DNA of 64,000 bases, from assembly GCA_021802055.1 (NCBI GenBank), contig JAKAAY010000008.1, forward strand, positions 1 through 64,000. Reading direction: 5' to 3'. Under the pieces are notes generated by a model. The model was not told where the DNA came from. It worked only from the letters and a program-made list of their open reading frames with translations, and searched no databases. Position 1 is the stretch's first letter. The number at the start of each line of letters is the position of its first letter. The translations under genes and the position numbers were made by a program. Shown piece after piece: positions 1 through 64,000 of this stretch. This DNA comes from Thermoplasmata archaeon. Lineage in GTDB: Archaea; Thermoplasmatota; Thermoplasmata; Thermoplasmatales; Thermoplasmataceae.

Positions 1-1428
1 GACGAACTGGTCCCGAAGCTGAGAAGACTCACCGAAGCCATCCATCGTTACGGATCACTGTGTTTTGTGCAGCTTGTCCATGCCGGGGGTAAGGCTTTAA
101 AGGATAATGAACGGCATCAGTTTGCTCCCACCGCAGTGGATTACCTGGGAACGCTGCCAAACGAGATGGATCTGGAAGATATCCGAAGCACCCAGGAGAG
201 CTTCATTGCAGCATCCGGAAGGGCCAGGAAGGCTGGATTCGACGGTGTTGAACTTCATGGTGCGCATGGTTACCTAGTTCAGGAATTCATCTCGCCTGCG
301 CTCAATAAGAGGACTGACAGGTATGGCGGGAGCACGGAGAACAGACTGAGATTTGTCCAGGAGATCATAGACGGCATTCGCGGTTCAACTGAAACAGCCC
401 TGGGGATACGCCTGAGCCTCTATGAGGATGATCCTGACGGATATCCTCCAGAATACGGTCTCAAGTGTGCAGAGTCTCTGGAGAATATAGACTACGTGCA
501 CTTTTCTGCCGGGAGATTTGCCTCTCCGGGTTCCACTGCATCCTTCTATCACAGGGCGCCACACATCGCCCTGAAGTTACCCCGCAAACCTGACATAACC
601 ACCATGGTCGTGGGCTCCATTGGCAGTGTGAACGCCATGGAGAAGGCGCTTGAGAAGAGTGACTTTGTATCCATAGGGCGTGGAGTGCTCGCTGATCCTT
701 TTTTCCCTGCAAAGGCCACGAACATGCCAGGTACAATAAGGCCGTGTATCAGATGCAACCAGGGTTGCAGATCCCTGTCATGGGGGGAGGTCAGGTGCAC
801 GGTGAATCCGGAGACTGGTTTCGAGCCTGTGGGAACGTACCCGAGATTTTCCGGAGACATAGACATCATAGGAGGCGGGATAAAGGGACTGGAGGCGGCA
901 CTCTATGCGTCGAAACTCGGGTTTAAGGTGCGGCTTTATGAGGAGAGGGAACAAGTCGGCGGACAGTTGAATGATATCAGGGAACCCATGATGAAGGAAG
1001 AATTTGTTCGCCTTGTTAACTACTACATCTCTGTTCTCCAGCTTGCGGGTGTTGAGATCATCACTGAAAACAGGGGCAGTGGAAGCGGAATTTTCTGCCT
1101 GCCTGACGTGATTTATCCACATTTGCCTGAAAGGAGCGAGGTCTTTGTGGACTCAGCCATATACATGCATCACGATGAGGCTCTCATCCGGGCGGAGTCG
1201 TCCCATGTAACCATGACGGCCAGAAGCCTCCAGTACCTCGATAGGGACAGGGCAAAGGAATTCAGAAAGATCGCGGAGTCAAGGGGCATCGTATTCTCGG
1301 ACTTCGACCCTGAGGTCTTCCACGACTCCTTCATGGACCCTGATCAGTACGACATCATGCGGGCCATGAACTCAGGAAGATTGGCAGTGGATCAGTACGT
1401 ACGGGGGCACTACAACCTGCATCTCTAG
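1..1428 (+). CDS. NADH:flavin oxidoreductase of the old yellow enzyme / 2,4-dienoyl-CoA reductase type, 5' partial
   Basis: The reading frame is open to the window edge, so the N-terminal part of the FMN barrel is missing. Seen: the barrel motif GFDGVELHGAHGYLVQEF followed by a DRYGGS-E-NR stretch, the Fe-S ligand run CIRCNQGC with a further Cys about 11 residues on (near 730-800), and a dinucleotide-binding segment IDIIGGGIKGLEAALYA (near 860) with EEREQVGGQLN. This order (FMN barrel, 4Fe-4S site, FAD/NAD domain) is that of 2,4-dienoyl-CoA reductase and trimethylamine dehydrogenase relatives. The FAD domain is recognisable, but the last roughly 120 residues diverge and the NAD(P)H-domain part looks shortened compared with the family, which usually totals about 640-670 residues. 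The substrate cannot be told. Inferred role: NAD(P)H-dependent reduction of an enoyl compound in the cytoplasm. Confidence 0.85.
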   Translation, partial: DELVPKLRRLTEAIHRYGSLCFVQLVHAGGKALKDNERHQFAPTAVDYLGTLPNEMDLEDIRSTQESFIAASGRARKAGFDGVELHGAHGYLVQEFISPALNKRTDRYGGSTENRLRFVQEIIDGIRGSTETALGIRLSLYEDDPDGYPPEYGLKCAESLENIDYVHFSAGRFASPGSTASFYHRAPHIALKLPRKPDITTMVVGSIGSVNAMEKALEKSDFVSIGRGVLADPFFPAKATNMPGTIRPCIRCNQGCRSLSWGEVRCTVNPETGFEPVGTYPRFSGDIDIIGGGIKGLEAALYASKLGFKVRLYEEREQVGGQLNDIREPMMKEEFVRLVNYYISVLQLAGVEIITENRGSGSGIFCLPDVIYPHLPERSEVFVDSAIYMHHDEALIRAESSHVTMTARSLQYLDRDRAKEFRKIAESRGIVFSDFDPEVFHDSFMDPDQYDIMRAMNSGRLAVDQYVRGHYNLHL

Positions 1429-1544
1429 CCCAGCTGCATAACTGAACCCGTTAACCGGCCCATTCGGTACCATAACGTTCATGCGCTCTCCAACAGCCCA
1501 TTATCTCCCGGAACTCTCATAAACCACCGGATACTAGTCCATTC

Positions 1545-2270
1545 ATGGAGACAATGAAGGGAAAGAAGGTGGCGCTCATTGGCGTGAGCAGGGGACTGGG
1601 GGCGGCCACTGCATACGAACTTCTCACTGAAGGAGCGAGCGTAATCATCAGCGCGAGGACGGAATCCAGACTCCGGGAGATCGCCGATTCCATGAAATCT
1701 GTGGGGAACATTGAGGCCGTACAGGGAGACGTATCGACGGCCGATGGGGCATCCAGGCTCGCGAGCAGGTTCTCAGATATCGCTGGAACGCTTGACGGCC
1801 TCTGCATTATGGTTGGTGGTTTTGCGCAGGACTCCATTGCGCAGCCTATCGCCCTGGACGAAATGCTTAACAACCATGTCAGGGCGGTAATTCACGCGGT
1901 ATCCTCACTTATGGGGATTATGAATCGCAATGGATCCATTGTTCTTATGAGTAATGCCTCCAGCCTGGATCGTGGAGCTTCAGCTAGCATGTCTTATTCC
2001 ATAGCCAAGGGGGCGGTGATCAGGATTGCGGAACTTCTCTGCCCGCAGCTCATCCCAAAGGCAATACGCGTCAACGTGGTGGCGCCAAGTTTTATTGATG
2101 GAGAATTCAAGCCTGGAAGGGACTTCCTGTTGCTGAGGAAGCTGGGAAGCTACCGTGTCCCCCCTGAAGGGATCGCGAGCGTCATAACCTTCCTGCTCTC
2201 CGACAGAAGTTCATGGGTCAACGGAGCCACAATCCCGGTGGATGGCGGAAACAGACTCGCTAAGATATAG
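1545..2270 (+). CDS. Short-chain dehydrogenase/reductase (SDR)
   Basis: A 241-residue protein of normal classical SDR length. Seen: the N-terminal nucleotide-binding glycine motif in the form GVSRGLG (usual TGxxxGxG), an acidic GDVS stretch near residue 60, the catalytic Tyr-x3-Lys pair in SYSIAKGA near residue 145, and the C-terminal GATIPVDGG end typical of these enzymes. Family knowledge: NAD(P)(H)-dependent oxidation or reduction of alcohols and ketones; the substrate cannot be inferred. A TATA-like CTCATAAACC lies about 24 nt before the ATG at 1545, fitting a leaderless transcript. It follows the OYE-type reductase on the same strand with a 116-base gap, so it probably has its own promoter. 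An alternative start is the ATG at 1554. Confidence 0.88.
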   Translation: METMKGKKVALIGVSRGLGAATAYELLTEGASVIISARTESRLREIADSMKSVGNIEAVQGDVSTADGASRLASRFSDIAGTLDGLCIMVGGFAQDSIAQPIALDEMLNNHVRAVIHAVSSLMGIMNRNGSIVLMSNASSLDRGASASMSYSIAKGAVIRIAELLCPQLIPKAIRVNVVAPSFIDGEFKPGRDFLLLRKLGSYRVPPEGIASVITFLLSDRSSWVNGATIPVDGGNRLAKI

Positions 2271-2273
2271 TGA

Positions 2274-3047
2274 TCAGGTAACAGATATCTTGAACGTAAC
2301 CGGCGAGATTTCTCTCTCCCTGCTGATGATGCATCGCAACGAAATCCTCGTGGATCCGTGGCCGGGTATGTCGATGGGAGTCGAGGGCGCAATGCTCTTT
2401 ATTGTAACATCGGAAGAGCCGGGTTCAACGGAAAAAACGGTAATTTTGTCGTTTTCCTTGGTGTTCTTGAGAATGATTGTCTCCTGAAATTCAATGAATT
2501 CCTTTCCAGTACTGTTGAATTTCCGCTTGCTCAGAAGCACGCCAAAGCTCACCATTCCATCGGAATATATATTCCTGGAGATGAGAAACTTAATGGGCCT
2601 GAACCTGAGGACTGGATCAAAATCTACGTCAGGCCTGTAATCGCTCCCTGAGACGATTTCATATTTCACTGCACTGATTCTGTTATACCTTACGTCATTG
2701 TAAGTGGCATAGGCCATGTATGCCAGCAGAGCACCAGGTGCAGCCACGAAGAATACGAAAAGGAGCTGATCGTAACCGGTAACCAGCAGCTGGAACAGGA
2801 ACAGGAAAAACGTCCCCAGTATCTCAAGAAAAGCGAGGAGGAGAATGAACGCTGAGTCGATCGTAAGCATAAGGTAGACGATCTTGGATTTTGGGGGGGC
2901 ACGTATGGCGTTGGGATTAATCCCGGCTCTGAACTCTCTGTATTGCTTTCCGCCGAAATAGATGTGTATAAGGGCGACAACCGATGGACCAATGGTATAG
3001 ATGGAAAACAAAACTATGAGTAATAGGAAAAACAGGAAGTTGTCCAT
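2274..3047 (-). CDS. Membrane protein of unknown function
   Basis: A 257-residue protein I do not recognise. The first 30 residues are a strong membrane helix (LFFLLLIVLFSIYTIGPSVV). Two more hydrophobic stretches follow around residues 60-110, then about 140 polar residues rich in beta-type sequence (conserved-looking SVEPGSSDVTIKSI). This suggests a small membrane anchor with a soluble C-terminal domain. The start is supported by a TATA-like AATTAAATAATG on the minus strand about 30 nt upstream (3071-3082). It converges with the SDR gene with only 3 bases between stops. Confidence 0.65.
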   Translation of the reverse strand: MDNFLFFLLLIVLFSIYTIGPSVVALIHIYFGGKQYREFRAGINPNAIRAPPKSKIVYLMLTIDSAFILLLAFLEILGTFFLFLFQLLVTGYDQLLFVFFVAAPGALLAYMAYATYNDVRYNRISAVKYEIVSGSDYRPDVDFDPVLRFRPIKFLISRNIYSDGMVSFGVLLSKRKFNSTGKEFIEFQETIILKNTKENDKITVFSVEPGSSDVTIKSIAPSTPIDIPGHGSTRISLRCIISREREISPVTFKISVT

Positions 3048-3280
3048 TGATTCATGGATTCATCATTGTACATTATTTAATTCTTGGGTTGTGATCAGGC
3101 GATTTAGCAGAGACACCATTCGTTCTTACCCGCTAAAATGTGCCGCATGCTCTACGCGAAATTCATCATTTTGCCGCTATGTGGTGCCAGACATCCCACG
3201 ATCCCTTAACACGGTGCCCTCATTACTTCCGGTGATCTTCGAGAACAGCTTGATATGTTTGCCCATGCAATCAAAAAGAG

Positions 3281-3288
3281 TTTATATG
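3281..3288 (+). promoter_or_regulatory. TATA box (box A) for the PH-like/zinc-ribbon gene
   Basis: TTTATATG, centred about 25 nt before the ATG at 3308. An archaeal TATA box at this distance puts the transcription start on or next to the start codon, so it favours 3308 over the in-frame ATG at 3302. Confidence 0.6.
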
Positions 3289-3307
3289 CAGATATTATGC
3301 GATGACA

Positions 3308-3970
3308 ATGCCCATATACGAACCTACAGAGAAAGAGATAATGCATGAATATGTGACCTTCATTTCCGGACGGGAGGACATATCGGGAGGAAATCTCTTC
3401 CTCACGGACAGGAGGCTTATATACGAGCGGAAGGGGCACAGGGGCATGTTCAGTGCGACATCCGCTGCGGTCTCGGAGGAGATCCAGCTGCACGAGGTCT
3501 CGAACGTGACGACCGCTGTTCCGAGATTCAAGATGTTCACCAAGAAAACCTTCTCCGTTGAGTTTGAATCCAACGGGTCCAAGCAGGTTGTAAGGTTCCA
3601 GGTGAAGGATCCTGCGCAGTGGAAGGAGAATATCACAAAATGGGCAATAGATGCCAAACGCGTTCACGAGGAAGAAAGGCACAGAACCACGGAAGAGGAC
3701 TACAGAAAGAAACTTGAAATGGCCAGGGCAAAGGCCGGCACCACAAATGTTGGTGTGTTGCATGTCAACTCCCCTAACGAAGTGAGAAAGAAGGCACAAC
3801 CGCAGAAGAACCATAGAGCCGACGTCATCGATGCTGAGGACCTGGGGACCACGGCCATGCAGAAAACGGAAAACATGCCTCCTGCAGAGGTAAAATACTG
3901 TCCTGAGTGTGGCTACACCCTGGACTCAAGCATGAAATACTGTCCAAGCTGTGGCACAAAGGTCAGTTAA
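3308..3970 (+). CDS. PH-like domain protein with C-terminal zinc ribbon
   Basis: About 220 residues. The N-terminal half (residues about 10-105) has the pattern of a small PH-like/GRAM-type domain: GGNLFLTDRRLIYERKG, then alternating beta strands and an amphipathic helix. A charged, probably coiled linker follows (EEERHRTTEEDYRKKLEMA). The last 25 residues hold a zinc ribbon with two CPxCG knuckles, CPECGYTLDSSMKYCPSCG. Such zinc-ribbon plus PH-like proteins are usually cytosolic or membrane-associated and lack a defined reaction. The stop codon overlaps the next start (TAATG at 3968-3972), so it is translationally coupled to the CinA-type gene. The start was chosen from the TATA box at 3281-3288. 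Function is unknown. Confidence 0.7.
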   Translation: MPIYEPTEKEIMHEYVTFISGREDISGGNLFLTDRRLIYERKGHRGMFSATSAAVSEEIQLHEVSNVTTAVPRFKMFTKKTFSVEFESNGSKQVVRFQVKDPAQWKENITKWAIDAKRVHEEERHRTTEEDYRKKLEMARAKAGTTNVGVLHVNSPNEVRKKAQPQKNHRADVIDAEDLGTTAMQKTENMPPAEVKYCPECGYTLDSSMKYCPSCGTKVS

Positions 3971-4764
3971 TGCCTCTTGATGAAAAGTGGAAGTCGGCGT
4001 GCATAATCACCATTGGCAATGAGTTGTTGAAGGGGCGTACTGTCAACACAAATTTCACGGAAATTGCGAAAATGCTCACGGATCACGGCGTTGAAGTCAC
4101 ATCCGGTCTGGTGGTAATGGATGCTCCTGAAAGCATAGGATGGGCAATCAAGACTGCGCTCCTGTCTTCTGACATAATTGTGACCTCAGGCGGCCTTGGG
4201 CCTACGTTTGATGACATGACACTGGCCTCCATAGGTGAAGCCCTTGGCATCGATATGATTGAAAACCTGGATGCACTGGAGATGCTCAAGGCGAGGTTCG
4301 GTAAGATGCATCTTGAGCTTACGGCGTCCAGGAGAAAAATGGCTGTTTTCCCTGAGGGCTCTGAGATCATTCCCAACAGTGTCGGTAGTGCTCCTGGTAT
4401 GCTGCTGAACCATGAGGGCAGGATCATAATCTCACTCCCCGGTGTCCCTTCGGAGATGCGCTCCATGTTGGCGTCAGCCATTCCCAGGGTCATAGGTCAT
4501 GATTTCTTTTATTTTGACAAGAGCATCACCTTTCCAGGCGTGATGGAGAGCCAGCTTGCTCCATTTGTCAGCGACATCATGCGCAGACCTGGAAACATGG
4601 CTTACATCAAGAGTCACCCGCTGCAGACAGAGGATAAAAACCCCGGGATAAAGGTTGAAGTCTCTGCCAGGACAGACAGCCTTGCAAAATCCATGGAGAT
4701 TGTGGAAACCATGCTGAGAGAAATTCAGGAAATCGTTAAAAAATTTGGAAAGTCCTCAGCCTGA
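3970..4764 (+). CDS. CinA N-terminal / molybdopterin-binding (MoCF) domain protein
   Basis: 264 residues. Seen: the MoCF-domain opening IITIGNELLKGRTVNTN, the motif TSGGLGPTFDDMT near residue 75, and the later LPGVPSEM motif, all characteristic of the CinA N-terminal/MogA-like fold. Only the N-terminal domain is present; the C-terminal deamidase part of bacterial CinA is absent, as is common in archaea. Family members include ADP-ribose/nucleotide pyrophosphatase-like proteins, so a nucleotide-hydrolysing role is possible but not shown. A longer frame opens at 3907, but that part overlaps the zinc ribbon of the upstream gene and lacks family similarity, so the ATG at 3970 is preferred. The 3' end overlaps the convergent gene at 4756 by 9 bases. 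Confidence 0.85.
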   Translation: MPLDEKWKSACIITIGNELLKGRTVNTNFTEIAKMLTDHGVEVTSGLVVMDAPESIGWAIKTALLSSDIIVTSGGLGPTFDDMTLASIGEALGIDMIENLDALEMLKARFGKMHLELTASRRKMAVFPEGSEIIPNSVGSAPGMLLNHEGRIIISLPGVPSEMRSMLASAIPRVIGHDFFYFDKSITFPGVMESQLAPFVSDIMRRPGNMAYIKSHPLQTEDKNPGIKVEVSARTDSLAKSMEIVETMLREIQEIVKKFGKSSA

Positions 4765-5961
4765 AGACTTGATGCCCACGCTGAGAATTTCCGCAATCTC
4801 CACGGACAAAGGGCCAAGCAGCCCAAGCCTCTCCTTTACGAAGTCGCTGTCCAGGATTGGAGCCATTGGTGAAGTGTCATTGTTTGCCTGACGCAGCCGG
4901 TTGACCTCAGCAGCGACAAGCTTGGCCATGTGCACGAGGAATCCCTGAAAGTCCAGGGTAGAGAGCACGTCGAGATCGTTTATCAGGAGTTTAGTCAGTT
5001 TCTGGCGGTGATTCCCAAGTTCTGAGAATGTGCCATAGAACGTGGACATTATCTGTGAGAGGACTGCCGTGTCCGTTACATTGGCCAGCGCTGGCTGTGT
5101 CATGATGTCAGAGGTCACGGTCCCATCAGCGTACTGGACTCCCAGTATGGGGTTGTCCTCGTAGAAGGAATAGGATAGTTTTACCACGTGATCGCCCTGG
5201 TCAGAGGTAAAGGTGAGCAGCAGGGTATTCCCGGACAGTTCTCCCTCTGTAAGAAGGTATTTGTCCAGTTTCTCATAATCAATGACGGCTTCCTTGCTGA
5301 CCCAGCTTGTTGCCGATCTTACAGGCAGCTTGAACCCTTTTGCAATGGAAGAAAAGTATACGACCCCCTTGAAAATATCGACGTCTCCGGCCCTGAGCGA
5401 GAATTCGTAGGACAGGTCCACGTTTTCTGAGACCAGGTCTGTTGTCTTTGACATGAACCCCCTCCTGACTATGGGTTTTTCGAATTTTCGTGTGATGCGG
5501 TAGGTTCCCCTGGCGTCATATGCCCCGCTTACGAGTTTGAGGCTGACCTTTCTGGAATCCGGCGGGATCGTAATGCCCTGGAGGTATGAGTCGATCGCGC
5601 CGACCGCCTTATCACGCTCCTGGGCGTAGGAACTCTCGATCTGAGAAACCTCTTTTGTGAGTGAATCGCCAATGCTTGCCTTGTACTGGCTCACAGCAGC
5701 CTCGGCAAATTTTGTGATCTTATCCACCATCTCATCCGCAAGTGGGATAGTTCCAGGCTGTATGAGTCCCCTGAGGAACTTTCCAAGTTCCCCTGGAAGG
5801 GATTCGATAACGGACATCTTCGACTTGACCTCAGTCTTTGAGGACTCTGCCCTGGCCACCAGGTTCTTGTTGCTCATTATGCTGACAACGGCCTGAACAG
5901 GGTTAGCGAGGAGGTTTTTAATTATATCTGATGGGTTGGGTTTGATAGCAGTCTGTTCCAT
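4756..5961 (-). CDS. Uncharacterised 401-residue protein
   Basis: Not recognised. Seen: an N-terminal helical region (residues 1-145) with repeated amphipathic heptad-like stretches (KTEVKSKMSVIESLPGELGKFL, KEVSQIESSYAQERDKAV), a central part of beta-rich sequence (about 150-300: RKVSLKLVSGAYDARGTY, TLLLTFTSDQGDHVVKLSY), and a C-terminal helical segment. No signal peptide, membrane helix, cysteine cluster or nucleotide-binding motif is visible, so it is probably a cytosolic or membrane-surface structural protein. A TATA-like AAAATAATATG lies about 30 nt upstream on the minus strand, supporting the start. Its 3' end overlaps the CinA-type gene. Confidence 0.7.
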   Translation of the reverse strand: MEQTAIKPNPSDIIKNLLANPVQAVVSIMSNKNLVARAESSKTEVKSKMSVIESLPGELGKFLRGLIQPGTIPLADEMVDKITKFAEAAVSQYKASIGDSLTKEVSQIESSYAQERDKAVGAIDSYLQGITIPPDSRKVSLKLVSGAYDARGTYRITRKFEKPIVRRGFMSKTTDLVSENVDLSYEFSLRAGDVDIFKGVVYFSSIAKGFKLPVRSATSWVSKEAVIDYEKLDKYLLTEGELSGNTLLLTFTSDQGDHVVKLSYSFYEDNPILGVQYADGTVTSDIMTQPALANVTDTAVLSQIMSTFYGTFSELGNHRQKLTKLLINDLDVLSTLDFQGFLVHMAKLVAAEVNRLRQANNDTSPMAPILDSDFVKERLGLLGPLSVEIAEILSVGIKSSG

Positions 5962-6194
5962 CTGTAAAAGGGAAAAGGATTCCGGTTTACATATTATTTT
6001 GCCATAGGAAGAAGTTTCAGATTCATAGAGATATCATGATCTGTCCTTTTTTTCCATGAAATTTTATGGCCGGCGACCTTGAATTATTGAAGGTAGCGCC
6101 GCGTTTAGAGGCTGCAGCCTCAGGGATTCCCGGCAAAACGTTACGGAGCTGTTTTAGCCTTACAGGAAGAATCATGCATTCACCAGTGGGAAAA

Positions 6195-6208
6195 TTTAAA
6201 AGTATATG
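6195..6208 (+). promoter_or_regulatory. TATA box within the longest open frame of the next gene
   Basis: TTTAAAAGTATATG, centred about 30 nt before a TTG at 6231. The longest frame opens at 6066, upstream of this box, so the box argues that the real gene starts at or after about 6226. Confidence 0.5.
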
Positions 6209-6230
6209 GCGTCTTAAATGTCCGATACAC

Positions 6231-6710
6231 TTGGAATCTCAGAGGTCTGACAATTTCGACGTCATAGTAGACAAGTTGCTTCTAGACATCAAGGCAATGG
6301 TGCTCCTTTCTTCCACCGTTCAAAACTCCAGGGAAATCATCAGGCAGCGTTTTAGGGAATCGCCAGACGATGAGGTCAAGACCTTCGTTGAAATAGTGGC
6401 CAGCGAAACGAAAACGCGCTTTATGGAAAATTTCCTGATTGCAGCTGGCGAATTTGTTCTGTCTGCCTTTCTCCTCTATTTTGGCCTCATCCTGTCCGTT
6501 CCGGTCTTCCTGTACAAGGGAAAAAGCACGCTTGTGCTCAGTTACTTCCAATCTCTTGAATCTTCCGTGTTTTCCAGCTATGGGACGTATACGGCGGTCA
6601 TCGTGGTGGATCTGCTTCTGTCTGCCCTCCTGCTGGTATCTTCGTTCTATGCCCTGAGAATGGCGTCCAGGGAGATCTCCAGACTGGGACTGCATATCTC
6701 CAAGAAATAA
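6231..6710 (+). CDS. Small membrane protein preceding the APC transporter
   Basis: About 159 residues from the TTG at 6231, which the TATA box at 6195-6208 makes the best start; an ATG at 6066 would add 55 residues of unlikely composition. Seen: a charged N-terminal helical part (RQRFRESPDDEVKTFVEIVASE), then two membrane segments (LIAAGEFVLSAFLLYFGLIL and TAVIVVDLLLSALLLVSSFY) and a basic tail. No family recognised. It lies 12 bases before the transporter gene on the same strand, so the two are probably one operon and the protein may be an accessory subunit; that is inference. Confidence 0.6.
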   Translation: MESQRSDNFDVIVDKLLLDIKAMVLLSSTVQNSREIIRQRFRESPDDEVKTFVEIVASETKTRFMENFLIAAGEFVLSAFLLYFGLILSVPVFLYKGKSTLVLSYFQSLESSVFSSYGTYTAVIVVDLLLSALLLVSSFYALRMASREISRLGLHISKK

Positions 6711-6722
6711 TGGTGCCTGACG

Positions 6723-8675
6723 ATGGTGGATTTACGTCAACTGCTTAGAAAGGGGTTTGGGGCCATAACCTCGTTTTATGCCCTCGCTGTTGGATATGTC
6801 ATTAACGGCGGCCTCGTCAGGGAACTTGTAAAGAGGAAGAAGAACATAGCGATGGCCACGAAGATCGCTGCCTTTCTATCTGGCATTGCCATACTGGCTG
6901 TCAGCGGCTTCATGCTTCTGCTCATGCTGTATTCTGCACCCATATACACGGACATGAATTCCTCCAAGGCCATTTCAGCCATGATCCTTGTTCTCTCAGC
7001 CATAAGCGGCGTACTTCTCATTACGGCCCTCCCTGAGTCCATCAGGGTCAGGTTCCTGCACCCTGTCAGCAGGCGGGCAAAGAACCCAACCTACGGGTTC
7101 TACACCATGGTTGCAATCGGGGTCGGCACGACCATTGGTTCTCCCCTGTTTGTCCTGATCCCGGAGAATATAGTCCAGTACTCCTATGTGTCCGTCTTTT
7201 CCCTGCTTATTGCAGGCGGCCTTTCTCTTGGCCTGGCGATCTCGTATTCCTACCAGTACAGGTACGCGATCAGAAACCATATAGACATCGTTGGAGGATC
7301 CGGATTTGTCAGCCATTCCACGGGTTCCAAAAGCCTCAGGTACTTCATAACGAGGATTTCCGCATGGATCGCGAACACGGCGCTGGCAGCTTATTCTGCA
7401 TTGCTGTTCGAACAGTTCAACCTGACCGTCATAAATGGCATACTGCTTAACTTCGGGCTCAGCAGCTTTGAGATAAGCATGACCGTAATTTCTGTAACAA
7501 TAGTTTTCATCCTGTGGTTCGTGGTGAACGCCTTCTACAGTGAAAGGTACCTGAGACACATAGGCAACGTGCAGATCATACTGGTCATCTTTATGGTGTC
7601 AGTTCTAGTGCTGGAGAGCATCAACATTGGCTTCAGCGGTGGCTGGCAACTGTCCCGGCTCCCATCGGTCACGACAGGCGATCCGGTTGTTGACCTGATA
7701 ATTAACGTGGGATATCTTTACCTGATCTTTTTTGGCTTTCAGGAGATCCTATCGCTGAACAGGGAGGGGCTTGATGAATCACGACTCCCGCTGGGAAAAA
7801 GGCTATTCGGCAAGGCCACTTTCGGGAAGGAGTTCTATGTCCCTGCAGCGATAATTCTTACCGTAATCCTGTCGTCTGCAGTCAATATCCTGTTTGCGCT
7901 TGCGGTCCTTTCGCTTCACCTCACCCCGTCGCAACTGTCATCCTCTGCGATACCGGCAATTTATATTGCCAAGACATTCACCGGAAAATACTGGGAACTT
8001 CTGCTTGGAATAGTTTTTCTCGTGGCTTCCATCACCACCTTTGTTCCTGCTTTCCTTGCTGCCTCGCGGCACCTGGGCGCATTGAGTGAGAGCGGTTTTT
8101 TCCCGAAGGTGATAAGTTCCTCATCCTGGCTCATAACCCTGATCCTCATCGGTGTCCTGTATTCACTGAATGCCAACTTCCTTGTGAGCATCACAGACTT
8201 TATGATCCTCATTAGCCTCACAGTAATTTCCCTGTCCGCGATCTGGATAAAGAAAACGAAACTGACAAGGACGGACAGATGGCAGCGGATTGCCTTGCTG
8301 GTTTCTGTGCTCGGGATTGTATCTGCAGTTTCACTTTACTTCATAGAGCCGGATGTTGTCCTCATTGGTGTATACGCCTTTCTCCTGACGTACTTCTTCT
8401 TTGATATTCTCAATCTTGGCACGGTGGGCAACACACTTTTTCTGCTCTTTCTGGACCTTTCTGCCGTACCCATGCTGCTGTTCTTCCCCGTGGGCCGTCT
8501 CACCCTGAGCGGGACATTCATGGGACTGGGCACTGTAGTGGTATACCAGTGGGAGCTTGTGGTCTTGCTCCTGGCCAGTGCAGTTTTCATTGCACTGAAC
8601 CTTCTCGTGGATGTCCTGCTCATAGGAAGAACAGGGTTCATCCTTCAGGCTTCAAACCAGCCTGAACAGCTTTAG
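6723..8675 (+). CDS. APC-superfamily (amino acid permease-like) transporter
   Basis: 650 residues, almost entirely membrane helices (roughly 14-16). The transport core begins near residue 120 with VAIGVGTTIGSPLFVLIPENI, matching the first broken helix (GxG-I-G) of amino acid/polyamine permeases, followed by the loop IVGGSGFV that also recurs in this superfamily. Two extra helices and a basic loop (VKRKKN) precede the core, making it longer than the usual 430-500 residues. Substrate unknown; amino acids or another small organic cation are plausible. It is probably cotranscribed with the small membrane protein upstream. The 3' end overlaps the convergent phosphoesterase gene by 24 bases. Confidence 0.75.
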   Translation: MVDLRQLLRKGFGAITSFYALAVGYVINGGLVRELVKRKKNIAMATKIAAFLSGIAILAVSGFMLLLMLYSAPIYTDMNSSKAISAMILVLSAISGVLLITALPESIRVRFLHPVSRRAKNPTYGFYTMVAIGVGTTIGSPLFVLIPENIVQYSYVSVFSLLIAGGLSLGLAISYSYQYRYAIRNHIDIVGGSGFVSHSTGSKSLRYFITRISAWIANTALAAYSALLFEQFNLTVINGILLNFGLSSFEISMTVISVTIVFILWFVVNAFYSERYLRHIGNVQIILVIFMVSVLVLESINIGFSGGWQLSRLPSVTTGDPVVDLIINVGYLYLIFFGFQEILSLNREGLDESRLPLGKRLFGKATFGKEFYVPAAIILTVILSSAVNILFALAVLSLHLTPSQLSSSAIPAIYIAKTFTGKYWELLLGIVFLVASITTFVPAFLAASRHLGALSESGFFPKVISSSSWLITLILIGVLYSLNANFLVSITDFMILISLTVISLSAIWIKKTKLTRTDRWQRIALLVSVLGIVSAVSLYFIEPDVVLIGVYAFLLTYFFFDILNLGTVGNTLFLLFLDLSAVPMLLFFPVGRLTLSGTFMGLGTVVVYQWELVVLLLASAVFIALNLLVDVLLIGRTGFILQASNQPEQL

Positions 8676-9362
8676 GTTTCTCTGAAGCATATCACTGTCA
8701 TCCATGGACTGCTTGATCTGGGCACGAAGGCGTTCCCGGTCGTACCTGACTCTCTTGTGTGTTATGGTCAGGGTATCCGTTTCAAGCATGGAGTAGGATG
8801 GATCCGGAAGCGAGTCCCTGGGCTGCCCGATGGAACCGGGGTTGACTATGATCCTGCCATTGTAGTGGAGGGAAAACTGGTAATGGGTGTGCCCCACCAT
8901 GAATATTGCATCATCCTCTGGTCTCCCCAGTGCGTTTTTCAATGCGTCCGGTGTTATGGACCAGGGATACATGTAACCATAGAGATTGTCTGCTGGAGAA
9001 CCGTGGGACATGTAGATCTTCACATTGTCAATCTCCTTATGCAGGTTCTGCGGAAGGGATGCAAGGTAACTCCTGTCCTCCCTGGAGATCCTCGGTGCAG
9101 TCACCTTTTCCCTGGTGTAAACGGATAGTTCATGATTCTCCTGCCCACATCCGCAGTCTATGCCCAAACCTGCAGCGCTATCGTGGTTTCCCTGCACCAC
9201 AAGATCAAAATTATCCCTCACAAGGTCAATGGTCTCTGAGGGGAGAGGGCCATAATCCACAATGTCCCCCATGAAGATGGACATGTCCCAATGCTCCGCT
9301 TCTAAAACCTTCATGAGTGCATATGGATTGGCATGGACGTCGCTGCATAACAGTAGCTTCAT
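8652..9362 (-). CDS. Calcineurin-like metallophosphoesterase (YfcE/MJ0936-like)
   Basis: 236 residues from the ATG at 9362, chosen because MKLLLCSDVHAN is the standard start of the family; the frame extends upstream to 9395. Metal-binding motifs in order: D-x-H in CSDVHAN (residues 8-10), GDIVDYG (32-38), GNHD (59-62), SHGSP near 120 and GHTHYQF near 155, ending with NPGSIGQPRD. This is a complete two-metal site. Family members hydrolyse phosphodiesters or phosphomonoesters; the substrate here cannot be told. A TATA-like GATATATTG lies 23-33 nt upstream. Confidence 0.88.
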   Translation of the reverse strand: MKLLLCSDVHANPYALMKVLEAEHWDMSIFMGDIVDYGPLPSETIDLVRDNFDLVVQGNHDSAAGLGIDCGCGQENHELSVYTREKVTAPRISREDRSYLASLPQNLHKEIDNVKIYMSHGSPADNLYGYMYPWSITPDALKNALGRPEDDAIFMVGHTHYQFSLHYNGRIIVNPGSIGQPRDSLPDPSYSMLETDTLTITHKRVRYDRERLRAQIKQSMDDSDMLQRNLKLFRLV

Positions 9363-9486
9363 TCCTGTCAAATAGAAAGAGTCGCAATATATCAATTTCT
9401 ATATAGTTATTGAGCTGATCCCGCTCTCCTTCGCATTCAGTGCCATTCCTTCCCAGAGAGAGTGCGGGATTTCTGGCTCGCACATG

Positions 9487-9495
9487 TTAAATAAG
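9487..9495 (+). promoter_or_regulatory. TATA box for the 9515 membrane protein gene
   Basis: TTAAATAAG, centred 24 nt before the ATG at 9515; the distance fits a leaderless mRNA. Confidence 0.6.
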
Positions 9496-9514
9496 GATTG
9501 CAATTCAGGGAAAA

Positions 9515-10093
9515 ATGAGGAAGATCAAGTTAAGCAGAGCAATTGAATCCACCTATAAGGTGAAGGCTATTGTAATTCTCGGGTTTCTCCTCACCTTTCT
9601 CCTGTCCGGAAGCTATTATTTCACCCAGTATAACTATTCAAACTATCTGGACGTGATTGCCAATTATTTCACCAAGAGCGTCACCCTGGACTTCTATGGA
9701 GTCATCATCGGTCTGCTATTGACAGCATATACAGTCCTCATTGGATTTATCCCCAACTTCACGGGAGACAGTCTGAAGATGCCCATCTTTGGTCAGATCA
9801 ACAGGCTTTTCCTGTTCACCATCCTGGACGCAATGCTTCTCATGATCCTCGACTTCACCCAGGGAATGCTCTCAGAATCGCTGGTAACCTTTGCCGGTAC
9901 CTACTCTTTTGCGGGTTTCCCCATATTTCTTGATGCCATCGTGTTCTTCTTCATTTCAATGATGATAGGCCTGATATTCTGCGTACTCACGCTCTCTGAA
10001 ATTTTCACCCTTCTGAGGACAAAGGGGGAACTGAGACATTCCAGGGACATAGACCTGGAAGCCAAGCGAAGATACAAGAACGGCGGCGAATAA
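9515..10093 (+). CDS. Small integral membrane protein, function unknown
   Basis: 192 residues with four clear membrane segments (VIVILGFLLTFLLSGSYYF-like near 15-35, FYGVIIGLLLTAYTVLIGFI near 65-85, LFLFTILDAMLLMILDF near 105-125 and IVFFFISMMIGLIFCVLTL near 150-170) and a basic cytoplasmic C-terminus (LRTKGELRHSRDIDLEAKRRYK). No family recognised. It converges with ftsZ with 6 bases between stops, so no operon partner is evident. Confidence 0.7.
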   Translation: MRKIKLSRAIESTYKVKAIVILGFLLTFLLSGSYYFTQYNYSNYLDVIANYFTKSVTLDFYGVIIGLLLTAYTVLIGFIPNFTGDSLKMPIFGQINRLFLFTILDAMLLMILDFTQGMLSESLVTFAGTYSFAGFPIFLDAIVFFFISMMIGLIFCVLTLSEIFTLLRTKGELRHSRDIDLEAKRRYKNGGE

Positions 10094-10099
10094 ACAGGC

Positions 10100-11179
10100 T
10101 CACGAAATGTAATCAATCTCATCGCCAGATGAGTCGTCTCTCCCCTTGGCGATCCGTGAATTCACTCCGCCCACGACCAGCATTACCTGCACCTTACCCC
10201 GGAGTGCGTCGTCCAGCCTGGTTCCAAGCTTGATTCTGGCACCCTTGGCTACCAGTTTCTTTACCTCCTCAACAACGCTTGGAGCTTCCTGAACGTCCAT
10301 ATCATCTCCGCCCGTCACATTGACTATGACTCCGGTGGACGTCGAAAGATCCACGTCGAGAAACGGGGAATCAATGGCCTGTTTGAGGGCTTCAAGGTGC
10401 CTGGTACCATGTGCCGCATCTGAGATGCCAATCCCTATCATGGCTTCCTTGGAATTGGTTATAACCTCCCGGAGATCATTGAAGTCCAGGTTCATGAATC
10501 CGGTTTTGGTTACAATCTCCGTAACTGCCATGACGGCCTTTGCTGCGATCTCGTCCACAATCTGGAATCCTTTTTCCAGTGGCAGGTCTTTTGCAACCTC
10601 TTCGAGTTTGTCGTTTGGTATGATGATGACTGAATCAGCAGCCTCCTTAAGCTTCCTGAGGCCTATGAGGGCCACCTTTCGCTTATTCTTTCCTTCCATT
10701 TCAAATGGCATGGTTGCAATGGCGATGGTCAGGGCGCCATGTTCCTTGAGCATCCTGCACACTACGGGTGAGGCGCCGGTTCCGGTCCCGCCCCCGAGTG
10801 TTGTGGTTACGAACGCGATTTCAGTCCCTCTTGCGTAGTTGACAATCTCCTGCTCAGATTCCATGGCAGAGGCTTCACCGACTCTCGGGTCTCCTCCACT
10901 TCCAAGACCGCGTGTAAGGTTCTCGCCGAGCAGTATCTTGTTGTGAGCTTTTGTTTTTCTAAGGTGCCTGGCATCGGTGTTAAGGGCTATGAGATCAATC
11001 CCCTGGATGTGCTTGCTGAAGAGCCTGGTCACAGTATTGCTTCCTCCTCCACCTACCCCAAATACCTTGATTAGGGACTTCGTTCTCTCTGCGAACTGTT
11101 TGATCTCCTCTTCGGAAGTCCCGAACTGGCCCCAGGCGTCTTCTCCATCTGGAGAAAACTGGTCTCCATCAGTATTCAT
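10100..11179 (-). CDS. ftsZ: Cell division GTPase FtsZ
   Basis: 359 residues from the ATG at 11179 (a longer frame starts at 11191). All FtsZ signatures are present: glycine-rich T1 VGGGGSNTV near residues 42-50, T2 NTDARHL, T3 RGLGSGGDP, tubulin signature GGGTGTGASP near 129-138, T5 MPFEMEGKNKR, T6 PNDKL, and the catalytic T7 loop NLDFNDLREV. The protein polymerises with GTP to form the division ring at mid-cell. The N-terminal extension is acidic; the C-terminus ends after the core domain without a long linker. The TATA box at 11201-11210 lies 26 nt from the ATG at 11179, the reason for that start. A second, much shorter FtsZ-like gene lies at 31836-32633. Confidence 0.97.
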   Translation of the reverse strand: MNTDGDQFSPDGEDAWGQFGTSEEEIKQFAERTKSLIKVFGVGGGGSNTVTRLFSKHIQGIDLIALNTDARHLRKTKAHNKILLGENLTRGLGSGGDPRVGEASAMESEQEIVNYARGTEIAFVTTTLGGGTGTGASPVVCRMLKEHGALTIAIATMPFEMEGKNKRKVALIGLRKLKEAADSVIIIPNDKLEEVAKDLPLEKGFQIVDEIAAKAVMAVTEIVTKTGFMNLDFNDLREVITNSKEAMIGIGISDAAHGTRHLEALKQAIDSPFLDVDLSTSTGVIVNVTGGDDMDVQEAPSVVEEVKKLVAKGARIKLGTRLDDALRGKVQVMLVVGGVNSRIAKGRDDSSGDEIDYIS

Positions 11180-11200
11180 TCCCCGTTTCATGGCAAATCA

Positions 11201-11210
11201 ATTTATTAAT
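11201..11210 (-). promoter_or_regulatory. TATA box of ftsZ
   Basis: Minus-strand ATTAATAAAT, centred about 26 nt upstream of the ATG at 11179, which supports a leaderless start there rather than at 11191. Confidence 0.55.
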
Positions 11211-11237
11211 GTTAGCCAATGGAGCCTTACAGAAAAT

Positions 11238-12431
11238 TTACCTGGTCAACCATGAACCCTGCTTCCAGACAGTCATAAGACCCCAGATATTTGCTACAAG
11301 GAGTATAAGCAATGCAAAGGACCCATAGGCAAACGTCTTGAGACGGTTCACCAGCATGTTCATGGAAACTGCAGCTGCGTAAATCCCAAGACCAATGAAG
11401 TCAAGGATGGTGATGAGGGTGTGTGCCTCGAACCTGGGTCCGAAACGTGTCACCATACCGGGGACAGCTACGAAAGTTTTCACGAATCTCTCGAAGAGGA
11501 TTGAGAAACTCAGGGGTGCATTGTGAATTATAAACGGCTCCACGAAGAAATAGGACTTTGTCAGCAGGAGGGCCAGAAAACTCAGGGGCAGAACTGAAAT
11601 GAAGAGAAGCTCGAGGGCGTAAAATTTCCCAGATTTCACCAGGGTCCCATCCCTTATGTATCTGAACAGGAAACGCCAGCCAGCCCTTGACCATCTCACC
11701 TGCTGCCTGAAATAGGACCTGTAAGTCTTCTGTGCTCGGGTGCGCACTACAACATTGAAATTCCTCGTAATCCTGTAACCCCTGTTAATGACAACACCTG
11801 TCAGTTGCCTGTCATCACCAAGCTTCCCCGGTCTGCCCAGAAACCTGGGTTCGGTAAAATCGGAAGAAAGGATGAAATCCTTGACAACAGAGGTTCTGAA
11901 CATCATGCAGGCACCATCGAGCGTGAGCGTGTTCCCTCTCTTGGCGGTTGACTTGAGAATCACCTCCCTTGCCCTCTCGGTAAATTCAGCGCTGTATGAT
12001 ACCGGAGTGTTTTCGTTTATGATCTTGATAACACCGCTGACACCTCCCACCCCGGGCGTAAATTTTGACAATAACCCCGGGACAGCATGCTCTGGCAATA
12101 TTGTGTCGCTGTCCACAATAAGCACGAATTCTGTATCGATGAACTGCATCCCGAAAGCTATTGCCTTCCTCTTTCCTCCCCTCTCACTCTTATGGAAAAA
12201 GAGACCCCCATTTTTCTCTGTTATGGCGCGGTATGGTTCCAGCGAGGAATCACCCACTACTATGAATTTCACTCCCTGGGATTTCACGGCCTCAATGGAA
12301 AGGGTGAATTCGTCGGGGTCTTCGTTGTAGACTGCCATCAGAATTGTAACATCTTTCAACAAATGGCTGTTGTCCTCAGTGTCATCGGTATAATAGATGG
12401 AGTCCAGAGAATTAACCAGATAATAGCCCAC
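11238..12431 (-). CDS. Family 2 glycosyltransferase, membrane-bound (hyaluronan/cellulose synthase-like)
   Basis: 397 residues from a GTG at 12431. Seen: the GT2 opening VTILMAVYNEDPDEF near 30, a DSD (VDSDT) nucleotide-sugar/metal motif near 110, GVSGVIKI, and the processive-synthase motif QQVRW near 245, followed by three or four membrane helices at the C-terminus. Family role: transfer of a sugar from a UDP- or GDP-sugar at the inner face of the membrane to a polymer or lipid. The start is uncertain: immediately upstream the same frame encodes a good membrane helix (GWVTIITLVILFITIISIA) but contains no ATG, GTG or TTG before the stop near 12515. Next to surface proteins, so a role in cell-envelope glycosylation is plausible. 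Confidence 0.85.
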   Translation of the reverse strand: MGYYLVNSLDSIYYTDDTEDNSHLLKDVTILMAVYNEDPDEFTLSIEAVKSQGVKFIVVGDSSLEPYRAITEKNGGLFFHKSERGGKRKAIAFGMQFIDTEFVLIVDSDTILPEHAVPGLLSKFTPGVGGVSGVIKIINENTPVSYSAEFTERAREVILKSTAKRGNTLTLDGACMMFRTSVVKDFILSSDFTEPRFLGRPGKLGDDRQLTGVVINRGYRITRNFNVVVRTRAQKTYRSYFRQQVRWSRAGWRFLFRYIRDGTLVKSGKFYALELLFISVLPLSFLALLLTKSYFFVEPFIIHNAPLSFSILFERFVKTFVAVPGMVTRFGPRFEAHTLITILDFIGLGIYAAAVSMNMLVNRLKTFAYGSFALLILLVANIWGLMTVWKQGSWLTR

Positions 12432-12676
12432 TGACGCTATGGAAATAATGGTAATGAACAGGATTACCAGTGTGATTATCGTGACCCATCCATTTCCAAG
12501 GTGGATAAATCTTTATGGTACAATTATGCAGGCATCGGACTTTCAACATGCCAGGCACCAACTCCAGAAGAACACATGCGCGTGAGGCCTCGGTGAGATA
12601 TATCACGAACTCGGCAAGATGAGCTATTCTGGGATCGCAGTGCATTGGTTAGAGTGATGGAGCGCAAGAAGAGTCG

Positions 12677-14779
12677 CTACTCGTTCAGTAGCAGTTGCAG
12701 GTACTGATAACTAAAAGCCTCTATTGCCAGTGGTGTGGTTATCTTTGTTGGAGTGAAGGTGCTGATGATCATGGAGTCCTTAAATACCCTGACTGTTATT
12801 GGCAGCGGGTAGGAGAAACTCCATGTCGTTCCATTTGGATTCGAATTGAAGTGTGCAAACGAATTGTTATATTCCCTGTAAAACGTATAATTCCAGAGCG
12901 CAACTGAAGGTGAGTTTATTGTCACGGATACATTGTTAACGATGATGTCGGTTATATTTGCGGAATATTCAGTGCCCCCGCTCACAAAATTGATCAACTC
13001 TCCGCTTTGCACTTCGGCGCTATTTCTTTGCTGGACCGATCCGGATAACAGATAGTTTCCTGTCTGACTGGTGGAGAAGTATGAGCCGCTAAAGTCAAGG
13101 ACATTGAGGGACAGAGACAGCAAAGCGGAGTTGTGGTTAATTTCACTGATGGAAATAGGTGTGCCTGTAAGAGACTGACCGAAGGAGTTACCTGAATACA
13201 TTTCGGTTACAAAGCCGTCCTGGATACTGATATATTGGGACGGTATGAACGAGTTTGGAGCGAAGGAGCTTATTTCACCGTTGCCCTTGAGATCGCCAAC
13301 CGGTTTAAACGACTGGCCAAATAAAGAAGATCCTGATGAGAGAACAGTGTCCCCGGATATCACAGTCATAGTACCGGAATTCCAGTTGGGAACGTATATT
13401 GCACCATTCAATGGATCATAAGCAATCGCATTTGGCCCATTACCAGGGCCAGAACCGGAAGGATAGCCAGATATGGTTGTTAAAGGCGCGCCCGTTTTAC
13501 CGTTGATAACCCAGATATTGGAGTTCTGTGTGTCTGCCATGTAGAGCAGATGGTTTGCGCTGTCAAAGACAATTGAAGTCGGTGTATACATATTATAGTA
13601 GGACGGGGGGCAACAGGCACCATAGTCCCCTATTATCTTATTGTTGGTCCCGTTTATAACAATGAGCCCTGGACTGGGAGAACTCGTAGAAGGACAGTCA
13701 TAATAACCAAGATACGATGAAGTGGAGAAAATGTTGCCGTTGGAGGTGTCAAAGGCGAGGCTCCATGGGGTGTTGATGGCAATGGTGCTTACATTTTCAT
13801 CTGTTATGGGATTAACAACCGCCACCACTGTTCCCAGAGCAACATATACGTACCCGTTTGCAGGATCATAGGAAATGCTTGAAGGGATGGTGTTGCTGCC
13901 AGGCTTGGCAAGCTGAATGAAACCGGATTCTGCATAGGTTGAAACGTTCAGGGAAACAACCGCCCCTCCTCCACTGATTGAGAGGGGATATGAAATTGTA
14001 AACATAACCTCATTGAGATACGGAACATAGGTGATGTCGTATGGCAGGGAAGAATAGTTCAGCGTCTTGACGACGGAGAGTGAGCTTCCGCTTATGACCT
14101 GGATACTGCCATTGTTGAAAGAGGTGTCACCACTCTGTAAGGTGAGTGTTGAAAGATTTCCTTCTGTTATGAAAATCAGGTTATCCTTTGAATCAAAGGT
14201 GATGCCGGTTGGGTACCCAATCAGGGGAATGGACTTCACTGGCGCATTATCAGCGCCGCTTATCACCGTGACGTTTCCGGGATCAAGATGACCGTACAAC
14301 ACATTGGTGTAGTTTGAATTAACTTCAAAAATAAGGTTGTTCACAGTGTCAACCGCAACAGCGTCTGGGTTCTGCCCGACTTTGACCTCGCCCACAATCT
14401 TATTGCTGAGCTGATTCACTGGTGTGTTCCCGCTATAGGATATACCTACGCTTACATCATATTTAATGGAAATGTTGAAATTGCTTGAATAGGAAAGCGA
14501 AGTTTGTTGTGGATTTGTGAAGAAAGCCCCCTGAATGCCCATGGGAAACGTCTGGCTCACAGTCGAACCGTTTTGCAGGCTACTTGAAGAGAGCTGGCTT
14601 GCAAACGATGAAAAGGCCTGCTGGTCAGAGGACACAAACTGGTTTTCGTATTGCTGGCCGGTATACGGTATGTACCATATGACCAACCCCGACACTATGG
14701 ATGCGGTAATACTGAAAATGAGCAGCATTCCAATGATCTCTGATACTGCATCATCGCTACGCTCCCTCGGTCTTCTCAT
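12677..14779 (-). CDS. Surface protein: pilin-like N-terminus with inserted beta-propeller
   Basis: 700 residues. The N-terminus (residues 8-40: SDDAVSEIIGMLLIFSITAS then a hydrophobic run ending WYIP) matches the archaeal type IV pilin N-terminal pattern: short basic/acidic head, conserved Gly, hydrophobic helix. A beta-type domain with the marker TFPMGIQG follows. From about residue 120 to 480 there are repeated YVTN-like propeller blades (for example GQNPDAVAVDTVNNLIFEVN, GNGPNAIAYDPLNGAIYVPN). The C-terminal part (about 500-700) resembles those of its two neighbours. It lies 10 bases after the upstream gene. A Shine-Dalgarno-like GGAGGTG, formed by the end of the upstream gene, precedes the ATG by 13 nt, so it is probably translated from a shared mRNA. 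Likely membrane-anchored on the cell surface; ligand unknown. Confidence 0.8.
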   Translation of the reverse strand: MRRPRERSDDAVSEIIGMLLIFSITASIVSGLVIWYIPYTGQQYENQFVSSDQQAFSSFASQLSSSSLQNGSTVSQTFPMGIQGAFFTNPQQTSLSYSSNFNISIKYDVSVGISYSGNTPVNQLSNKIVGEVKVGQNPDAVAVDTVNNLIFEVNSNYTNVLYGHLDPGNVTVISGADNAPVKSIPLIGYPTGITFDSKDNLIFITEGNLSTLTLQSGDTSFNNGSIQVISGSSLSVVKTLNYSSLPYDITYVPYLNEVMFTISYPLSISGGGAVVSLNVSTYAESGFIQLAKPGSNTIPSSISYDPANGYVYVALGTVVAVVNPITDENVSTIAINTPWSLAFDTSNGNIFSTSSYLGYYDCPSTSSPSPGLIVINGTNNKIIGDYGACCPPSYYNMYTPTSIVFDSANHLLYMADTQNSNIWVINGKTGAPLTTISGYPSGSGPGNGPNAIAYDPLNGAIYVPNWNSGTMTVISGDTVLSSGSSLFGQSFKPVGDLKGNGEISSFAPNSFIPSQYISIQDGFVTEMYSGNSFGQSLTGTPISISEINHNSALLSLSLNVLDFSGSYFSTSQTGNYLLSGSVQQRNSAEVQSGELINFVSGGTEYSANITDIIVNNVSVTINSPSVALWNYTFYREYNNSFAHFNSNPNGTTWSFSYPLPITVRVFKDSMIISTFTPTKITTPLAIEAFSYQYLQLLLNE

Positions 14780-14788
14780 TTTGTCCGC

Positions 14789-17700
14789 TTACACCTCCTC
14801 CACGTCTGCATCCAGATACTCGATGCTTACAGAAAATGCAGTGATGACCTTGTATGAATGAATAGTAATGGTGGTGTTAGTGGCATCAACGGCAAACGGC
14901 TCATTGTGGAAGTGCCACGACATGGGTGTGTTGAGATTTGTGCTGTTGTACTGTTTGTAGAGCAGAGAGTTAATTTCCTGAGTATACTGGGAATGTATAG
15001 TGTATGTGAGACCAAAGAGATAAAGTCCGGTAATCATAGCCGGGTACCCGTTCCCATAAAGGTCGTAATAGGTGAATCTTTCCCCGAGATAGTACTGGTC
15101 CTTTACAACCTTACTGAGGTTCAGGACGATGGCACTGGTCCCTGTCCCGGTAGTTGATGAGTCTGGGCCAACAAGATTAATGAGGAATGCCGAGACAGAT
15201 ACATTACCGCTGTTGTTCGCAACTGATACTGGAATGTTGGCTGAGGAAACTACAAATTTGGATGACGAGTAGTTTGACAGAACCATGTTGTCCTGAACAT
15301 GGAAAGCAACAGACGGAACATAGGCGGTATTTCCATACGAAACGAACTGGCCGCTACCCTCCAGGCTATTCGATATGTACTTTCCAGTGTTATTGTTGAA
15401 GTATATGCTTCCGCCGTTGATCACCGTGACCTGGTTGGATACCTGGTCGGCAACATATATCAGACCGTCTTCAGGGTCGTATAATATGGATGAGGGCGAG
15501 AGACCGGTGGCTATGTTTGATATGGTATACCCCGTGAAGGTGTTGTTGAGCGTGACGTTATTAGAACCGTCGTTAGAAATGTACAGGTAACCATTGCCCT
15601 GATCGAAGGCGAGACCTGAAGGATTAGCGGTGGAGCCCACTGAAAATCCTCCTACATTGAGACTATTCAGCGAAATGGTAGAAACATTGTGGCTCCCGCT
15701 GTTCGCAATAAACAGTGTATTGGACGCTGGATCGTAAGATACAGCTTCCGGTTCATTGCCAACATGGAATGTCTGAACTACAACTCCGCGGGTGAGATTT
15801 ACCTCCATTACGCTGTTGCTCAAAAATCCTGAAACGAAGAGGGTGCCGCTAGGGGTGAACGCCCCGGAAATGGGACCGGTATTTGCAGGGAGGCTTATCA
15901 CATTGGTCGATAGAATTGTGCCGTTAATCTCAAAAATAGAACTTGTATTTGTGGCCAGGACATATACCGTTCCGTTGAGAGGATCCACAGCAGCGAAATT
16001 GGGTCTTGGAACTACGCCTCCGACCGATGGGATTGATACATTGGCAACAGATTTTCCCAAGGTCGGCGAGACCACCGTCACATTATTGGTTCCATTATTT
16101 GCTGCATAGAGAAATCCATTCAGACCATCATACGCAACAGACGTTACATTCCCACCGACCTGTAACTGGGATACCACGGACTGGGTGACAGGGTTTATCA
16201 TCGCTATGTTATCCGAAAATGCGTTTGCAACTGCAATCTCATTCAGGCTGCTGTCGTAGGCCTCAGACGATGGGGAATTGAATGGGCTGTTCCATATGTA
16301 TTCTGCGTTGATATGGCCAGTGAGGTTGGAAAGGATCGCAATGTTGTTACTCTGGTTATCTATCACAACGAGCGCTCCTCCACCCTTGAAAACAGACAAC
16401 GGGATGTACAGCATATCAACTGGTCCGCTCATAAATCCCGATTCCCCGCCCATGTTGTAGGAGCCAGAAGCATTAAAGGGAGAGGACGTCAGAGAGTTGG
16501 AGACGTTCGTTGAATTTAAGGCAACGATGTCCGAGTATAAGAATTGCCCGCTGGTGTTGTAAGACTGGTTATAGCCTCCAACATAGACATTGGGGTTTGA
16601 TTCGGTTAGAGGCCCAGGGCTGAGAGCGGCCGGGGTACCGGTGGGTATGGAAATGTTCACAATGAAGGGCGGCGCACCTGTTGAAGGGACAATGCAGGAA
16701 AACACAGATAAATTGCCTACCAGAGCGTGCTTATTCCCTTTATGACGGCCATGGTTAGGATGGTGGTTCGGTACGGGGTGGTTGTAAAGGAGGCCATAGG
16801 AGTTAGTCACATACACGTTGCCTGAAGCAGAAGTAAGGGCGAACGGGTGATTTACGTAAGTCTTACCGTTTCCTGCATTAAAGTAGACAGGAATGGCAGG
16901 TGAAGAAAGGTTAAGCAAGGTGAGATCACTCTGGTAATATTCTGTCATCCAAATGTAGGTATATCCTCCCGAAGACGTTTCCAACAGTGCAGAAGGGGGT
17001 GGATTAGCTGTGCCGGTATTATTTGCGGCCTTAGTGGTGTCACTGAATTGAAATGCAACATTAATGCTGTTATAATTTGAAAGGCTGATGCTTACGAGCT
17101 GTGGGAGATACTTCGTACCATGATTGTATACGTCAGCGACATAAAGTTCTCCGTTGACGCATATGATGTTACTGGGATAGAGCAAATTCCCATTATTTCC
17201 CTTCGAGTCAATAGTATATGCTATGGAATGTGTCTGCGGGTTGAATACGCTTATGGTGGAATATCCATCAGCAAGGCTCGCAGAATAGAATCTGAAGAAG
17301 TTGGTAATGTACAGGTAGCCCTGTGCATAGGTTATCCCGTACGGGTTCATGCCTACATAGTATTCTCCCAGGACCTTTCCTGTGGTCAGGTTAATCACAG
17401 AAACCGCATTTGCAGAATAATCTGTAACGTAGAGGTTCCCGTTGAGTGGGTCATACGCAGCGGAGGTGGGCACTCTGCCGTTGATAGTTGGAAAAGAGCC
17501 TACCACCTTATTGCTTATGGCCGTTGGAACGGTGTTCTCCAGAAGCTTGTAGTTTAATCCCACCTGGTAACTCAGAGTGGCGTTAAAGCCGGAATTCGAG
17601 AAGCAAACCTGGCTCTGAATGGAAGGCGTGATTATGGAACCCTGGATCCCCATTGGAATTCCCTGGGAAATGATCTGGCCAGAACTTATGTACGGATCCT

Positions 17701-17878
17701 CAAGCTGTGAAACGAGAGACGCAAGTGCTCGCTGTGAGTTTACCTGGAACTGCTGATCGTATGGGGTCTGGGTGGCAGGGATGTACCAGATTTCAAAGGT
17801 TGAAACTGCAGACACCATAATGGCGAACACGAGCATAGTACCTACAATTTCAGAAACGCTGGAGTCCCTTCGGGACAT
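14789..17878 (-). CDS. Surface protein: pilin-like N-terminus with two stretches of beta-propeller blades
   Basis: 1029 residues from the ATG at 17878; an ATG at 17884 is in frame, but the TATA box lies 27 nt from 17878. The head RRDSSVSEIVGTMLVFAIMV and helix ending WYIP, then IPMGIQG, match the two neighbouring proteins. Between about residues 125 and 830 are many NHL/YVTN-type blades (SAAYDPLNGNLYVTDYSANA, VSYDPASNTLFIANSGSHNV, ILYDPEDGLIYVADQVSNQV). A His/Pro-rich loop (HPVPNHHPNHGRHKGNKH) sits near residue 375. The C-terminal 200 residues resemble the neighbours. Likely exported and membrane-held, with the propellers outside; probable roles are adhesion, carbohydrate binding or envelope structure. 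It appears to be first in a two-gene transcript with the 12677 gene. Confidence 0.8.
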   Translation of the reverse strand: MSRRDSSVSEIVGTMLVFAIMVSAVSTFEIWYIPATQTPYDQQFQVNSQRALASLVSQLEDPYISSGQIISQGIPMGIQGSIITPSIQSQVCFSNSGFNATLSYQVGLNYKLLENTVPTAISNKVVGSFPTINGRVPTSAAYDPLNGNLYVTDYSANAVSVINLTTGKVLGEYYVGMNPYGITYAQGYLYITNFFRFYSASLADGYSTISVFNPQTHSIAYTIDSKGNNGNLLYPSNIICVNGELYVADVYNHGTKYLPQLVSISLSNYNSINVAFQFSDTTKAANNTGTANPPPSALLETSSGGYTYIWMTEYYQSDLTLLNLSSPAIPVYFNAGNGKTYVNHPFALTSASGNVYVTNSYGLLYNHPVPNHHPNHGRHKGNKHALVGNLSVFSCIVPSTGAPPFIVNISIPTGTPAALSPGPLTESNPNVYVGGYNQSYNTSGQFLYSDIVALNSTNVSNSLTSSPFNASGSYNMGGESGFMSGPVDMLYIPLSVFKGGGALVVIDNQSNNIAILSNLTGHINAEYIWNSPFNSPSSEAYDSSLNEIAVANAFSDNIAMINPVTQSVVSQLQVGGNVTSVAYDGLNGFLYAANNGTNNVTVVSPTLGKSVANVSIPSVGGVVPRPNFAAVDPLNGTVYVLATNTSSIFEINGTILSTNVISLPANTGPISGAFTPSGTLFVSGFLSNSVMEVNLTRGVVVQTFHVGNEPEAVSYDPASNTLFIANSGSHNVSTISLNSLNVGGFSVGSTANPSGLAFDQGNGYLYISNDGSNNVTLNNTFTGYTISNIATGLSPSSILYDPEDGLIYVADQVSNQVTVINGGSIYFNNNTGKYISNSLEGSGQFVSYGNTAYVPSVAFHVQDNMVLSNYSSSKFVVSSANIPVSVANNSGNVSVSAFLINLVGPDSSTTGTGTSAIVLNLSKVVKDQYYLGERFTYYDLYGNGYPAMITGLYLFGLTYTIHSQYTQEINSLLYKQYNSTNLNTPMSWHFHNEPFAVDATNTTITIHSYKVITAFSVSIEYLDADVEEV

Positions 17879-17898
17879 GATCATTGTAATGAAGATTT

Positions 17899-17910
17899 GA
17901 TTTTAAACTT
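17899..17910 (-). promoter_or_regulatory. TATA box for the two propeller-bearing surface genes
   Basis: Minus-strand AAGTTTAAAATC, centred about 27 nt upstream of the ATG at 17878 and 21 nt upstream of the ATG at 17884. It starts a transcription unit separate from the genes above 17978. Confidence 0.55.
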
Positions 17911-17977
17911 TTAGTAAACCTCATCTTCATTTCGATGTCATGAGCATGTTATTAGCTGGACCCAGAAACATTCAAGA

Positions 17978-18961
17978 CTAGAGTTCCAGAAGGTTGAGGT
18001 TGAACTCGTTTAAATTCACTGAATAAAGATAGATGACCCCGGTATTGCTGATGGAGAAGGTCTGATTCTTGTAACCAGCCTCCAATGGGAATTGAGAGAA
18101 CATCCATTTAACTCCGACCTTGTTATTACCGGTAATCGATGTCTGCAGCCCGTAGCGCTCCTCCAGGGTTGAGTTCCATGATGAGGCTGCAGGAGAAGTG
18201 ATGTTGGTGTGAAAGGAGGTGAGCGTTATATTGGTCACAACAGCCGGTGTGTATCCTCCAATGTCTGGGTTATATATTGTTACATTCTCACCGTCAAAGT
18301 AGTCGTTCTCGTTTACCATGGAATATTGAAGAGTCACTATGGTTGCCCCGTATCCCCCAAACGATGTATTTTTCCCATATACTCCAAACTCTGATGCCTG
18401 AAGGACTCTCCCGGTGGAGTTTTTGTAAAAGCTAAGCGGAAGCGTTCCCACAAACTGGCTGTAATTTGAACCGGACTGCCTCACGGATATAGTGTCGCCC
18501 GTAAAGCAGAATTTCTCAGGCGTTATGAATGGTGTTGAAGTGAAGGTCTCTATGACTCCAGAACTATTAGATGATTTGTGGAAGTTGTATACATGCTGCG
18601 AACCTCCATAGCTGAATGTGACGTACATGTTGTATGACATGTTTATCCTGTAAGCTGTGGAATTGATGTACTGGATCAGGGTATTGGAATTTCCCGAAAA
18701 TGGCGGTGTACCCTGTATCCCTATGGGAAAGCTTTGTACGACAAACTGGTTAGGATAGGCAGTACCATTTCCCAGTTCGTTCTGCAGCTGTACAAAAGAG
18801 TTCTCAGTTTCAGCCACGAATTTCAGGTCATTGCTCTGTCCATTTGACGGTATGTACCAAAGAATGAAAGCGCTCACCAGCGAGACGACTATTACAAAGG
18901 TAAGCAGTGTGCCAATGACCACTGCAACTGAATCATCCCTATCTTTCGTTATAGGGTGCAT
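17978..18961 (-). CDS. Pilin-like surface protein without propeller
   Basis: 327 residues from the ATG at 18961. The frame extends to 19042, overlapping the upstream stop, but MHPITKDRDDSVAVVIGTLL gives the short charged head expected before the hydrophobic helix (ending ILWYIP). The marker SFPIGIQG follows the helix as in the neighbours (TFPMGIQG, IPMGIQG), and the C-terminal part also resembles theirs, but no propeller blades are present. It therefore looks like the bare scaffold into which the blades of the other two were inserted. Many N-x-S/T sequons are seen, suggesting N-glycosylation on the outside. It lies directly downstream of the 1207-residue repeat protein and is probably in its transcript. 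Confidence 0.72.
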   Translation of the reverse strand: MHPITKDRDDSVAVVIGTLLTFVIVVSLVSAFILWYIPSNGQSNDLKFVAETENSFVQLQNELGNGTAYPNQFVVQSFPIGIQGTPPFSGNSNTLIQYINSTAYRINMSYNMYVTFSYGGSQHVYNFHKSSNSSGVIETFTSTPFITPEKFCFTGDTISVRQSGSNYSQFVGTLPLSFYKNSTGRVLQASEFGVYGKNTSFGGYGATIVTLQYSMVNENDYFDGENVTIYNPDIGGYTPAVVTNITLTSFHTNITSPAASSWNSTLEERYGLQTSITGNNKVGVKWMFSQFPLEAGYKNQTFSISNTGVIYLYSVNLNEFNLNLLEL

Positions 18962-19038
18962 GTATTGCACCTTCGTGTGGAATTTGCGTCGGCCTGTTTC
19001 CTCTTTTCCACTACCTGTAGCAGGATGTACCCTGAATA

Positions 19039-22000
19039 TCATTCCTCCTTCCTTCTTTTCCTCATTACATAGACACCGGCAGCTGCGACGCCTGCAATGG
19101 CTATGACTCCAATTATGAGATACAGCTCAGTTGGCGTAATGAGTGGGGCCTTCGACGGAGTTGGGGTAGGTGCAGGGGGAGGCGGTGGTGGGACGTTCTT
19201 GGCGAAGCTGACCGGTATTGTCACGCTGGTACCGTTGACCAGCAGCGTGCCAGTGCTCACAGATGTGATGTGGTAGCCCGAGGTGTTGTATATCACATAG
19301 GCATAGGTTCCGTTTGGCACGGTGAAATTATTCCATATCAGCGTTGAAGTCGAATTCTCTCCATTGAGGTTAACAGTCCAGCTTGTGTTTGTCGGGAGAC
19401 CAGTCTCCTTGAATGAGACAGTATATACCACTTCAGTAAAATTGAGCAGGACAACCTTGCCTGTCCCCTTCAGGGTGAAAGTTCCACCTGGTGGCGCTCT
19501 CCATGTCAGGTTAGTTGAGTATGGAGCATACAGATAGGTGCCATTGGGGAGATTAAAAGTAGTTGAGTTGACAGTGTAAGTGGCATTTGAAAAATTGTAT
19601 TGTCCCCGGAGTACCAGTCCCCATTTAAATCCCGTAGGAAGGCCGTTTTCCTTGAATGTTACCTTGTTCATAAAGGCGTAGAAAGATATATTAATTGTTT
19701 GGCTCGTACCGCTGACTTTTACCGAGCCGGAATAAGGCGTCGGAGTGAACTCGTCATATTTTGATATTGTGTATGAATAAGTGCCATTCTGGACCACTAT
19801 GGAAATTTGCGTAGAGTTGGTCGAATAAATCTTGCCAGCAAAGGTAAGTGACCACAGGGAGCCAACTGGCAGGCCGCTTTCCTCAAACAACACATGATAG
19901 ACAAAGTCCTCGAATACTATGCTGATCGTCATGTTGGAGCCGGAAATGTTGAAGAATCCTCCGGAGGGGGAAGGAAAATAGGTGAACACGTTAACCGCTG
20001 TTTCCAGATAGTAAGAGTAGGTTCCGTTGCCAAGCAGTATGGAAATGGACGCTGACGAGGAAGAGTAGATCTTGCCGCCAAGTATAAAGTTCCAGGTAGT
20101 TCCGGGCGGTAAACCGACGCTGTTTACTGTTAACACATGGCTGTAATTATAGAAGGTAATGTTCTCTGTAAAACTGGCTCCTTTCACAGTCACGAATCCG
20201 GATGATTCCCTGGCTGCAAATGGGAACGAGGTCTGTACCGTAAAGTAGTATGTCCCGTTTGGAAGGTTGAATGAAACTGCCTGGAAACCTCCGGAATTCT
20301 CACTGATTCCGTTCAATATCACCTGGAAGCTCTGTCCAAGGGGAAGACCGGTTTCGGAGAACGTAACCTGACGGAGTGTGCTGTGGAAAATCAAAGTCCT
20401 GCTAGCGGAAGAATCAAGCCAGACAAATCCCCCAGAATTATATGAAAGGTAAGTCGAGCCAGTCTTATAGGCAGACTGATAATAATATGTGCCGTTTGGG
20501 ACCTGGAACGTAATGGGTTCGAATGCATTGCCTGTTTCGCTCCTCGATACCGTACCGTTAGTCAGATTCACGCTCCACGCGGCTGAGGATGGCAATCCTG
20601 TTTCATAGAAAGTAAGGGTTTCAAGCGCTCTTACGAAGAGGATGGTGGACGAGGGAGATATGACACGACTGGAATTATTTACATATATCGACCCTTCAGG
20701 CGAAAATGGTCTGAAGCCTGCAGGCATACCCACCTGATAATAATATAGCCCGTTTGACAGATTTATAATGCTGCTGTCTTCGTACAGGCTCGTGTAAGCT
20801 TTAAACGTCCCGTTGGGATAATAAAGGCTCACGCTCCAGCTGGTGCCAGCGGGCAAGCCACTCTCATTAAACTGAATGCTATGAATTTCCTTGACAAACA
20901 CCACCGATATGTTTGTATAATTCACTCCATCCCAATAAACCGTCCCGGAGGAATTTACCACGGGAACATACCCGTCCGTGGAAAAAACGCTGAAGTACAG
21001 CTTGACTGTTACTCCCTTGGTCTGATTGTAATAGATCTCGGAAAAGGACGAACTGAGCAAAGCATGAACTCTGTATGAAGTGTTGTTTAAACCAACAGAC
21101 CACTGAGTGGATGAGGGAAGACCGGTTTCGTAGAAGACCAGGTAGGGAAAAACGTTCTTTCCTGAAGTCGTGTTATAGGAGACCTTAGGCTCATTGGTGT
21201 AATTAAAGGTCACGTGAAATGTTACCGAGCCCTCAGTGTCATTGTTCGAATAGTTGCCCGTGTAGACCGATCCGGTATTTGTGCCGTTCACTCTAAAATC
21301 CGCAACAGGCAGGACAGTGTAGTAAATCTTCTTCGCCACTGCAGGAATAGGCTCCGTAAAATAGATCTCGCTTGAGGAGCTATTTTCAACAACCCCTCCC
21401 ATCTTCACGGCCCATAGGGTGTTCTCAGAATTAAACGAAGGAAGACCGTTCTCGATGAACTCAACTTTAAAGTAATTCGGTACAAAATGGATCAGGACCC
21501 GCTGGGGCTCTCTGTTAAGTTTCAATGTGCCTGTTCCAGAGAAAGAATGAGTCGTGAAATTCTTGGCTGGAATGACAGAATAGGAATATAACCCGTTGGG
21601 CAGGCTAAATTCAATGGATGTTGAATTGGAGAATTGGGTCAGTATTTGGCCCGAGGAGGAGTTGATAAGTGTGACCCCCCACACCGGTGCGTTGCCGTCA
21701 CCAACCGGAAGCCCACTTTCGGTAAAATTCGCAACGTAAAGACCGCTGGCGAAATTCACCCTTTGGTAGTAGTTACCGCCGCTTATGGTGAAAGTTCCGG
21801 TTTCAGGATTGGGTATGTACATTCCAAGCCCGCTTATGGTGTAGGTGTATGTTCCATTGGGCAGGGTAACACCAATGGTAGAATTTATTGAACTTTGCCT
21901 GAAAACAGCATGGGTGGAGTTGACAATGGTAACGTTCCACAAACTGCCTGTACCAGACATAGGCAGTCCCGTTTCATTGAATACTGCCTCATATCGGCTG

Positions 22001-22662
22001 CTTGCAAATGAAAGAGACACCAGAACATTGGCATTGGCAACCGATATGGTTCCTGTCTTGCTCAAAATATAGTAACCGGAAGGAGGGAAAACCGCATAAG
22101 TATAGCTTCCATTCGGGACTGTGAACGAAATGTTCCGTGCCGCAGCCGACTGGGATATTCCGTCAAATGTCACAGACCACAGAGGTATGGTTGTTTCCCC
22201 CGGCACACTTTGAGTTCCCAGTCCTGTTTCATTGAATGTTACGGTGAAAAGCGTGCTGCTGAATACAACGCTTACAAGCACATTCGCCCCCGAAACATTG
22301 ACGCTTCCGGAACCAGGAGTGGCCTGGAAGCCTTGGGATGTGGTGACGTTATAATGGTATGTCCCCTGTGAGACATTGAAGGTAATCTCATCTGTCGATG
22401 ACTTTGAGATTTTTCCGCTGAGATTAACGGTCCATAGCTGACCTGTCGGAGAAGAAGGCAGCCCGCTTTCCCTGAATACCACCTGGTAAATTGAGGTGGA
22501 GTAGGGGGCGTTATCCGTGCCCTGAGTCCCTGCAGGCTTCCCTGTATGAGAGGTTCCTGCGGAAAGGGGGAAAGCAACCTGCAAAATCATCAACAGTATG
22601 ACAGCGCAAACACTGGTTTTCAGTATGATACGAGACTTGTCAGTCAGAAGCGAGTGAACCAT
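19039..22662 (-). CDS. Giant surface protein of 13 'ETGLP' modules with C-terminal membrane anchor
   Basis: 1207 residues from the ATG at 22662, chosen because a TATA box (22691-22698) lies about 32 nt upstream; the frame extends to 22770. An N-terminal hydrophobic export signal (CAVILLMILQVAFPLSAG, residues 16-33) is followed by 13 modules of about 80-95 residues. Each opens with F-x-E-[TSN]-GLP-x(2-8)-W and closes with a strand like LPNGTYxYxV. Then come a Pro-rich spacer (PPPPPAPTPTPSKAP), one membrane helix (LIIGVIAIAGVAAAGVYV) and a basic tail RKRRKEE. The topology is outside-facing repeats held by a C-terminal helix. Many N-x-S/T sites. Similar repeats are known from exported Thermoplasmatales proteins; no enzyme domain is seen. 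Adhesion or S-layer-like structure is inferred. Confidence 0.82.
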   Translation of the reverse strand: MVHSLLTDKSRIILKTSVCAVILLMILQVAFPLSAGTSHTGKPAGTQGTDNAPYSTSIYQVVFRESGLPSSPTGQLWTVNLSGKISKSSTDEITFNVSQGTYHYNVTTSQGFQATPGSGSVNVSGANVLVSVVFSSTLFTVTFNETGLGTQSVPGETTIPLWSVTFDGISQSAAARNISFTVPNGSYTYAVFPPSGYYILSKTGTISVANANVLVSLSFASSRYEAVFNETGLPMSGTGSLWNVTIVNSTHAVFRQSSINSTIGVTLPNGTYTYTISGLGMYIPNPETGTFTISGGNYYQRVNFASGLYVANFTESGLPVGDGNAPVWGVTLINSSSGQILTQFSNSTSIEFSLPNGLYSYSVIPAKNFTTHSFSGTGTLKLNREPQRVLIHFVPNYFKVEFIENGLPSFNSENTLWAVKMGGVVENSSSSEIYFTEPIPAVAKKIYYTVLPVADFRVNGTNTGSVYTGNYSNNDTEGSVTFHVTFNYTNEPKVSYNTTSGKNVFPYLVFYETGLPSSTQWSVGLNNTSYRVHALLSSSFSEIYYNQTKGVTVKLYFSVFSTDGYVPVVNSSGTVYWDGVNYTNISVVFVKEIHSIQFNESGLPAGTSWSVSLYYPNGTFKAYTSLYEDSSIINLSNGLYYYQVGMPAGFRPFSPEGSIYVNNSSRVISPSSTILFVRALETLTFYETGLPSSAAWSVNLTNGTVSRSETGNAFEPITFQVPNGTYYYQSAYKTGSTYLSYNSGGFVWLDSSASRTLIFHSTLRQVTFSETGLPLGQSFQVILNGISENSGGFQAVSFNLPNGTYYFTVQTSFPFAARESSGFVTVKGASFTENITFYNYSHVLTVNSVGLPPGTTWNFILGGKIYSSSSASISILLGNGTYSYYLETAVNVFTYFPSPSGGFFNISGSNMTISIVFEDFVYHVLFEESGLPVGSLWSLTFAGKIYSTNSTQISIVVQNGTYSYTISKYDEFTPTPYSGSVKVSGTSQTINISFYAFMNKVTFKENGLPTGFKWGLVLRGQYNFSNATYTVNSTTFNLPNGTYLYAPYSTNLTWRAPPGGTFTLKGTGKVVLLNFTEVVYTVSFKETGLPTNTSWTVNLNGENSTSTLIWNNFTVPNGTYAYVIYNTSGYHITSVSTGTLLVNGTSVTIPVSFAKNVPPPPPPAPTPTPSKAPLITPTELYLIIGVIAIAGVAAAGVYVMRKRRKEE

Positions 22663-22690
22663 AAACTTGTTCCAATGGTTAGCGGTATTT

Positions 22691-22698
22691 GTATAAAG
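22691..22698 (-). promoter_or_regulatory. TATA box for the giant repeat surface protein
   Basis: Minus-strand CTTTATAC, centred about 32 nt upstream of the ATG at 22662. It lies inside the longest open frame, so it argues against starts further upstream. Confidence 0.55.
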
Positions 22699-22798
22699 TA
22701 TTTTTCCGATCAAGAATGGCATGGTCACTGACGTGCAACAAACTGGTACGGTCAAGCGGGTTGTATCCATGATCAGGGGATAAGATGGATGACAACAG

Positions 22799-22805
22799 AT
22801 TTTAA
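22799..22805 (+). promoter_or_regulatory. TATA box of purB
   Basis: ATTTTAA, centred about 25 nt before the TTG at 22827 and 19 nt before the GTG at 22821. Confidence 0.5.
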
Positions 22806-22826
22806 CCCAGACGTTATGGAGTGCTG

Positions 22827-24197
22827 TTGATAGTATCGCCGTTGGATTACAGATACGGAAGGGATAACGCGAAGGAAATATTCACAGAGGCATACCGGGT
22901 AAAGAGCATGCTGGAGGTGGAATCTGCATCTTCCATTGCTCTGGCAGCGCATGGGAAAATCCCCCGGGAAGCGTCAGCCGATATCGTGCGAGCATGCAGG
23001 GGCAATCACGTACAGCTTCAGAGAATCAAGGAATTGGAGAAGGAGACTCAGCACGATATAATGGCTCTTACCAGGGCTATTTCTGAACAGGTTAGTGCGG
23101 GCAAACCCTACGTTCACTTTGGGCTGACTTCAAACGACGTCAATGATACGGCTCTTTCCCTCCAGATAAAGGCATTCTCCAGAATAATGGCAGAAGATCT
23201 GCTGCTCGTTATGGCAGAACTTGAAGAGCTGATTAGAAAATATTCAGGCTCTGTAATGCTCGGAAGAACCCATGGACAACATGCCAGCCCCATTACATTT
23301 GGCCTTAAGATGGCCGTATTCCTTGGGGAATTCACCAGACATGCCGAGAGATTTCTGGACGGCATGCCCCGCGTGCTTGTGGGTAAAATGCTTGGCCCCG
23401 TTGGTACGGGTGCAACCATCGGCGCTGATGCCCTCGAGGTTCAGGAAGAATTTGTCAGTTACCTGGGGTTGGGCAGCGAAATAAATCCATCACAGGTAAC
23501 AGGCAGAGACAGGCTAATCGAGTATCTCTCAGTAATCAACAACATCTCCGTCAGCACGGAAAAACTCTCCACGGAAATTCGGAACCTGCAGCGCCCTGAG
23601 ATAGGTGAGGTCTCTGAATATTTCGAAACAGAGAAGCAGGTTGGATCCAGTTCTATGCCCTCCAAGATGAACCCCGTCACCAGCGAGAATATAACGAGTC
23701 TCTCCAGGCTTATCCGATCCTTTATCATCCCCCAGTATGAGGGCTCCATTATGTGGCACGAAAGAGACCTCACCAACAGCGCACTTGAAAGGTTCACCAT
23801 ACCCTACTCCTCAATTCTCATTGACTATGTACTTGCGAAGTTACAGGACGTGCTGAGCAGGCTGGCAATCAATGAACAGAGGATGAAGAAGAACCTAAAC
23901 TCCAGCTATCTCGCGATGTCGGAGTCCCTGGTGCTCATGCTGGTGAATCACGGCATACCCAGACTTGAGGCACACGAGCTCGTCAGACGGGCATCAGTCT
24001 CGACCTCAGAAAGATCCGAACTTGTTGCTGCCATTGTTAAATCTGCCTCCAGCCATGGGGTCTCGGAAAAGGATGTGGAAACTTCCCTGGAGGCGTCCAG
24101 TTTCCTCGGAGCAACTGCGAATATATGCAAAAGCACCCTGGAAAAGTCGGTTATGACAAGAAAGAGGCTTTCAGAATATGCCGGGAGGAAGGATTAG
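22827..24197 (+). CDS. purB: Adenylosuccinate lyase
   Basis: 456 residues. Seen: the opening IVSPLDYRYG, the fumarase-superfamily motifs TSNDVNDTA (about residue 102), GRTHGQHASP (about 147, with the catalytic His) and the signature GSSSMPSKMNP (about 273-283, with the catalytic Ser loop). The enzyme releases fumarate from SAICAR and from adenylosuccinate in purine synthesis; purC lies elsewhere in the window (45752). The start is a TTG at 22827 on family length and TATA spacing; a GTG at 22821 is the alternative. The next gene begins at the base after the stop, so it heads a two-gene operon. Confidence 0.96.
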   Translation: MIVSPLDYRYGRDNAKEIFTEAYRVKSMLEVESASSIALAAHGKIPREASADIVRACRGNHVQLQRIKELEKETQHDIMALTRAISEQVSAGKPYVHFGLTSNDVNDTALSLQIKAFSRIMAEDLLLVMAELEELIRKYSGSVMLGRTHGQHASPITFGLKMAVFLGEFTRHAERFLDGMPRVLVGKMLGPVGTGATIGADALEVQEEFVSYLGLGSEINPSQVTGRDRLIEYLSVINNISVSTEKLSTEIRNLQRPEIGEVSEYFETEKQVGSSSMPSKMNPVTSENITSLSRLIRSFIIPQYEGSIMWHERDLTNSALERFTIPYSSILIDYVLAKLQDVLSRLAINEQRMKKNLNSSYLAMSESLVLMLVNHGIPRLEAHELVRRASVSTSERSELVAAIVKSASSHGVSEKDVETSLEASSFLGATANICKSTLEKSVMTRKRLSEYAGRKD

Positions 24198-24788
24198 TTG
24201 GAACAGGAGTTGCCGACACATAATATCAGGGAGAAAATTCTTGCTTATCTGGCAGAGCAGGAGAATTCCATTGCAGGGATTCTAAAGCGCTTGCAGCGTG
24301 ACGGGATAAATATACACAGGCTTATTCTTACCGGATACCTTAATGAGATGGTGGAATCTGGTGAACTAAGGGAGAGGAGCCTCACACCATCTCGGGTATT
24401 TTCCATTCAGATACCTCCGTCGAAGGATATCTATTTCATCACGGGAAAGGTATGCAGGGAGATCGATGAGAACAATGATGGAGATCTTGCTCTTTCTGTT
24501 CTGCGCTTCCTCCTTGACCGTCCTGTGTTTTTCAGGGAACTTGAAAGATGCGGTGTGTCCTTTCCTAAAAAATTCAGGAAAGTCACATCAGATCGGAGAT
24601 CATCGTATCTTAAGCAACTTGCGTCCACAGGGATCGTTGTTCCCACAAATAACGAATTGATTGATCCCGAGAGCGTAAACCAGCCAATGCTGATGAAAGC
24701 ACTCAGGGAGATAATAAACCAGTCAGTCTCAATCAGCGGAAGATTGCAGGGAAATAGCAGAATGAACCAGACGACTCTTGACCAATAA
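24198..24788 (+). CDS. Winged-helix (DNA-binding-like) protein, function unknown
   Basis: 196 residues starting at a TTG immediately after the purB stop (TAG-TTG), so translation is probably coupled. The first 75 residues read as a winged helix (REKILAYLAEQENSIAGILK, then LILTGYLNEMVESGELRERS and a strand SRVFSIQI). Residues 95-155 give a second helical pair (SVLRFLLDRPVFFRELERCG) and a wing (LKQLASTGIVV). No effector-binding motif or catalytic residue is evident. A regulator or chromatin-type protein is plausible; the purB link may be only positional. No named family recognised. Confidence 0.6.
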   Translation: MEQELPTHNIREKILAYLAEQENSIAGILKRLQRDGINIHRLILTGYLNEMVESGELRERSLTPSRVFSIQIPPSKDIYFITGKVCREIDENNDGDLALSVLRFLLDRPVFFRELERCGVSFPKKFRKVTSDRRSSYLKQLASTGIVVPTNNELIDPESVNQPMLMKALREIINQSVSISGRLQGNSRMNQTTLDQ

Positions 24789-24790
24789 TA

Positions 24791-24799
24791 TTTATATTG
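24791..24799 (+). promoter_or_regulatory. TATA box of the radical SAM gene
   Basis: TTTATATTG, centred 27 nt before the ATG at 24822; this fixes that ATG rather than the TTG at 24816 as the start of a leaderless mRNA. Confidence 0.6.
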
Positions 24800-24821
24800 G
24801 CCTCTCAAATTTGGCTTGGTA

Positions 24822-25880
24822 ATGAATAAAATCAGCGGTGGCTCTTCCTATTCCGGCAGGCTATCGATTGGCTGCAGCATGTGTGCCAGGGGTGAAAAGA
24901 TGGTTCTCTTCATATCTGGAATATGTGATGCCAAGTGTTTCTACTGTCCTCTGTCTGAGAACCGCAAGATGAATGACGTGATGTATGCGGATGAAATGCC
25001 TATTTCTGAAGTCGGAGATGCAATACTGGAGGCGGGTCTCATCAGGGCCTCTGGAACCGGCATAACCGGAGGCGACCCCATGAAATTTTATCAACGAACC
25101 TCCGAATACATTAAGGCTCTAAAAGATGAATATGGTGAAGGGCACCACATCCATCTCTACACCATAAGTGGATCGGAGCCGGGCATCAGGGCCGTCGCTA
25201 AGGCAGGTCTCGACGAGATAAGATTTCATCCACCGGAAGAGATATGGGGAATTATGGATCGGTCTGCTTTCAAAGACCGGATAAAGTGGGCAAAGGAAGA
25301 AGGCATGGATGTGGCAATCGAGGTCCCAAGCCTCCCTGGCAGGGAGGCTGAAATGGAAAAATTGCTCGACTTTGCCAGCAGAGTCGGAGTGGATTACGTC
25401 AACCTGAATGAACTTGAATTCTCCGAGACAAACTACAGAAGCCTCCTGGGTCATGGATACATGGTGAGAGGGGAGACTGCTTCTGGGGCAAAGGGAAGCA
25501 GGGAGGCCGCGATTGAGATGGTCAGGAAGTTCAGCGGCTATTCTGTCCACTACTGCTCTGCTTCCTTTAAGGATGGGGTACAGCTCAGAAACAGGCTCAA
25601 GAGAAGGGCAAAGAGCATTGCCAGAAATGCCGATTTCATAACCAAGGACGGTACGATCATCAAAGGGATCATTGAGGCTGAAGACAAGGAGGCGGCAGTT
25701 TCATTTCTGCTCACCTCCGGAGTGGATCACTCTCAGATTTTTGTTAACAGCAAGAAAAACAGGGTTGAGTTCCCTGCCTGGATGATTGATTCATTGCGGA
25801 AAACGGATAACTTTGAAATTTACCAGGTTGAGGAATATCCAACCTGGGATGCCATAGAGGTCGAAAGAGTCAAGATTTAA
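24822..25880 (+). CDS. Radical SAM protein (archaeal COG2108-like)
   Basis: 352 residues. The 4Fe-4S/SAM site is C-x3-C-x2-C in CDAKCFYC (residues 35, 39, 42), preceded by CSMC (18, 21). The glycine motif TGITGGDP near residue 83 binds SAM, and HLYTISGSEPG continues the barrel. The layout agrees with the archaeal group annotated as related to pyruvate formate-lyase activating enzyme (COG2108), whose substrate is unknown. The C-terminal 100 residues are less conserved and may bind the substrate. It stands alone, with its own TATA box. A TTG at 24816 is an alternative start. Confidence 0.85.
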   Translation: MNKISGGSSYSGRLSIGCSMCARGEKMVLFISGICDAKCFYCPLSENRKMNDVMYADEMPISEVGDAILEAGLIRASGTGITGGDPMKFYQRTSEYIKALKDEYGEGHHIHLYTISGSEPGIRAVAKAGLDEIRFHPPEEIWGIMDRSAFKDRIKWAKEEGMDVAIEVPSLPGREAEMEKLLDFASRVGVDYVNLNELEFSETNYRSLLGHGYMVRGETASGAKGSREAAIEMVRKFSGYSVHYCSASFKDGVQLRNRLKRRAKSIARNADFITKDGTIIKGIIEAEDKEAAVSFLLTSGVDHSQIFVNSKKNRVEFPAWMIDSLRKTDNFEIYQVEEYPTWDAIEVERVKI

Positions 25881-26010
25881 CATTTGCGATCAAGAATTCC
25901 CATTTCGCAGGACAGGGGATTAAAGGGAGCAAAAACTTAACGTCTTTCCAAGGATAATAAAATTTCCGCTGGCAGACAGAAGCGAAAGATGTCGGATCGC
26001 ATATTGCTTC

Positions 26011-26172
26011 ATGCGTGCCTGCATCCGTAAGGTCAGATGGCTTGGCATGAACAGCGGAGTACCTTCGGGTCGAAGGGAATTCAAGCCCATGGAGGTTCCG
26101 CCGGCAACCTTCGAGGTGGGAATCTCAATGCGAAAGCCGGGAAAAGAGGTCACACAACTTCCAACCGGTCCA
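26011..26172 (+). pseudogene. Possible TnpB C-terminal remnant
   Basis: A plus-strand frame contains the run GRREFKPMEVPPAT followed by VGISMRKPGKEVTQ. Its REFKPMEV part parallels the C-terminal PEVTPVEIGALP of the clearer TnpB remnant at 27528-27730. There is no start, no zinc finger and no terminal hairpin, so if it is a relic it is only the tail. It runs into the 3' end of dph6 on the other strand. The rest of the 25881-26149 gap holds nothing else recognised. Confidence 0.35.
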
Positions 26173-26797
26173 GAAACAGGAACCCGGCCAGGCCGTTTAC
26201 TACATTATGTGACTCCATTACCCTTACTGATTTTTTAGAACCAGCCCATCCGGTTACAAATGTTTCATACTCTCCACCCTCACCAATGAGGCTGATTCCA
26301 TGTTTCAGGTGAACAGAATGGAGGTACTCCACCATGGTCCTGTCGAGCTCTCTTCCGAGTAGCTCTATACCGAGGCCCTCGGCTGATACGGACACTATGA
26401 TGGCCCTGATCCCTCTTCTGTTAATCTCCTCCAGTATGAGATCGTGACTCTTTCTCCATAAGGGATTATAGGAAAGCATTCCATTCTCAGCACACATGCG
26501 TTCGATCCGGGTCTTCTGGTATTCAGATTCCACAGCTCCAGATATTACGCATTCCACGCCTTTCCCTGCTTTCTCTGCCAGATAACCTGCAATCGCCCTC
26601 TCCTCCAATGATACCCATTTGAGCCCAAGAATGGATGCAGGGTACATTGCAAGCACAGCATTCGGGTAATGGTACATGAAGGAGTCCTTCTCCGGCAGGA
26701 CTGTAATAAGCTCCTCTATCTCCATCCCCTGTTCGTTTGCCAGCGTTGCCGCCATGAATGAATCCTTGCCGCCGGAAAATAACGCTACGGATCTCAA
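26150..26797 (-). CDS. dph6: Diphthine--ammonia ligase, Dph6-type ATP pyrophosphatase
   Basis: About 215 residues from a TTG at 26797, giving MRSVALFSGGKDS, the normal family N-terminus; a TATA-like TTTTAAG is 28 nt upstream. An ATG at 26812 is the alternative. Seen: the PP-loop SGGKDS (residues 8-13), ISGAVESEYQKTR near 90, NPLWRKS near 115 and EGGEYETFV near 180, all typical of archaeal Dph6 (MJ0570-like). The enzyme amidates diphthine on elongation factor 2 using ATP and ammonium, the last step in making diphthamide. The next gene upstream is divergent, so it is monocistronic. Confidence 0.88.
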   Translation of the reverse strand: MRSVALFSGGKDSFMAATLANEQGMEIEELITVLPEKDSFMYHYPNAVLAMYPASILGLKWVSLEERAIAGYLAEKAGKGVECVISGAVESEYQKTRIERMCAENGMLSYNPLWRKSHDLILEEINRRGIRAIIVSVSAEGLGIELLGRELDRTMVEYLHSVHLKHGISLIGEGGEYETFVTGWAGSKKSVRVMESHNVVNGLAGFLFLDRLEVV

Positions 26798-26863
26798 CAG
26801 CACTGCATGCATGATCGATTCTTAAAATGACGCAGAGAATGAAGAGACGGCCTATGCCAATGA

Positions 26864-26871
26864 TTAAATAA
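26864..26871 (+). promoter_or_regulatory. TATA box of the peroxiredoxin gene
   Basis: TTAAATAA, centred about 30 nt before the ATG at 26898, giving a leader of only a few bases. Confidence 0.5.
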
Positions 26872-26897
26872 ATTGCTCCAATACGAAGCCGATAGCT

Positions 26898-27371
26898 ATG
26901 TCACTGGAAATAAATGATAAGGCACCGGCGTTCAGTCTTGTTAACAAGGATTTAAAAATCAGGTCCCTGGATGATTACCGCGGGAAAAAGACCATTCTAC
27001 TGTTTTTCCCCGGGGCTTTCACCGGCGTTTGCACAAAAGAGCTCTGCCACTTCAGGGATTCCATGAGCAAACTCAACGATGCAAAGGCTAATGTGATGGG
27101 AATCAGCGTGGATCAACCATTCTCTCTTGCCCAGTTCGCGAAGGAGAATAACCTGAATTTCGATCTCCTCAGTGACGCAACGAGAGAAGTCTCAAAAAAA
27201 TACGATTCCCTGCATACTGATTTCATCAACATTAAAGGACTAACCGCCTCCAAAAGGTCAGTTTTCATTCTTGATGGAGAAGGCAGGATCAGGTACAGGT
27301 GGATCAGCGAGGACCCTGGAAAGGAACCTGATTACGATGCGGTTATCGCCAAGGCCGCTGAGATAAAATGA
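26898..27371 (+). CDS. Peroxiredoxin, BCP/AhpC-TSA type
   Basis: 157 residues with a thioredoxin fold. The peroxidatic site is PGAFTGVCTKELC with Cys45 and a second Cys50, the spacing of the atypical 2-Cys BCP group. Pro38 and Thr42 of the P-x3-T-x2-C motif are present, and the catalytic Arg is expected in the RSVFILD segment near 115. It reduces hydrogen peroxide and alkyl hydroperoxides in the cytosol using a thiol donor; no reductase gene is nearby. The start is set by the TATA box 30 nt upstream. A GC-rich inverted repeat follows the stop. Confidence 0.93.
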   Translation: MSLEINDKAPAFSLVNKDLKIRSLDDYRGKKTILLFFPGAFTGVCTKELCHFRDSMSKLNDAKANVMGISVDQPFSLAQFAKENNLNFDLLSDATREVSKKYDSLHTDFINIKGLTASKRSVFILDGEGRIRYRWISEDPGKEPDYDAVIAKAAEIK

Positions 27372-27377
27372 TATCGG

Positions 27378-27393
27378 CCGGAAAGTCTTCCGG
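27378..27393 (+). terminator. Inverted repeat after the peroxiredoxin gene
   Basis: CCGGAA-AGTC-TTCCGG, a 6-bp stem with a 4-base loop, 6 bases after the stop. No T-run follows, so it could end transcription, protect the 3' end or be incidental. Confidence 0.3.
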
Positions 27394-27468
27394 TAATACC
27401 CCCGGCTGATTGCTAAATTTGCCCTGCTTCGCTGAGGACAAGAATTTTAACTTTTGTGAGCGGGAAAT

Positions 27469-27490
27469 CCCACCCCCCTTCAGGGGTGGG
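27469..27490 (+). repeat. IS200/IS605-type terminal hairpin
   Basis: CCCACCCC-CCTTCA-GGGGTGGG, an 8-bp palindrome of the kind found at IS200/IS605 ends. Related hairpins occur at 27720-27746 and 48186-48216; this one has a different 3' flank. Confidence 0.5.
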
Positions 27491-27527
27491 ATGAAAGCGA
27501 ACCGATTTCTATATATGCACCTGACAG

Positions 27528-27730
27528 ATAGGTCACAGAACCAGATCATTCAGTATACAGCGTACAAGGCTGAAAGTGCCGGTACATCTGTTGTACTGAT
27601 CGATCCGAAATACACATCACAGAAGGAACTCGTAAATGTAGGGAGGGACACTCCCGAAGTTACGCCCGTGGAGATTGGAGCTCTGCCGATGGTAACTCCG
27701 GTCGCTGAAACGGGAATTCCATCCCTTTAG
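27528..27730 (+). pseudogene. TnpB (IS200/IS605 OrfB) remnant with the zinc-finger region deleted
   Basis: A frame ending at 27730 contains YKAESAGTSVVLIDPKYTSQ, the well-known stretch before the TnpB zinc finger, then jumps straight to PEVTPVEIGALP and ETGIPSL, the usual C-terminal tail. The intervening CxxC-...-CxxC zinc finger and the last RuvC Asp segment are missing. No N-terminal RuvC part lies upstream. So this is an internally deleted, non-functional relic. A terminal hairpin follows at 27720-27746. The rest of the 27372-27767 gap holds only the hairpins listed. Confidence 0.7.
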
Positions 27731-27746
27731 GGGTGGGAAGATGTCA
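27720..27746 (+). repeat. IS200/IS605-type right-end hairpin, degenerate copy
   Basis: CATCCCTTTAGGGGTG followed by GGAAGATGTCA. The GGGGTGGG[AG]GATGTCA segment (27730-27746) recurs at 48200-48216, pointing to a common right end. Confidence 0.55.
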
Positions 27747-27767
27747 CTCAATATGTCATGAGAGAAA

Positions 27768-28253
27768 ATGGATCTTGAAACGGCCAGACGTATAATCGCA
27801 AGATGCTTCAACGCCAGAAAAGACAGGGAAGTTATGACAAGGGCCGACATTGTTCGCGAGGTATCGTATAAGAACCGTTTGCTGGCAGAGAACAGTGTGG
27901 ACCGTTTCCTGAAGGCATGTCTGGAGAACAACCTCCTGAAGGACGAAAGTGGATCCTACAAACCCACGTTCAGTACATCTGGCGTTATTATTCCACTGGA
28001 TTTCTCTGTGGATGAGGACAGCCTGTTTCTGGAGAGGAAAGATGCCTCGCTGGCAGACAGGATCATGGAGAAGGTTATCGCGTCCGGCAAAATAAGCAGA
28101 AAGGTCCTTGGCGAAAGGGTGGAAGAGATGCAAAAACACCTGCAGTATGTGCCCTACGAGTTTGTTCTTGCCACGTTAGCCGTGGAAGAACAGGTTGATA
28201 TATCGGAATTTATAGAAGAGCTTGGAAGAAACGGGAAAAAGATCCAGGCATAA
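27768..28253 (+). CDS. DUF2240-like archaeal protein
   Basis: 161 residues. N-terminal helical part with a winged-helix feel (MTRADIVREVSYKNRLLAENSVDRFLKACLENNLL split over two helices), a strand pair YKPTFSTSGVIIPLDF, and a C-terminal helical domain. The length and pattern resemble the archaeal DUF2240 family, which has no known function. No TATA box is evident at the usual distance: the TnpB-remnant end lies only 20 bases upstream, so its native promoter may have been displaced. It ends exactly where the convergent TPR gene ends (28253/28254). Confidence 0.65.
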   Translation: MDLETARRIIARCFNARKDREVMTRADIVREVSYKNRLLAENSVDRFLKACLENNLLKDESGSYKPTFSTSGVIIPLDFSVDEDSLFLERKDASLADRIMEKVIASGKISRKVLGERVEEMQKHLQYVPYEFVLATLAVEEQVDISEFIEELGRNGKKIQA

Positions 28254-28991
28254 TTATTCTGATCGCAGTCTCTGGGCTATGTTTATGGCCTCTTCCACAT
28301 TTTCCATCTCCATGGCCAGGTCGGACGCAAGATCATACATGAATGATACGGCGGACTTGAGCTCCTTAATGTCCTTCTTGTTCTTCATGGCGGCAATGAT
28401 CTGATCGATTCGGTCCAGTGCTTCCATTGCCATCTTGAAAGCCTTATCTTTTCCATCCTCCTTCAAGCAGCCTATGAGACCATACAGTGCCTCGAAATAG
28501 TTTTCCCAGTCCTGTTCGCTTTCAGAGAGAGCCATGGCTTCCCTGTATAGTGATATGGCGGAGTTTCTTGATTTCTTGGAGCGGGCGAGACACTCTGCAT
28601 TGGCTGACATGGCCATTGACAGAAGCACGCTGTCACCAAACTTCCTGGCAGTCTCCATGGCCTCCTGAAGATAGTTCTTGCACATTTCATGTTTCCCCGC
28701 AGACTGCTCTATGTATCCAAGGTTGAGGAGGTCCATGATAGTGAGCGCTTTATCATCAATTCTTTTGTGGATCTCCAGCGCATCGATGCCATATTTCAGG
28801 GAATTCTCATCGCTCCTGGGGTCAAGTGCGGAATATGCCTGAGAGAGCTTTGAACAGGTGTCTGCTTCCAGTTCATCATTTTTCCCCTTGACAAGCTCCA
28901 GTACCTTCAGGTACTCCCTGATAGCGTCTATGTACTTCTCCTTGAGCATCAGTTTGTCTGCACTGGATACAAGCTGCTCTTCTTCTGACAT
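28254..28991 (-). CDS. Tetratricopeptide-repeat protein
   Basis: 245 residues, wholly helical and acidic. Several 34-residue TPR-like units are visible: KEKYIDAIREYLKVLELVKG (about 17-36), LLNLGYIEQSAGKHEMCKNY with LQEAMETARKFGD (about 88-122), and SAISLYREAMALSESEQDW (about 143-162). No enzyme motif. TPR proteins act as scaffolds between partners; no partner can be named. A TATA-like AATAAATATAC about 28 nt upstream of the ATG at 28991 supports the start. It faces DUF2240 without intergenic space. Confidence 0.75.
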   Translation of the reverse strand: MSEEEQLVSSADKLMLKEKYIDAIREYLKVLELVKGKNDELEADTCSKLSQAYSALDPRSDENSLKYGIDALEIHKRIDDKALTIMDLLNLGYIEQSAGKHEMCKNYLQEAMETARKFGDSVLLSMAMSANAECLARSKKSRNSAISLYREAMALSESEQDWENYFEALYGLIGCLKEDGKDKAFKMAMEALDRIDQIIAAMKNKKDIKELKSAVSFMYDLASDLAMEMENVEEAINIAQRLRSE

Positions 28992-29023
28992 GGTCTCAAA
29001 AGGTTAGAGTGGCTGTATATTTA

Positions 29024-30304
29024 TTATTTCTTTAGTGATTCCTGCCTAAGTTCGCGCAGTAACTCTGCTGCACGGCTCAGTGAAATGTTATTTTCGGCGA
29101 TCATTTTATGAGATATCCGGTCCACCTCAGAGCCCTTTGCGCCGGCTGAAACTGCTACGTTCCTAGAATGTAGACTCATGTGTCCCCTTTGAATACCTTC
29201 AGCCGAAAGGGCCCTGATGGCGGCGAAATTCTGTGCAAGGCCGACTGAAGCGAGCACCTGGGCCAACTCCCTGGAATCCTTTACGTTAAGGATCTTCCTC
29301 GTAACCGCCGCCTTTGGTATGGCCTTTGTGGCCCCGCCGACTGTTCCCACAGCCAGAGGTAGAGCGATTTCCCCCAATAAGTCTCCATTGGACTCTATGG
29401 AGAATTTGGTCAGTGAAGTGTATCTGCCGGAGATTGCTGCAAAGGCATGTGCACCAGCTTCTACCGCACGCCAGTCATTGTACGTAGCCAGGAGCACCGA
29501 GTCGATGCCATTCATTATGCCCTTGTTGTGTGTTGCGGCCCTGTACGGATCGAACTTGGCAAACTCATACGCCTTAACAATGCGTCTGGCCATGTCCTCC
29601 CCTCCTATGAGCCGGGATGGAAATATTGCTGATGCGTATGCCATCCGCCTGTCAGAAAGATTGGAGAGTATCCTGAGAATTACTTCTCCTCCGGTAATCT
29701 CTTCAATTAAAGGTGAAATGTATTCGCACATTGTGTTGACAATGTTCGCTCCCATTGCATCCCGGACATCCACAAGGAGATGGATTATTACCTGTCCGTC
29801 TAGCCCTTTGACCTGCCTTATCTCTAGGTCCTTCGCGCCCGCCCCAAGGGAGCGCAGCGTCCTGCTCTTCTCATTTGCAGCATCCAGAATTCTCTGCCTG
29901 TTGAGGCTGATTGCCTCGGTTGCTCTCACGGAATTGTCAAGCCCAGTAACCTGCACCTGGCCAATCATTAACGGTTCGGTGGACGAAGCTGTGAACCCGC
30001 CAGTCGCCCTGGCTATCTTGGCGGCGTTGGAGCATGCAGCCACTATAGAGGCCTCCTCTACAGCCATTGGGATGATATACTCCTTTCCATTGATCAGAAA
30101 ATTTGTGGCGAGCCCGAGTGGTACCTCTACGGTTGAAAATACATTCTCTATGATGTGCTGGGCTGTCTCTATGGGCAAAGCCCCTTCACTCTGAAGCAGC
30201 TTCTCTTCTTCCTGAGTCAGTCCGGCTATGGACGATACCCGGGCGATTCTTTCGGCAACGCTCAGGTGCCTGAACCCATCAGCAGGCGACTGGGTGTCTG
30301 TCAT
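29024..30304 (-). CDS. Hydroxymethylglutaryl-CoA reductase, class II
   Basis: 426 residues. Seen: ENVFSTVEVPLGLATNF (53-69), the catalytic Glu in VEEASIVAACSNAAK (about 82-96), DAMGANIVNTM (Asp/NAD-site region), the catalytic Lys in HNKGIMNGIDSV, and the C-terminal His in GHMSLHSRN. The sequence follows the class II (Pseudomonas mevalonii-like) form and not the class I enzyme of most archaea, in line with other Thermoplasmatales and Archaeoglobus. It makes mevalonate from HMG-CoA, the committed step to archaeal isoprenoid lipids. It is divergent from pyrB with 128 bases between. Confidence 0.95.
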   Translation of the reverse strand: MTDTQSPADGFRHLSVAERIARVSSIAGLTQEEEKLLQSEGALPIETAQHIIENVFSTVEVPLGLATNFLINGKEYIIPMAVEEASIVAACSNAAKIARATGGFTASSTEPLMIGQVQVTGLDNSVRATEAISLNRQRILDAANEKSRTLRSLGAGAKDLEIRQVKGLDGQVIIHLLVDVRDAMGANIVNTMCEYISPLIEEITGGEVILRILSNLSDRRMAYASAIFPSRLIGGEDMARRIVKAYEFAKFDPYRAATHNKGIMNGIDSVLLATYNDWRAVEAGAHAFAAISGRYTSLTKFSIESNGDLLGEIALPLAVGTVGGATKAIPKAAVTRKILNVKDSRELAQVLASVGLAQNFAAIRALSAEGIQRGHMSLHSRNVAVSAGAKGSEVDRISHKMIAENNISLSRAAELLRELRQESLKK

Positions 30305-30402
30305 GCATCCTGCATGCTCACTGAGGTTATTTCTTTTGATCTGCCTCCACGGATGTTGGCTAAATGCCTCTTCTTTAACCCATTTCGCACAGTTGAAAGA
30401 AA

Positions 30403-30410
30403 CTTATTTA
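30403..30410 (+). promoter_or_regulatory. TATA box of pyrBI
   Basis: CTTATTTA, centred 26 nt before the ATG at 30433, fitting a leaderless pyrBI mRNA. Confidence 0.55.
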
Positions 30411-30432
30411 CAAACCAGCGGTTAACCCTTCA

Positions 30433-31353
30433 ATGCTGTTTCAGAAGAGTCTGGTATCAATAGAAGACGTTTCAACGGAGGATATTGAGGAAATACTGAA
30501 AATCTCGGATTCCATGGTCAAACTCCTGGAGGCTCATAAAAACCCGCATTCCATGGACTCCTATGTGATGGCCACCTTATTCTTTGAGCCCAGCACAAGA
30601 ACCAGGCTCTCGTTTGAAAGCGCAATGCACAGGCTGGGTGGTTCTGTGCTCAGCGTTTCTGACGTAAGTTCCTCTTCTGTAGCGAAGGGAGAGACACTTG
30701 CGGACACAATAAGGATGGCTGAGGCTTATTCCGACATAATTGTCATACGGCATCCGCTTGAGGGTGCAGCAAGACTGGCTACGCAGTTTACCGCCAAACC
30801 CATCATAAACGCAGGAGACGGCTCCGGACAGCATCCCACACAGACGCTTTTGGATCTCTTCACCATATGGAAGGAATTCCATAGCCTTGACGGCCTAAAC
30901 GTTTCTCTTGTGGGTGACCTTAAGTACGGGAGAACTGTGCATTCACTCATAATGGCACTGAGCCGTTATGATGTAAACATCAACCTTGTTTCACCTCCGA
31001 GCCTGAGGATCCCGGATCATTTCCTTGCACGGATACCAAAGAGCAAAAAAGTCAGGATAACTGAGTCACTCGATGACGTAATAGATTCGTCCGACGTGCT
31101 GTACGTCACCAGGATACAGAAGGAGAGATTCGCAGACAAGAATGAATATCTCGGACTCATCGGCTCTTATTCCATCGATGAGGTTATAGCAGGGAAAATG
31201 AAGAAGAGTGCCATAATCATGCACCCTCTTCCAAGGGTTGATGAAATAAAGCCAGAAGTGGACTTTACCGGGAATGCAAGATATTTCCGGCAGGCTTCTT
31301 ATGGAGTTCCTGTACGGATGGCACTCATATCCCTGATGATGGGGGTGTCATAA
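30433..31353 (+). CDS. pyrB: Aspartate carbamoyltransferase catalytic chain
   Basis: 306 residues, standard length. Carbamoyl-phosphate site FEPSTRTRLSFE (51-62), SVAKGETLADT with the active-site Ser/Lys loop, GSGQHPTQTLLD near 135 and the aspartate-site HPLPRVDE near 266. It condenses carbamoyl phosphate with aspartate in pyrimidine synthesis and assembles with the regulatory chain encoded next. Its stop codon region overlaps the start of pyrI (both touch base 31353: TAATG), so the subunits are translationally coupled. Confidence 0.97.
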   Translation: MLFQKSLVSIEDVSTEDIEEILKISDSMVKLLEAHKNPHSMDSYVMATLFFEPSTRTRLSFESAMHRLGGSVLSVSDVSSSSVAKGETLADTIRMAEAYSDIIVIRHPLEGAARLATQFTAKPIINAGDGSGQHPTQTLLDLFTIWKEFHSLDGLNVSLVGDLKYGRTVHSLIMALSRYDVNINLVSPPSLRIPDHFLARIPKSKKVRITESLDDVIDSSDVLYVTRIQKERFADKNEYLGLIGSYSIDEVIAGKMKKSAIIMHPLPRVDEIKPEVDFTGNARYFRQASYGVPVRMALISLMMGVS

Positions 31354-31817
31354 TGGCAGAAAGGACACTGCTTGTTTCAAAAATCAATAATGGTACCGTT
31401 ATCGATCACATTCCGCCTGGCAAGTCATTCAAGGTACTATCAATACTCAGTATCGACAGCAGGATAAGTTATACAGTCACAATTGCGGTACATGTTCTGA
31501 GCAAGAAGGGAGGATACAAGGACATAATAAAGATCGAAGACAGGTTCCTTCAGAGGGATGAGCTTGACAGGATATCCATGGTTGCACCTGGAGCCACAAT
31601 CAGCATAATCAAGGATTATGAGATAGTGGAGAAGTTCACGGTCAAAATCCCCGATGAAATCGTTGGCATTGTTAACTGCCCCAACCAGAACTGCATATCA
31701 AATTCCAGGGAACCCATAAAGTCGAGGTTCGTTGTGAAGTCTCAGAAACCCATCTTAATACAGTGTTTTTACTGCCAGAGGCCACTTACTGATTTGGAAA
31801 TAATTACAAATATTTAA
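31353..31817 (+). CDS. pyrI: Aspartate carbamoyltransferase regulatory chain
   Basis: 154 residues. N-terminal nucleotide-binding domain (VSKINNGTVIDHIPPGKSF and the GYKDIIKIEDRFL strand) and a C-terminal zinc domain with Cys109, Cys114, Cys138 and Cys141 (NCPNQNC and CFYC), the normal pattern. Binds CTP/ATP to adjust the catalytic chain. Overlaps pyrB by one base. Confidence 0.96.
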   Translation: MAERTLLVSKINNGTVIDHIPPGKSFKVLSILSIDSRISYTVTIAVHVLSKKGGYKDIIKIEDRFLQRDELDRISMVAPGATISIIKDYEIVEKFTVKIPDEIVGIVNCPNQNCISNSREPIKSRFVVKSQKPILIQCFYCQRPLTDLEIITNI

Positions 31818-31835
31818 TGAAAAGTGGAGAAAGAC

Positions 31836-32633
31836 CTAAACCAGTCTTTCTCTGATTATTCCAGCCACTTCGGAAAGTTTTATGCTGAACATCCTCAGGT
31901 CGCGTACGACCTTCTCGTTTATCCTGTCCAGAAGATCCATGGAATTTTCCGGAGTCAACTCAACCGCCGAAGGTCCCAGTGTATCGTTGTCATAGACCTT
32001 CAATCCCACGTTATTCTTGACAAGCTCGAGAATGCCTCTCTGTGCAATCTGTCTGCGGCCCTTCTCGATCCTTGAAGGCTTTATCACCAGATTCATGTGG
32101 GCAATCTTACGGGAATTCAACAGGGAAGAGAATGCAATATGCATGGGCTGGGCGAAGCTCCCCCCGAAGCCACTCACGAGTATGAACACCGAAGACCTTG
32201 GAATAGTGTCCAGGAGCAGGCTCGCAGCAAGTTCTGGAGATGAGTAGAACTGCTCTGAGGGAATGGATATGTGCCTGAGTGACTGCGAGACTTCCTGAAC
32301 GAGACCGTTTGAGTGCTCGATGACCGCCTCATGGTGGTGTCTGTCTTCCAGATCGACCTTAAAGTAAGACATCTTTGTCTTTGTAACGAATTCCTTCGCC
32401 CTTGTAATCATCCCTTTAGGCTTTGTCCTTTCTCCAAGGGTGACTGAGTGAAGGTTTGCCATGGCGAGTTCGTTGGGCATTATGTATCCCAGTACCCTCC
32501 TTCCGCAGTCTCCGAAAGAAATGACGGTTACGTCAGCCCTTTCTTCGTAGTAGTCCTTCAGTATTTCTGCCAAGTTCATTTTCACCTCATATTCCGACAC
32601 CAGTTCGTCGAATTTTTCCACCACTTTTTTCAC
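31836..32633 (-). CDS. Divergent FtsZ/tubulin-superfamily-like protein lacking the C-terminal domain
   Basis: 265 residues from a GTG at 32633 that overlaps the stop of the RHH gene (GTGA). Aligning by eye with FtsZ of this window: VTVISFGDCGRRVL (35-48) stands where FtsZ has IKVFGVGGGGSNTV; SVFILVSGFGGSFAQPM (148-164) where FtsZ has the tubulin signature GGGTGTG; IKPSRIEKGRRQIAQRG (184-200) against MPFEMEGKNKR; VYDNDTL (213-219) against IPNDKL; then a long helix like H7, after which the protein ends. So a GTPase-like half is suggested, but the glycine loops are eroded and the T7 catalytic loop with the polymerisation domain is missing. It probably does not hydrolyse GTP normally. Inferred: a partner or regulator of FtsZ, or a nucleotide sensor. 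The assignment is by eye and needs a profile or structure search. Confidence 0.6.
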   Translation of the reverse strand: MKKVVEKFDELVSEYEVKMNLAEILKDYYEERADVTVISFGDCGRRVLGYIMPNELAMANLHSVTLGERTKPKGMITRAKEFVTKTKMSYFKVDLEDRHHHEAVIEHSNGLVQEVSQSLRHISIPSEQFYSSPELAASLLLDTIPRSSVFILVSGFGGSFAQPMHIAFSSLLNSRKIAHMNLVIKPSRIEKGRRQIAQRGILELVKNNVGLKVYDNDTLGPSAVELTPENSMDLLDRINEKVVRDLRMFSIKLSEVAGIIRERLV

Positions 32634-33055
32634 CTACTTTTCAAGTTTCTTGCGCCCAGGGACGAGGCATTTCCGATGGGTCTTACCCGTCGGTCATATT
32701 CCTCGAATAGATCTTCACTAGCTTTCTTACCCTCTATTTTCCTCTTGATGATGTTATTGATTATGCCCTCGCTGCTAGCTTCATTGAGGACGATGCTAAT
32801 AGCCTCGTTTATGTTGTTGAAGAAACCTCGCTCAACAGCTTTGTAAAGTGTGTCCAGCGTGGTCCCATCAAGCTGTACTTCGGCTCCTTCTGCCATAGGG
32901 GTGACTATTCCCCTGTTCATGAAGTCAAAAACTGCAGTTCTGATGAACTCTGATCTGCTGCCGTAGCTCTGGTGAACTTCAAGATACTGATCGATCTCCA
33001 GAAGATCAGCCTCACTTATCCTGATTGTCACCTTTTCTTCCTTTTCCATTGGCAT
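32630..33055 (-). CDS. Ribbon-helix-helix (RHH) regulator overlapping the FtsZ-like gene
   Basis: 141 residues from the ATG at 33055 (a longer frame runs to 33139); the TATA box at 33081-33088 lies about 29 nt upstream. Residues 7-50 form an RHH domain: strand KVTIRISEADLLEID, helix EIDQYLEVHQ, turn SYGSRSEF, helix RSEFIRTAVFDFMNRG. A second helical part (TLYKAVERGFFNNINEAISIVLNEAS, about 72-97) may add dimer or tetramer contacts, and a basic tail ends GARNLKSR. RHH dimers bind operator DNA and often control their own operon. In haloarchaea the RHH regulator CdrS acts on cell-division genes; a parallel role is suggested by the coupled FtsZ-like gene but not shown. Confidence 0.78.
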   Translation of the reverse strand: MPMEKEEKVTIRISEADLLEIDQYLEVHQSYGSRSEFIRTAVFDFMNRGIVTPMAEGAEVQLDGTTLDTLYKAVERGFFNNINEAISIVLNEASSEGIINNIIKRKIEGKKASEDLFEEYDRRVRPIGNASSLGARNLKSR

Positions 33056-33080
33056 CTGAGTTATGATTGGCTTAGTAGTA

Positions 33081-33088
33081 TTTAAATA
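33081..33088 (-). promoter_or_regulatory. TATA box of the RHH/FtsZ-like operon
   Basis: Minus-strand TATTTAAA in the context AATATTTAAATAC, centred about 29 nt upstream of the ATG at 33055; used to choose that start. Confidence 0.55.
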
Positions 33089-33139
33089 TTGTGATTTTTG
33101 TCTGTCACATGTAAGACGCCAGTAAATGTTGTATGGCAA

Positions 33140-33493
33140 AATATCACTACGACTATGTTATGAATTTACAGAAATTTCCTAACTCTGTTGTCAATACAAT
33201 CTATTTACAAGTTAAACAATGTATATCCGTGTGACCTACATGCATATAAAAATAATCAATATACAATATTATAATGTACCTCCTTTCATGGTTGTTAACG
33301 AGCAGATTTAATTCCATGAAACAGCGCAATCTTTGGTATTAACTGATGTTTTATGTTATTGTGTGCGCGTCGGACTTATGGAAAAGATAAGATAATAAGA
33401 GTAACGTTTGGATTGATAACTTGTGAACCCGAACTTCAATTTCGGTTGAGCTCTTCCCAGAAAGCGTTATTACTTCTGGTTAAATACCTGAAT
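33140..33493. other. AT-rich divergent intergenic region between the RHH and aIF2-beta genes
   Basis: No gene seen. Unusually AT-rich for this window (for example 33240-33280) with several ATATAA/ATATTA tracts, and an 8-bp inverted repeat at 33284-33321. It must hold the promoter for the aIF2-beta operon. It could also carry operators for the RHH protein. Confidence 0.5.
33284..33321. repeat. Inverted repeat TTTCATGG / CCATGAAA
   Basis: TTTCATGG at 33284-33291 and its exact complement CCATGAAA at 33314-33321, 22 bases apart. The two-arm layout could be an operator for a dimeric protein such as the adjacent RHH regulator; this is inference. Confidence 0.35.
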
Positions 33494-34114
33494 ATGGGTG
33501 ATTTCGACTACAATGATCTCCTGGAAAATGCAGAGGGGGCATTCCTCAAAGGAAACAAGTCGCAGGAGAGACTTAAAATTCCTGATCCGGATATAATTTA
33601 CGAAGGCAGGGTGTCAATAGTACGCAATTTTGCGGACATTGTCGACATGATCAACAGAGATCCAAAACATGTGGCAAAATTCCTGATGAAGGAGCTTGGA
33701 ATTGGAGTGTCCATCGATTCCCGAAGACTGCTTATCAACCGGAAAGTTTCATACGAACAGGTCAAGGAAAAAATCTCCCAGTACATGGATTCCTATGTAA
33801 GATGCTATGAATGCCGGGCCCCTGATACGGAAATACAGAGAATAGGCAGGGTCGACGTACTGGTGTGCAAGGCCTGCGGAGCGCAGCACCCCATAAGGCT
33901 GGTCAGGGAGGCTAAGACCTCTGAATTGAAACCGGAAGAGGGAAAGGAATATTCAGTCACGGTGACGGAAGTGGGGAAATCCGGGGAAGGCCGTTCTCAC
34001 CTTGGTGGTTATGTGATCGTAGTACCTGGCGGAAAGAAGGGACAAACGGTAAAGGTGAGGATAAAGAAGGTCCTCGGAACAACCGCGTTCTCTGAGATAA
34101 TAGCCTCAAAATGA
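33494..34114 (+). CDS. Translation initiation factor 2 subunit beta with C-terminal TRAM domain
   Basis: 206 residues from the ATG at 33494; the frame extends upstream to 33353 but that part is not aIF2-beta-like. The core (residues 30-140) has the winged fold and zinc knuckle with Cys104, Cys107, Cys125 and Cys128 (CYEC, CKAC). The last 60 residues (148-206: VTVTEVGKSGEGRSHLGGYV) form a TRAM domain, an RNA-binding beta barrel, as in some other euryarchaeal aIF2-beta proteins. It helps deliver initiator tRNA to the small ribosomal subunit with alpha and gamma subunits, not in this window. The end overlaps the PIN-domain gene by 4 bases (ATGA). Confidence 0.93.
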   Translation: MGDFDYNDLLENAEGAFLKGNKSQERLKIPDPDIIYEGRVSIVRNFADIVDMINRDPKHVAKFLMKELGIGVSIDSRRLLINRKVSYEQVKEKISQYMDSYVRCYECRAPDTEIQRIGRVDVLVCKACGAQHPIRLVREAKTSELKPEEGKEYSVTVTEVGKSGEGRSHLGGYVIVVPGGKKGQTVKVRIKKVLGTTAFSEIIASK

Positions 34115-34482
34115 ATCCACGACCAATGATTGTTGATACCAATGCTCTTGTTTACCTGGTCGAAAAAAAAGCGTTCAACCAGCTCAAGGTACTTACGCCA
34201 GACATACGGGAAGCAATTGTTACGAAGTCGGTCATAATGGAGCTTGAAGGGCTCACCCGCTCCATTTCAGGAAAAAATAAGTTTGGACTCTCCCTTTCTC
34301 TGGCAAAAACACTTACCCTGTATAATTCCAAAGGTGAAGGAGATGACGCAATCATCTCCAGTGCAAGAGAACTTGGAGGTTGTGTGCTTACTAATGATAA
34401 GGCGCTGAAGTCAAGACTGCGGGACTGCGGAATCCCAGTCTATTCAGTGTCAAAAGGTGGTCGTATTATTAGTTCCAGATAA
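34111..34482 (+). CDS. PIN-domain RNase-like protein (VapC9/FCF1-type)
   Basis: 123 residues, ATG overlapping the aIF2-beta stop. Acidic PIN residues are in place: Asp9 in VDTNAL, Glu44 in IMELEG, Asp78/79 in GEGDDAIISSA and Asp96 in LTNDKAL. This is a complete single PIN domain, normally an Mg-dependent endoribonuclease. No VapB-like antitoxin gene is beside it, and it sits inside an operon of translation and cofactor genes, so a housekeeping RNA-processing role is likelier than a toxin. Confidence 0.88.
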   Translation: MNPRPMIVDTNALVYLVEKKAFNQLKVLTPDIREAIVTKSVIMELEGLTRSISGKNKFGLSLSLAKTLTLYNSKGEGDDAIISSARELGGCVLTNDKALKSRLRDCGIPVYSVSKGGRIISSR

Positions 34483-34500
34483 TTGAAAAGGTGAAGACGG

Positions 34501-35172
34501 ATGCTGACAAGAATAGAATTTGAGGCTCTAAAGAAGATGAAGATCATGTTCGGGAGCGTAAACTTTGGTTTCATCAACACCATAAAACTCGCAGAAATGC
34601 TTGCAACTAGCCAGCAATCTGCCTCTAGGATTTTGATCTCACTTTCAAATGAGGGCTACATCACAAGAAAGACAGAAAGCAGGAAACAGCGGATAGTGAT
34701 AACAGAAAAGGGAATTGAAATCCTAAGGCAAGAACTTAATGAACTGACATCCGCCTTGAATCCTGTTGAGAACATTGATGTCCAGGGGCAGGTTCAGAGT
34801 GGTTTGGGTGAAGGCAGGTACTACGTTTCCCGAAAATATTACATAGTTCAGTTTCAGGAAAAGCTTCATTTTCTCCCATACCTTGGGACCCTGAACCTTA
34901 GAATCAGCGATTCTGATGCTGAGAAGATAGCATTGCTGAACAACAGAAGCGGCATAGAGATCCATGGCTTCAAGACAGAAGACCGAACGTTTGGGGGTGC
35001 GAAGGCGTTCAGGTGCAAGGTGAATAATGTGGACTGCGCTGTGCTCATGCCGGAGCGCTCTGTGCACAGGGATGTTCTTGAACTCATTTCCCCGTATTAT
35101 CTCAGGGAAAAGCTTTCATTAAAGGACGGCGATGAAGTGAAGGTTCAGATATACCTCAAAGAGCGAAATTAG
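34501..35172 (+). CDS. ribK: CTP-dependent riboflavin kinase with N-terminal HTH domain
   Basis: 223 residues. Residues 1-95 are a MarR/winged-helix-type domain (KLAEMLATSQQSASRILISL, wing near RKQRIVITEKG). Residues 98-223 are the archaeal riboflavin kinase barrel: GLGEGRYYVSRKYYI, LPYLGTLNLRI, GGAKAFRCKV, and a conserved C-terminal LSLKDGDEVKV. It makes FMN from riboflavin using CTP. The fused HTH suggests it may also sense FMN and regulate genes, as known for related RbkR proteins in archaea. A Shine-Dalgarno-like AAGGTGAAG precedes the ATG, consistent with being internal in the aIF2-beta/PIN/ribK operon. Confidence 0.92.
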   Translation: MLTRIEFEALKKMKIMFGSVNFGFINTIKLAEMLATSQQSASRILISLSNEGYITRKTESRKQRIVITEKGIEILRQELNELTSALNPVENIDVQGQVQSGLGEGRYYVSRKYYIVQFQEKLHFLPYLGTLNLRISDSDAEKIALLNNRSGIEIHGFKTEDRTFGGAKAFRCKVNNVDCAVLMPERSVHRDVLELISPYYLREKLSLKDGDEVKVQIYLKERN

Positions 35173-35426
35173 AGCTCCACGTCCAAGACCCCATTCTCAA
35201 TCTCATCCTTGACTTTATCCATGGCCTTGTTGAGTTCTGGTAGGGAGAGCCCGCATTCCAGAAGTTCCATGTATATCTCGTACTGCTCCTCGTCCTTCAT
35301 GGGTCTTCCCCTGAGCACTTTAATAAAACCGCAACTTTTGGATCCTTGAAAATTAAGTCGGTACTCGACTTCTATGTTAACATCTTTCCCGGCGATATAG
35401 ACGGACTTACGGATCAGATCAGGCAT
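35169..35426 (-). CDS. Small conserved-looking protein of unknown function
   Basis: 85 residues. Beta-rich N-terminal half (SVYIAGKDVNIEVEYRLNF) followed by a helical, acidic C-terminal half (EIYMELLECGLSLPELNKAM). No family recognised. The 3' end overlaps ribK by 4 bases on the other strand. A TATA-like CTTATAAGATAAG lies about 23 nt upstream of the ATG at 35426. Confidence 0.6.
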   Translation of the reverse strand: MPDLIRKSVYIAGKDVNIEVEYRLNFQGSKSCGFIKVLRGRPMKDEEQYEIYMELLECGLSLPELNKAMDKVKDEIENGVLDVEL

Positions 35427-35475
35427 TTAGCGTAAAGTGATGCTTATCTTATAAGGATTGCAGTTCCTTGAGCTA

Positions 35476-36378
35476 CTACGCCTTCCCCTCGTACTGTCTT
35501 GCCCGGGTAACCCTTGCTATGAGGTGCCTATCCAAGGCATCAAGGGATCTTATGAACACAGCCTGAACACTCTCAATTGCATCCAGTTCCTTGGCATACT
35601 TCTCGATGACCTTCAATCCCTCAAATGCGAAATCCCTGGAAGGATCGGAAAGGAACGCAAGAAACTCCTTGGCCTGATCAGGTATCCATTCATTTGTCAG
35701 CACACCTTCGCCATAGAAAAATGTCTTCGCACCCTTCTCCTTAATCTTTGGACTGTAAAGGATATCCAGGGGGTTCATGGAGGTCATGACTTCAATCCAC
35801 GGGTCAGACTCCGCGATGGAGCTCCATAGCTTCACCGAATGAAGGGTTGGCGGCAGAGGTGAAGAGGCTGCTATTGTATCCTTGTTGACTCCCAGAGTCT
35901 CGCACATCTTGAAAAGCAATGAAAACTGTGATTTTCCTTCGGTACCGTCGTTGAGAAACTCCGGCATTATGATTTTAGCTTCAAATCTCTGGACATCATC
36001 GTAATTTGTTTTTGCCATGACGTAAGAGAGTGATTTAAGTTTCTGTTTCAGGAAAAAGTAATATTCAACTCCAAAACCAAGGAATATTGACTTTTTGGGT
36101 CTCTGCATGGTTTCCATAAACTGGTGTGGCTTTTCCCCATAAAATCTGTTAACAAAGACGGATGTCATCCAGTCTGCCAGGGAATTGCCATTGATCTGGA
36201 AGAATCCTTTCAGCTTTGACGGAAATTGAGGCGAGTCGGGGTTATCCATGGGAATATAGTCCTTGATGAATCCCACGTGGAAAGGATCGTTCTTACCGTT
36301 AAGCTGACTTATGTGCTTGGCGAGGCTTTCATAGTCTCCCTTTTGAAAATTAACACCACAAACAGGACACTTAGTCAT
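35476..36378 (-). CDS. Heme-oxygenase-like (TenA/PqqC fold) protein with N-terminal zinc-finger motif
   Basis: 300 residues. Residues 4-21 hold a C2H2/C2HC-like motif (CPVCGVNFQKGDYESLAKH). The remainder is helical, with aromatic-rich stretches (FLGFGVEYYFFLKQKLKSL; FFYGEGVLTNEWIPDQA) and a long C-terminal helix pair reminiscent of the PqqC/TenA and iron-containing redox families. Candidate metal ligands (E/H/D) are scattered; I could not place the full diiron set, so catalysis is uncertain. A TATA-like TCTAAATAATG is about 31 nt upstream of the ATG at 36378. Function unknown; a redox or cofactor-related role is possible. Confidence 0.55.
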   Translation of the reverse strand: MTKCPVCGVNFQKGDYESLAKHISQLNGKNDPFHVGFIKDYIPMDNPDSPQFPSKLKGFFQINGNSLADWMTSVFVNRFYGEKPHQFMETMQRPKKSIFLGFGVEYYFFLKQKLKSLSYVMAKTNYDDVQRFEAKIIMPEFLNDGTEGKSQFSLLFKMCETLGVNKDTIAASSPLPPTLHSVKLWSSIAESDPWIEVMTSMNPLDILYSPKIKEKGAKTFFYGEGVLTNEWIPDQAKEFLAFLSDPSRDFAFEGLKVIEKYAKELDAIESVQAVFIRSLDALDRHLIARVTRARQYEGKA

Positions 36379-36729
36379 AACTCTGCATTAACCCAATGAT
36401 CTTTTCATTATTTAGATTATTCTCTTCCGCTGGCATTTGATCCTGATGTTCATCGCCACAAAATACCAGTTTGCCTGTCTGCCACTGAATTCCCGGCACA
36501 TAACAACAATCTTGGAGCTGGTCTGACAGTGCGTTTCGCACCTTGCAGGAACATTCTCTTTATCCTGTCAAAAAGCGCTTTCTTCAGAAAAACCCAAATT
36601 ATGTTGAAGTCTCTTGAATTGTTAAAAAAGATTTTTAATCTAAGGATCAATGTTGTGTTGTGAGATCAACCACTATGTCGGCACCTGGTGGATGGTCTTG
36701 CCTGTTTTTTTGGCGGGTGAATTTCAGTA
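36379..36729. other. Intergenic region upstream of transketolase, with leader ORF
   Basis: No full gene seen. A TATA-like ATTTTTAATC at about 36631-36640 would start a transcript near 36663, giving a leader of roughly 65 nt. It contains a GGGTGA Shine-Dalgarno-like site about 10 nt before the transketolase ATG and a 21-codon ORF (36675-36740) that overlaps that ATG. Confidence 0.4.
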
Positions 36730-37557
36730 ATGGCCCATAGTCTTTCGGACGAAGAACTTTACAATTTGGCAAGAAAAGCTAGACGACACATAATAGAAAT
36801 GGTTCATTCTGCGAGGAGCGGCCATCCGGGTGGATCCCTGAGCATAATAGACATCCTTATTGTACTCTATTTCAGGGAGCTTAACGTTTCCCCTTCGAAC
36901 CCGGATGATCCACACAGAGATCGCCTGATTCTGAGCAAGGGTCATGCATCTCCTGGGCTGTATGCCGCACTTGCGCTCAAGGGGTTTATTCCGGAAGACA
37001 GCCTGAAGGGATTCAGGAAGCTAGCATCAAAACTGGAGGGGCATGTACACTATGGCATACCTGGGGTAGAAGCTTCTACCGGTTCCCTCGGCCAGGGTCT
37101 GGGCATAGGAGTTGGGCTTGCACTTGCCTCAAGGCTTGATTCTCTTGATAACCATATTTTCGTGATTCTTGGAGACGGGGAAATAGAGGAGGGCAGCGTT
37201 TGGGAATCCCTTATGGCCGGTCATAAGTTCAGACTGGGGAATCTGATAGCGATACTTGACAGAAATGGGGTACAGCTTGACGGTTTTACAGAGGACATTA
37301 TGCCAATGATGGACATAAGGAGCAAAGTGGAGAGCTTCGGGTGGAATGTACTCGAGATCGACGGCCACAGTGTGGAAGAAATTACGGCTGCAATAGAGAG
37401 TGCGAAGAGGCAGAGGGATATCCCCACTTTTATCATCGCGAGAACGGTGAAAGGAAAGGGGGTAAGCTATATGGAGAACAATCCAAAGTATCATGGTTCC
37501 CCCCCTGAAAGTGAAGAGATGTACCAGAAAGCCCTTTCAGAGATCGGTGATGCATAA
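36730..37557 (+). CDS. Transketolase, N-terminal subunit
   Basis: 275 residues, one half of a split transketolase. Seen: AKPGHP-type opening SGHPGGSLSIIDILI, LSKGHASPGLYAAL, EASTGSLGQGLGIGVG, and the thiamine diphosphate motif GDGEIEEGSVWE continuing to DRNGVQLDG. Binds ThDP-Mg and moves two-carbon units between sugar phosphates. The start ATG at 36730 follows an in-frame TGA at 36718. The C-terminal subunit starts at the next base, so both are made from one mRNA. With transaldolase it provides ribose- and erythrose-phosphates. Confidence 0.95.
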   Translation: MAHSLSDEELYNLARKARRHIIEMVHSARSGHPGGSLSIIDILIVLYFRELNVSPSNPDDPHRDRLILSKGHASPGLYAALALKGFIPEDSLKGFRKLASKLEGHVHYGIPGVEASTGSLGQGLGIGVGLALASRLDSLDNHIFVILGDGEIEEGSVWESLMAGHKFRLGNLIAILDRNGVQLDGFTEDIMPMMDIRSKVESFGWNVLEIDGHSVEEITAAIESAKRQRDIPTFIIARTVKGKGVSYMENNPKYHGSPPESEEMYQKALSEIGDA

Positions 37558-38502
37558 ATGATTTCCGAAAGCCTCAGGGAGAACTACGGCGAGGAACTTG
37601 TGAGGATCGGCGAGAAGGACCGGGATGTGGTTGTTCTTGACGCGGATCTGTCCAGCTCAACCAAAACCGGGCTGTTTGGGCAGAAGTTCCCTGATCGGTT
37701 CTTCAATATGGGGATCTCGGAACAGTCCATGGTATCGACGTCGGCTGGTCTTGCATTGGGTGGGAAGAAGGTCTTTGTATCAACCTTTGCCGTTTTCCTG
37801 ACAAGAACCTATGAGCAGATCAGACAGTCTGTCTGTTATAACAATATCAACGTGAAGTTCGTGGTTACACACGCCGGCATTACTGTCGGTGAGGATGGCG
37901 CAACACACCAGATAGTAGAGGATGTAGGCATAATGTCCGGGCTACCCAACATGAAGGTGATAGTTCCGGTGGACTCAGTGGAAACCAGAGCAGTAATCAG
38001 GTTTCTGCACGAAGAACTAAAAACGCCGTCATATACCAGGCTGACGAGGGAAAAGTTTCCAGTGCTCAACGACCCGGGCTATGAGTTCAAGCTTGGCCGG
38101 TCAGTTACCATGAGAGACGGTTCAGACCTGACAATCATTGCCAATGGCGCGATGGTTGCATTCTCGCTCAAGGCGGCGGAGGAACTGAAGAACAAGGGGA
38201 TTGACACCCGCGTGATAAACATGTCATCAATCAAGCCCATAGACAGGGAAGCCATAGTGAAGGCTGCACGGGAGACGGGAAAAATAGTAACTGCTGAAGA
38301 GCATTCCATATACAACGGACTGGGCAGCCGGGTCGCTGAAGTAACGAGTGAATACTGTCCAGTGCCAGTGAGAAGAATTGGCATGAGAGATACATTCGGA
38401 AAGTCAGGTGGAGCATGGGAACTGTTTGATTATTTCCACCTGGGGGTCCATGACATAGCTAAAATATCCGAGGATGTTTTCCGGGGAGGAGATATTGCAT
38501 GA
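37558..38502 (+). CDS. Transketolase, C-terminal subunit
   Basis: 314 residues, the other half of the split enzyme. Pyrimidine-binding and C-terminal domains: [32 protein letters not shown] (with the Glu that contacts ThDP), [15 protein letters not shown], and the C-terminal domain with DRKALGSR-like [18 protein letters not shown]. Begins immediately after the N-terminal subunit stop (TAA-ATG) and overlaps the transaldolase start by 4 bases (ATGA), so the three genes form a tight operon. Confidence 0.95.
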
Positions 38503-39164
38503 AGATTTTCCTGGACACCGCTAACATAGATGAGATCAGAAAGGGAGTGGAATGGGGACTCGTTGATGGGGTAACCACCAATCCTTCACTCATGGAAAGG
38601 GCAGGAGTCAAAGATTTCGCTGCTGCCGCCAAAGAGATATTGAAGGTTACACCCGGACCAGTAAGCCTCGAAGTGGTTGCCACTGACTTTTCCGGGATGA
38701 TGAAGCAGGCAGAGAAGATCGCTGCGCTGGGACCGAACGCCGTTGTAAAAATCCCCATGACGCTTGACGGTCTTGCTGCAATCAAGAAGCTCAGGGAGAG
38801 AAGCATTCCTGTCAACTGTACTCTTGTGTTCAGCCCTATCCAGGCGCTGTTTGCTGCAAAGAGCGGGGCAGAATATGTGTCGCCATTCGTGGGCAGACTG
38901 GACGACATAGCCGAGGACGGGATGACCCTGATTGAACAGATAAAAACCATCTTTGTGAATTATGACATCCAGACAAAGATTCTTGTGGCTTCCGTAAGGA
39001 ATCCTGTCCATGTAGTAAGGTCTGCTCTAATAGGCGCAGACATTGTCACTCTTCCCTTCGACGTTCTTAAAAAACTTCCACAGCACCCAAAGACAGATGA
39101 AGGGCTTGCAAGGTTCCTTGAGGACTGGAACAAGATTTTCCCCGGCGGGAGATTCCCTCTCTGA
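38499..39164 (+). CDS. Transaldolase (short, TalC/F6P-aldolase subfamily)
   Basis: 221 residues: [25 protein letters not shown], and the Schiff-base lysine in VVKIPMT (Lys84). Length matches the small transaldolase / fructose-6-phosphate aldolase group; the position beside transketolase favours transaldolase. Works with transketolase in the non-oxidative pentose phosphate pathway, likely the main route to ribose here. Overlaps the upstream stop by 4 bases. Confidence 0.93.
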
Positions 39165-39744
39165 GAAACCATTCCAACTAGAGGCATGCCGGCTTTGATT
39201 GTGTAAAAGAGGAAGGTTTCAGATCCTTAAGTGCCTCCAAGACACCATTACATCTGGCTAGGGTTTGATCTGTGCTCATGGTGTATGGGTATTCCATCGG
39301 TCATTACCAGACCGATGACGATCTGCTCCTTCTGCTCAACTTTGAATTTCTCTGCCATTCCAGATCACCATACCTCCCGGAGTGTGCAGGAGATTTGCAG
39401 ACCCCTCTGGACTCCTCCTCATATCTTCTAATCTCTATATATTCTCTCTTGTAACTGTCCAAATAATTAGGGGAGCACGTCAGTCTTTTGCCCCTATCAT
39501 GCGTTCTGGATAGTCCTTCCCATGCCTTACGCTAGGGGATCATTGCCAGTGATCGTTCCCCGTTTTTCCTCTGCTCTGCAGGGAATTTCCCGGGAATGCC
39601 ATTCCACCTTACAGTGTCCCGACCAAGAAAGCCTCTGAATCCCATATGTCGTTTAATTTGGGACTTTCCTGCATCGCAAGGGCCCTGGAATTCAGCGCAA
39701 AACTTCTCCTGAGAAGACCACAATAAAGTCGCGCGTGAGAATAC
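39165..39744 (-). pseudogene. Possible DDE-type transposase relics in a 580-base gap
   Basis: No intact gene. On the minus strand, 39260-39360 encodes FKVEQKEQIVIGLVMTDG followed by IPIHHEH, a pattern like the catalytic-Asp region of IS4/IS1634-type transposases. A frame at 39532-39723 (KRHMGFRGFLGRDTVRW) may be another scrap of the same element. Stops interrupt the frames, and no terminal repeats were found. The assignment is weak. Confidence 0.3.
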
Positions 39745-41664
39745 TCAGTAAACCCTTATGGTCTCAAGGTTCTTGAGAGAAACTGCCTCTATCCCGAACT
39801 TTGCCCTGATTTGCTTTGAAAACTCATAGGCTTTCTCACCGTCTCCATGGTTCACCAGGATCCTGTGTGGCCTTGGCTGCATGGTGGCAATGTACGCCAA
39901 AAGCTGCCTTTTATCTGAATGACCGGAGAACCCTTCCGCATTTTCCACATTCATCTTGATCTGGTACTTGTTTGCCCTTCCCCCGTCAGAGAGCGTTAAC
40001 TCTTCTGCGCCCCTCTGTATTCTTCTACCCAGAGTCCCTTCCGCCTGGTATCCCACAAAGACAAGGGAGTGTTTCTGTTCAGGTGCCCATGACTTGAAAT
40101 ATTCCATAACCGGCCCGCCATTCATCATTCCCGACGTGGCAAGGACAATATAGCTGTTGGAAGAATCGCAGATTTCTCTTCTCTCGTTGCTGCTTTCTAC
40201 CCTCTTGAAAATGCTGCTGAGAAATGGGTTTTCTCCTTTCACCATGATCTTTTCCCTAAGTTCCCTGTTGAGATACTCCGGATAGGCTGCATGTATTGCG
40301 GTTGCTTCCATTATCATCCCGTCAAGGTAAACAGTAGTCTCCGGAATCTGTTTTTCCCTCATTGCCTGTTCCAGCACAAGCATGACCTCCTGACTCCTGC
40401 CCACGGCAAAGACTGGTATGAGAACGGAACCGTTCTTTGCAAACGTGCGGTTTATAATGTCCACAAGAGTCTTTCCTGCCTCCGCCCTGGTATGGGAGTA
40501 GTCGTCTCTTCCCGCATATGTGGATTCTGTCATGAAGGTTTCAACCCTTGGAAACCGGTTGTTAGCCTGGTTGAAGAGCCATGACTTCTCAAACTTCACA
40601 TCACCGCTCAGAACAATGTTGTAGATTCCCTCACCAATATGCAGGTGAACAGATGCTGATCCAAGAATGTGTCCGGCGTTGAAGAACGTCAGTCGCGTAT
40701 CCCTTGTGATATCCGTTGTTTCGTTGTACTTGAGGACAACGGATCTCTTGATCTCTTCCCTGATGTGCTTGGATTCATATGGAGCCTTGTGCCCCTCCAT
40801 ATGGGCAACCTTGATGTAGTCGTTCTGAAGCAGTGCCGAAAGATCCCGGGTAGGAGGGGTCATGTAGATGGGGCCCTCGTACCCATACTTGTAGAGTATT
40901 GGCGCAAGGCCCGAGTGATCGAGATGGGCATGTGTCAAAATTACCGCATCAAGGGAACTAAACGGCTGTACCTCGGGGAGGTATAGGTATGGTGCTCCGG
41001 CCCATGGTGAGTCATCCGCCGGAGAATTGAGCATTCCACAGTCCACCAGTATCCTGGAGTTACTTGTGGAAACCAGAGTTGCACTTCTTCCCACCTCCCT
41101 GTGTCCTCCAAGCGCGGTGATTCTTATCCAGGTCTCTCCCGGCATGGGGGGAACGTTGAGCTTCAAGCCAAGGTTATGAAGAAATTCTTTCCGTTCTTTC
41201 TTAACGTCTCTCAAAAGTTCTCTTGTTTCCTTGACCGTTCTTGAATACATGGGCGGGGCCCTCACAACACGCGGGGACCACTTTGTCTGGATCTTGATCT
41301 GGTGGATTACCTCGGAATCCCTTCCGGTAATAATTGATGGTTCATCGCATTCAATGACCACTTCCCCTGTGTCCGGCTCAAAATAAAGGTCCTGGATTCC
41401 TGCCTTTTCAGGGATGAGTGCCCTGATTGCCTTGTCGGTCCCTTCCTCGGATTCAAGGATGGATGGATCTGGCCGGATTATGATCCGTCGCCTTATCTCC
41501 TGGGCAATCTGTCTTGCTAGATCATCGCGTTTTGAGAAGAGGGTTTCGTCCTTGGTGTAGACTATTATGTTCGGCCCTTCGTAATCAACTTCCGATATTT
41601 TGTTATCGGGGTATAGCCTATCGAAAATTGCTCGTGCGTCTGAGAGATAGTCCTTAAAAGACAT
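39745..41664 (-). CDS. Archaeal CPSF-type KH/beta-CASP ribonuclease, transcription termination factor (FttA/aCPSF1)
   Basis: 639 residues. Order: N-terminal KH-like domains (about 1-140), metallo-beta-lactamase motif THAHLDHSG (about 244-252), GHILGSASVHL, the beta-CASP motifs ATSGMMNGGP and EGFSGHSDKRQL, and a C-terminal HGD (VNHGDGEKA). This is the universally conserved archaeal aCPSF1, an endo/5'-3' exoribonuclease that cuts nascent RNA and ends transcription. The TATA-like ATATTAAAAGG about 23 nt upstream supports the ATG at 41664. Confidence 0.96.
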   Translation of the reverse strand: MSFKDYLSDARAIFDRLYPDNKISEVDYEGPNIIVYTKDETLFSKRDDLARQIAQEIRRRIIIRPDPSILESEEGTDKAIRALIPEKAGIQDLYFEPDTGEVVIECDEPSIITGRDSEVIHQIKIQTKWSPRVVRAPPMYSRTVKETRELLRDVKKERKEFLHNLGLKLNVPPMPGETWIRITALGGHREVGRSATLVSTSNSRILVDCGMLNSPADDSPWAGAPYLYLPEVQPFSSLDAVILTHAHLDHSGLAPILYKYGYEGPIYMTPPTRDLSALLQNDYIKVAHMEGHKAPYESKHIREEIKRSVVLKYNETTDITRDTRLTFFNAGHILGSASVHLHIGEGIYNIVLSGDVKFEKSWLFNQANNRFPRVETFMTESTYAGRDDYSHTRAEAGKTLVDIINRTFAKNGSVLIPVFAVGRSQEVMLVLEQAMREKQIPETTVYLDGMIMEATAIHAAYPEYLNRELREKIMVKGENPFLSSIFKRVESSNERREICDSSNSYIVLATSGMMNGGPVMEYFKSWAPEQKHSLVFVGYQAEGTLGRRIQRGAEELTLSDGGRANKYQIKMNVENAEGFSGHSDKRQLLAYIATMQPRPHRILVNHGDGEKAYEFSKQIRAKFGIEAVSLKNLETIRVY

Positions 41665-41733
41665 TGCAAACTGCTCCTTTTAATATCAGTTAAATAGTTA
41701 TATAGTTGGATTTGAAAGTAAAATGGATGGTTT

Positions 41734-42369
41734 TTAAATGGTCAGGTTAAGGGACTTAACCCTCTCGCGGATCTCGTTCTCCGGAACCTGGCTGTAGCCC
41801 TTCTTGGCGTCAATGACAGCAACATCTATCATGCCTCCGGACGCTGAGTCCCTTGACTTAGCTGCGGATATAGCCCTGACAACCAGATTAACCCCGTCAT
41901 TCACAGAGAGGTTCTTATCATAACTAGTCTCAAGAACACCATATACGAAGGGGGATCCAGAGCCGGTGCTGGCGTAAACATCCTCCACGCTTCCCCCGGC
42001 TGCGTCAACGGAAAACACATGCGGAGATGTATCAACACCGCCAATCAGTATCTGTACCATATAGGGATAAAACTTTGACTGGTTAAGTATGTTGGAGAGC
42101 AAGGTAGCAGCAGCATCCAGGGGCATTCCAATCTTTCGCTGCAGCCTGAACAGCTTCAGTTCCGCCTGCATGTATCTTACCAGGACCTGGGCGTCACCAA
42201 CTAGACCTGCAATGGTCATTGCAGAAGAGTCATCGATCTGATACAGTTTCCTGCCATCCTTGTGAGCAATGAAGTGATCCATGGTCACCCTTCTCTCCGT
42301 GGCCATTATGACTGTATCTTTTAGTGTGATCCCTACGGTCGTTGTTCCAGTTTGCATCTGAGCGTTCAT
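41734..42369 (-). CDS. psmB: Proteasome subunit beta
   Basis: 211 residues from the ATG at 42369; the frame goes to 42402, but the TATA box at 42413-42419 places transcription start near 42390, below that codon. The propeptide MNAQMQTG ends before the catalytic Thr ([10 protein letters not shown], Thr9). Asp and Lys of the active site are in MATERRVTM and [11 protein letters not shown]; the GSGSP-type region [11 protein letters not shown] near 140 and [16 protein letters not shown] follow. Forms the inner rings of the 20S proteasome; the alpha subunit is not in this window. A Shine-Dalgarno-like AAGGTGA precedes the ATG. Confidence 0.97.
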
Positions 42370-42412
42370 TGAAAATTCACCTTTGTAAAAGCCTATGTGC
42401 ATTCGATTATGG

Positions 42413-42419
42413 TATTTAA
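42413..42419 (-). promoter_or_regulatory. TATA box of psmB
   Basis: Minus-strand TTAAATA, about 46 nt upstream of the ATG at 42369, so the mRNA has a leader of about 20 nt carrying a GGTGA site. Confidence 0.55.
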
Positions 42420-42539
42420 CCTCTTTTTAGGGGTTGTGAAACCAGATCGGTCGTGCGTCAAACATGAAGGCAAAAACAGAGAAAATGACAAATTGCGAAG
42501 TGCCCTTGTACATTCAGAAAAATGCGGGTTTTCACAACC

Positions 42540-42547
42540 TTTTAATA
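42540..42547 (+). promoter_or_regulatory. TATA box of the CBS-domain gene
   Basis: TTTTAATA, centred 26 nt before the ATG at 42570, favouring that start over the GTG at 42567. Confidence 0.6.
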
Positions 42548-42569
42548 TGTATCACCAATCCCTCGCGTG

Positions 42570-42992
42570 ATGGTTCTATACGCTTCGGACATCATGAGAG
42601 AAAGTTTCAAGGGGATACCTGAGGACTCTACGATCTTCGAAGCAGCGAATATGATGCAGAGTATAGGGACAGGCTTTCTCATTGTGACAAGGGATAATGT
42701 GCCCACCGGTATAGTAACGGAATGGGACATGGTATCCAAGGTTATGGCTAAGGGAGCCGATCCGGTAAAGACCAAAGTGTCTGAGATCATGAGCCATGGT
42801 TTTGTCTCTGTACAGAAAGATACGCCAACAGACAAGCTGGTGAGCATCATGCAGGAGAACCGCATAAGGAGACTTCCAGTGATGGAAAACGGCAAGGTTG
42901 TGGGCGTCATCACGTCCCGGGATATCATCCGCATTTTCAGGGAATATGTGGAGAACATCACTGAAGTGGTGTTCAAGTACGGGAACCGTTAA
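42570..42992 (+). CDS. CBS-domain pair protein
   Basis: 140 residues forming two tandem CBS domains. First: DIMRESFKGIPEDSTIFEAA with GIVTEWDMVSKV (about 5-60); second: VSEIMSHGFVSVQKDTPTDK with GVITSRDIIRIF (about 70-130). Both end in the typical G-[IV]-[IV]-T-x2-D phrase. CBS pairs bind adenine nucleotides and act as energy or ligand sensors; no fused effector is present, so its target is unknown. The 3' end overlaps the exonuclease gene by 4 bases. Confidence 0.92.
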   Translation: MVLYASDIMRESFKGIPEDSTIFEAANMMQSIGTGFLIVTRDNVPTGIVTEWDMVSKVMAKGADPVKTKVSEIMSHGFVSVQKDTPTDKLVSIMQENRIRRLPVMENGKVVGVITSRDIIRIFREYVENITEVVFKYGNR

Positions 42993-43639
42993 CTGGATTT
43001 ACTGCCAAAAATATCGTTGAAGATAACAAGTATATCATGGCTGTCTCCCAAAGCATATTCGATTAATTTACCCTTGTCTTCGAGCCATAGCTTTTTTATG
43101 GATTCTCCCTTGTTGAGGCCGGGTAGGAATACACGGTCCTTGACCCGGCGCAGGTCAAGGTGACTGTATGCTTTGTGAGTAACCACATTATCAAGCTTTC
43201 TGATTATGTACTCCCCGGTTTTTTCCTTCAAATCATCTGCGATTACATACATCATGTCGAGACAATAAGATGTGGCAAAATAATATTCAATATTCCGAAG
43301 TCTTTCCTGGATAGTGAGCGACCTCAGCTTCTTCTGGATCAGCGGGATGTCGTACCCTGAATGGTTATAGCCGATGATTATCTCAGGCGATACTTCCTTC
43401 AGAAGCGTGTCGAAATCCCTGAGAAGATTGATTTCGTCGGATTCCGGATATTTTTTTGAAATGAAAATCCGATCATTGATTTCCGGAAAACCATAGCTTG
43501 CAGAGATCGCTATGATCCTTTCGTTGTTGAGAAAACCCCCGCTGTCAGCAACTAGTGTTTCCAGGTCGAAGGAAAGAACTTTATCGGCGCCTGCGAAGTC
43601 CAGAATTGACTGTACAGTGGCGTTATAACCGTTTCCCAT
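42989..43639 (-). CDS. Stand-alone DEDDy 3'-5' exonuclease domain (PolB exonuclease-like)
   Basis: 216 residues. ExoI FDLET (Asp25, Glu27), ExoII GYNHSGYDIPL (Asn92, Asp97), and ExoIII YALGDSHD with the Tyr-x3-Asp spacing. The pattern matches the proofreading domain of family B DNA polymerases rather than bacterial DnaQ, but no polymerase domain is attached. Likely a DNA (or RNA) 3'-5' exonuclease in repair or processing. A TATA-like GAATAATATC about 23 nt upstream of the ATG at 43639 supports the start. Confidence 0.82.
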   Translation of the reverse strand: MGNGYNATVQSILDFAGADKVLSFDLETLVADSGGFLNNERIIAISASYGFPEINDRIFISKKYPESDEINLLRDFDTLLKEVSPEIIIGYNHSGYDIPLIQKKLRSLTIQERLRNIEYYFATSYCLDMMYVIADDLKEKTGEYIIRKLDNVVTHKAYSHLDLRRVKDRVFLPGLNKGESIKKLWLEDKGKLIEYALGDSHDILVIFNDIFGSKSS

Positions 43640-43728
43640 TGTGGTGACAATGGTTTGATATTATTCATAATTTCTGTTGCAGACGTGCTTTCTTGAAACT
43701 AAAAATAGAAATGAGAGTGTTCGATGTT

Positions 43729-44199
43729 CTATTCCTCGAACACGATGTTGTCCACAAAGTTGCACTTTACCACCACTGAGGACTTTTTTATTCCATGTGG
43801 AAGCGTAAGCTTTCTGACCTGGAGAATGGAATCGACCCTGCTATCGAAGTCTTCCTGAGAAATGTCTTTGAAAGTCAGCGATTCAATATTCCTGAATGAA
43901 ACTCTTCCGCCAAGCTCCTTGATGTCCTCTCCGCTCATTTCCAGCTTCTTTATGTTGGATACAACATAGACATGCGTGGATTTAGCTCCCTTGATGAACT
44001 CCCTGGATATACCCAGGGCACCCTCAAACGTGCCTATGAATACCCTGTAGGCATCGTTTGTCACTTCCCCTATGGTCCTGCCCGTTTCCCTCGCTATCCT
44101 GCTCATTCTGTCATAGATATCCTTGCTCACGCCCTTTACGGATATGGTAGTTCTTTCATCATTTTCGCTGTTCGTATCACTATTCTTGTCTTCTGCCAT
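43729..44199 (-). CDS. RHH-domain protein with extra C-terminal domain
   Basis: 156 residues. Acidic disordered head (NSDTNSENDE), then RTTISVKGVSKDIYDRMSRI and GRTIGEVTNDAYRVFI, a strand-helix-helix pattern (about 17-60). The C-terminal 90 residues are beta-rich with a regular spacing (LEMSGEDIKELGG, FRNIESLTFKDIS), unlike other RHH regulators I know. It may sense or bind a partner. A TATA box 25 nt upstream suggests a leaderless single-gene transcript. Confidence 0.65.
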   Translation of the reverse strand: MAEDKNSDTNSENDERTTISVKGVSKDIYDRMSRIARETGRTIGEVTNDAYRVFIGTFEGALGISREFIKGAKSTHVYVVSNIKKLEMSGEDIKELGGRVSFRNIESLTFKDISQEDFDSRVDSILQVRKLTLPHGIKKSSVVVKCNFVDNIVFEE

Positions 44200-44218
44200 G
44201 AGGAGAGATTGATAACAG

Positions 44219-44228
44219 GTAAATAAGA
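44219..44228 (-). promoter_or_regulatory. TATA box of the second RHH gene
   Basis: Minus-strand TCTTATTTAC region (44219-44228), centred about 25 nt upstream of the ATG at 44199. Confidence 0.5.
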
Positions 44229-44294
44229 TTATTGGTAATCATGTTTATCCTCTTACTGATATCTAATACCTGTTTACTCTTCGCTTGGGCTAAC

Positions 44295-44303
44295 TCTAAA
44301 TAA
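44295..44303 (+). promoter_or_regulatory. TATA box of the 44323 gene
   Basis: CTAAATAAG, centred 24 nt before the ATG at 44323. Confidence 0.5.
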
Positions 44304-44322
44304 GATCGCATGATAAGCAGAT

Positions 44323-44718
44323 ATGAAGTTTGCCAGCAGAGAATACACAGGCAAGGATGTGAATGTGGATAAGCTTGCAGAAGCCATCAAGACATTTTTT
44401 TCAGAAGAGGGATTCAAGATCCAGGATGGCGTTCATCCAAAGGGTCACCTCATCCAGGTAAGAAAGGGCGGGATATTCAGAACACTGCTTGCCATGGACA
44501 GGGCATTCACCATAATAGTTGAGGGAGATAGCTCAGATGTGAAAGTCAAGATTGGAGTGGGTAAATGGTTGCAGGATCTTGGAGTGGCAGCCCTTGAGGC
44601 GTTCTTCTTTGCGCCCGTAGTCGCATTTATAGAGGTACCAGAGTCACTCTGGTCATATGAGATAGAGCATCAATTCTGGCACCACATTGAAAACCAGATT
44701 GAATTAGGACTTCAGTGA
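44323..44718 (+). CDS. Small protein of unknown function
   Basis: 131 residues. Begins with a helical, mixed-charge part (VDKLAEAIKTFFSEEGFKIQ), then strands (HLIQVRKGGIFRTLLAMDRAF; FTIIVEGDSSDVKVKIGVG), then a hydrophobic stretch LGVAALEAFFFAPVVAFIEVP that could lie in or against the membrane. No family named with confidence. It has its own TATA box; the next gene converges on it. Confidence 0.6.
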   Translation: MKFASREYTGKDVNVDKLAEAIKTFFSEEGFKIQDGVHPKGHLIQVRKGGIFRTLLAMDRAFTIIVEGDSSDVKVKIGVGKWLQDLGVAALEAFFFAPVVAFIEVPESLWSYEIEHQFWHHIENQIELGLQ

Positions 44719-44778
44719 AGAATTGGGGTTTTCCCCATATTCCTCATACCCCAGGGCGGGGATTGTAATCCTTCCTCG

Positions 44779-45747
44779 TTAAATCCCAAGGCTTGTGAAG
44801 GATTTTACAAGGACATCCGGCACCACCCGGGGTACGATGTTTCTGTACGTCCCTTCCTTGAAGCCGAGTGAGAGCCGGTCAATGGTGTCAATCTCTTCCT
44901 TTTTCAGGCTCACCTCGGATGATCTTGCATTTCCCTCTGCCTGTGTTCTATTCTTTGCACCGGGTATTGGCAGGGCTCCCTTAGAAATAACCCATGCAAG
45001 GCTCACCTCTGCATCGCTGCATGAGTGTTTTTCGGCGATGGTGTGAATTGCATCCAGCAGTTCGGTTTGGAGATACTTCCTCTTTCCAGAATAGAACCTC
45101 CTTGCGAAATCCTTTGGTGGGCCTGTCTGCCTGTACTTTCCGGTGAGCATGCCTCTGCCGAGCGGACTGTATGCTATGATCTCTACTCCATTCTTCCTGG
45201 TAAATTCCATGAGTCCGTTTTCCAACCTTCGATCAGCAATTGAGAATTCGAGCTGATCAGATACAACATCCTCCTTCTCCGTGCTTTCTATCGCGATCTG
45301 AAGCTCAGCAAGGGGGAAGTTACTCACTCCAATATGCCTGACCCATCCGGACCTTACGCAGTTTTCAAGGCTCCGAATAGCTTTTTTTATACCCGTATAA
45401 TAGCTGGGAACCCAGTGGAGCTGGTAGAGGTCAATGGGACGTCCGAGGCGTTCATATGAGAGTTTTGCGGACTTCTCGGCATTTCCTCCGTTAAAACCGG
45501 CTACCTTGGTAGCAATGTATATATTATCATCCTTCAGTGCCGTAGCAAGGGTCCTCTCCGAAACGCCTTTGCCATAAATCTCTGCCGTATCGAAAAAATT
45601 GACGCCTGCCTGACTTGATGTCTTTATTGCTTCATGTATGTCATCAGTAGAGTAGTCATTCCCCCATGACTGCATCCCGGCCTGCCAGCATCCCATTCCC
45701 AGTACCGAGACTTTCATGCCGGTTCTCCCAAAATCCCTGTATTTCAT
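44779..45747 (-). CDS. Aldo/keto reductase
   Basis: 322 residues from the ATG at 45747 (the frame runs to 45918, but MKYRDFGRTGMKVSVLGMGC is the standard N-terminus). Catalytic set: Asp and Tyr in DTAEIYGKG (about 52-60), Lys in YIATKV, His in YQLHWV. C-terminal NADPH loop IPGAKNRTQAEGN. Reduces an aldehyde or ketone with NADPH; substrate not known. It starts 4 bases after purC stops and is probably cotranscribed with it. Confidence 0.92.
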   Translation of the reverse strand: MKYRDFGRTGMKVSVLGMGCWQAGMQSWGNDYSTDDIHEAIKTSSQAGVNFFDTAEIYGKGVSERTLATALKDDNIYIATKVAGFNGGNAEKSAKLSYERLGRPIDLYQLHWVPSYYTGIKKAIRSLENCVRSGWVRHIGVSNFPLAELQIAIESTEKEDVVSDQLEFSIADRRLENGLMEFTRKNGVEIIAYSPLGRGMLTGKYRQTGPPKDFARRFYSGKRKYLQTELLDAIHTIAEKHSCSDAEVSLAWVISKGALPIPGAKNRTQAEGNARSSEVSLKKEEIDTIDRLSLGFKEGTYRNIVPRVVPDVLVKSFTSLGI

Positions 45748-45751
45748 GCTT

Positions 45752-46642
45752 TCACCACCTGTTGAGAGTGAGCATCTCGTACATCTTCCTGTAAAGTGAG
45801 GAGACAGACACCACCATTTCATCAGGGAGTGGTGGGATTTCCGGTTCACTTTTTCCTGCTGACCTTGCAGCGTAGAGGCTTTCATGGTACCCGATCCTCC
45901 GGTAGTACTGCCTGACAAACTCCTTGCTGTACTCCTCCACGGTCCCCTTCAACAGTTTCTCCCTGTCCCAGAAGCGATCTTCATCTGCTGTACCGAAAGT
46001 ATCCACAACCACAGGCTGCCTGCTGTCATCCAGTGCAAATTCCTTCTTGCCGTCCGCGTGGATAAGCCCTGATTTTGCAGCATTCCTGTCTATTAGTGTA
46101 TCTATCCTCAGAGCGGTCTCAAATATCTCGTCCAGCTCTTCGCCTGAGATGCCCGCTATCTCGCATGCTTCAGATCGCGTGAGTGGACGGTCAAATTTCT
46201 CAAACTTTGTTGTTACCTCCAGATAGGGCTGAGGTAGCTTCTCTCCATGTGCGGGCATCGATTTCATTCCCAGGTCAGAAGCGGAAACCTTTCCGCTGCT
46301 GATCCTGTCCAGCAGAGAGCCGGCTGCATAGTATCTGATGACAAATTCCAGCGGGATTACGTAGTTTTTCTCCCCTGTCGTCCTTACCCTTTCCTGCGTC
46401 CTGAATTTCTTCACCAGCATTGTCGTTTGATCCTGAGTTGAAAGGTAGTGTGTAGCTATGCCTAGTTCCTTTTCAACCTGTATAAACCAGTAAGACGCCG
46501 TTCTGCAAAGTGAAGCCCCTTTATCCGGGACAATGTTTGGTATGATCTTGTCAAACACGGAGATCCTGTTACTGAACTTGAAAACCAGATGGTCACCATC
46601 TTCGTATACATCCTTCACCTTGCCGGAACGCAGAAACTCCAT
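45752..46642 (-). CDS. purC: Phosphoribosylaminoimidazole-succinocarboxamide (SAICAR) synthase
   Basis: 296 residues from the ATG at 46642, which lies about 33 nt from the TATA box (46671-46680); the frame extends to 46672 but the box would then lie at the first codon. Seen: SGKVKDVYEDGDHLVFKFS, KNYVIPLEFVIRYYAAGS, ATP-binding DGKKEFALDD and VDTFGTADEDRFWD. Joins CAIR with aspartate in purine synthesis; purB, which acts on the product, is at 22827. Upstream of and probably cotranscribed with the aldo/keto reductase. Confidence 0.95.
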   Translation of the reverse strand: MEFLRSGKVKDVYEDGDHLVFKFSNRISVFDKIIPNIVPDKGASLCRTASYWFIQVEKELGIATHYLSTQDQTTMLVKKFRTQERVRTTGEKNYVIPLEFVIRYYAAGSLLDRISSGKVSASDLGMKSMPAHGEKLPQPYLEVTTKFEKFDRPLTRSEACEIAGISGEELDEIFETALRIDTLIDRNAAKSGLIHADGKKEFALDDSRQPVVVDTFGTADEDRFWDREKLLKGTVEEYSKEFVRQYYRRIGYHESLYAARSAGKSEPEIPPLPDEMVVSVSSLYRKMYEMLTLNRW

Positions 46643-46670
46643 GTATCCTCTCACCGCCATGTGGAAGAGC

Positions 46671-46680
46671 AATTATATTT
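46671..46680 (-). promoter_or_regulatory. TATA box of purC
   Basis: Minus-strand AAATATAATT, centred about 33 nt upstream of the ATG at 46642. Confidence 0.5.
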
Positions 46681-46735
46681 CTTTGCCGTGCAATGCAGGT
46701 GGATGCATGTTGAGCAAATGTGAGCCTTGATAATC

Positions 46736-47932
46736 ATGGGTCAATCGATTGAGCAGTATCTGGAAAGGCTTGAAAGCTCCAGGGAAGATCTGGGAAAAGC
46801 CAATGGGCGAATAGAAGCGATTATTGAACTGAAGAGAACAGGCTACTCCAGAAACGCAATCAAGAACCGTATCCAGGGTTCAGCCCTGGTAAATGATTTT
46901 CTACTGGAAGTCTCGGAGGCGAGGATGAGATGCATTTCCCGGTACTCAATGTGGAGAGGACTCTGGCTAGACTCTTACTCCGCCATGTATGCTACACCGG
47001 AAATGGTGGGCAAATACAGGGCTGGAAGACTTAAGGGGTATGAAGTCGTGGACATTGGATGTGGAGCCGGACTCCAGGCGATCATGTTTTCAATGGTAAA
47101 CACCACAACTGGCATTGAGCCTGATGCGATCAGATACAGACTTGCGAGGCTCAATCGTATGGTCTATGGCGCAGAGAATCTGCACCTCGTCAATGGTAGG
47201 TTTCCCGACGTCAACAGGACCGTTGATGTCCATAGTGGCTCCGTTGTCTTTTCCGACCCTCTCAGGCCCCACAGGAGTTCCATTGCCAAATTGTCGGAAC
47301 TCCTGCCTGATCCTGAAGCAATTGTGAATAAGCTTTCCGGAAAAACTGAACATTTTGTATTCGACCTGCCACCAATGATGTCCATACAGAATTTCCCTTT
47401 TCCGGGCGAACTGGAGTACATTTCAACCAACGGATCGGTTTCCAGACTGACCTATTACTCGTCATCCATTTCAGATGTGAAGAGAAGAGCAGTGATCTTG
47501 CCTGATATGAAAGTGATATCGGGAGATCCGGAAAACGTTAACCTGAAAGTGGCGGATGCTCCAGGCGATCTTATTCTTCTCCCTGATCAGTCTGTTATCA
47601 GGGCAGGACTGTTATCGAGAGTGACGGGCATAGAGAATCTAGCCCTGGTTCAAAAGGATGGCAGACGGATGGTCCTTACAGGCAAAGATATTGACGGTAA
47701 GAGTTTCCCCGGAGAAATTTATCAGGTAGCAGGCCAATGCACCAGACCTGATCTAGTTGCTAAACTCAAGTCCCTTAATGCAGGAAAGGTATTTTTCAGG
47801 TTCCCAATACAGACCGAGGCCTATTACGAATTGAAGAACCAGATAGAAAGAGAACTCAACGGGGAACTGGAATATTATATATTCAAAAGGGAGGAGGAGT
47901 TGATTATAACCAGAAGACTGAGGAAAATGTGA
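46736..47932 (+). CDS. Class I SAM-dependent methyltransferase with THUMP-like C-terminal domain
   Basis: 398 residues from the ATG at 46736 (a TTG at 46727 is in frame). Residues 1-100 are helical. The SAM motif I is YEVVDIGCGAGLQAIMFS (about 102-119), followed by the acidic GIEPDAIR and FVFDLPPMMS (catalytic-loop position near 220). The last 90 residues (QVAGQCTRPDLVAKLKSL onward) resemble the THUMP-like domain found in related proteins with RNA-type targets. The substrate cannot be specified; RNA or protein methylation is plausible. Confidence 0.78.
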   Translation: MGQSIEQYLERLESSREDLGKANGRIEAIIELKRTGYSRNAIKNRIQGSALVNDFLLEVSEARMRCISRYSMWRGLWLDSYSAMYATPEMVGKYRAGRLKGYEVVDIGCGAGLQAIMFSMVNTTTGIEPDAIRYRLARLNRMVYGAENLHLVNGRFPDVNRTVDVHSGSVVFSDPLRPHRSSIAKLSELLPDPEAIVNKLSGKTEHFVFDLPPMMSIQNFPFPGELEYISTNGSVSRLTYYSSSISDVKRRAVILPDMKVISGDPENVNLKVADAPGDLILLPDQSVIRAGLLSRVTGIENLALVQKDGRRMVLTGKDIDGKSFPGEIYQVAGQCTRPDLVAKLKSLNAGKVFFRFPIQTEAYYELKNQIERELNGELEYYIFKREEELIITRRLRKM

Positions 47933-48004
47933 AATAGCGCCTCATACCATGAGCAGGATACAAAATGAGTCCGTTCCCACTTATCCCTGACCAAAAACCG
48001 AACG

Positions 48005-48216
48005 CAAGCCCACAGACTTCAGTCGTGGGTTAGTGAGGCAACCTTTAATGTGGTGGCAAGTATATCCAATAAAGTACCGCAGGGCATGCGGGATTTGAAG
48101 CCTGATAAGCTGCCCGAAAGGGTCAGTGAGAGATGGAGTAAGACCCCCAGAACGAATGAAGGAGGCACTGTCAATGAAGCAGGAACCCCACACCCTTCAG
48201 GGGTGGGAGGATGTCA
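48005..48216 (+). mobile_element. IS200/IS605-type relic (MITE-like) with two terminal hairpins
   Basis: Left hairpin AGCCCACAGACTTCAGTCGTGGGT (48007-48030; stem CCCAC/GTGGG with GAC/GTC inside) and right hairpin CCCCACACCCTTCAGGGGTGGG (48186-48207) followed by AGGATGTCA. Between them a frame reads KLPERVSERWSKTPRTNEGG then AGTPHPSG, plausibly a TnpB tail. The right end matches that at 27730-27746. No transposase gene. Both hairpins could also be right ends of two nested elements. Confidence 0.6.
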
Positions 48217-48372
48217 GATTCCGTGACGGAGCCTTGATATAATCTGGGATGACAGGAACCAATGGGCCCTTTCGTTGCCTGAAAACAGAGAGAGGATTGC
48301 TGTTGAATAATAAAGGCACCTGAACCATAAGATGCATGCGAGTTCAAGTTCACAGAAAAAATTTTATTCAAC

Positions 48373-48381
48373 TTTTTATAG
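48373..48381 (+). promoter_or_regulatory. TATA box of ribA
   Basis: TTTTTATAG, centred 28 nt before the ATG at 48405; favours that start over the upstream in-frame ATG at 48336. Confidence 0.6.
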
Positions 48382-48404
48382 AATATGGAAATCCTGCTCA
48401 GGCG

Positions 48405-48992
48405 ATGATTGAGCTATTTGCCAAAGCACAGCTTCCAACGCGTTACGGCCTTTTCGAGATATTCACCTTCAAGGGCGATGGAAACGATGACAACGCGGTA
48501 CTGGTCAGGGGTGATGAAAAGGAGCTTTCGGGAGCGGAGAACGTTCCAACGAGAATACACTCGGAGTGCCTGACGGGCGACGTGTTCACCTCCAAGAGAT
48601 GCGATTGCAGGCAGCAGCTCGAACAGTCGATGGAGTATCTTGGAAAGCAAGAGATTGGCATTCTTATCTACCTGAGGCAGGAGGGCAGAGGCATTGGACT
48701 CCTCAACAAGATCAAGGCGTACAGCCTGCAGGAACAGGGATATGATACGGTGGAGGCGAATGTCAAGCTGGGCCTTCCCATTGACAATCGGGATTATGAT
48801 TTTGCAAAGGATGTTATCACTTTTTTTGGCATAAAGAGCATTGCCCTCATGTCAAACAACCCGTCGAAATTCAAGTACCTTGAGGAACACGGCATAAAGA
48901 TCCAGAGCAGGATTCCCATAGTGGTGGAAGCAACTCCATTTGACAGGGTCTATCTTGATACGAAAAGGGAGAAGCTGGGCCATCAAATCTAG
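48405..48992 (+). CDS. ribA: GTP cyclohydrolase II
   Basis: 195 residues from the ATG at 48405 (TATA box at 48373-48381). Zinc ligands Cys55, Cys66 and Cys68 in [17 protein letters not shown], then the catalytic [17 protein letters not shown] and YDTVEAN. Opens GTP to a diaminopyrimidine, the first step towards riboflavin; bacterial-type RibA in an archaeon that also has ribK at 34501. Its 3' end overlaps the convergent deaminase gene by 4 bases. Confidence 0.95.
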
Positions 48993-50257
48993 ACAAAATT
49001 TGCTTCGATGAGGCTGCGCGGGTCGATTGTGGTAAGTTTATGATTCCTCTTCACAATATTCCCTCCAATCAACACATCGCATACGTTTTCCGGGTTTGCT
49101 GAGTAAACTATGTTCTGAACCAGGTTGTCTGGAGATGACGGGATCATATTTGGCGCCTTCAAATCCAGAGTGATTATGTCGGCCAGTGATCCCTCCGTGA
49201 TGATCCCGCCGTTGGTGAGGCCAAGGGATCTGTAGCCCTCCATGGTTGCCATATCAAGCATGGTCTGGGCATCCATCTGTGATGCGTCCCACCGCTGCCC
49301 CTTGACCTGCAGTGATGAAAACTTCATGCACTCAAACATGTTCAGAGAGTTGTTTGATCCATTGCTGTCCGTGCCTAGAGACACTGGGATTCCCCTCCTG
49401 AGCATCTCCGGTATGGGGGCTACACCACCCTCGCCCAGTTTAGCGTTGCTTATGGCATTCCAAGAAACCTTGGTGCCTGCCTTTGCCATTGAGTTAAGCT
49501 CGTTCATGTTGACCCATACTGAATGCGCAACAATGACGCGGGAGGAGAGAAAATTCAGGGAGGCCAGAAGTTCAACGGGTCTTTTCCCTCTCTCCCTGAG
49601 GCAATCATATACCTCTTTCCTGGTCTCTGATAGGTGCATGTGAATGAGCGCAGAGTATCTCTCCGCTACCTCATTAACCTGAGAGAAAAGGTCGTCTGAT
49701 GCCACATATACACCCTGAATTCCAATGCCACGCTGAATCAGGTCGCTTGTCCTGTCAGACCTGATAAATTTCTCCGCATTCCTCACAGGATTGCCCTTTT
49801 GGGTGGTTAAATTTTCGTCAAGGGTGTTCCAGAATAATGCGGATCTTATTCCGGATTTCAACGCAGCCTTTTCCACAACATCCTCTCCATAGTAAAGATC
49901 GGAAAAAAGCGTGATCCCTGAGGAAATCATCTCGGCCATGGAGAGAAGCGAAGAATTGTAGAGGCCCTCTTCCGTGCGCCTAGCATCCAGGTCGAAGGTC
50001 TTCTCGAGGAATGCGTGAAGGTCCATGTCGTCCAGTTTCCCCTTCAGGTGAGACATGGCCGCGTGGCAGTGTGTGTTTCCAAAACCGGGCATTACAGCCT
50101 TGCCCTCAGCCCGAATCTCAACGTCTCCATGCAATCTTTCCTGTGAGACTCTGGTAATCAGCCCATCTTCCACTAGCAGGTTGGCCCTGAATATGCTCCG
50201 CCGCTGATCCTGGGTTATCACGGTTCCGCCATTTATGGCTACGCTCTCTCCGTTCAT
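48989..50257 (-). CDS. Amidohydrolase of the SAH/MTA deaminase family
   Basis: 422 residues. Zinc site: [11 protein letters not shown] (His-x-His, about 58-68), [11 protein letters not shown] (His), HSVWVNMNE region (His) and [14 protein letters not shown] (Asp). Matches archaeal 5'-deoxyadenosine / S-adenosylhomocysteine / methylthioadenosine deaminases, which recycle SAM by-products. It is the last gene of the seven-gene block 57321-48989 (ATGA overlap with the preceding membrane protein), which is unexpected for this enzyme; the overlap may reflect compact packing. Confidence 0.87.
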
Positions 50258-51207
50258 GTGTTATTCTCTCTCCCGGTCGGCTTGGGGTGCCTTCTCCTGG
50301 ATGTGATCAAGGTAGCCATGATCAGGGCCAGAACAAAGAACATGAGCAGCGTAAACTGAAATCCCGCATAACCTGACAGATTCATAATTACAATGACTGC
50401 TATGGCGGCAATTGATCCAATGGTCAGTGACAGGAACAGTTCCTGGAGCCTGACCTCGTAATCACTTTCACCGCCGACATAATATCTCACAACCATGAAG
50501 ATGACGGATGCCATCAGCGTACCCAGTAGGAGCAGGTCAACTGGCCCCGAGATGCTGTTCAGTGGGAATGGGATGCTTATGGAGGTCCCTAGAACGCTCA
50601 CCGGGGATAACCCTCCATGGATAAACAGGCCATATATGGCGAAGGCCTCCAGCATATCCGCGACGTAAAAGGAGAGCAGGAACGGTGTCATCGGGGAAAA
50701 GCCTATGGCAGTCATCTGGGCAGAAAGGGCAGAGGAGACATTCGGATAGTACTGGTAAGATGTTACCAGGGTGGCCGCAACGTATTCCAGCAGGAGAGCG
50801 AATGTGCCGACCATCGCTCCGACAGCCTGGTTTGGCCTCCTAGCAAGGCTCCCTTCCACTATGGACACGAGTACTATGTCCATTTCAAAGGTGAAAAACG
50901 TAACACTGTTGAGCGGAATGTATATGCCGGAAAGGAGCGGAATTCCTGTAAAAAAGCCATAAATATTCAGCAGGGTCGCCAGAATGATGAGCAGGACGAT
51001 TATGCCCGCAACGTTGTAGACATACGGCGAAGTGTATTTTGGCACAAGCCTTTTCACCACCGGCAGCAGCGCGAGAGGGACAAATATATAGTAGTCTATG
51101 GACGTGTATCCGTACGGGAGAACGTAGAAGAATGCCGCGATTGAGGGCAGCATGATTCCAATGTTGAGGAAATACCACTGATCCCATTCCACATTCATGA
51201 ATCTCAC
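50254..51207 (-). CDS. Polytopic membrane protein in the MoxR/DUF58 operon
   Basis: 317 residues with about eight to ten membrane helices (for example NVAGIIVLLIILATLLNIYG, VDLLLLGTLMASVIFMVV, FTLLMFFVLALIMATLI) and a basic C-terminal tail RRRHPKPTGREN. No transport family recognised. Start is a GTG at 51207 overlapping the DUF58 stop (GTGA) or an ATG at 51198. It is probably the membrane partner of the exported or MoxR-handled protein; inference. Confidence 0.72.
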   Translation of the reverse strand: MRFMNVEWDQWYFLNIGIMLPSIAAFFYVLPYGYTSIDYYIFVPLALLPVVKRLVPKYTSPYVYNVAGIIVLLIILATLLNIYGFFTGIPLLSGIYIPLNSVTFFTFEMDIVLVSIVEGSLARRPNQAVGAMVGTFALLLEYVAATLVTSYQYYPNVSSALSAQMTAIGFSPMTPFLLSFYVADMLEAFAIYGLFIHGGLSPVSVLGTSISIPFPLNSISGPVDLLLLGTLMASVIFMVVRYYVGGESDYEVRLQELFLSLTIGSIAAIAVIVIMNLSGYAGFQFTLLMFFVLALIMATLITSRRRHPKPTGRENNT

Positions 51208-52511
51208 CTCAATATCTTTCCGTACTGATATTCAGCCATTATCCTGCGAAAGAGGTCATCTTCGGAACTTACGTAAGAATATAGTCCAAGCCTGTTGAGA
51301 ATCGAAGAAATTGCTTTAAGCTCCGCCTTTTTCCGGAGTATTGCACCCTTCTTCAGCATGGCGCCTGAACTGCCTCCCTGAGAGATGTCAATGAACGCTG
51401 ACGGTTCAAGCAGAAATACCGTAAGCCTGCTTCCAAGAGTTATGAGGGATGCATGGGGAAGCTCAAGCTTTTCAGAGTAGGCGAGGGGCGTTATAAGTAT
51501 TACCAGGGGGGTCTTCTTCACCATCTCCGATATCCTGCGGACAGACCTGAAGAGATCAAACGTTCCGCTTGGATTTATTTCGGCAACGAGATTTTCAAGT
51601 TTCCTGATAGACTCGTCAGATCTTGTGGCCTTGAGAAAATAGTCATTTTGACCATTGAATACAATGAAACCTACACCATCATGGTTCTTGAGCACGGAGT
51701 AGCCGGCATTAATGACATTGATCACAATCCTGTCGAACATCCTGACTGACCCATAGCCCAGGTTGACTCCGTAGGAGTAGTCAAATGCCAGGTAAACATC
51801 AAGTTGCCTTTCCTCCTCCATCTGCTTGATCTGGAGGTCTTCCCCGTCGCTCACCCCGAAGCGTGACCAGGCTACGTACCTGAAATCATCGGATATCGTA
51901 TAGGGCCTGATGCCGAAGAAGTTGTAGCCCTGTCCTATATTCCTGGACCTGTGGATTCCCGAAGTGAACCTGATATTGCTTATGAGATCGCTCCTTAGCC
52001 CGCTGAGCTCTGAAAGGGACGGTGATACCCTCACTTCATCTGCTCTCTCTATGACGTACTGGGCCAGACAGAGCTTCATTGCATCCTCAGAGTATATGAC
52101 AACAGGCCCGACAAGGTATCTTCCTATGGCACCGGATACAAGCCTGTAGTTAATGACCCTTGATTCTCCAGGCTTAATAACCAGATATCCTTCAGATTCG
52201 CCCGTTATGGTGAAGACATCTGAAAGCGTGTCATAGTAGTGGAACGCCAGCGTTCTCCCGGAGTCGTTGCGTATGGTGAGCTGTACGGGAAATCCCCTGC
52301 CCTTCATCTGGTACTTGTCCTGCATTTTCCTCTGGATCCATATGTGTTCAAGGTTCCCTGCTCTTGTGATGTTAAAAATGATTATGTCGGAGCATACCGT
52401 TATGAGGAAAATCAGGCTGAAAACTATGAAGTACTGGAGTCCGAGAAAGATCGACTCCATCAGGGAAAGTACGGCAAGTGACAGCAGGGCGTATCCTGAT
52501 TTTCTGATCAT
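51204..52511 (-). CDS. DUF58-domain protein
   Basis: 435 residues. Two N-terminal membrane helices (residues 5-55), a beta-type segment, and the DUF58 motif RPYTISDDFRYVAWSRF near 203-219, followed by a VWA-like domain (DVYLAFDYSYGVNLG). DUF58 proteins accompany MoxR ATPases across prokaryotes and are thought to help fold or activate substrates, though the reaction is undefined. Overlaps MoxR by ATGA, so the two are coupled. Confidence 0.9.
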   Translation of the reverse strand: MIRKSGYALLSLAVLSLMESIFLGLQYFIVFSLIFLITVCSDIIIFNITRAGNLEHIWIQRKMQDKYQMKGRGFPVQLTIRNDSGRTLAFHYYDTLSDVFTITGESEGYLVIKPGESRVINYRLVSGAIGRYLVGPVVIYSEDAMKLCLAQYVIERADEVRVSPSLSELSGLRSDLISNIRFTSGIHRSRNIGQGYNFFGIRPYTISDDFRYVAWSRFGVSDGEDLQIKQMEEERQLDVYLAFDYSYGVNLGYGSVRMFDRIVINVINAGYSVLKNHDGVGFIVFNGQNDYFLKATRSDESIRKLENLVAEINPSGTFDLFRSVRRISEMVKKTPLVILITPLAYSEKLELPHASLITLGSRLTVFLLEPSAFIDISQGGSSGAMLKKGAILRKKAELKAISSILNRLGLYSYVSSEDDLFRRIMAEYQYGKILR

Positions 52512-53470
52512 ACCGGAGTCCTTACTTTTTCGACAGATTCCTCTATTATCTTCTCTATGGCTTTGTTGACCTGTGATCCTGCCTCAATTATGGCCTCCGA
52601 ATTCATTATGAGACGGTGATTGAGCATCTCGTTGGTGATGTATTTGACATCCTCGGGGATCACGTAATCTCTTCCGTTCACCAGGGCATTGGCCTTAGCC
52701 GCCTTGAGCATTTTGGCGGTTGTTCTCGGGCTAGCCCCGAGGTATATCTTTCTGTTTTCCCTGGTCTCCCTTATTATCCCCACCATGTATTCCATGATTT
52801 CCGTGGTTACATGGACATGTGACACCATTTCCCTTATTTTCAGGATGTTATCAGTACCCAGTGGATCTGCGGTCGCCTCTGATGGCTCGTCCACAGACCT
52901 AAGAATGCCGATTTCCTGTTCCCTGTCAGGATATGTAAGAAAATACCTGAAAAGGAACCTGTCCATCAGTGCTTCTGCAAGCGGAAAAGTTCCCTCCTGT
53001 TCAATGGGGTTCTGTGTTGCGATGACAAAGAATGGAGTGGGGAGCTTCTCCGTGGTTCCTCCTGCAGAAACCTGTTTTTCCTCCATCCCCTCAAGCAGCG
53101 CAGATTGGACTTTGGGTGGTGTCCTGTTCAGTTCGTCTGCAAGGAGCACGTTTGTGAAAATGGGTCCATGCCTGAACTCCATCTTCCTTGTCTCCAGGTT
53201 GAAGAAAATGCTTCCAGTGATATCCGACGGCAGCATATCCGGCGTGAACTGGATACGCTTGAATGTCACGCCAAGCAGCTTCGAAAACTCAGCAGCAAGC
53301 ATTGTTTTTGCGAGTCCAGGCACGCCTTCAATCAGTACATGATTATCAGAAAACAGCGCAACAAACATGAACCTGCTGACCCTTTCAGAGCCGATTACCT
53401 TTGCCGCAAGTATCTTCTGTATGTCATTAACCTTCTTCCTTATGTTAACCAATTCTTCTTGATTCAGCAA
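52508..53470 (-). CDS. MoxR-family AAA+ ATPase
   Basis: 320 residues from a TTG at 53470. Walker A GVPGLAKT (49-56), Walker B LLADELNRTPPK (109-120), sensor-1 IATQNP near 152, and SPRTT sensor-2 near 245. A chaperone-like ATPase known to activate metal-enzyme or von Willebrand-type partners; here encoded with DUF58 and an exported protein. The start follows the upstream gene by 8 bases. Confidence 0.95.
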   Translation of the reverse strand: MLNQEELVNIRKKVNDIQKILAAKVIGSERVSRFMFVALFSDNHVLIEGVPGLAKTMLAAEFSKLLGVTFKRIQFTPDMLPSDITGSIFFNLETRKMEFRHGPIFTNVLLADELNRTPPKVQSALLEGMEEKQVSAGGTTEKLPTPFFVIATQNPIEQEGTFPLAEALMDRFLFRYFLTYPDREQEIGILRSVDEPSEATADPLGTDNILKIREMVSHVHVTTEIMEYMVGIIRETRENRKIYLGASPRTTAKMLKAAKANALVNGRDYVIPEDVKYITNEMLNHRLIMNSEAIIEAGSQVNKAIEKIIEESVEKVRTPV

Positions 53471-53477
53471 CGTGTTT

Positions 53478-53978
53478 TCACCTCTGCTGGTCTTCAGTAG
53501 TTATCACAGACAGCCGCAAGCTCTTCAGATCTGCATAAAGTGAGACTATCTCGTCGAAAATCTCCTTCTGCAGCCTCTTACCTTTCTGACTCTTTTTGGG
53601 TCTCTGGGAAAGGACCCACCTGTCATAACGGAAGTACTCCCGCTTCAGGAGTTTTAGCTTTCTGGAATATTCCTTAAACTTGTCCACATCGTGTTCGAAG
53701 CTCCTGATGTAATACTCCATGTCGTTCTGTTCTATTCTTTTCAATTCGGAGCTGAGCCTGTCGTCTGGTGTAATGAAAGGTTCCCTCTTCTGCTGCAGTG
53801 TGGGTGGAGAATCGATAACGCTCTTTTTTGAACTGTGCCTGAAGGACAGTACTATGAAAAGAAGAGTGATGACCGGTATCAGGAACCTGAGATCGATGAG
53901 GGGGTTGTTGAGTATGTCACCCACTATGGATGTGAGGGGGGCCGTGATTGAACCGATTGCAATAAACTCTAAGGGCAT
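53478..53978 (-). CDS. Membrane-anchored helical protein in the MoxR operon
   Basis: 166 residues. N-terminal membrane helix (LRFLIPVITLLFIVLSFRH, about 28-46) then a long charged helix region (RIEQNDMEYYIRSFEHDVDKFKEYSRKLKLLKREYFRYDRW cut in parts). Not recognised. Shares one base with the upstream stop (TGATG), so translation is coupled. Possibly a connector between MoxR and membrane components; inference. Confidence 0.65.
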   Translation of the reverse strand: MPLEFIAIGSITAPLTSIVGDILNNPLIDLRFLIPVITLLFIVLSFRHSSKKSVIDSPPTLQQKREPFITPDDRLSSELKRIEQNDMEYYIRSFEHDVDKFKEYSRKLKLLKREYFRYDRWVLSQRPKKSQKGKRLQKEIFDEIVSLYADLKSLRLSVITTEDQQR

Positions 53979-54511
53979 CAGGTCTCAACTCCCGTAAAGT
54001 ACAGCTTGACGACGTCCATATAATTGTAAATATCGGAAAGTTTCTCCATCATAATCTCTGCGTCAGCAACAAAATCCTTGGAGAATCTTGTCTTTTCATA
54101 AAAATCCAGGTAAAAGAAAGTCAGCTTCCGAAGCGTATTGAATTGATTGATCTTATAGTCATTGATAACGGGAGGATCATTCACTTTCTCAAGAATGGCA
54201 TAGTTATCCGTATAACCCGCCTCGCTTATCTCCACTCCAAATGACTTAAAAGACCTTATGATAAACTGCCTGTTGGTTTCCCCCTCGGGGTTGTCTATTC
54301 CGTAGAACCTGATATAATCCTTCTTGGCAGCATTGTAAAGAATGATGACCGCGGCCTTTATCTTCCCGTCCCCCACGAGCCTCTTTGCTTCGACAACAGG
54401 GGGGATGTCTCCAATGGTCTTGACGTTGACCACGGTTCTTGCGCCGATTGGTGCATTCTTCTTTCCCATTCCAAAGATTCTTCCAAAAAAGCTCTTGTTT
54501 GAGGCACTCAT
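53978..54511 (-). CDS. DUF4129-like cytosolic helical protein
   Basis: 177 residues, helical. The segment IKAAVIILYNAAKKDYIRFY and the spaced aromatic and charged residues resemble the C-terminal DUF4129 domain that often travels with MoxR-DUF58 clusters. No membrane helix. Assignment is tentative. Starts 12 bases after the large exported protein. Confidence 0.55.
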   Translation of the reverse strand: MSASNKSFFGRIFGMGKKNAPIGARTVVNVKTIGDIPPVVEAKRLVGDGKIKAAVIILYNAAKKDYIRFYGIDNPEGETNRQFIIRSFKSFGVEISEAGYTDNYAILEKVNDPPVINDYKINQFNTLRKLTFFYLDFYEKTRFSKDFVADAEIMMEKLSDIYNYMDVVKLYFTGVET

Positions 54512-54522
54512 CAGGATACTCC

Positions 54523-57321
54523 CTATGTTTGCTGGCTCACAGAATAGTAGAATATATTAATTGTGGTGGATGGGGAACTGGTTCCATTGAAATCTATGCC
54601 CACAGTCGTATGCCCTGATAAACTGACCGGCGAAAACGAGAAATAGGTTGTGGTTTGACCCTCGGGGTACGGCGTAAAAGTGTATGGTACGCCATTCAGC
54701 GCCACTCCCAGTAGGTGTGTATAATTCAGGGATGATACGTTACCTGCGAAAGCGTAGCCATTATTCACGGAACCGCTGTAATTGAAAATATAGCCTCCGG
54801 AAACTGAAGACCCGCTGGTGAAGATCAGTTGGGCTGATTCATTTGTTATGTTATAGTACTGGGTTTGTTCCGGGCTTGAGGAGGCCAGCGTCATGGTTGT
54901 CGAATTGGTGGGACTTCCATAACCGGAAAGGTAGAAATACAGGGCAAAGCTTCCCGCGGACAAATACTCAATCACGGAGCCCGGACCGGCAGTATGGTTG
55001 CTCCATATGTCCGTGGATCTCGCGATTATATTCACCCCCCACGCTGCGGCTGTTTTATAGTTCAGTATAAGAAGATATGGGGTTGCACTCCAGTCATATT
55101 TGAGCTGTGACCCGAGAAGGGACAGGGAAGTACTGTTTGTTACATATGCACTGTTTAAATACGAGAGATTGTAGGTGCCATCAGGCAAAAGGGAGGAGAA
55201 ATTTGTACCTGACAGAGACTGGTTCGCATGGAAGCTTATGGGGAAGATGGAGTTAGTGACATTGAGAACCTGACGCGGCACGGATAAGTTTGTTATCCCA
55301 TGTGTCTGGTTGTAGGAATTGGTAATTATTACAGACATCCTGTAATCCAGGCGCGCGGTAAGAGAAATACTCAAACCCTGGTCAGACAGGATCTGCGTTA
55401 GGATGGGAGAGGAATTTGAGTTGAGGGATTCCACCAGAAAATCATATTCCCCCGTGTTATAAAGCTTGAGGATTGAATTGCCGGACGGGTTGGTCTGGTT
55501 GATCCACCTGTAGTGAACGTCATTTACGCTCACATAGAGTTCGAATCTGAGACCGGCTTCTGGATGACCGGATATCGAAAGCGTCAGACTAACACTTATA
55601 GGGGTTTCAAAGTAAGTACTGCCGACGTTTACGTTTGCCCCTGGAGATCCTGGACCACTTGCTGGGACTGAAGGCAGGTCCGTTCCGTCAGATACATTCC
55701 ACCTGGAAACACCCGGCCCGATATATCTGGATGGGTTAAGATCGATCCCGATGGTAGAATCTGATGCAGATGGAAAAACCGCATTGGACAAATTCTCTGA
55801 AAATCCTGGCCCAGTGACGTTCAGGTTATAATAACCCGGGTATGTCTGCATGTTGTAATTTCCTGTGAGCCCTCCGCCAGCGGAAACATTAATCTTCGGA
55901 AGGTTGCCTCCAAAGATTGAGACTGTTGCATTCTGAACTGCTTTGCCGTCCACCTTGTTTATTATGCTGCCAGATAGGGTGCCAAAGAGCGATGATATGG
56001 TAGCTACCGAGACGTTCTTATACACATACCTGCCTGTGAGATGAAAAGACAGGCATCCTGTTTTGTATATGGGAGATGAGAATGAGAGGTTGTAATAGCC
56101 TCCATACTCCAGCTTAAAACCATACATCCCATTGACGTTGGTAGGTACCTTGCCCTGAAATACACTACCATTAAGCCTCAATCCAACCGTGAAGGTCTGG
56201 TCGGCCACCGGCATATTGTTCCATCCAAAAACATATCCGATGATGGTCGCATTCACGGGATCGGAGTAATTCACGTTTGAACTGTTGAGGGGAATCGTTG
56301 CAGATGCGTTAAGGGTCGCGTTGAGAAAGGGGTCTATAGGCTTCAGGAAAACCGTGACGTTATAAACGTTTGAGTGCATCACCGAGATATTTGTCATGTT
56401 CTCGTAGAAGCCAAGATGAGTAGTTATGAGGGTGTTTATCCCGCTTGAGGCGGGAACTGAAAAATTCCCATCCAGAGCCGAATAGGTTGGAGTGGAAGTC
56501 AGCACATCAGTCACAACCGCAGAAGGCACAGGATGATTACCCACTGTGACAACTTTTCCGTTAATAGTATACGGCGTGTTGCTCTGCTTTAGGGTCAGGT
56601 TAAACAGCCCTGGATGGTTTCCGCGCAGCAGCAGGTAATTTGGCGAAGGCACATTGGTGTATCCCTGGGCATAAACGGCTATCTGGTAAGTGTCATTATA
56701 TAAACTGATGCTATAGAATCCATCACTGCTGCTCATGGTGGTATTGGTGCCCATGGTCCCGTTGAAATAAAGGGAGACCCCCGATACGGCAGACCCGTTG
56801 GATGATAGAGTGAATCCACTCAGGTCATGTAGTTCTGCAGGCTGGAATGTCAGGTTCCTCCAAAGAATCCCGCCGTTGAGGTTGAAAGTAACCGCTTCCC
56901 TTCTGTAGTGCGCGGGCTTGATCAGTATATGCCCATAACCGAATTTTGTTGTGTGGAACATATACTTGCCGCTGGAATCTGTTTTCAGGTACACTGCAAG
57001 GGGGTACTCGGCAACATATACGCCGGTACCCGAGATAGGAGTACCGTTTGTTGAACTAAGATATCCTTCCACCGTGGTATTGGTGTTTCCCGATATCGTC
57101 GAGAAATTAAAGTTGGTGACATTGGCACTGATCTTCCCAAGATTCCATATGTCAGCAGTCTGGTTCTGGAAAAATGAGAAATTGGGAGGGATGGTCTTAG
57201 GCGGGGGCGGGGTCTTAATACTTAACGGTTGCCCTGCCGGGTAGTATGGATGGAAGAAAAAGAACGCGGTGCTCATCAAAATTACACCCGCGACCGCCAT
57301 GGCTATAACTTTCTTCTGCAA
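54523..57321 (-). CDS. Exported protein with carboxypeptidase-regulatory-like (Ig-like) repeats
   Basis: 932 residues from a TTG at 57321, supported by a TATA box 24 nt upstream. Residues 1-30 form an export signal (VIAMAVAGVILMSTAFFFF). Several repeats follow of the type TVEGYLSSTNGTPISGTGVYV or TINGKVVTVGNHPVPSAVVT, each opening with a G-[KY] strand and containing P[IV]-x(2)-[AV]-x-V, as in CarboxypepD_reg/Cna-B-like Ig folds (about residues 60-540). The C-terminal third is beta-rich without a recognised domain and no membrane anchor. Many N-x-S/T sequons. Probably extracellular, structural or adhesive; first gene of the MoxR operon and thus a likely client. Confidence 0.75.
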   Translation of the reverse strand: MQKKVIAMAVAGVILMSTAFFFFHPYYPAGQPLSIKTPPPPKTIPPNFSFFQNQTADIWNLGKISANVTNFNFSTISGNTNTTVEGYLSSTNGTPISGTGVYVAEYPLAVYLKTDSSGKYMFHTTKFGYGHILIKPAHYRREAVTFNLNGGILWRNLTFQPAELHDLSGFTLSSNGSAVSGVSLYFNGTMGTNTTMSSSDGFYSISLYNDTYQIAVYAQGYTNVPSPNYLLLRGNHPGLFNLTLKQSNTPYTINGKVVTVGNHPVPSAVVTDVLTSTPTYSALDGNFSVPASSGINTLITTHLGFYENMTNISVMHSNVYNVTVFLKPIDPFLNATLNASATIPLNSSNVNYSDPVNATIIGYVFGWNNMPVADQTFTVGLRLNGSVFQGKVPTNVNGMYGFKLEYGGYYNLSFSSPIYKTGCLSFHLTGRYVYKNVSVATISSLFGTLSGSIINKVDGKAVQNATVSIFGGNLPKINVSAGGGLTGNYNMQTYPGYYNLNVTGPGFSENLSNAVFPSASDSTIGIDLNPSRYIGPGVSRWNVSDGTDLPSVPASGPGSPGANVNVGSTYFETPISVSLTLSISGHPEAGLRFELYVSVNDVHYRWINQTNPSGNSILKLYNTGEYDFLVESLNSNSSPILTQILSDQGLSISLTARLDYRMSVIITNSYNQTHGITNLSVPRQVLNVTNSIFPISFHANQSLSGTNFSSLLPDGTYNLSYLNSAYVTNSTSLSLLGSQLKYDWSATPYLLILNYKTAAAWGVNIIARSTDIWSNHTAGPGSVIEYLSAGSFALYFYLSGYGSPTNSTTMTLASSSPEQTQYYNITNESAQLIFTSGSSVSGGYIFNYSGSVNNGYAFAGNVSSLNYTHLLGVALNGVPYTFTPYPEGQTTTYFSFSPVSLSGHTTVGIDFNGTSSPSTTINIFYYSVSQQT

Positions 57322-57338
57322 TGTAATAACAGTATGGG

Positions 57339-57350
57339 TATATATTTATA
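57339..57350 (-). promoter_or_regulatory. TATA box of the seven-gene MoxR operon
   Basis: Minus-strand TATAAATATATA, centred 24 nt upstream of the TTG at 57321; strong and unaccompanied by other promoters down to 48989. Confidence 0.6.
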
Positions 57351-57439
57351 ACTTTTGGAGCAGAAAAACGTGAAGCTTATGGAAATGTGCCATAGATGCC
57401 GGTGACCATTTATTCAAACCACTCAGGTGGCAGGGAAAT

Positions 57440-58987
57440 TTACCTGACTTTCACTGCAACCCCTTTTTTCAGGGTTTTCATGGCCAGGACAGGCATCCGG
57501 GCAATGCCTACCCCCCTGACGGAATCCCTGTGCGCAATGACTACTTCATCCTCAGGCCGGATATCTTCAGTAACCCCGGTAATTCCAACCGGGTAAACAT
57601 TTGCAGTCGGCTTAAAATCATCGATGGATACCACATATCTGCCCTCCTTCAGGAATAATTCACCCATGGCCTTCGTTATGGTGAACTTGCCCAGTGAGTC
57701 ATTATACACGAGCAGAACTTTGCCGTTGACAGATATCATCTGCTGGTTATAGCTCATGGTAATCCTGCTGTTCTCCAGATATGGGACTATCCAGGATCCA
57801 AACTGAAACGCGGCCTGGCTGATCATGTCCATCAGGAGCCTGGATCGTGCGTCCAAACGGGAAGATGTCTTAACGTCCCTTAATGTCATTTCCAGTTGTT
57901 TCAGACCAGACTCATCCGTGAGTTTTCCATGAATGACTTCTGATCCTGGGGGAAGTGCCGACTCGATGAATTTCAGATCGTCTCCTATGTAGGCTATAAC
58001 CTTCTTATAATTATTTCTCGCAAAATATGAACCCAGCATCTCAAGTATCATAGTCTTTTCCTCTTCAAACCACTTCCCGATAACCGGTATATCATAAAAC
58101 CTGGGCGGGTAACTATTTTCCAGTTCTCTTGGCACCAGCCCAACGGGTGATGTCACTATGATCTCGTGCAGGTTATTCCTGAGGCTGCCTAATGTGTTGA
58201 TGAGCCTCCTGTGGGAGGCAGACGAGGAATAGGGTTTTCTGGCAGAACAGGGAATGAGAAGGGCATACTCAAGACCTGAAGGTCTCACGTATTCCCTGGA
58301 GATTTTCTCCCGATATCTCACCAGATCCGGTCTGTTCAGCGACTGAAGTGAGTTTGCATACACAAACGGGGTACGCACTGGAAAAACTTTCTCCTCCTCC
58401 ATAGAGTATTCCTCATCGACAATCCTCAGTATCTCCACTGCCTTGGCAGACATGGTATATTTCTCAACCAGGTCCCTCAAGGTTCCATTTAGAATTGATG
58501 TTCTTAAGGCTTGCATAAGCATGCCAACATATTGCATGTTCTCATCGTACGATATTCTGTCAGACCTCAGCTTCCCCAGGGGAGTATACAGGACACCTTT
58601 TTTGCTCTCTTCCATAACAAATAGATCGTCAAACACATGAACTCCTGCATAAGCGAGGACAGGGATCAGATAGGGATCCCCGATTGCCGGGCAGTACAAC
58701 AGCCTTGAATATCCATAGAGTTTCCTGCCTTCCGCCAGCACTCTCAGAAACTTCCTGGGTCTCAATATGAGATCGGCTGATCTCCTTAAAATCAGAAAGT
58801 CACCAGCCTCAGTAAATTCAGGTGAGTTCTCCGGATAGATCCTGGCATCCTTAAGTGAGGCGGAGATGTCTTCAATGGAGTGAATGAAGTATGGACCGTT
58901 TCGCCTGCTCAGCATGCAGGGATAAACAGCGCCGCTTTCTGTCTTTCCCGTTCTTGAAAAGACAAATATCCTGTCATCCGTAAACAC
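57440..58987 (-). CDS. arcS: Archaeosine synthase-like protein (ArcS)
   Basis: 515 residues from a GTG at 58987; a TATA-like TTAATTC lies about 26 nt upstream. N-terminal catalytic-fold region, the characteristic PCSARKPYSSSASH motif near residue 245 of ArcS (with the nucleophilic Cys/Ser-Lys-Pro-Tyr run), then a C-terminal PUA-type RNA-binding domain (about 435-515: GRYVVSIDDFKPTANVYPVG). Converts preQ0 at position 15 of tRNA to archaeosine, with a glutamine-or lysine-derived step depending on lineage. No TGT gene is nearby. Confidence 0.88.
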   Translation of the reverse strand: MFTDDRIFVFSRTGKTESGAVYPCMLSRRNGPYFIHSIEDISASLKDARIYPENSPEFTEAGDFLILRRSADLILRPRKFLRVLAEGRKLYGYSRLLYCPAIGDPYLIPVLAYAGVHVFDDLFVMEESKKGVLYTPLGKLRSDRISYDENMQYVGMLMQALRTSILNGTLRDLVEKYTMSAKAVEILRIVDEEYSMEEEKVFPVRTPFVYANSLQSLNRPDLVRYREKISREYVRPSGLEYALLIPCSARKPYSSSASHRRLINTLGSLRNNLHEIIVTSPVGLVPRELENSYPPRFYDIPVIGKWFEEEKTMILEMLGSYFARNNYKKVIAYIGDDLKFIESALPPGSEVIHGKLTDESGLKQLEMTLRDVKTSSRLDARSRLLMDMISQAAFQFGSWIVPYLENSRITMSYNQQMISVNGKVLLVYNDSLGKFTITKAMGELFLKEGRYVVSIDDFKPTANVYPVGITGVTEDIRPEDEVVIAHRDSVRGVGIARMPVLAMKTLKKGVAVKVR

Positions 58988-59125
58988 AAACGGGGTAAGT
59001 TATTACGTGAATTAATCCTATGGATCAGCAGGCAACTTTGCGGTTTTCGCTTTGGATCGAGATTGCAATCAAAAAGATTAATTAAACGTGTATAATCCCA
59101 AACCAAAGGAAGGATTAGATTAGAT

Positions 59126-59731
59126 TTGCAGAGTAACAGAACAGGAGAGAACCACGTTTCACATGGGGCTGCTCGTGATGAGGTTCTGTTTCCGGGTGAT
59201 TTCTTGTGCACTTCTGAAGAGTATCTCCCCGGTAAAAACGTTTCAGAGGATGGCGGGAACCTATACTCAAACGCACTCGGTACAAAACAGCCTGATGATG
59301 AAAGGCTTACGATGAACGTATCAACCTTCAAGAAGAAGGTTAGGTTGCATCCCGGTCAGACAGTCTTCGGAAGAGTCATAAAGCATGACCGCGGTACATA
59401 CCATATAAGGATCGGCGCCGTATCCACCCCCGGATCGATGCCCGTGGAGACAGATGAGACTGTCACTTTCCGGGAAAGAGGCAGGAACGATCACTTCAGC
59501 GACATGCTGATTGGGGACCTTGTAAGGGCTAAGGTCATCAGAACGGGCCGGTTCGTGGATATAACCATAAGTGAACCAAACCTTGGCGTTGTCAGGGCCC
59601 TTTGTCACAGATGCAGGAACCTCCTTGTCCTGACCAAGAACGGACTATGGTGTGAAAACTGTGAGACCCCGGAGAGGAGGAAAGTTGCCTCTGACTACAG
59701 TTCCATATACCTGGATGGTGAAAAGAGATGA
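59126..59731 (+). CDS. csl4: Exosome subunit Csl4
   Basis: 201 residues from a TTG at 59126, supported by the TATA-like GTATAATCC about 30 nt before it; the start of the conserved part is VLFPGDFLCTSEEYLPGKN (near residue 20). The order N-terminal domain, S1 RNA-binding domain (QTVFGRVIKHDRG...GDLVRAKVI, about 77-150) and zinc ribbon (CHRC and CENC, about 160-182) is that of archaeal Csl4, the cap protein that guides RNA to the exosome. Overlaps the following small ORF by 4 bases (ATGA). Confidence 0.9.
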   Translation: MQSNRTGENHVSHGAARDEVLFPGDFLCTSEEYLPGKNVSEDGGNLYSNALGTKQPDDERLTMNVSTFKKKVRLHPGQTVFGRVIKHDRGTYHIRIGAVSTPGSMPVETDETVTFRERGRNDHFSDMLIGDLVRAKVIRTGRFVDITISEPNLGVVRALCHRCRNLLVLTKNGLWCENCETPERRKVASDYSSIYLDGEKR

Positions 59732-59889
59732 AAGGAGACAGTAACGTGCCAAACCTGGATTTCGAAAAGCTCAACAGAGAGGTAATCTCCATGAGGAAGG
59801 AGCTAGACGACGTCAAGGAGATCATCAGGGGCCTGATTAGAGCCATTATGAACAGAGACGGAGATTCCGAAGAAACCGAATTCAACTGA
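59728..59889 (+). CDS. 53-residue protein between csl4 and the LSm gene
   Basis: An ATG overlapping the csl4 stop (ATGA) opens a 53-codon frame: helical and mixed-charge (NLDFEKLNREVISMRKELDD, then VKEIIRGLIRAIM) with heptad-like leucine/isoleucine spacing, so it is probably a small coiled-coil or dimeric protein. A GGTGA site precedes the ATG. The overlap on one side and the 10-base gap on the other indicate it is a real member of this operon. Not recognised. Confidence 0.6.
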   Translation: MKGDSNVPNLDFEKLNREVISMRKELDDVKEIIRGLIRAIMNRDGDSEETEFN

Positions 59890-59899
59890 AGTGAATGAA

Positions 59900-60115
59900 A
59901 TGATTATGCCTATGAAAATGCTGGAGGAAAACCTCAACAAGAAGGTATCGCTGCTGCTGAAGGATAACAGAACCCTGGAAGGAATTCTTTCAGGTTACGA
60001 CGATCACATGAACATGGTTCTCGATGAGGTGGAAGAAAACTCAGAGGAAACCACAAAGAAGATTGGGACCGTGGTCATTAGAGGGAGTAACGTAGTTAGA
60101 ATAGTTCCGCTATAA
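59900..60115 (+). CDS. LSm (Sm-like archaeal) RNA-binding protein
   Basis: 71 residues from the ATG at 59900 (GTG at 59891 also possible). Sm1 motif around LLLKDNRTLEGILSGYDDHMNMVLD and Sm2 ending VVIRGSNVVRIVPL, with the conserved IRG. Forms a heptameric ring that binds U-rich RNA. In an operon with csl4, an RNA-degradation partner, and the 53-residue protein. Confidence 0.93.
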   Translation: MIMPMKMLEENLNKKVSLLLKDNRTLEGILSGYDDHMNMVLDEVEENSEETTKKIGTVVIRGSNVVRIVPL

Positions 60116-60701
60116 GCGTTCTCTGACATCCCACAGCATATAAATTCGGGGGGTTCTCGGTTCACAGAGTGACAACTCTGGGTCCTCCTTTTGAGAGCTA
60201 CGCCGCTGTAGCCCTTTTCGCAGGCATTAATTCGGGAGCGGCCTCCCCACATTTATCAATCCCGTATTGGAGATATTCATTGTTCCATGCAGGTCACGGT
60301 CCAATGGAGGGCTGTGTGTGTTGCAGTAGTATATTCTGTCTGAAAGCTTCAGTTCCGGCTTGATATTCACGCACTTCGAACAGATATTAGAGGGTGGACC
60401 AGAAATGCCTTTTTCAATGAGATCTACTTTTCTCCATCCGAGGCTGTATGCGAGCCTTGGTTTGAACTGGTGCCATCCCAGACCCGTCATGCTCTTTGAG
60501 AGATGGTGGTTTTTATGCACCCCAGTGTTTCTAACGCTTCCATGACTCCAGTACCATGAAGTATGGCTATGGCTCTTGGTAATTCACGCTTGGAGTATGC
60601 CCTGGCATCCATGACAAGCTGATGGATTTTCTGAAAATATCCACTGCGTAGGTGTTAACTGAGCAAACTGCTGTTCTGCTGTCGATATCCATTGTGCGGA
60701 A
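60116..60701. other. Intergenic region with degraded TnpB
   Basis: Holds the TnpB relic at 60125-60525. Bases 60526-60701 show only fragments that could belong to the same element (not assignable). Confidence 0.5.
60125..60525 (-). pseudogene. TnpB (IS200/IS605 OrfB) C-terminal fragment, frameshifted
   Basis: Minus-strand frame at 60520-60227: HLSKSMTGLGWHQFKPRLAY, then GISGPPSNICSKCVNIKPEL and YYCNTHSPPLDRDLHG. The pieces match the TnpB region from the loop after the RuvC Glu, through the first zinc-finger pair (ICSKC) to the last RuvC Asp (LDRD). The second zinc-finger pair has lost one Cys (CNTH instead of C-x2-C). A different frame continues with NACEKGYSGVALKRRTQ and REPPEF, a typical tail, so a frameshift lies near 60240. 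The N-terminal half is absent. Confidence 0.7.
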
Positions 60702-63062
60702 TCACGCAAATGCTGCCTGGCTGAAGACTCCTTTGCCGTTCACATGAACATTGCTGAAGGCAATGTCATAGGTTCCGGGTATGCTGTAAGAACCGGCAAA
60801 ATAGCTCACATAAGCCATGCCCCTGCCTGTGTACCATCCGTACGAATTCATAAGAAATAGGACGTAGCCCAGATTAACTGTGGTATTATCCATGAGGACT
60901 AGCCTGCTGCTGGCATTCAGGAAGAAACTCTGGGGTGTTGCTGCTGACCTGTTGAGACCTACCCAAAGGATCTGGGCACCTCCGTTAAGACTTATCTGCA
61001 AGCCCACGAAACTTCTCATGGATGCAGAAGTGCTGTTGAGTACGGTGTCATTGAATGCACTTCTGTTTGATGCCTGCAACGTGTAGCTGATTGAAGCGTT
61101 ATAAGCGGCGGATCCTGTAACATTGATAGCTGCCCCCAGAGAAGAATAGGTCCAGCCCAGAGAAGTCGTGCTGTGGTTTCCAGCAAATGTGATCCCGTTC
61201 TGCACGTACCCATAGGCGGTTTTACCCATTGACGCGGGGCTGGTGATATATTGCCAGTCCGGGTATAGATCCGGGGGAGAGTAGGATGGATAGTTCAGGT
61301 TAGGGTTTGGATAAGGTGTCGACTGGTTACATTTTAGCTGGAACAGGCGGGAAAAACCCTGGTAGTCACCATAATAGACCTCCAATTTGAATGACTGGTT
61401 GTTCGCCAGAAGATCAGAAAATGTGTTGGGGTAAATGGTGAACGTGTTGTTCCCGGGGTGAATTGTAGGCTTGGATGCACTCCACAGCAGGGAGTTCAGG
61501 TTCTGCTGGGTGGAACCCAGACCAAAGGTTTCAAATATTCTGAAGAAGACCGGAAACGATGACAGACCTCCAGACACAGGGCTGTATGTGACGTTAACGT
61601 CCATTTTGGTAATATACCCGGGAATGAGGTAAGGGTCCGCTGGAGCCGAAACATTGGTAATTTCCAGGGAATGGCTCTGCGCAGAAGCTGTATAGACGTA
61701 TCCAACCGATGCAAAACCCCCTGTCAGCAAAACTGCAGCAACAAGGTAGGTGGAGAGTTCTCTCTTGTTGAGGAGAATCCCTTCCACCCTCCTCAAAGCG
61801 CTTCTGACGTCCAGATGGATTGCCATTAAGCTGTGAATTCTTGTATTATATTCCCTGACAAAGTCCGGCATTTCAAGGAACGCCAGGTATGGCCAGTAGA
61901 TCAGGTAATTCTCCAGCACACGGTAGTTGAAAAGGAATATCAGCATGGGAAAGGCAAAAAAGGTGTATTTAAGTGAATCATAATAGCCCAAGTACAGAAA
62001 CATCAGGGCCAGCAGGGTGATTATCATCAGGGCCGCAAAAACCAGACTCGGAATGTAAATGAATCCAGCAAAAGCCAGGTCTGACGGCCCAAGCCCGGCC
62101 CCTATTATGGGCTGATTTGCTATGGATAGCACATGGGTTAGCCACAGGTAAGGATTGAGAATGATGAATGGTATATTTGTAACCAGGAAAGCAACCAGCG
62201 TAAAGCCGAAGAATTCAACAACGCTCCTTTTCTTCTGGTTGTTCTCCATGTACATAAACAGGAGGTAAAACGGAAAAATTATGGCGGCAATCTGCTTGTA
62301 CGAGATGGAAAGACCGAAGAATATTCCGGCCAATATTGGTTTCTTCCGGAATATATAGGACAGACCAAGGAATACAATCCAGATGATGTCGTCCCCGCCG
62401 TTGATGCCAAGTACCACATATTCCGCATTAAGCAGCATGGGTATCATGAACAGTGATATATTGGAGAGAAACCCGGTCTTCCTGTAGTAGAAATAAACCA
62501 TGAGGATTGCGACCACGTTGAAGAAGAGTATCACGTAATAACTCCTGAAATGCAGCAGCACTGACGGGATGTAGAGAAGAACTGAAAGACCTGGATATAC
62601 CAGGTAATTCACATATCCACCGGTGATGACCGGTGTGATGAGTCCGGGGGGGAAGTTTGTCTTGATAAAAACGCTGCTCATGTTGGAGTTCACGTAAGGG
62701 TTCAGGCCATGGACGAACAGGTATGCGGCGTATGTATCGGATGCCAGTTCATCAGTGCCATAAGCAGGCACATATCCTGATAGTATTCCAATAAAGATTG
62801 CAAAGGAGATCAGGAATCCTGCCAGGGGTAGCTGCTTGATTATCCAGTTCTCATAATCAAGAAATACGGAGTATATAACAAGTAATCCGCCAATAGCAAG
62901 AAGAACCCAGGCAAGTGCAAGCACAGCAATATCCAGGTAACCGACTATCGTCCAGCCTATGAACGCGAAATTGATGAAGAGGATTCCCGCTACAATGTAC
63001 AGAATGCGTCGCATGGGGAATGCTGTTTGCGGCTCTGATCCTCCCTGTGGCTTATCTACCAA
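60702..63062 (-). CDS. GT-C-like polytopic membrane protein with extracellular beta domain
   Basis: 786 residues from a TTG at 63062; an ATG at 63014 is an alternative. N-terminal half (about 1-440) has roughly 11-13 membrane helices. The first outside loop has an acidic motif followed by DTYAAYLFVHGLNPYVNSN, as in dolichol-phosphate-dependent GT-C/GT87 mannosyltransferases. C-terminal 350 residues are soluble, beta-type and rich in N-x-S/T sites. Likely a lipid-linked sugar transferase or glycan-modifying protein of the cell surface; substrate unknown. The next gene upstream encodes a similar type of protein. Confidence 0.65.
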   Translation of the reverse strand: MVDKPQGGSEPQTAFPMRRILYIVAGILFINFAFIGWTIVGYLDIAVLALAWVLLAIGGLLVIYSVFLDYENWIIKQLPLAGFLISFAIFIGILSGYVPAYGTDELASDTYAAYLFVHGLNPYVNSNMSSVFIKTNFPPGLITPVITGGYVNYLVYPGLSVLLYIPSVLLHFRSYYVILFFNVVAILMVYFYYRKTGFLSNISLFMIPMLLNAEYVVLGINGGDDIIWIVFLGLSYIFRKKPILAGIFFGLSISYKQIAAIIFPFYLLFMYMENNQKKRSVVEFFGFTLVAFLVTNIPFIILNPYLWLTHVLSIANQPIIGAGLGPSDLAFAGFIYIPSLVFAALMIITLLALMFLYLGYYDSLKYTFFAFPMLIFLFNYRVLENYLIYWPYLAFLEMPDFVREYNTRIHSLMAIHLDVRSALRRVEGILLNKRELSTYLVAAVLLTGGFASVGYVYTASAQSHSLEITNVSAPADPYLIPGYITKMDVNVTYSPVSGGLSSFPVFFRIFETFGLGSTQQNLNSLLWSASKPTIHPGNNTFTIYPNTFSDLLANNQSFKLEVYYGDYQGFSRLFQLKCNQSTPYPNPNLNYPSYSPPDLYPDWQYITSPASMGKTAYGYVQNGITFAGNHSTTSLGWTYSSLGAAINVTGSAAYNASISYTLQASNRSAFNDTVLNSTSASMRSFVGLQISLNGGAQILWVGLNRSAATPQSFFLNASSRLVLMDNTTVNLGYVLFLMNSYGWYTGRGMAYVSYFAGSYSIPGTYDIAFSNVHVNGKGVFSQAAFA

Positions 63063-63187
63063 AATTTACCTTCTCCCACTCTCTTTTTCATTGCAATTGG
63101 AGCCTTCTATAAAATGATTCATAAAGCAGATGCAGTTCGTTGCTCGAAAACCATGCCCCTCAGGACAGAGCATGGAGGGTCATGAGG

Positions 63188-64000
63188 TCATGTGGCGTAC
63201 AGATCAAATGCAGGTGTGCTCCATACAAGTCTGAAGGAGGTGGTCACGTTTCCCACATCCGATGGGACTATGACATAGCTGACCTTGTATTCTTTCACAT
63301 ATGAGAGCGTCGTTGAAAGATTCGAGGATGAATGATATATGAGCACATAGGCCACATAATTCTCTTCCCATTCTACGGGTTGAGTCAGGTAGTTCGATGG
63401 TTCGTAGGAGAGAACAGGCACATCAAGATAGGCACCCACACAGAAGGAAACCGGGTCAGGCGCAGCCACCGATTTGATATGCGTTATATTTGTGTGCATG
63501 TAGCCCAGGACTGAATCTATCGAGGTAACATTTGCCTCGTTGCTTGAAGTGGCTGCGAAATATGAATGACTGACATAATTCCCGTATATACCGGCACCCG
63601 AGTTCAATATGATGACCGTGATTAATGCTGTCATCGATAGCTTTCTGAGGCTCCTAAGATGCTTCTTGTCGGCATTTGGTGTATCCTTCTGAAGATGCCT
63701 GAACAAGGAAAGAAGCAAACTTGGCAGCACCAGAAATGAAGCAAAAAAAACAAAATATGCCAGTCTGGAGAACAGAACTGTGTCGTTCAACTCCACGATT
63801 GTCATAACAACAGACACAAGCAGGAGAGAGAAGATGTTATCAAACGCACGATCCTTGTGTAGGAATTTTGCTCCAGTTACCATGATGCAGATCAATAGTG
63901 CGAAGTACATAGCGAGTACGGGAAGCAACTGTGACAGCAAGCCAAGAGGTTGCTCTAGTCCATTAAGGTCCAGATATATTGCCGCCATGAGGGAAGGAGA
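63188..64000 (-). CDS. Membrane protein with extracellular C-terminal domain, 5' end beyond the window
   Basis: At least 270 residues; the frame is open to the window edge, so the start is unknown (an ATG at 63988 is in frame). Seen: membrane helices (LLPVLAMYFALLICIMV, FDNIFSLLLVSVVMTIV, FLVLPSLLLSLF, and LSMTALITVIILNSGAGIYG) followed by a 130-residue outside part with sequons and a conserved-looking end SYVIVPSDVG. Resembles the C-terminal parts of GT-C membrane glycosyltransferases; probably a neighbour in function of the 60702 gene. Confidence 0.6.
   Translation of the reverse strand, partial: SPSLMAAIYLDLNGLEQPLGLLSQLLPVLAMYFALLICIMVTGAKFLHKDRAFDNIFSLLLVSVVMTIVELNDTVLFSRLAYFVFFASFLVLPSLLLSLFRHLQKDTPNADKKHLRSLRKLSMTALITVIILNSGAGIYGNYVSHSYFAATSSNEANVTSIDSVLGYMHTNITHIKSVAAPDPVSFCVGAYLDVPVLSYEPSNYLTQPVEWEENYVAYVLIYHSSSNLSTTLSYVKEYKVSYVIVPSDVGNVTTSFRLVWSTPAFDLYAT

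Follow-up and report, generated by a model that had tools for sequence, protein, structure and literature searches.

Three neighbouring genes in a 64,000-nucleotide stretch of the genome of an acidophilic Thermoplasmata archaeon (contig JAKAAY010000008.1; hereafter the window) raise the question of whether beta-propellers were inserted into a pre-existing pilin-like scaffold, and what such proteins would do. All three lie on the minus strand, as does every feature given below except purB, and their reading frames are as a first-pass annotation of this DNA had described them. Protein A (12677–14779; identified from its frame, BLASTP and profiles) comprises 700 amino acids, with the scaffold and a ~386-residue insert that by sequence holds one propeller. 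Protein B (14789–17884; frame, profiles and model) has 1031 residues and combines the scaffold with a 700-odd-residue all-beta insert; its start codon lies at 17884, or at 17878 if translation begins at the third codon. Protein C (17978–19042; BLASTP, profiles and AlphaFold2) is the propeller-less, pilin-like form, for which the family alignment indicates a likely start at 18961 and a length of 327 amino acids. The start of C overlaps the end of a frame (19039–22770) for a 1243-residue surface protein that has GLP repeats and ends in a membrane segment, a possible partner. Members of the window's own family carry their scaffold genes between purB and the glycosyltransferase/ftsZ pair, away from the pilus machine. 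Here the flanks of this conserved locus are purB (adenylosuccinate lyase; 22821–24197, plus strand; synteny) and, opposite, a family-2 glycosyltransferase (11238–12431; domain matches and synteny), with FtsZ at 10100–11191 (domain match).

A, B and C share one common scaffold, with homology both before and after the blades. The pilin-like heads described in the first-pass annotation were found in A (VSEIIG...WYIP) and B (VSEIVG...WYIP), and the C head reads VAVVIG...WYIP. A proposed [TS]F/I-P[MI]GIQG motif held for A (TFPMGIQG) and C (SFPIGIQG); its [TS] position failed in B (GIPMGIQG). Pairwise BLASTP related the heads of A and B (39.6%, E 2e-25), B and C (E 7e-15) and A and C (E 1e-17). Beyond the blades it aligned B 844–1019 with C 134–315 (E 4e-9), and the C-terminal parts of A and C more weakly (E 6e-4 only). 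Profiles were also built from relatives alone, excluding the window proteins and leaving out the helix. The "mid" profile matched A 48–115 (E 1.6e-15) and B 46–113 (E 2.6e-11), and the post-insert profile matched A 501–674 (E 2.6e-24) and B 845–1029 (E 4e-29); non-scaffold frames gave E above 0.2 with both. Since these helix-free profiles match A and B, the idea that the proteins have no more than a generic membrane helix in common was rejected. The scaffold spans residues 2–114 (14438–14776; insert survey) and 501–700 (12680–13279) of A, and its C-terminal part in B covers residues 835–1031 (14792–15382). One relative shows an open frame of 13,409 residues with the same head; it was rejected as an artefact, as its stretch reads N.

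Structure prediction, run for B and C, returned a helix and beta head in both. The AlphaFold2 model of C has a single continuous 57-residue N-terminal helix (residues 9–65, 18767–18937; mean pLDDT 87.9) followed by the beta head, the order expected of a pilin, and B has the corresponding helix at residues 8–61 (17702–17863). The B model (pTM 0.46) keeps the element order of C and places the insert between strands 91–114 and 835–851. When the scaffold model was compared with solved structures, the best Foldseek match had E 2e-3 and TMq 0.10 and the best VIA match Z 2.5, scores so low that the matches are meaningless. This null fold search is proof of neither a new fold nor absent relatives.

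The earlier description of YVTN/NHL-type blades filling the middle of the proteins was borne out. The B insert spans about residues 115–834 (15383–17542; model and insert survey) and exceeds the TIGR02276 YVTN cut-off (34.7 bits against 27.85), with Lactonase and NHL matches as well. The A insert, about residues 115–500 (13280–14437; Pfam and insert survey), scores above gathering for NHL and below the TIGR02276 cut-off. Residues 533–827 of B (15404–16288) form a 7-bladed propeller fold of YVTN/YncE type, aligning with 5c2v_B at VIA Z 35.9 over 287 residues (rmsd 2.2). The first half of the B insert is patchy in the model, with many stretches under pLDDT 50 between residues 283 and 535. A fold search with B found double-propeller proteins, such as 1nr0 and 2ymu, over 700-odd columns. 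This search result fits a second, divergent propeller in the first half without proving it.

A and B share their insertion point. Among 47 scaffold proteins surveyed, it was identical in all 24 that bear an insert, and the other 23 have a gap of 15–22 amino acids at this site. According to the model and survey, the site corresponds to a beta-hairpin in C (strands 105–118 and 121–134; 18560–18649), so that in the predicted structures the insert opens a hairpin of the scaffold head. Inserts ranged from 348 to 943 residues in the survey and from 386 to 731 within the window's genome. Three classes of cargo occupy this hairpin: propeller, DUF2341-type (two proteins with a DUF2341-like insert, scoring below the cut-off) and GLP-repeat-type. 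The classes gave no mutual match at E≤0.01 among the sequences compared. In a tree computed after removal of one near-duplicate row, B proteins formed one clade (97/97) and A proteins two neighbouring groups; the DUF2341-type pair nested beside C proteins (96/89), and the GLP-type clade (100/100) lay inside a larger set that itself had support of only 82/93. Given these placements and the lack of mutual matches, the three cargo classes would most simply reflect three gains, and the propeller insert may have had one origin or two. Profiles, predicted structures, insert survey, tree and synteny together uphold the original suggestion that propellers were inserted into a pre-existing pilin-like scaffold.

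The scaffold is not confined to this family. Of 300 genomes sampled from class Thermoplasmata, a profile search found it in 231. Twenty loci were drawn from these 231 genomes outside the window's family; in 15 the scaffold gene overlapped, or lay ≤24 bp from, a co-directional gene for type IV pilus ATPase 1 or 2. The four order-level loci retrieved outside the family likewise had adjoining machine genes within 34 bp, one beside TadC. The machine genes were confirmed by Pfam T2SSE/T2SSF/PilB3_C. These computations show both the breadth of the scaffold family and, elsewhere in the class than the window's own family, its association with two-ATPase pilus operons. The window's genome encodes a two-ATPase/two-TadC machine elsewhere (the C16 operon, with a split platform) and has one Peptidase_A24 gene. 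Within the window's family, among genomes with completeness ≥90% and contamination ≤5%, the scaffold occurred in 21/22 of those that had an ATPase match (E≤1e-40) and in 0/13 of the others. In one genus the best ATPase match is about 34–35% identical; if its five genomes are counted as ATPase-lacking, 21/22 falls to 16/17 with an ATPase-1 orthologue, versus 5/18 without. Linkage to an ATPase/TadC machine, a pilin trait, is seen as adjacency at most loci examined elsewhere in the class and, in the window's family, where the genes are not adjacent, as co-occurrence with exceptions.

A strict FlaFind-like class III peptidase motif is present in A and in 20 of the 47 scaffold proteins, and absent from B and C, where Ser precedes the cleavage site. 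A, B and C had no match to Pilin_N (PF07790) at E≤1; with a threshold of E≤0.1, 8 of 20 C-type members matched weakly, the strongest at 3.1e-4, and the two given with bit scores fell below the curated cut-off. B and A reached 18.6 and 16.4 bits with Pfam DUF7289, in the head only, against a cut-off of 27. At E≤1, neither A nor B matched a PilC/PilY1-type Pfam family.

We consider A and B to be, probably, archaeal modular (minor) pilins that display adhesive propellers on pili or the cell surface. C, B and A would be type-IV-pilin-like subunits of one Thermoplasmata family, with C the plain, putatively ancestral form and B (probably two propellers) and A (one) paralogues whose beta-head hairpin was opened by a propeller insert. 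A prepilin peptidase would remove a short leader, and the helix would pack into the core of a pilus or pseudopilus assembled by the two-ATPase/two-TadC machine. A and B would be minor subunits, probably at the filament end, with outward-facing propellers that would serve as adhesive modules for surfaces, matrix or other cells. Bulky modules on bacterial pilins are adhesive and have been argued to be tip-located (excerpts of PMC8179133). Counting against this reading are the missing strict motif in B and C, the weakness of the Pilin_N matches, the lack of resemblance between the scaffold and any solved structure in the fold searches, and the distance of the scaffold genes from the machine in the window's family.

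An unlikely alternative dispenses with the pilus: the head would be an uncleaved signal anchor, and A, B and C would build, with the GLP-repeat protein, the disordered exterior protein layer of S-layer-less cells. An unordered exterior layer is described for Thermoplasmatales (excerpts of PMC12448462), archaeal surface-layer YVTN propellers exist, and one (1l0q_A) was among the Foldseek matches. The failure of B and C to carry the strict cleavage motif also agrees with this coat, as do the N-x-S/T sequons, of which A has 15, B 31 and C 12, and the repeat-rich surface protein next door, a large GLP-repeat frame adjoining 7 of 10 arrays. However, the 57-residue continuous helix far exceeds a membrane span, scaffold genes elsewhere in the class adjoin pilus ATPase genes, and within the family scaffold presence tracks the machine.

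The remaining alternatives accept a filament and reassign the propeller. A and B could be structural subunits with propellers as barbs along the shaft rather than tip adhesins; archaeal pilin beta heads face outward, insert-encoded barbs occur on the O. meridianum archaellum (excerpts of PMC12448462), and a module in a hairpin turn could protrude. Inserts of 386–731 amino acids nevertheless seem too bulky for every shaft position, and complete arrays always keep the plain C paralogue or have a cargo-bearing orthologue in its place; we think this reading quite improbable. Least plausible, and in our estimation very improbable, is a pseudopilus-like export or surface enzyme whose pilin part only positions a catalytic or metal/cofactor-binding propeller of lactonase- or hydrazine-synthase-like fold. 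Lactonase, YncE and hydrazine synthase beta do rank among the propeller's best neighbours by sequence and by fold, but full-length equivalog models score far under their cut-offs, and with DUF2341-type or GLP-repeat-type cargo at the same site, binding fits better than a single enzymatic role.

Under the preferred modular-pilin reading, the first-pass view that the arrangement belongs to no described family needs qualifying: the variant with an inserted propeller is new, yet the general idea is known from bacterial "modular pilins", in which a pilin has gained a functional module, either attached to it or set within it (excerpts of PMC8179133). The arrangement of A and B is therefore a new variant rather than a wholly unknown kind, and they combine a pilin module with a non-pilus domain, as in the modular pilins of Raynaud et al., provided that the scaffold is a genuine pilin. 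Streptococcus sanguinis PilB and PilC likewise present non-pilus-specific domains on a pilin, with cargo varying by lineage, and in PilB the module follows via a short loop (excerpts of PMC8179133). In A and B, by contrast, the insert lies inside the head with ~190 residues of scaffold after it, the cargo is one or more beta-propellers and the host is archaeal. Modular pilins of the same source include one with an inserted module, which we take to be Thermus ComZ. Insertion into the pilin beta-sheet, also found in GspK of type II secretion (excerpts of PMC8179133), breaks the beta head as in A and B; these differ from ComZ and GspK in pilin family and cargo, and their family has three unrelated cargo classes at one site. 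PilC/PilY1 tip adhesins, too, associate a beta-propeller with a type IV pilus, but PilY1 itself is no pilin, and the propeller it carries belongs to another family, IPR008707 (excerpts of PMC8179133).

Among archaea, the Cuniculiplasma CdiP pilus, from the same order by name, has a machine that, like the C16 operon, pairs two ATPases with a split platform, and pilin genes remote from that machine, as in the window's genome; its pilin CdiPB differs from A and B in having 135 residues, and the pilus ends bear unexplained hooks (excerpts of PMC12448462). We found no mention of propeller-bearing pilins in the excerpts of that paper. The arCOG02911 minor pilins (250–550 aa, encoded with an ATPase) resemble the scaffold by description, and DUF2341 proteins, proposed as PilY-like tip adhesins of archaeal pili, recall the two scaffold members with a DUF2341-like insert scoring below cut-off (excerpts of PMC4858521). 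Those excerpts gave no mention of inserted modules in arCOG02911 pilins, and neither "Thermoplasmat" nor "propeller" matched in the main text of PMC4858521. We found no archaeal modular pilin described in the literature searched; a bacterial propeller pilin may already be in the supplementary modular-pilin dataset, which lay outside that literature.

More tentatively, we propose that class Thermoplasmata may possess a tip pilin specialised for carrying cargo, encoded where the two-ATPase pilus operon ends or begins, its hairpin repeatedly opened for unrelated binding modules. This would give S-layer-less acidophiles exchangeable adhesive tips, perhaps the source of the hooks on Thermoplasmatales pili. 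A and B would provide a concrete archaeal counterpart to the bacterial modular pilins, and they point to one hairpin that has accepted inserts from 348 to 943 residues long and could serve as a display site. They also offer candidates for the adhesiveness of the pili or surface of S-layer-less acidophiles, which the occurrence of the scaffold in 231 of 300 class genomes makes testable in culturable members.

The four genes considered here lie on the minus strand. In transcription order they encode a 1243-aa GLP-repeat protein (19039-22770), the propeller-less C (17978-19042; 354 aa from its first start, 327 aa from the family-matching start), B (14789-17884; 1031 aa) and A (12677-14779; 700 aa). 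Because the B stop and the A start are only ~10 bp apart by coordinates, B and A look like one transcription unit. By eye, a TTTAAA-like box lies ~25 bases ahead of the ATG in the AT-rich stretch directly upstream of the B start (17884-17978), as would suit a leaderless archaeal promoter. The GLP-repeat protein has a membrane segment at its C-terminus and contains some ten copies of an F-x-E-T/S-G-L-P repeat. Large ORFs of this kind (at least three motifs) adjoin 7/10 propeller-pilin arrays, and related repeats also occur inside GLP-type scaffold inserts.

The pilin-like head that the first-pass annotation had attributed to all three proteins was recovered by BLASTP. A and B were alike over the N-terminal ~145 residues (39.6%, E 2e-25), B and C at both ends (E 7e-15 and 4e-9) and A and C at the head (E 1e-17). 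Likeness to the C-terminus of C was clear for B and weak for A (E 6e-4) in BLASTP. Scaffold profiles were built from 21 propeller-less relatives, with no window protein included. The part after the hydrophobic helix matched A 48-115 (1.6e-15) and B 46-113 (2.6e-11), and the post-insert part matched both A 501-674 (2.6e-24) and B 845-1029 (4e-29). The similarity thus extends beyond a generic membrane helix; non-scaffold ORFs of the same loci gave values above 0.2 with both profiles. Matches of A and B to an undivided profile that included C likewise broke at about position 130. Pfam propeller families were matched in the middle of A and B, as first read, and indicate that the A insert is probably a propeller. 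No family was matched in a Pfam search of C.

The AlphaFold2 model of C (20 sequences; mean pLDDT 87.9, pTM 0.80) comprises a helix at 9-65 and strands at 105-118 and 121-134 that flank the insertion site. The B model (21 sequences; pLDDT 73.9, pTM 0.46, with the insert's first half poorly modelled) has a helix at 8-61, a strand at 91-114, the insert and a strand at 835-851, followed by the element order of C to the end, in agreement with a common scaffold. B 533-827 resembled 5c2v_B, a hydrazine synthase chain (Z 35.9, 287 residues, 2.2 Å), and YncE (Z 35.5). Inserts were surveyed in 47 scaffold proteins matching both profile halves, taken from the window, 20 title-scan loci and a chosen part of other loci. 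Between the halves lay 15-22 residues in 23 proteins and 348-943 in 24. We divided the halves at the insertion point, making its position partly one of construction; the same position emerged from the undivided profile and from the full alignment.

Propeller inserts matched one another, as did DUF2341-type and GLP-type inserts, the last also matching the 1243-aa GLP neighbour (E 2.5e-10). No cross-class match at E≤0.01 was found among the sequences compared. After excision of the inserts, a 46-row tree placed B proteins in one clade (97/97) and A proteins in two adjacent groups. Two DUF2341-type proteins were paired (100/98) as sister to the arrays' C proteins (96/89), and three GLP-type proteins grouped together (100/100). 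The simplest reading of these sequences would be that a single hairpin gained cargo three times independently. For the inserts, matches to DUF2341 fell under the curated score (E 0.0037 and 0.007). Loci in two genera (L046, 6840-8780; L042, 8656-11682) encode a C-position protein in which this hairpin holds a DUF2341-like insert.

C alone, used as the query of a first search, matched 31/61 genomes, the window's own included. A later, more sensitive alignment-based profile matched 231/300 sampled genomes of class Thermoplasmata (75/91 genera). A title-based scan gave 20 scaffold loci, partly redundant with loci of our genome series (several probably on the same contigs; genome G010 probably corresponds to locus L077). 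All were Thermoplasmata, Thermoplasmatales, Thermoplasmatota or Thermoplasma records save one 'Uncultured archaeon'. The arrangement sought in other Thermoplasmata was indeed found. Besides the window, full C/B/A arrays were present in 7/20 title-scan loci (L073, L074, L075, L076, L079, L085, L087) and in genome G003, and genome G005 has a partial array at a contig end. G010 encodes a plain protein only, with purB, AMP-binding enzyme, family-2 glycosyltransferase, FtsZ and transketolase genes as neighbours. In the window, purB is followed by the GLP protein, then C, B and A, and last by glycosyltransferase and FtsZ. Gene order thus makes C the positional orthologue, with A and B as additions. 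In other Thermoplasmata families, two long ORFs (L126, 2284-8943, 2219 aa; L134, 10132-13033, 967 aa) start with a VSEVIG-type head, only their first ~40 residues or so matching the scaffold; the head may be used by further large surface proteins.

Twenty class loci were picked from the rows listed among the 231 matching genomes, in most cases a single locus for each family other than the window's. At 15 of these the scaffold gene overlaps or lies ≤24 bp from a same-strand pilus ATPase, 14 beside ATPase 1 and one beside ATPase 2. The remainder are L126, L134, L139 (a 4 kb contig), L142 and L124, in which our ORF caller missed the scaffold gene. Adjacency (≤34 bp) was also seen at all four order-level loci examined outside the window's family, where six such genomes had matched the first search, with Pfam assigning the ATPase to T2SSE and PilB3_C and TadC to T2SSF. 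In the family of the window, none of the scaffold genes adjoins the pilus machine; one, in genome G009, lies 6 kb from it. The window's genome has a two-ATPase, two-TadC operon on contig C16 (~78700-84200) and a prepilin peptidase on contig C10. One TadC of the operon has a long N-terminal extension, and an ordinary pilin-like ORF alongside is cut by the contig end.

Co-occurrence was tallied by hand in 35 family genomes (≥90% complete, ≤5% contaminated), those within one genus not being independent. The scaffold was present in 21/22 genomes with an ATPase match (E≤1e-40) versus 0/13 without. Five of the 22, from genus g6, have only a weaker match (~34-35% identical); counting g6 as lacking the orthologue gives 16/17 versus 5/18. 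By genus, scaffold and ATPase each occur in 15/19, the same four lacking both. In the full set of 77 family genomes, the scaffold lacks an accompanying ATPase match once, in G334 (70% complete), and the reverse, an ATPase but no scaffold, is seen in several incomplete genomes. Several genera have a third pilus-type ATPase (~35-38% identity to ATPase 1), which in g6 gives the best match and points to another pilus system.

The genomic link to pilus machinery favours a pilin, and other evidence speaks against one. A strict cleavage motif was found in 20/47 scaffold proteins, A among them and B and C not, and two have no recognisable core. Pilin_N matched 8/20 plain members (best 3.1e-4) and none of A, B and C, and fold searches with the scaffold model found no resembling solved fold. 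The head may instead be an uncleaved membrane anchor, a less likely reading. For a true pilin, the propellers may decorate the filament shaft, which is also less likely.

The suggestion that this is no described family held, within the literature searched, for its archaeal, propeller-bearing and multi-cargo form. No archaeal modular pilin, propeller within a pilin head or single hairpin taking several cargoes was found in the literature searched. It did not hold for the general design, since PMC8179133 covers bacterial modular pilins and domains inserted within the head of GspK and another pilin. The model for A and B is taken from the bacterial modular pilins, for whose bulky modules an adhesive role and a position at the tip are argued (PMC8179133). 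The analogue for the filament is the CdiP pilus of Cuniculiplasma, described in PMC12448462 as probably adhesive, with two ATPases, a split platform and unexplained hooks at its ends. The DUF2341-type cargo fits a proposal by Makarova et al. 2016 (PMC4858521) that DUF2341 proteins are adhesins at the tips of archaeal pili. Beyond the architecture, we infer that most likely the leader would be cleaved and the two-ATPase machine would build a filament in which the helix packs. C would be the plain partner in this filament, and B and A minor terminal subunits whose propellers may serve as binding heads.

Follow-up and report, generated by a model that had tools for sequence, protein, structure and literature searches.

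A GTPase-half relative of FtsZ encoded with a CdrS-like ribbon-helix-helix regulator in Thermoplasmata

The stretch of Thermoplasmata archaeon DNA analyzed here (64,000 nucleotides of contig JAKAAY010000008.1; hereafter, the window) encodes a short protein related to the GTPase half of FtsZ, referred to as pseudo-FtsZ. Catalytic and phosphate-binding motifs of FtsZ have been lost from this protein, as have the T7 loop and the C-terminal domain; its gene evolves under purifying selection, is linked in an operon to a gene for a ribbon-helix-helix (RHH) regulator, and has relatives throughout the class. The explanation we favor, tentatively and at a likelihood just short of even, is that pseudo-FtsZ is a GTPase-dead FtsZ paralog whose CdrS-like operon is autoregulated and which regulates FtsZ by docking on it or capping its filaments. 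The features on which this reading is built are collected in Table 1.

Table 1. Features of the window discussed in the text; positions are nucleotides of the window, and residues are those of pseudo-FtsZ.
Feature	Positions	Strand	Remarks
Canonical ftsZ, 363 aa, PF00091 and PF12327	10100–11191	−	No RHH gene upstream
Pseudo-FtsZ, FtsZ-derived GTPase-half protein, 265 aa	31836–32633	−	GTG start overlaps RHH stop (GTGA)
H7-like C-terminal helix, residues 229–264	31842–31949	−	N239 in 34/36 orthologs
T6-like, residues 213–219 VYDNDTL	31977–31997	−	Ortholog alignment
T5-like strand/loop, residues 184–194 IKPSRIEKGRR	32052–32084	−	P186 invariant
Remodeled T4, residues 154–165 SGFGGSFAQPMH	32139–32174	−	Ortholog alignment
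T1-like loop, residues 40–46 FGDCGRR	32496–32516	−	Alignment of 36 orthologs
CdrS/aCcr1-like RHH regulator, 141 aa	32630–33055	−	Start ATG 33055; co-directional upstream partner
TATA box TTTAAATA of the RHH–pseudo-FtsZ operon	33079–33086	−	About 24 nt before ATG 33055
Operator-like palindrome TGTCAATACA/TGTATTGACA	33189–33198		Pattern match

Taken as a single sequence, pseudo-FtsZ gives weak evidence of homology that nevertheless spans the domain: the Pfam model PF00091 aligns with residues 36–219 over model positions 3–185 of 190 at an E-value of 0.0039, short of the curated Pfam cut-off. Four motifs that a preliminary description had recognized by eye as T1, T4, T5, and T6 of FtsZ fall in the same places in this alignment. 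Orthologs are present in most Thermoplasmataceae genomes searched, and 10 of 17 match PF00091 individually (best E-value, 1.2e-8). When a profile of this 17-member family was compared with 177,635 distinct PDB sequences, all 48 matches at E ≤ 10 were FtsZ, the best having an E-value of 4.9e-5, and no unrelated Rossmann family was matched with confidence. Alignment of the family profile with 17 canonical Thermoplasmata FtsZ sequences using hhalign gave an E-value of 2e-6 (0.66 for the reversed control), and values of 8e-11 to 2e-10 were obtained with three sets of the intermediate mini-FtsZ sequences described later. Judged by these profiles, homology to the GTPase half of FtsZ is decisive at the family level. 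The proposal that the gene encodes a paralog of this half apart from ftsZ is thus borne out by profile, synteny, and intermediate-sequence evidence, which agree.

AlphaFold models are of low confidence, and the proposed fold rests on the profiles instead. A first model, based on an alignment of the window protein and one ortholog (L001) only, had a mean pLDDT near 50 and matched generic Rossmann folds in Foldseek, which makes it uninformative. A second model, for which the FtsZ of the window was added to the alignment, matched FtsZ in Foldseek, still with a pLDDT near 50, and is given little weight as its alignment was biased.

The open frame, checked by translation, begins with GTG. Among 36 orthologs, the near-invariant residues are G41, G44, P53, S154, F156, G157, F160, Q162, H165, P186, R194, A197, D215, N216, and N239. 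The T1-like loop has kept G41 (36/36) and G44 (33/36) and lacks the Asn of FtsZ T1. In T4, the phosphate-binding GTGTG has been replaced, GGGTGTG having become GFGGxFxQxxH, and the new near-invariant residues F160 (32/36), Q162 (34/36), and H165 (35/36) occupy the former positions of phosphate-binding residues. The FtsZ signature GGGTG[ST]G was not found; the window protein reads GFGGSFAQ, and the family, SGFGGxFxQxxH. The T5/T6 region is the best-kept part, and N216 of the T6-like segment is aligned to N192 of Methanocaldococcus jannaschii FtsZ, a guanine-contact residue. As the preliminary description had stated, the T7 loop and the FtsZ C-terminal domain are lost: the chain stops after the H7-like helix, and PF12327 is absent. 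Relative to canonical FtsZ, the Thermoplasmataceae form therefore misses the T1 Asn, T2, T3, the T4 GTGTG, T7, and the C-terminal domain.

Two earlier statements need qualification in the light of this alignment. The glycine signature was said to be lost, which holds for the phosphate-binding GTGTG, but two T4 glycines remain. The protein was also called eroded, a term that does not fit T4, which has been rebuilt to a new near-invariant sequence under purifying selection. The dN/dS ratio between the window gene and its nearest relative is 0.04, and other close pairs gave 0.02–0.06; pseudo-FtsZ is a remodeled protein under strong purifying selection, not a decaying gene. The gene had no match in a PADLOC search for defense systems, and a scan of viral contigs found no relative of pseudo-FtsZ.

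The fact that most constrains the function of pseudo-FtsZ is its operon with the RHH gene, which overlaps it by 4 nt and had gone unremarked in the preliminary description. The mechanical RHH reading frame reaches a TTG at 33139, and the natural start is probably the ATG listed in Table 1. Against the NCBIfam model for CdrS (NF058555), the RHH protein scores 26.3 bits (E = 5.3e-6), with a curated cut-off of 100 bits, and against aCcr1 it gives an E-value of 4e-4, also under the curated cut-off. By these scores it is a relative of CdrS and not a member of NF058555; its gene has the CdrS-type placement directly upstream of an FtsZ-family gene. The pair is flanked on one side by pyrB–pyrI, which are convergent with it, and on the other by a divergent aIF2-beta-like gene (eIF-5_eIF-2B domain). 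Canonical ftsZ is present twice in this genome of 1.48 Mb and 42 contigs, as the complete gene in the window, already noted before, and as a second gene, not previously remarked on, on another contig, so that pseudo-FtsZ is the third gene of the FtsZ superfamily. Near the ftsZ of the window lie two large open reading frames on the minus strand, one of 1031 aa (14789–17884) with a weak match to a beta-propeller model (TIGR03866) and one of 1243 aa (19039–22770) with no NCBIfam match.

The transcript of the operon is probably leaderless. The palindrome at 33189–33198 is the only strict operator match near the promoter in the window genome and lies at a greater distance from the TATA box than its counterparts in most relatives, a point against the favored explanation. 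An operator at the operon promoter is supported by statistics: of 41 regions upstream of the operon, 29 contain the pattern TGT[AC]NN[GT]ACA, compared with 1.0 expected from dinucleotide shuffles; there are mostly one or two matches per promoter, often some 20 nt ahead of the TATA box, and genera that lack FtsZ have them as well. Combined with one fixed TATA spacing, the operator has a single genome match in each of G013, G017, and G008, in every case the operon promoter, and the reversed-pattern control gave 0–2 matches per strand and genome; other genomes showed off-target matches or none, and genome-wide specificity is therefore no more than suggestive. Upstream of canonical ftsZ, the operator was found in 1 of 23 cases, at −248, and control of ftsZ by the same operator was not found. 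Taken together, the pattern points to an RHH protein that regulates its own operon. In genus g2 (upstream of L006, L044, L047, and L051), direct repeats of TGTATGGCA about 11 nt apart make up the operator; these repeats occur in 11 copies in 5 regions (0.1 expected), which is consistent with stacked RHH dimers.

A survey of the class Thermoplasmata, with inspection of the loci, showed that conserved relatives run across the class, in line with the ortholog check proposed earlier. Outside Thermoplasmataceae, these are short FtsZ proteins of about 250–320 aa that consist of the GTPase domain only. They match PF00091 above the cut-off (E = 1.6e-14 to 2.9e-41) and lack PF12327, and many retain T1 and GGGTG[ST]G. 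By these motifs, the partner in most families appears to be a GTPase-domain-only mini-FtsZ with intact GTP motifs, which have been eroded in Thermoplasmataceae. An RHH gene lies directly upstream in all 63 short FtsZ with upstream sequence, namely 38/38 in Thermoplasmataceae and 25/25 elsewhere (22 by script and three by a six-frame check), as opposed to none of 24 canonical ftsZ genes for which upstream reading frames were examined. In the phylogenetic tree, a branch with an SH-aLRT of 99 separates all mini and eroded forms from canonical FtsZ, from M. jannaschii FtsZ1, and from five of the six RHH-linked copies that had initially been classed as full-length. The remaining copy, L103, has 256 aa and groups with the minis. 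Because the branches are long, the order inside the mini-FtsZ group is uncertain. Pseudo-FtsZ belongs to an RHH-linked mini-FtsZ group, defined in the present analysis by a GTPase half only, an RHH gene immediately upstream, and separation from canonical FtsZ.

The fate of the gene pair was compared with the presence of FtsZ. No canonical FtsZ is encoded in any of the 15 genomes of genera g10, g18, and g19, and the remaining 16 Thermoplasmataceae genera all have one; none was found in G092, an incomplete genome. Picrophilus, Acidiplasma, and Ferroplasma have been reported to lack FtsZ, SepF, and PRC barrel proteins (PMC10936438), and we infer that g10, g18, and g19 are these genera. The RHH gene was found in all 19 genera, FtsZ-less ones included. 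In g10, g18, and g19, and only there, the slot after it holds a coupled open reading frame of 157–179 aa without an FtsZ match. In g3 and g13, where FtsZ is present, the partner has diverged further, yet its relationship to the family is still clear (hhalign, 8e-10 and 4e-6). Slots in the FtsZ-less genera and g13 have higher dN/dS values, of about 0.09–0.21. A tree of archaeosine synthase, used as a marker, groups the three FtsZ-less genera in a single clade (100/97), so the co-loss of FtsZ and its FtsZ-like partner counts as a single event. The loss of FtsZ-like partner sequence only in the clade that lost FtsZ is the best indirect support for the idea that pseudo-FtsZ binds FtsZ; the persistence of the slot in that clade implies that part of its function is independent of FtsZ.

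The small partners in the FtsZ-less genera (L116, L119, L121, L122, and L203–L212) overlap the RHH stop, are conserved in the clade, belong to no recognized family, and have the same operator. They are candidate division-related genes in lineages without FtsZ. Their descent from FtsZ was considered and is not supported, the hhalign P-value of 0.0027 with 4 sequences having become 0.035 with 11, and what they share with pseudo-FtsZ is the gene slot only.

In the FtsZ filament, the N-terminal half of each subunit provides one face of the interface, and T7 in the C-terminal half provides the other. In the favored explanation, pseudo-FtsZ would be the Thermoplasmataceae form of the class-wide mini-FtsZ, an N-terminal GTPase domain followed by an H7-like helix, co-transcribed and translationally coupled with the CdrS-like RHH regulator. 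The latter would act on a TGTnnnnACA operator shortly before the TATA box and so control the operon, and this autoregulation would hold the level of pseudo-FtsZ. The FtsZ-like half would dock on FtsZ via its inherited N-domain surface. As only the first filament face is present, a filament end or a free subunit could be occupied and growth blocked; with no T7 or C-terminal half, the polymer would not be passed on, and filaments would be capped or titrated. Binding to FtsZ without GTP hydrolysis, already suggested in the preliminary description, is plausible. Alternatively, within the same explanation, pseudo-FtsZ may report on FtsZ.

Next in likelihood, and on balance doubtful, is that pseudo-FtsZ serves as a dedicated partner of the RHH protein (corepressor, co-activator, or antagonist), its FtsZ fold being a mere scaffold, in an autoregulatory switch that makes no direct contact with FtsZ. 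This would fit the invariant adjacency and 4-nt overlaps of the genes, the survival of the RHH gene and a coupled partner without FtsZ, and the position of the operator at the operon's own promoter and not at ftsZ. It fits poorly, however, with the vanishing of FtsZ-like sequence exactly in the FtsZ-less clade, and the full GTP-binding loops of the ancestral mini-FtsZ suggest that its first role was linked to FtsZ or GTP. Regulation of FtsZ is considered the most likely role. The two roles may also be joined in one switch. In this combined version, which we think possible but unlikely, pseudo-FtsZ would be the sensor half of a transcription switch made of two proteins: in its free state it would bind the RHH protein and modulate it, to be released when it docks on FtsZ filaments or on surplus FtsZ, so that the state of the division ring is read directly into transcription; the GTP-competent mini-FtsZ of the class would then be the ancestral, nucleotide-gated version.

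A nucleotide sensor that binds a guanine nucleotide or related ligand via the retained T5/T6/H7 side would account for the conservation of G41, G44, P186, D215, N216, and N239, which include the aligned guanine-contact Asn of T6. We consider this role, which the preliminary description also raised, decidedly less likely, as the phosphate loops have been lost: neither the T1 Asn nor T2, T3, or the GTGTG of T4 is present, and bulky F160 and Q162 stand in the phosphate loop. ParMRC and TubZRC systems combine a small DNA-binding protein and a protein of a cytomotive superfamily in one operon, and an RHH gene with a tubulin-superfamily gene behind an upstream palindrome resembles such a partition module, in which the RHH protein would be the adaptor for DNA segregation. 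Unlike those systems, however, the pair is chromosomal and class-wide, one or two operator matches per promoter are usual, with no iteron array among the matches to this pattern, and the motor motifs are lost, so that the Thermoplasmataceae protein would be unable to form a GTP-driven filament; a partition role is thus improbable. A decaying pseudogene, a chance reading frame, or an unrelated Rossmann protein, which the low identity between genera (22–38%) and the weak single-sequence Pfam score might suggest, can be set aside because of the low dN/dS values, the retention of the gene in all genera that have FtsZ, and the FtsZ-specific profile evidence.

Pseudo-FtsZ resembles FtsZ (PF00091 and PF12327; archaeal FtsZ1/FtsZ2) in its homologous GTPase half, whose elements, T1 through the H7-like helix, have the same order and spacing; it differs in lacking the phosphate loops, T7, and the C-terminal domain, in its place across the supported branch, and in its pairing with an RHH gene. 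In the haloarchaeal cdrS-(cdrL)-ftsZ2 operon (PMC7439475, PMC8406309), an RHH gene immediately precedes the FtsZ-family gene to which it is coupled, the same layout as in the Thermoplasmata pair. The Thermoplasmata partner, however, is GTPase-half or GTPase-dead and not a full FtsZ2, and the RHH protein has about 140 aa, compared with the short haloarchaeal CdrS. Moreover, Haloferax volcanii CdrS binds upstream of ftsZ1 (PMC7439475, PMC8406309), whereas the Thermoplasmata operator lies at the promoter of the operon itself and was not seen at canonical ftsZ. The short partners would have escaped the 2020 synteny survey, which demanded an FtsZ2 similarity of >200 bits. FtsZl-1 and FtsZl-2 are divergent members of the FtsZ/tubulin superfamily, some of them archaeal (Makarova and Koonin 2010, PMC2875224); their description does not mention Thermoplasma. 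FtsZl-1 proteins carry a coiled coil plus a C-terminal domain of alpha-helices, and their genes neighbor VWA, GTPase, and OmpA genes (PMC2875224), whereas pseudo-FtsZ, at 265 aa, ends after the H7-like helix and has other neighbors, which sets it apart from FtsZl-1. A published description of an RHH-linked mini- or pseudo-FtsZ family was not found in the open-license literature. The present analysis defines an operon, found across the class, in which an RHH regulator is paired with a GTPase-half FtsZ.

How Thermoplasmata divide is poorly understood: FtsZ is present in some genera, and Picrophilus lacks every known division gene (PMC10936438). The class-wide gene pair points to an unrecognized regulator of archaeal cell division, with partners forming a graded series from GTP-competent to GTPase-dead to unrecognizable that ends in the lineage that lost FtsZ. 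If the favored explanation is true, pseudo-FtsZ would be a natural pseudo-tubulin regulator, and the pair would offer a concrete entry to the control of the archaeal division ring. Ortholog pairs are found in the single-contig genomes G080 and G083 (L061, L063), whose genes allow tests with purified proteins.

A second type of pair, consisting of an RHH gene followed by a near full-length FtsZ of about 321–360 aa, was seen at L137 (G032), L025 and L027 (f4), L082 (f11), and L110 (f20), and is a possible counterpart of cdrS-ftsZ2. G032 carries both types, the RHH–near-full-length FtsZ pair and the RHH–mini-FtsZ pair. This genome and G031, G026, G163, G126, and G095 have 6–7 matches each to the FtsZ GTPase family, mostly in separate genes, an unusual expansion.
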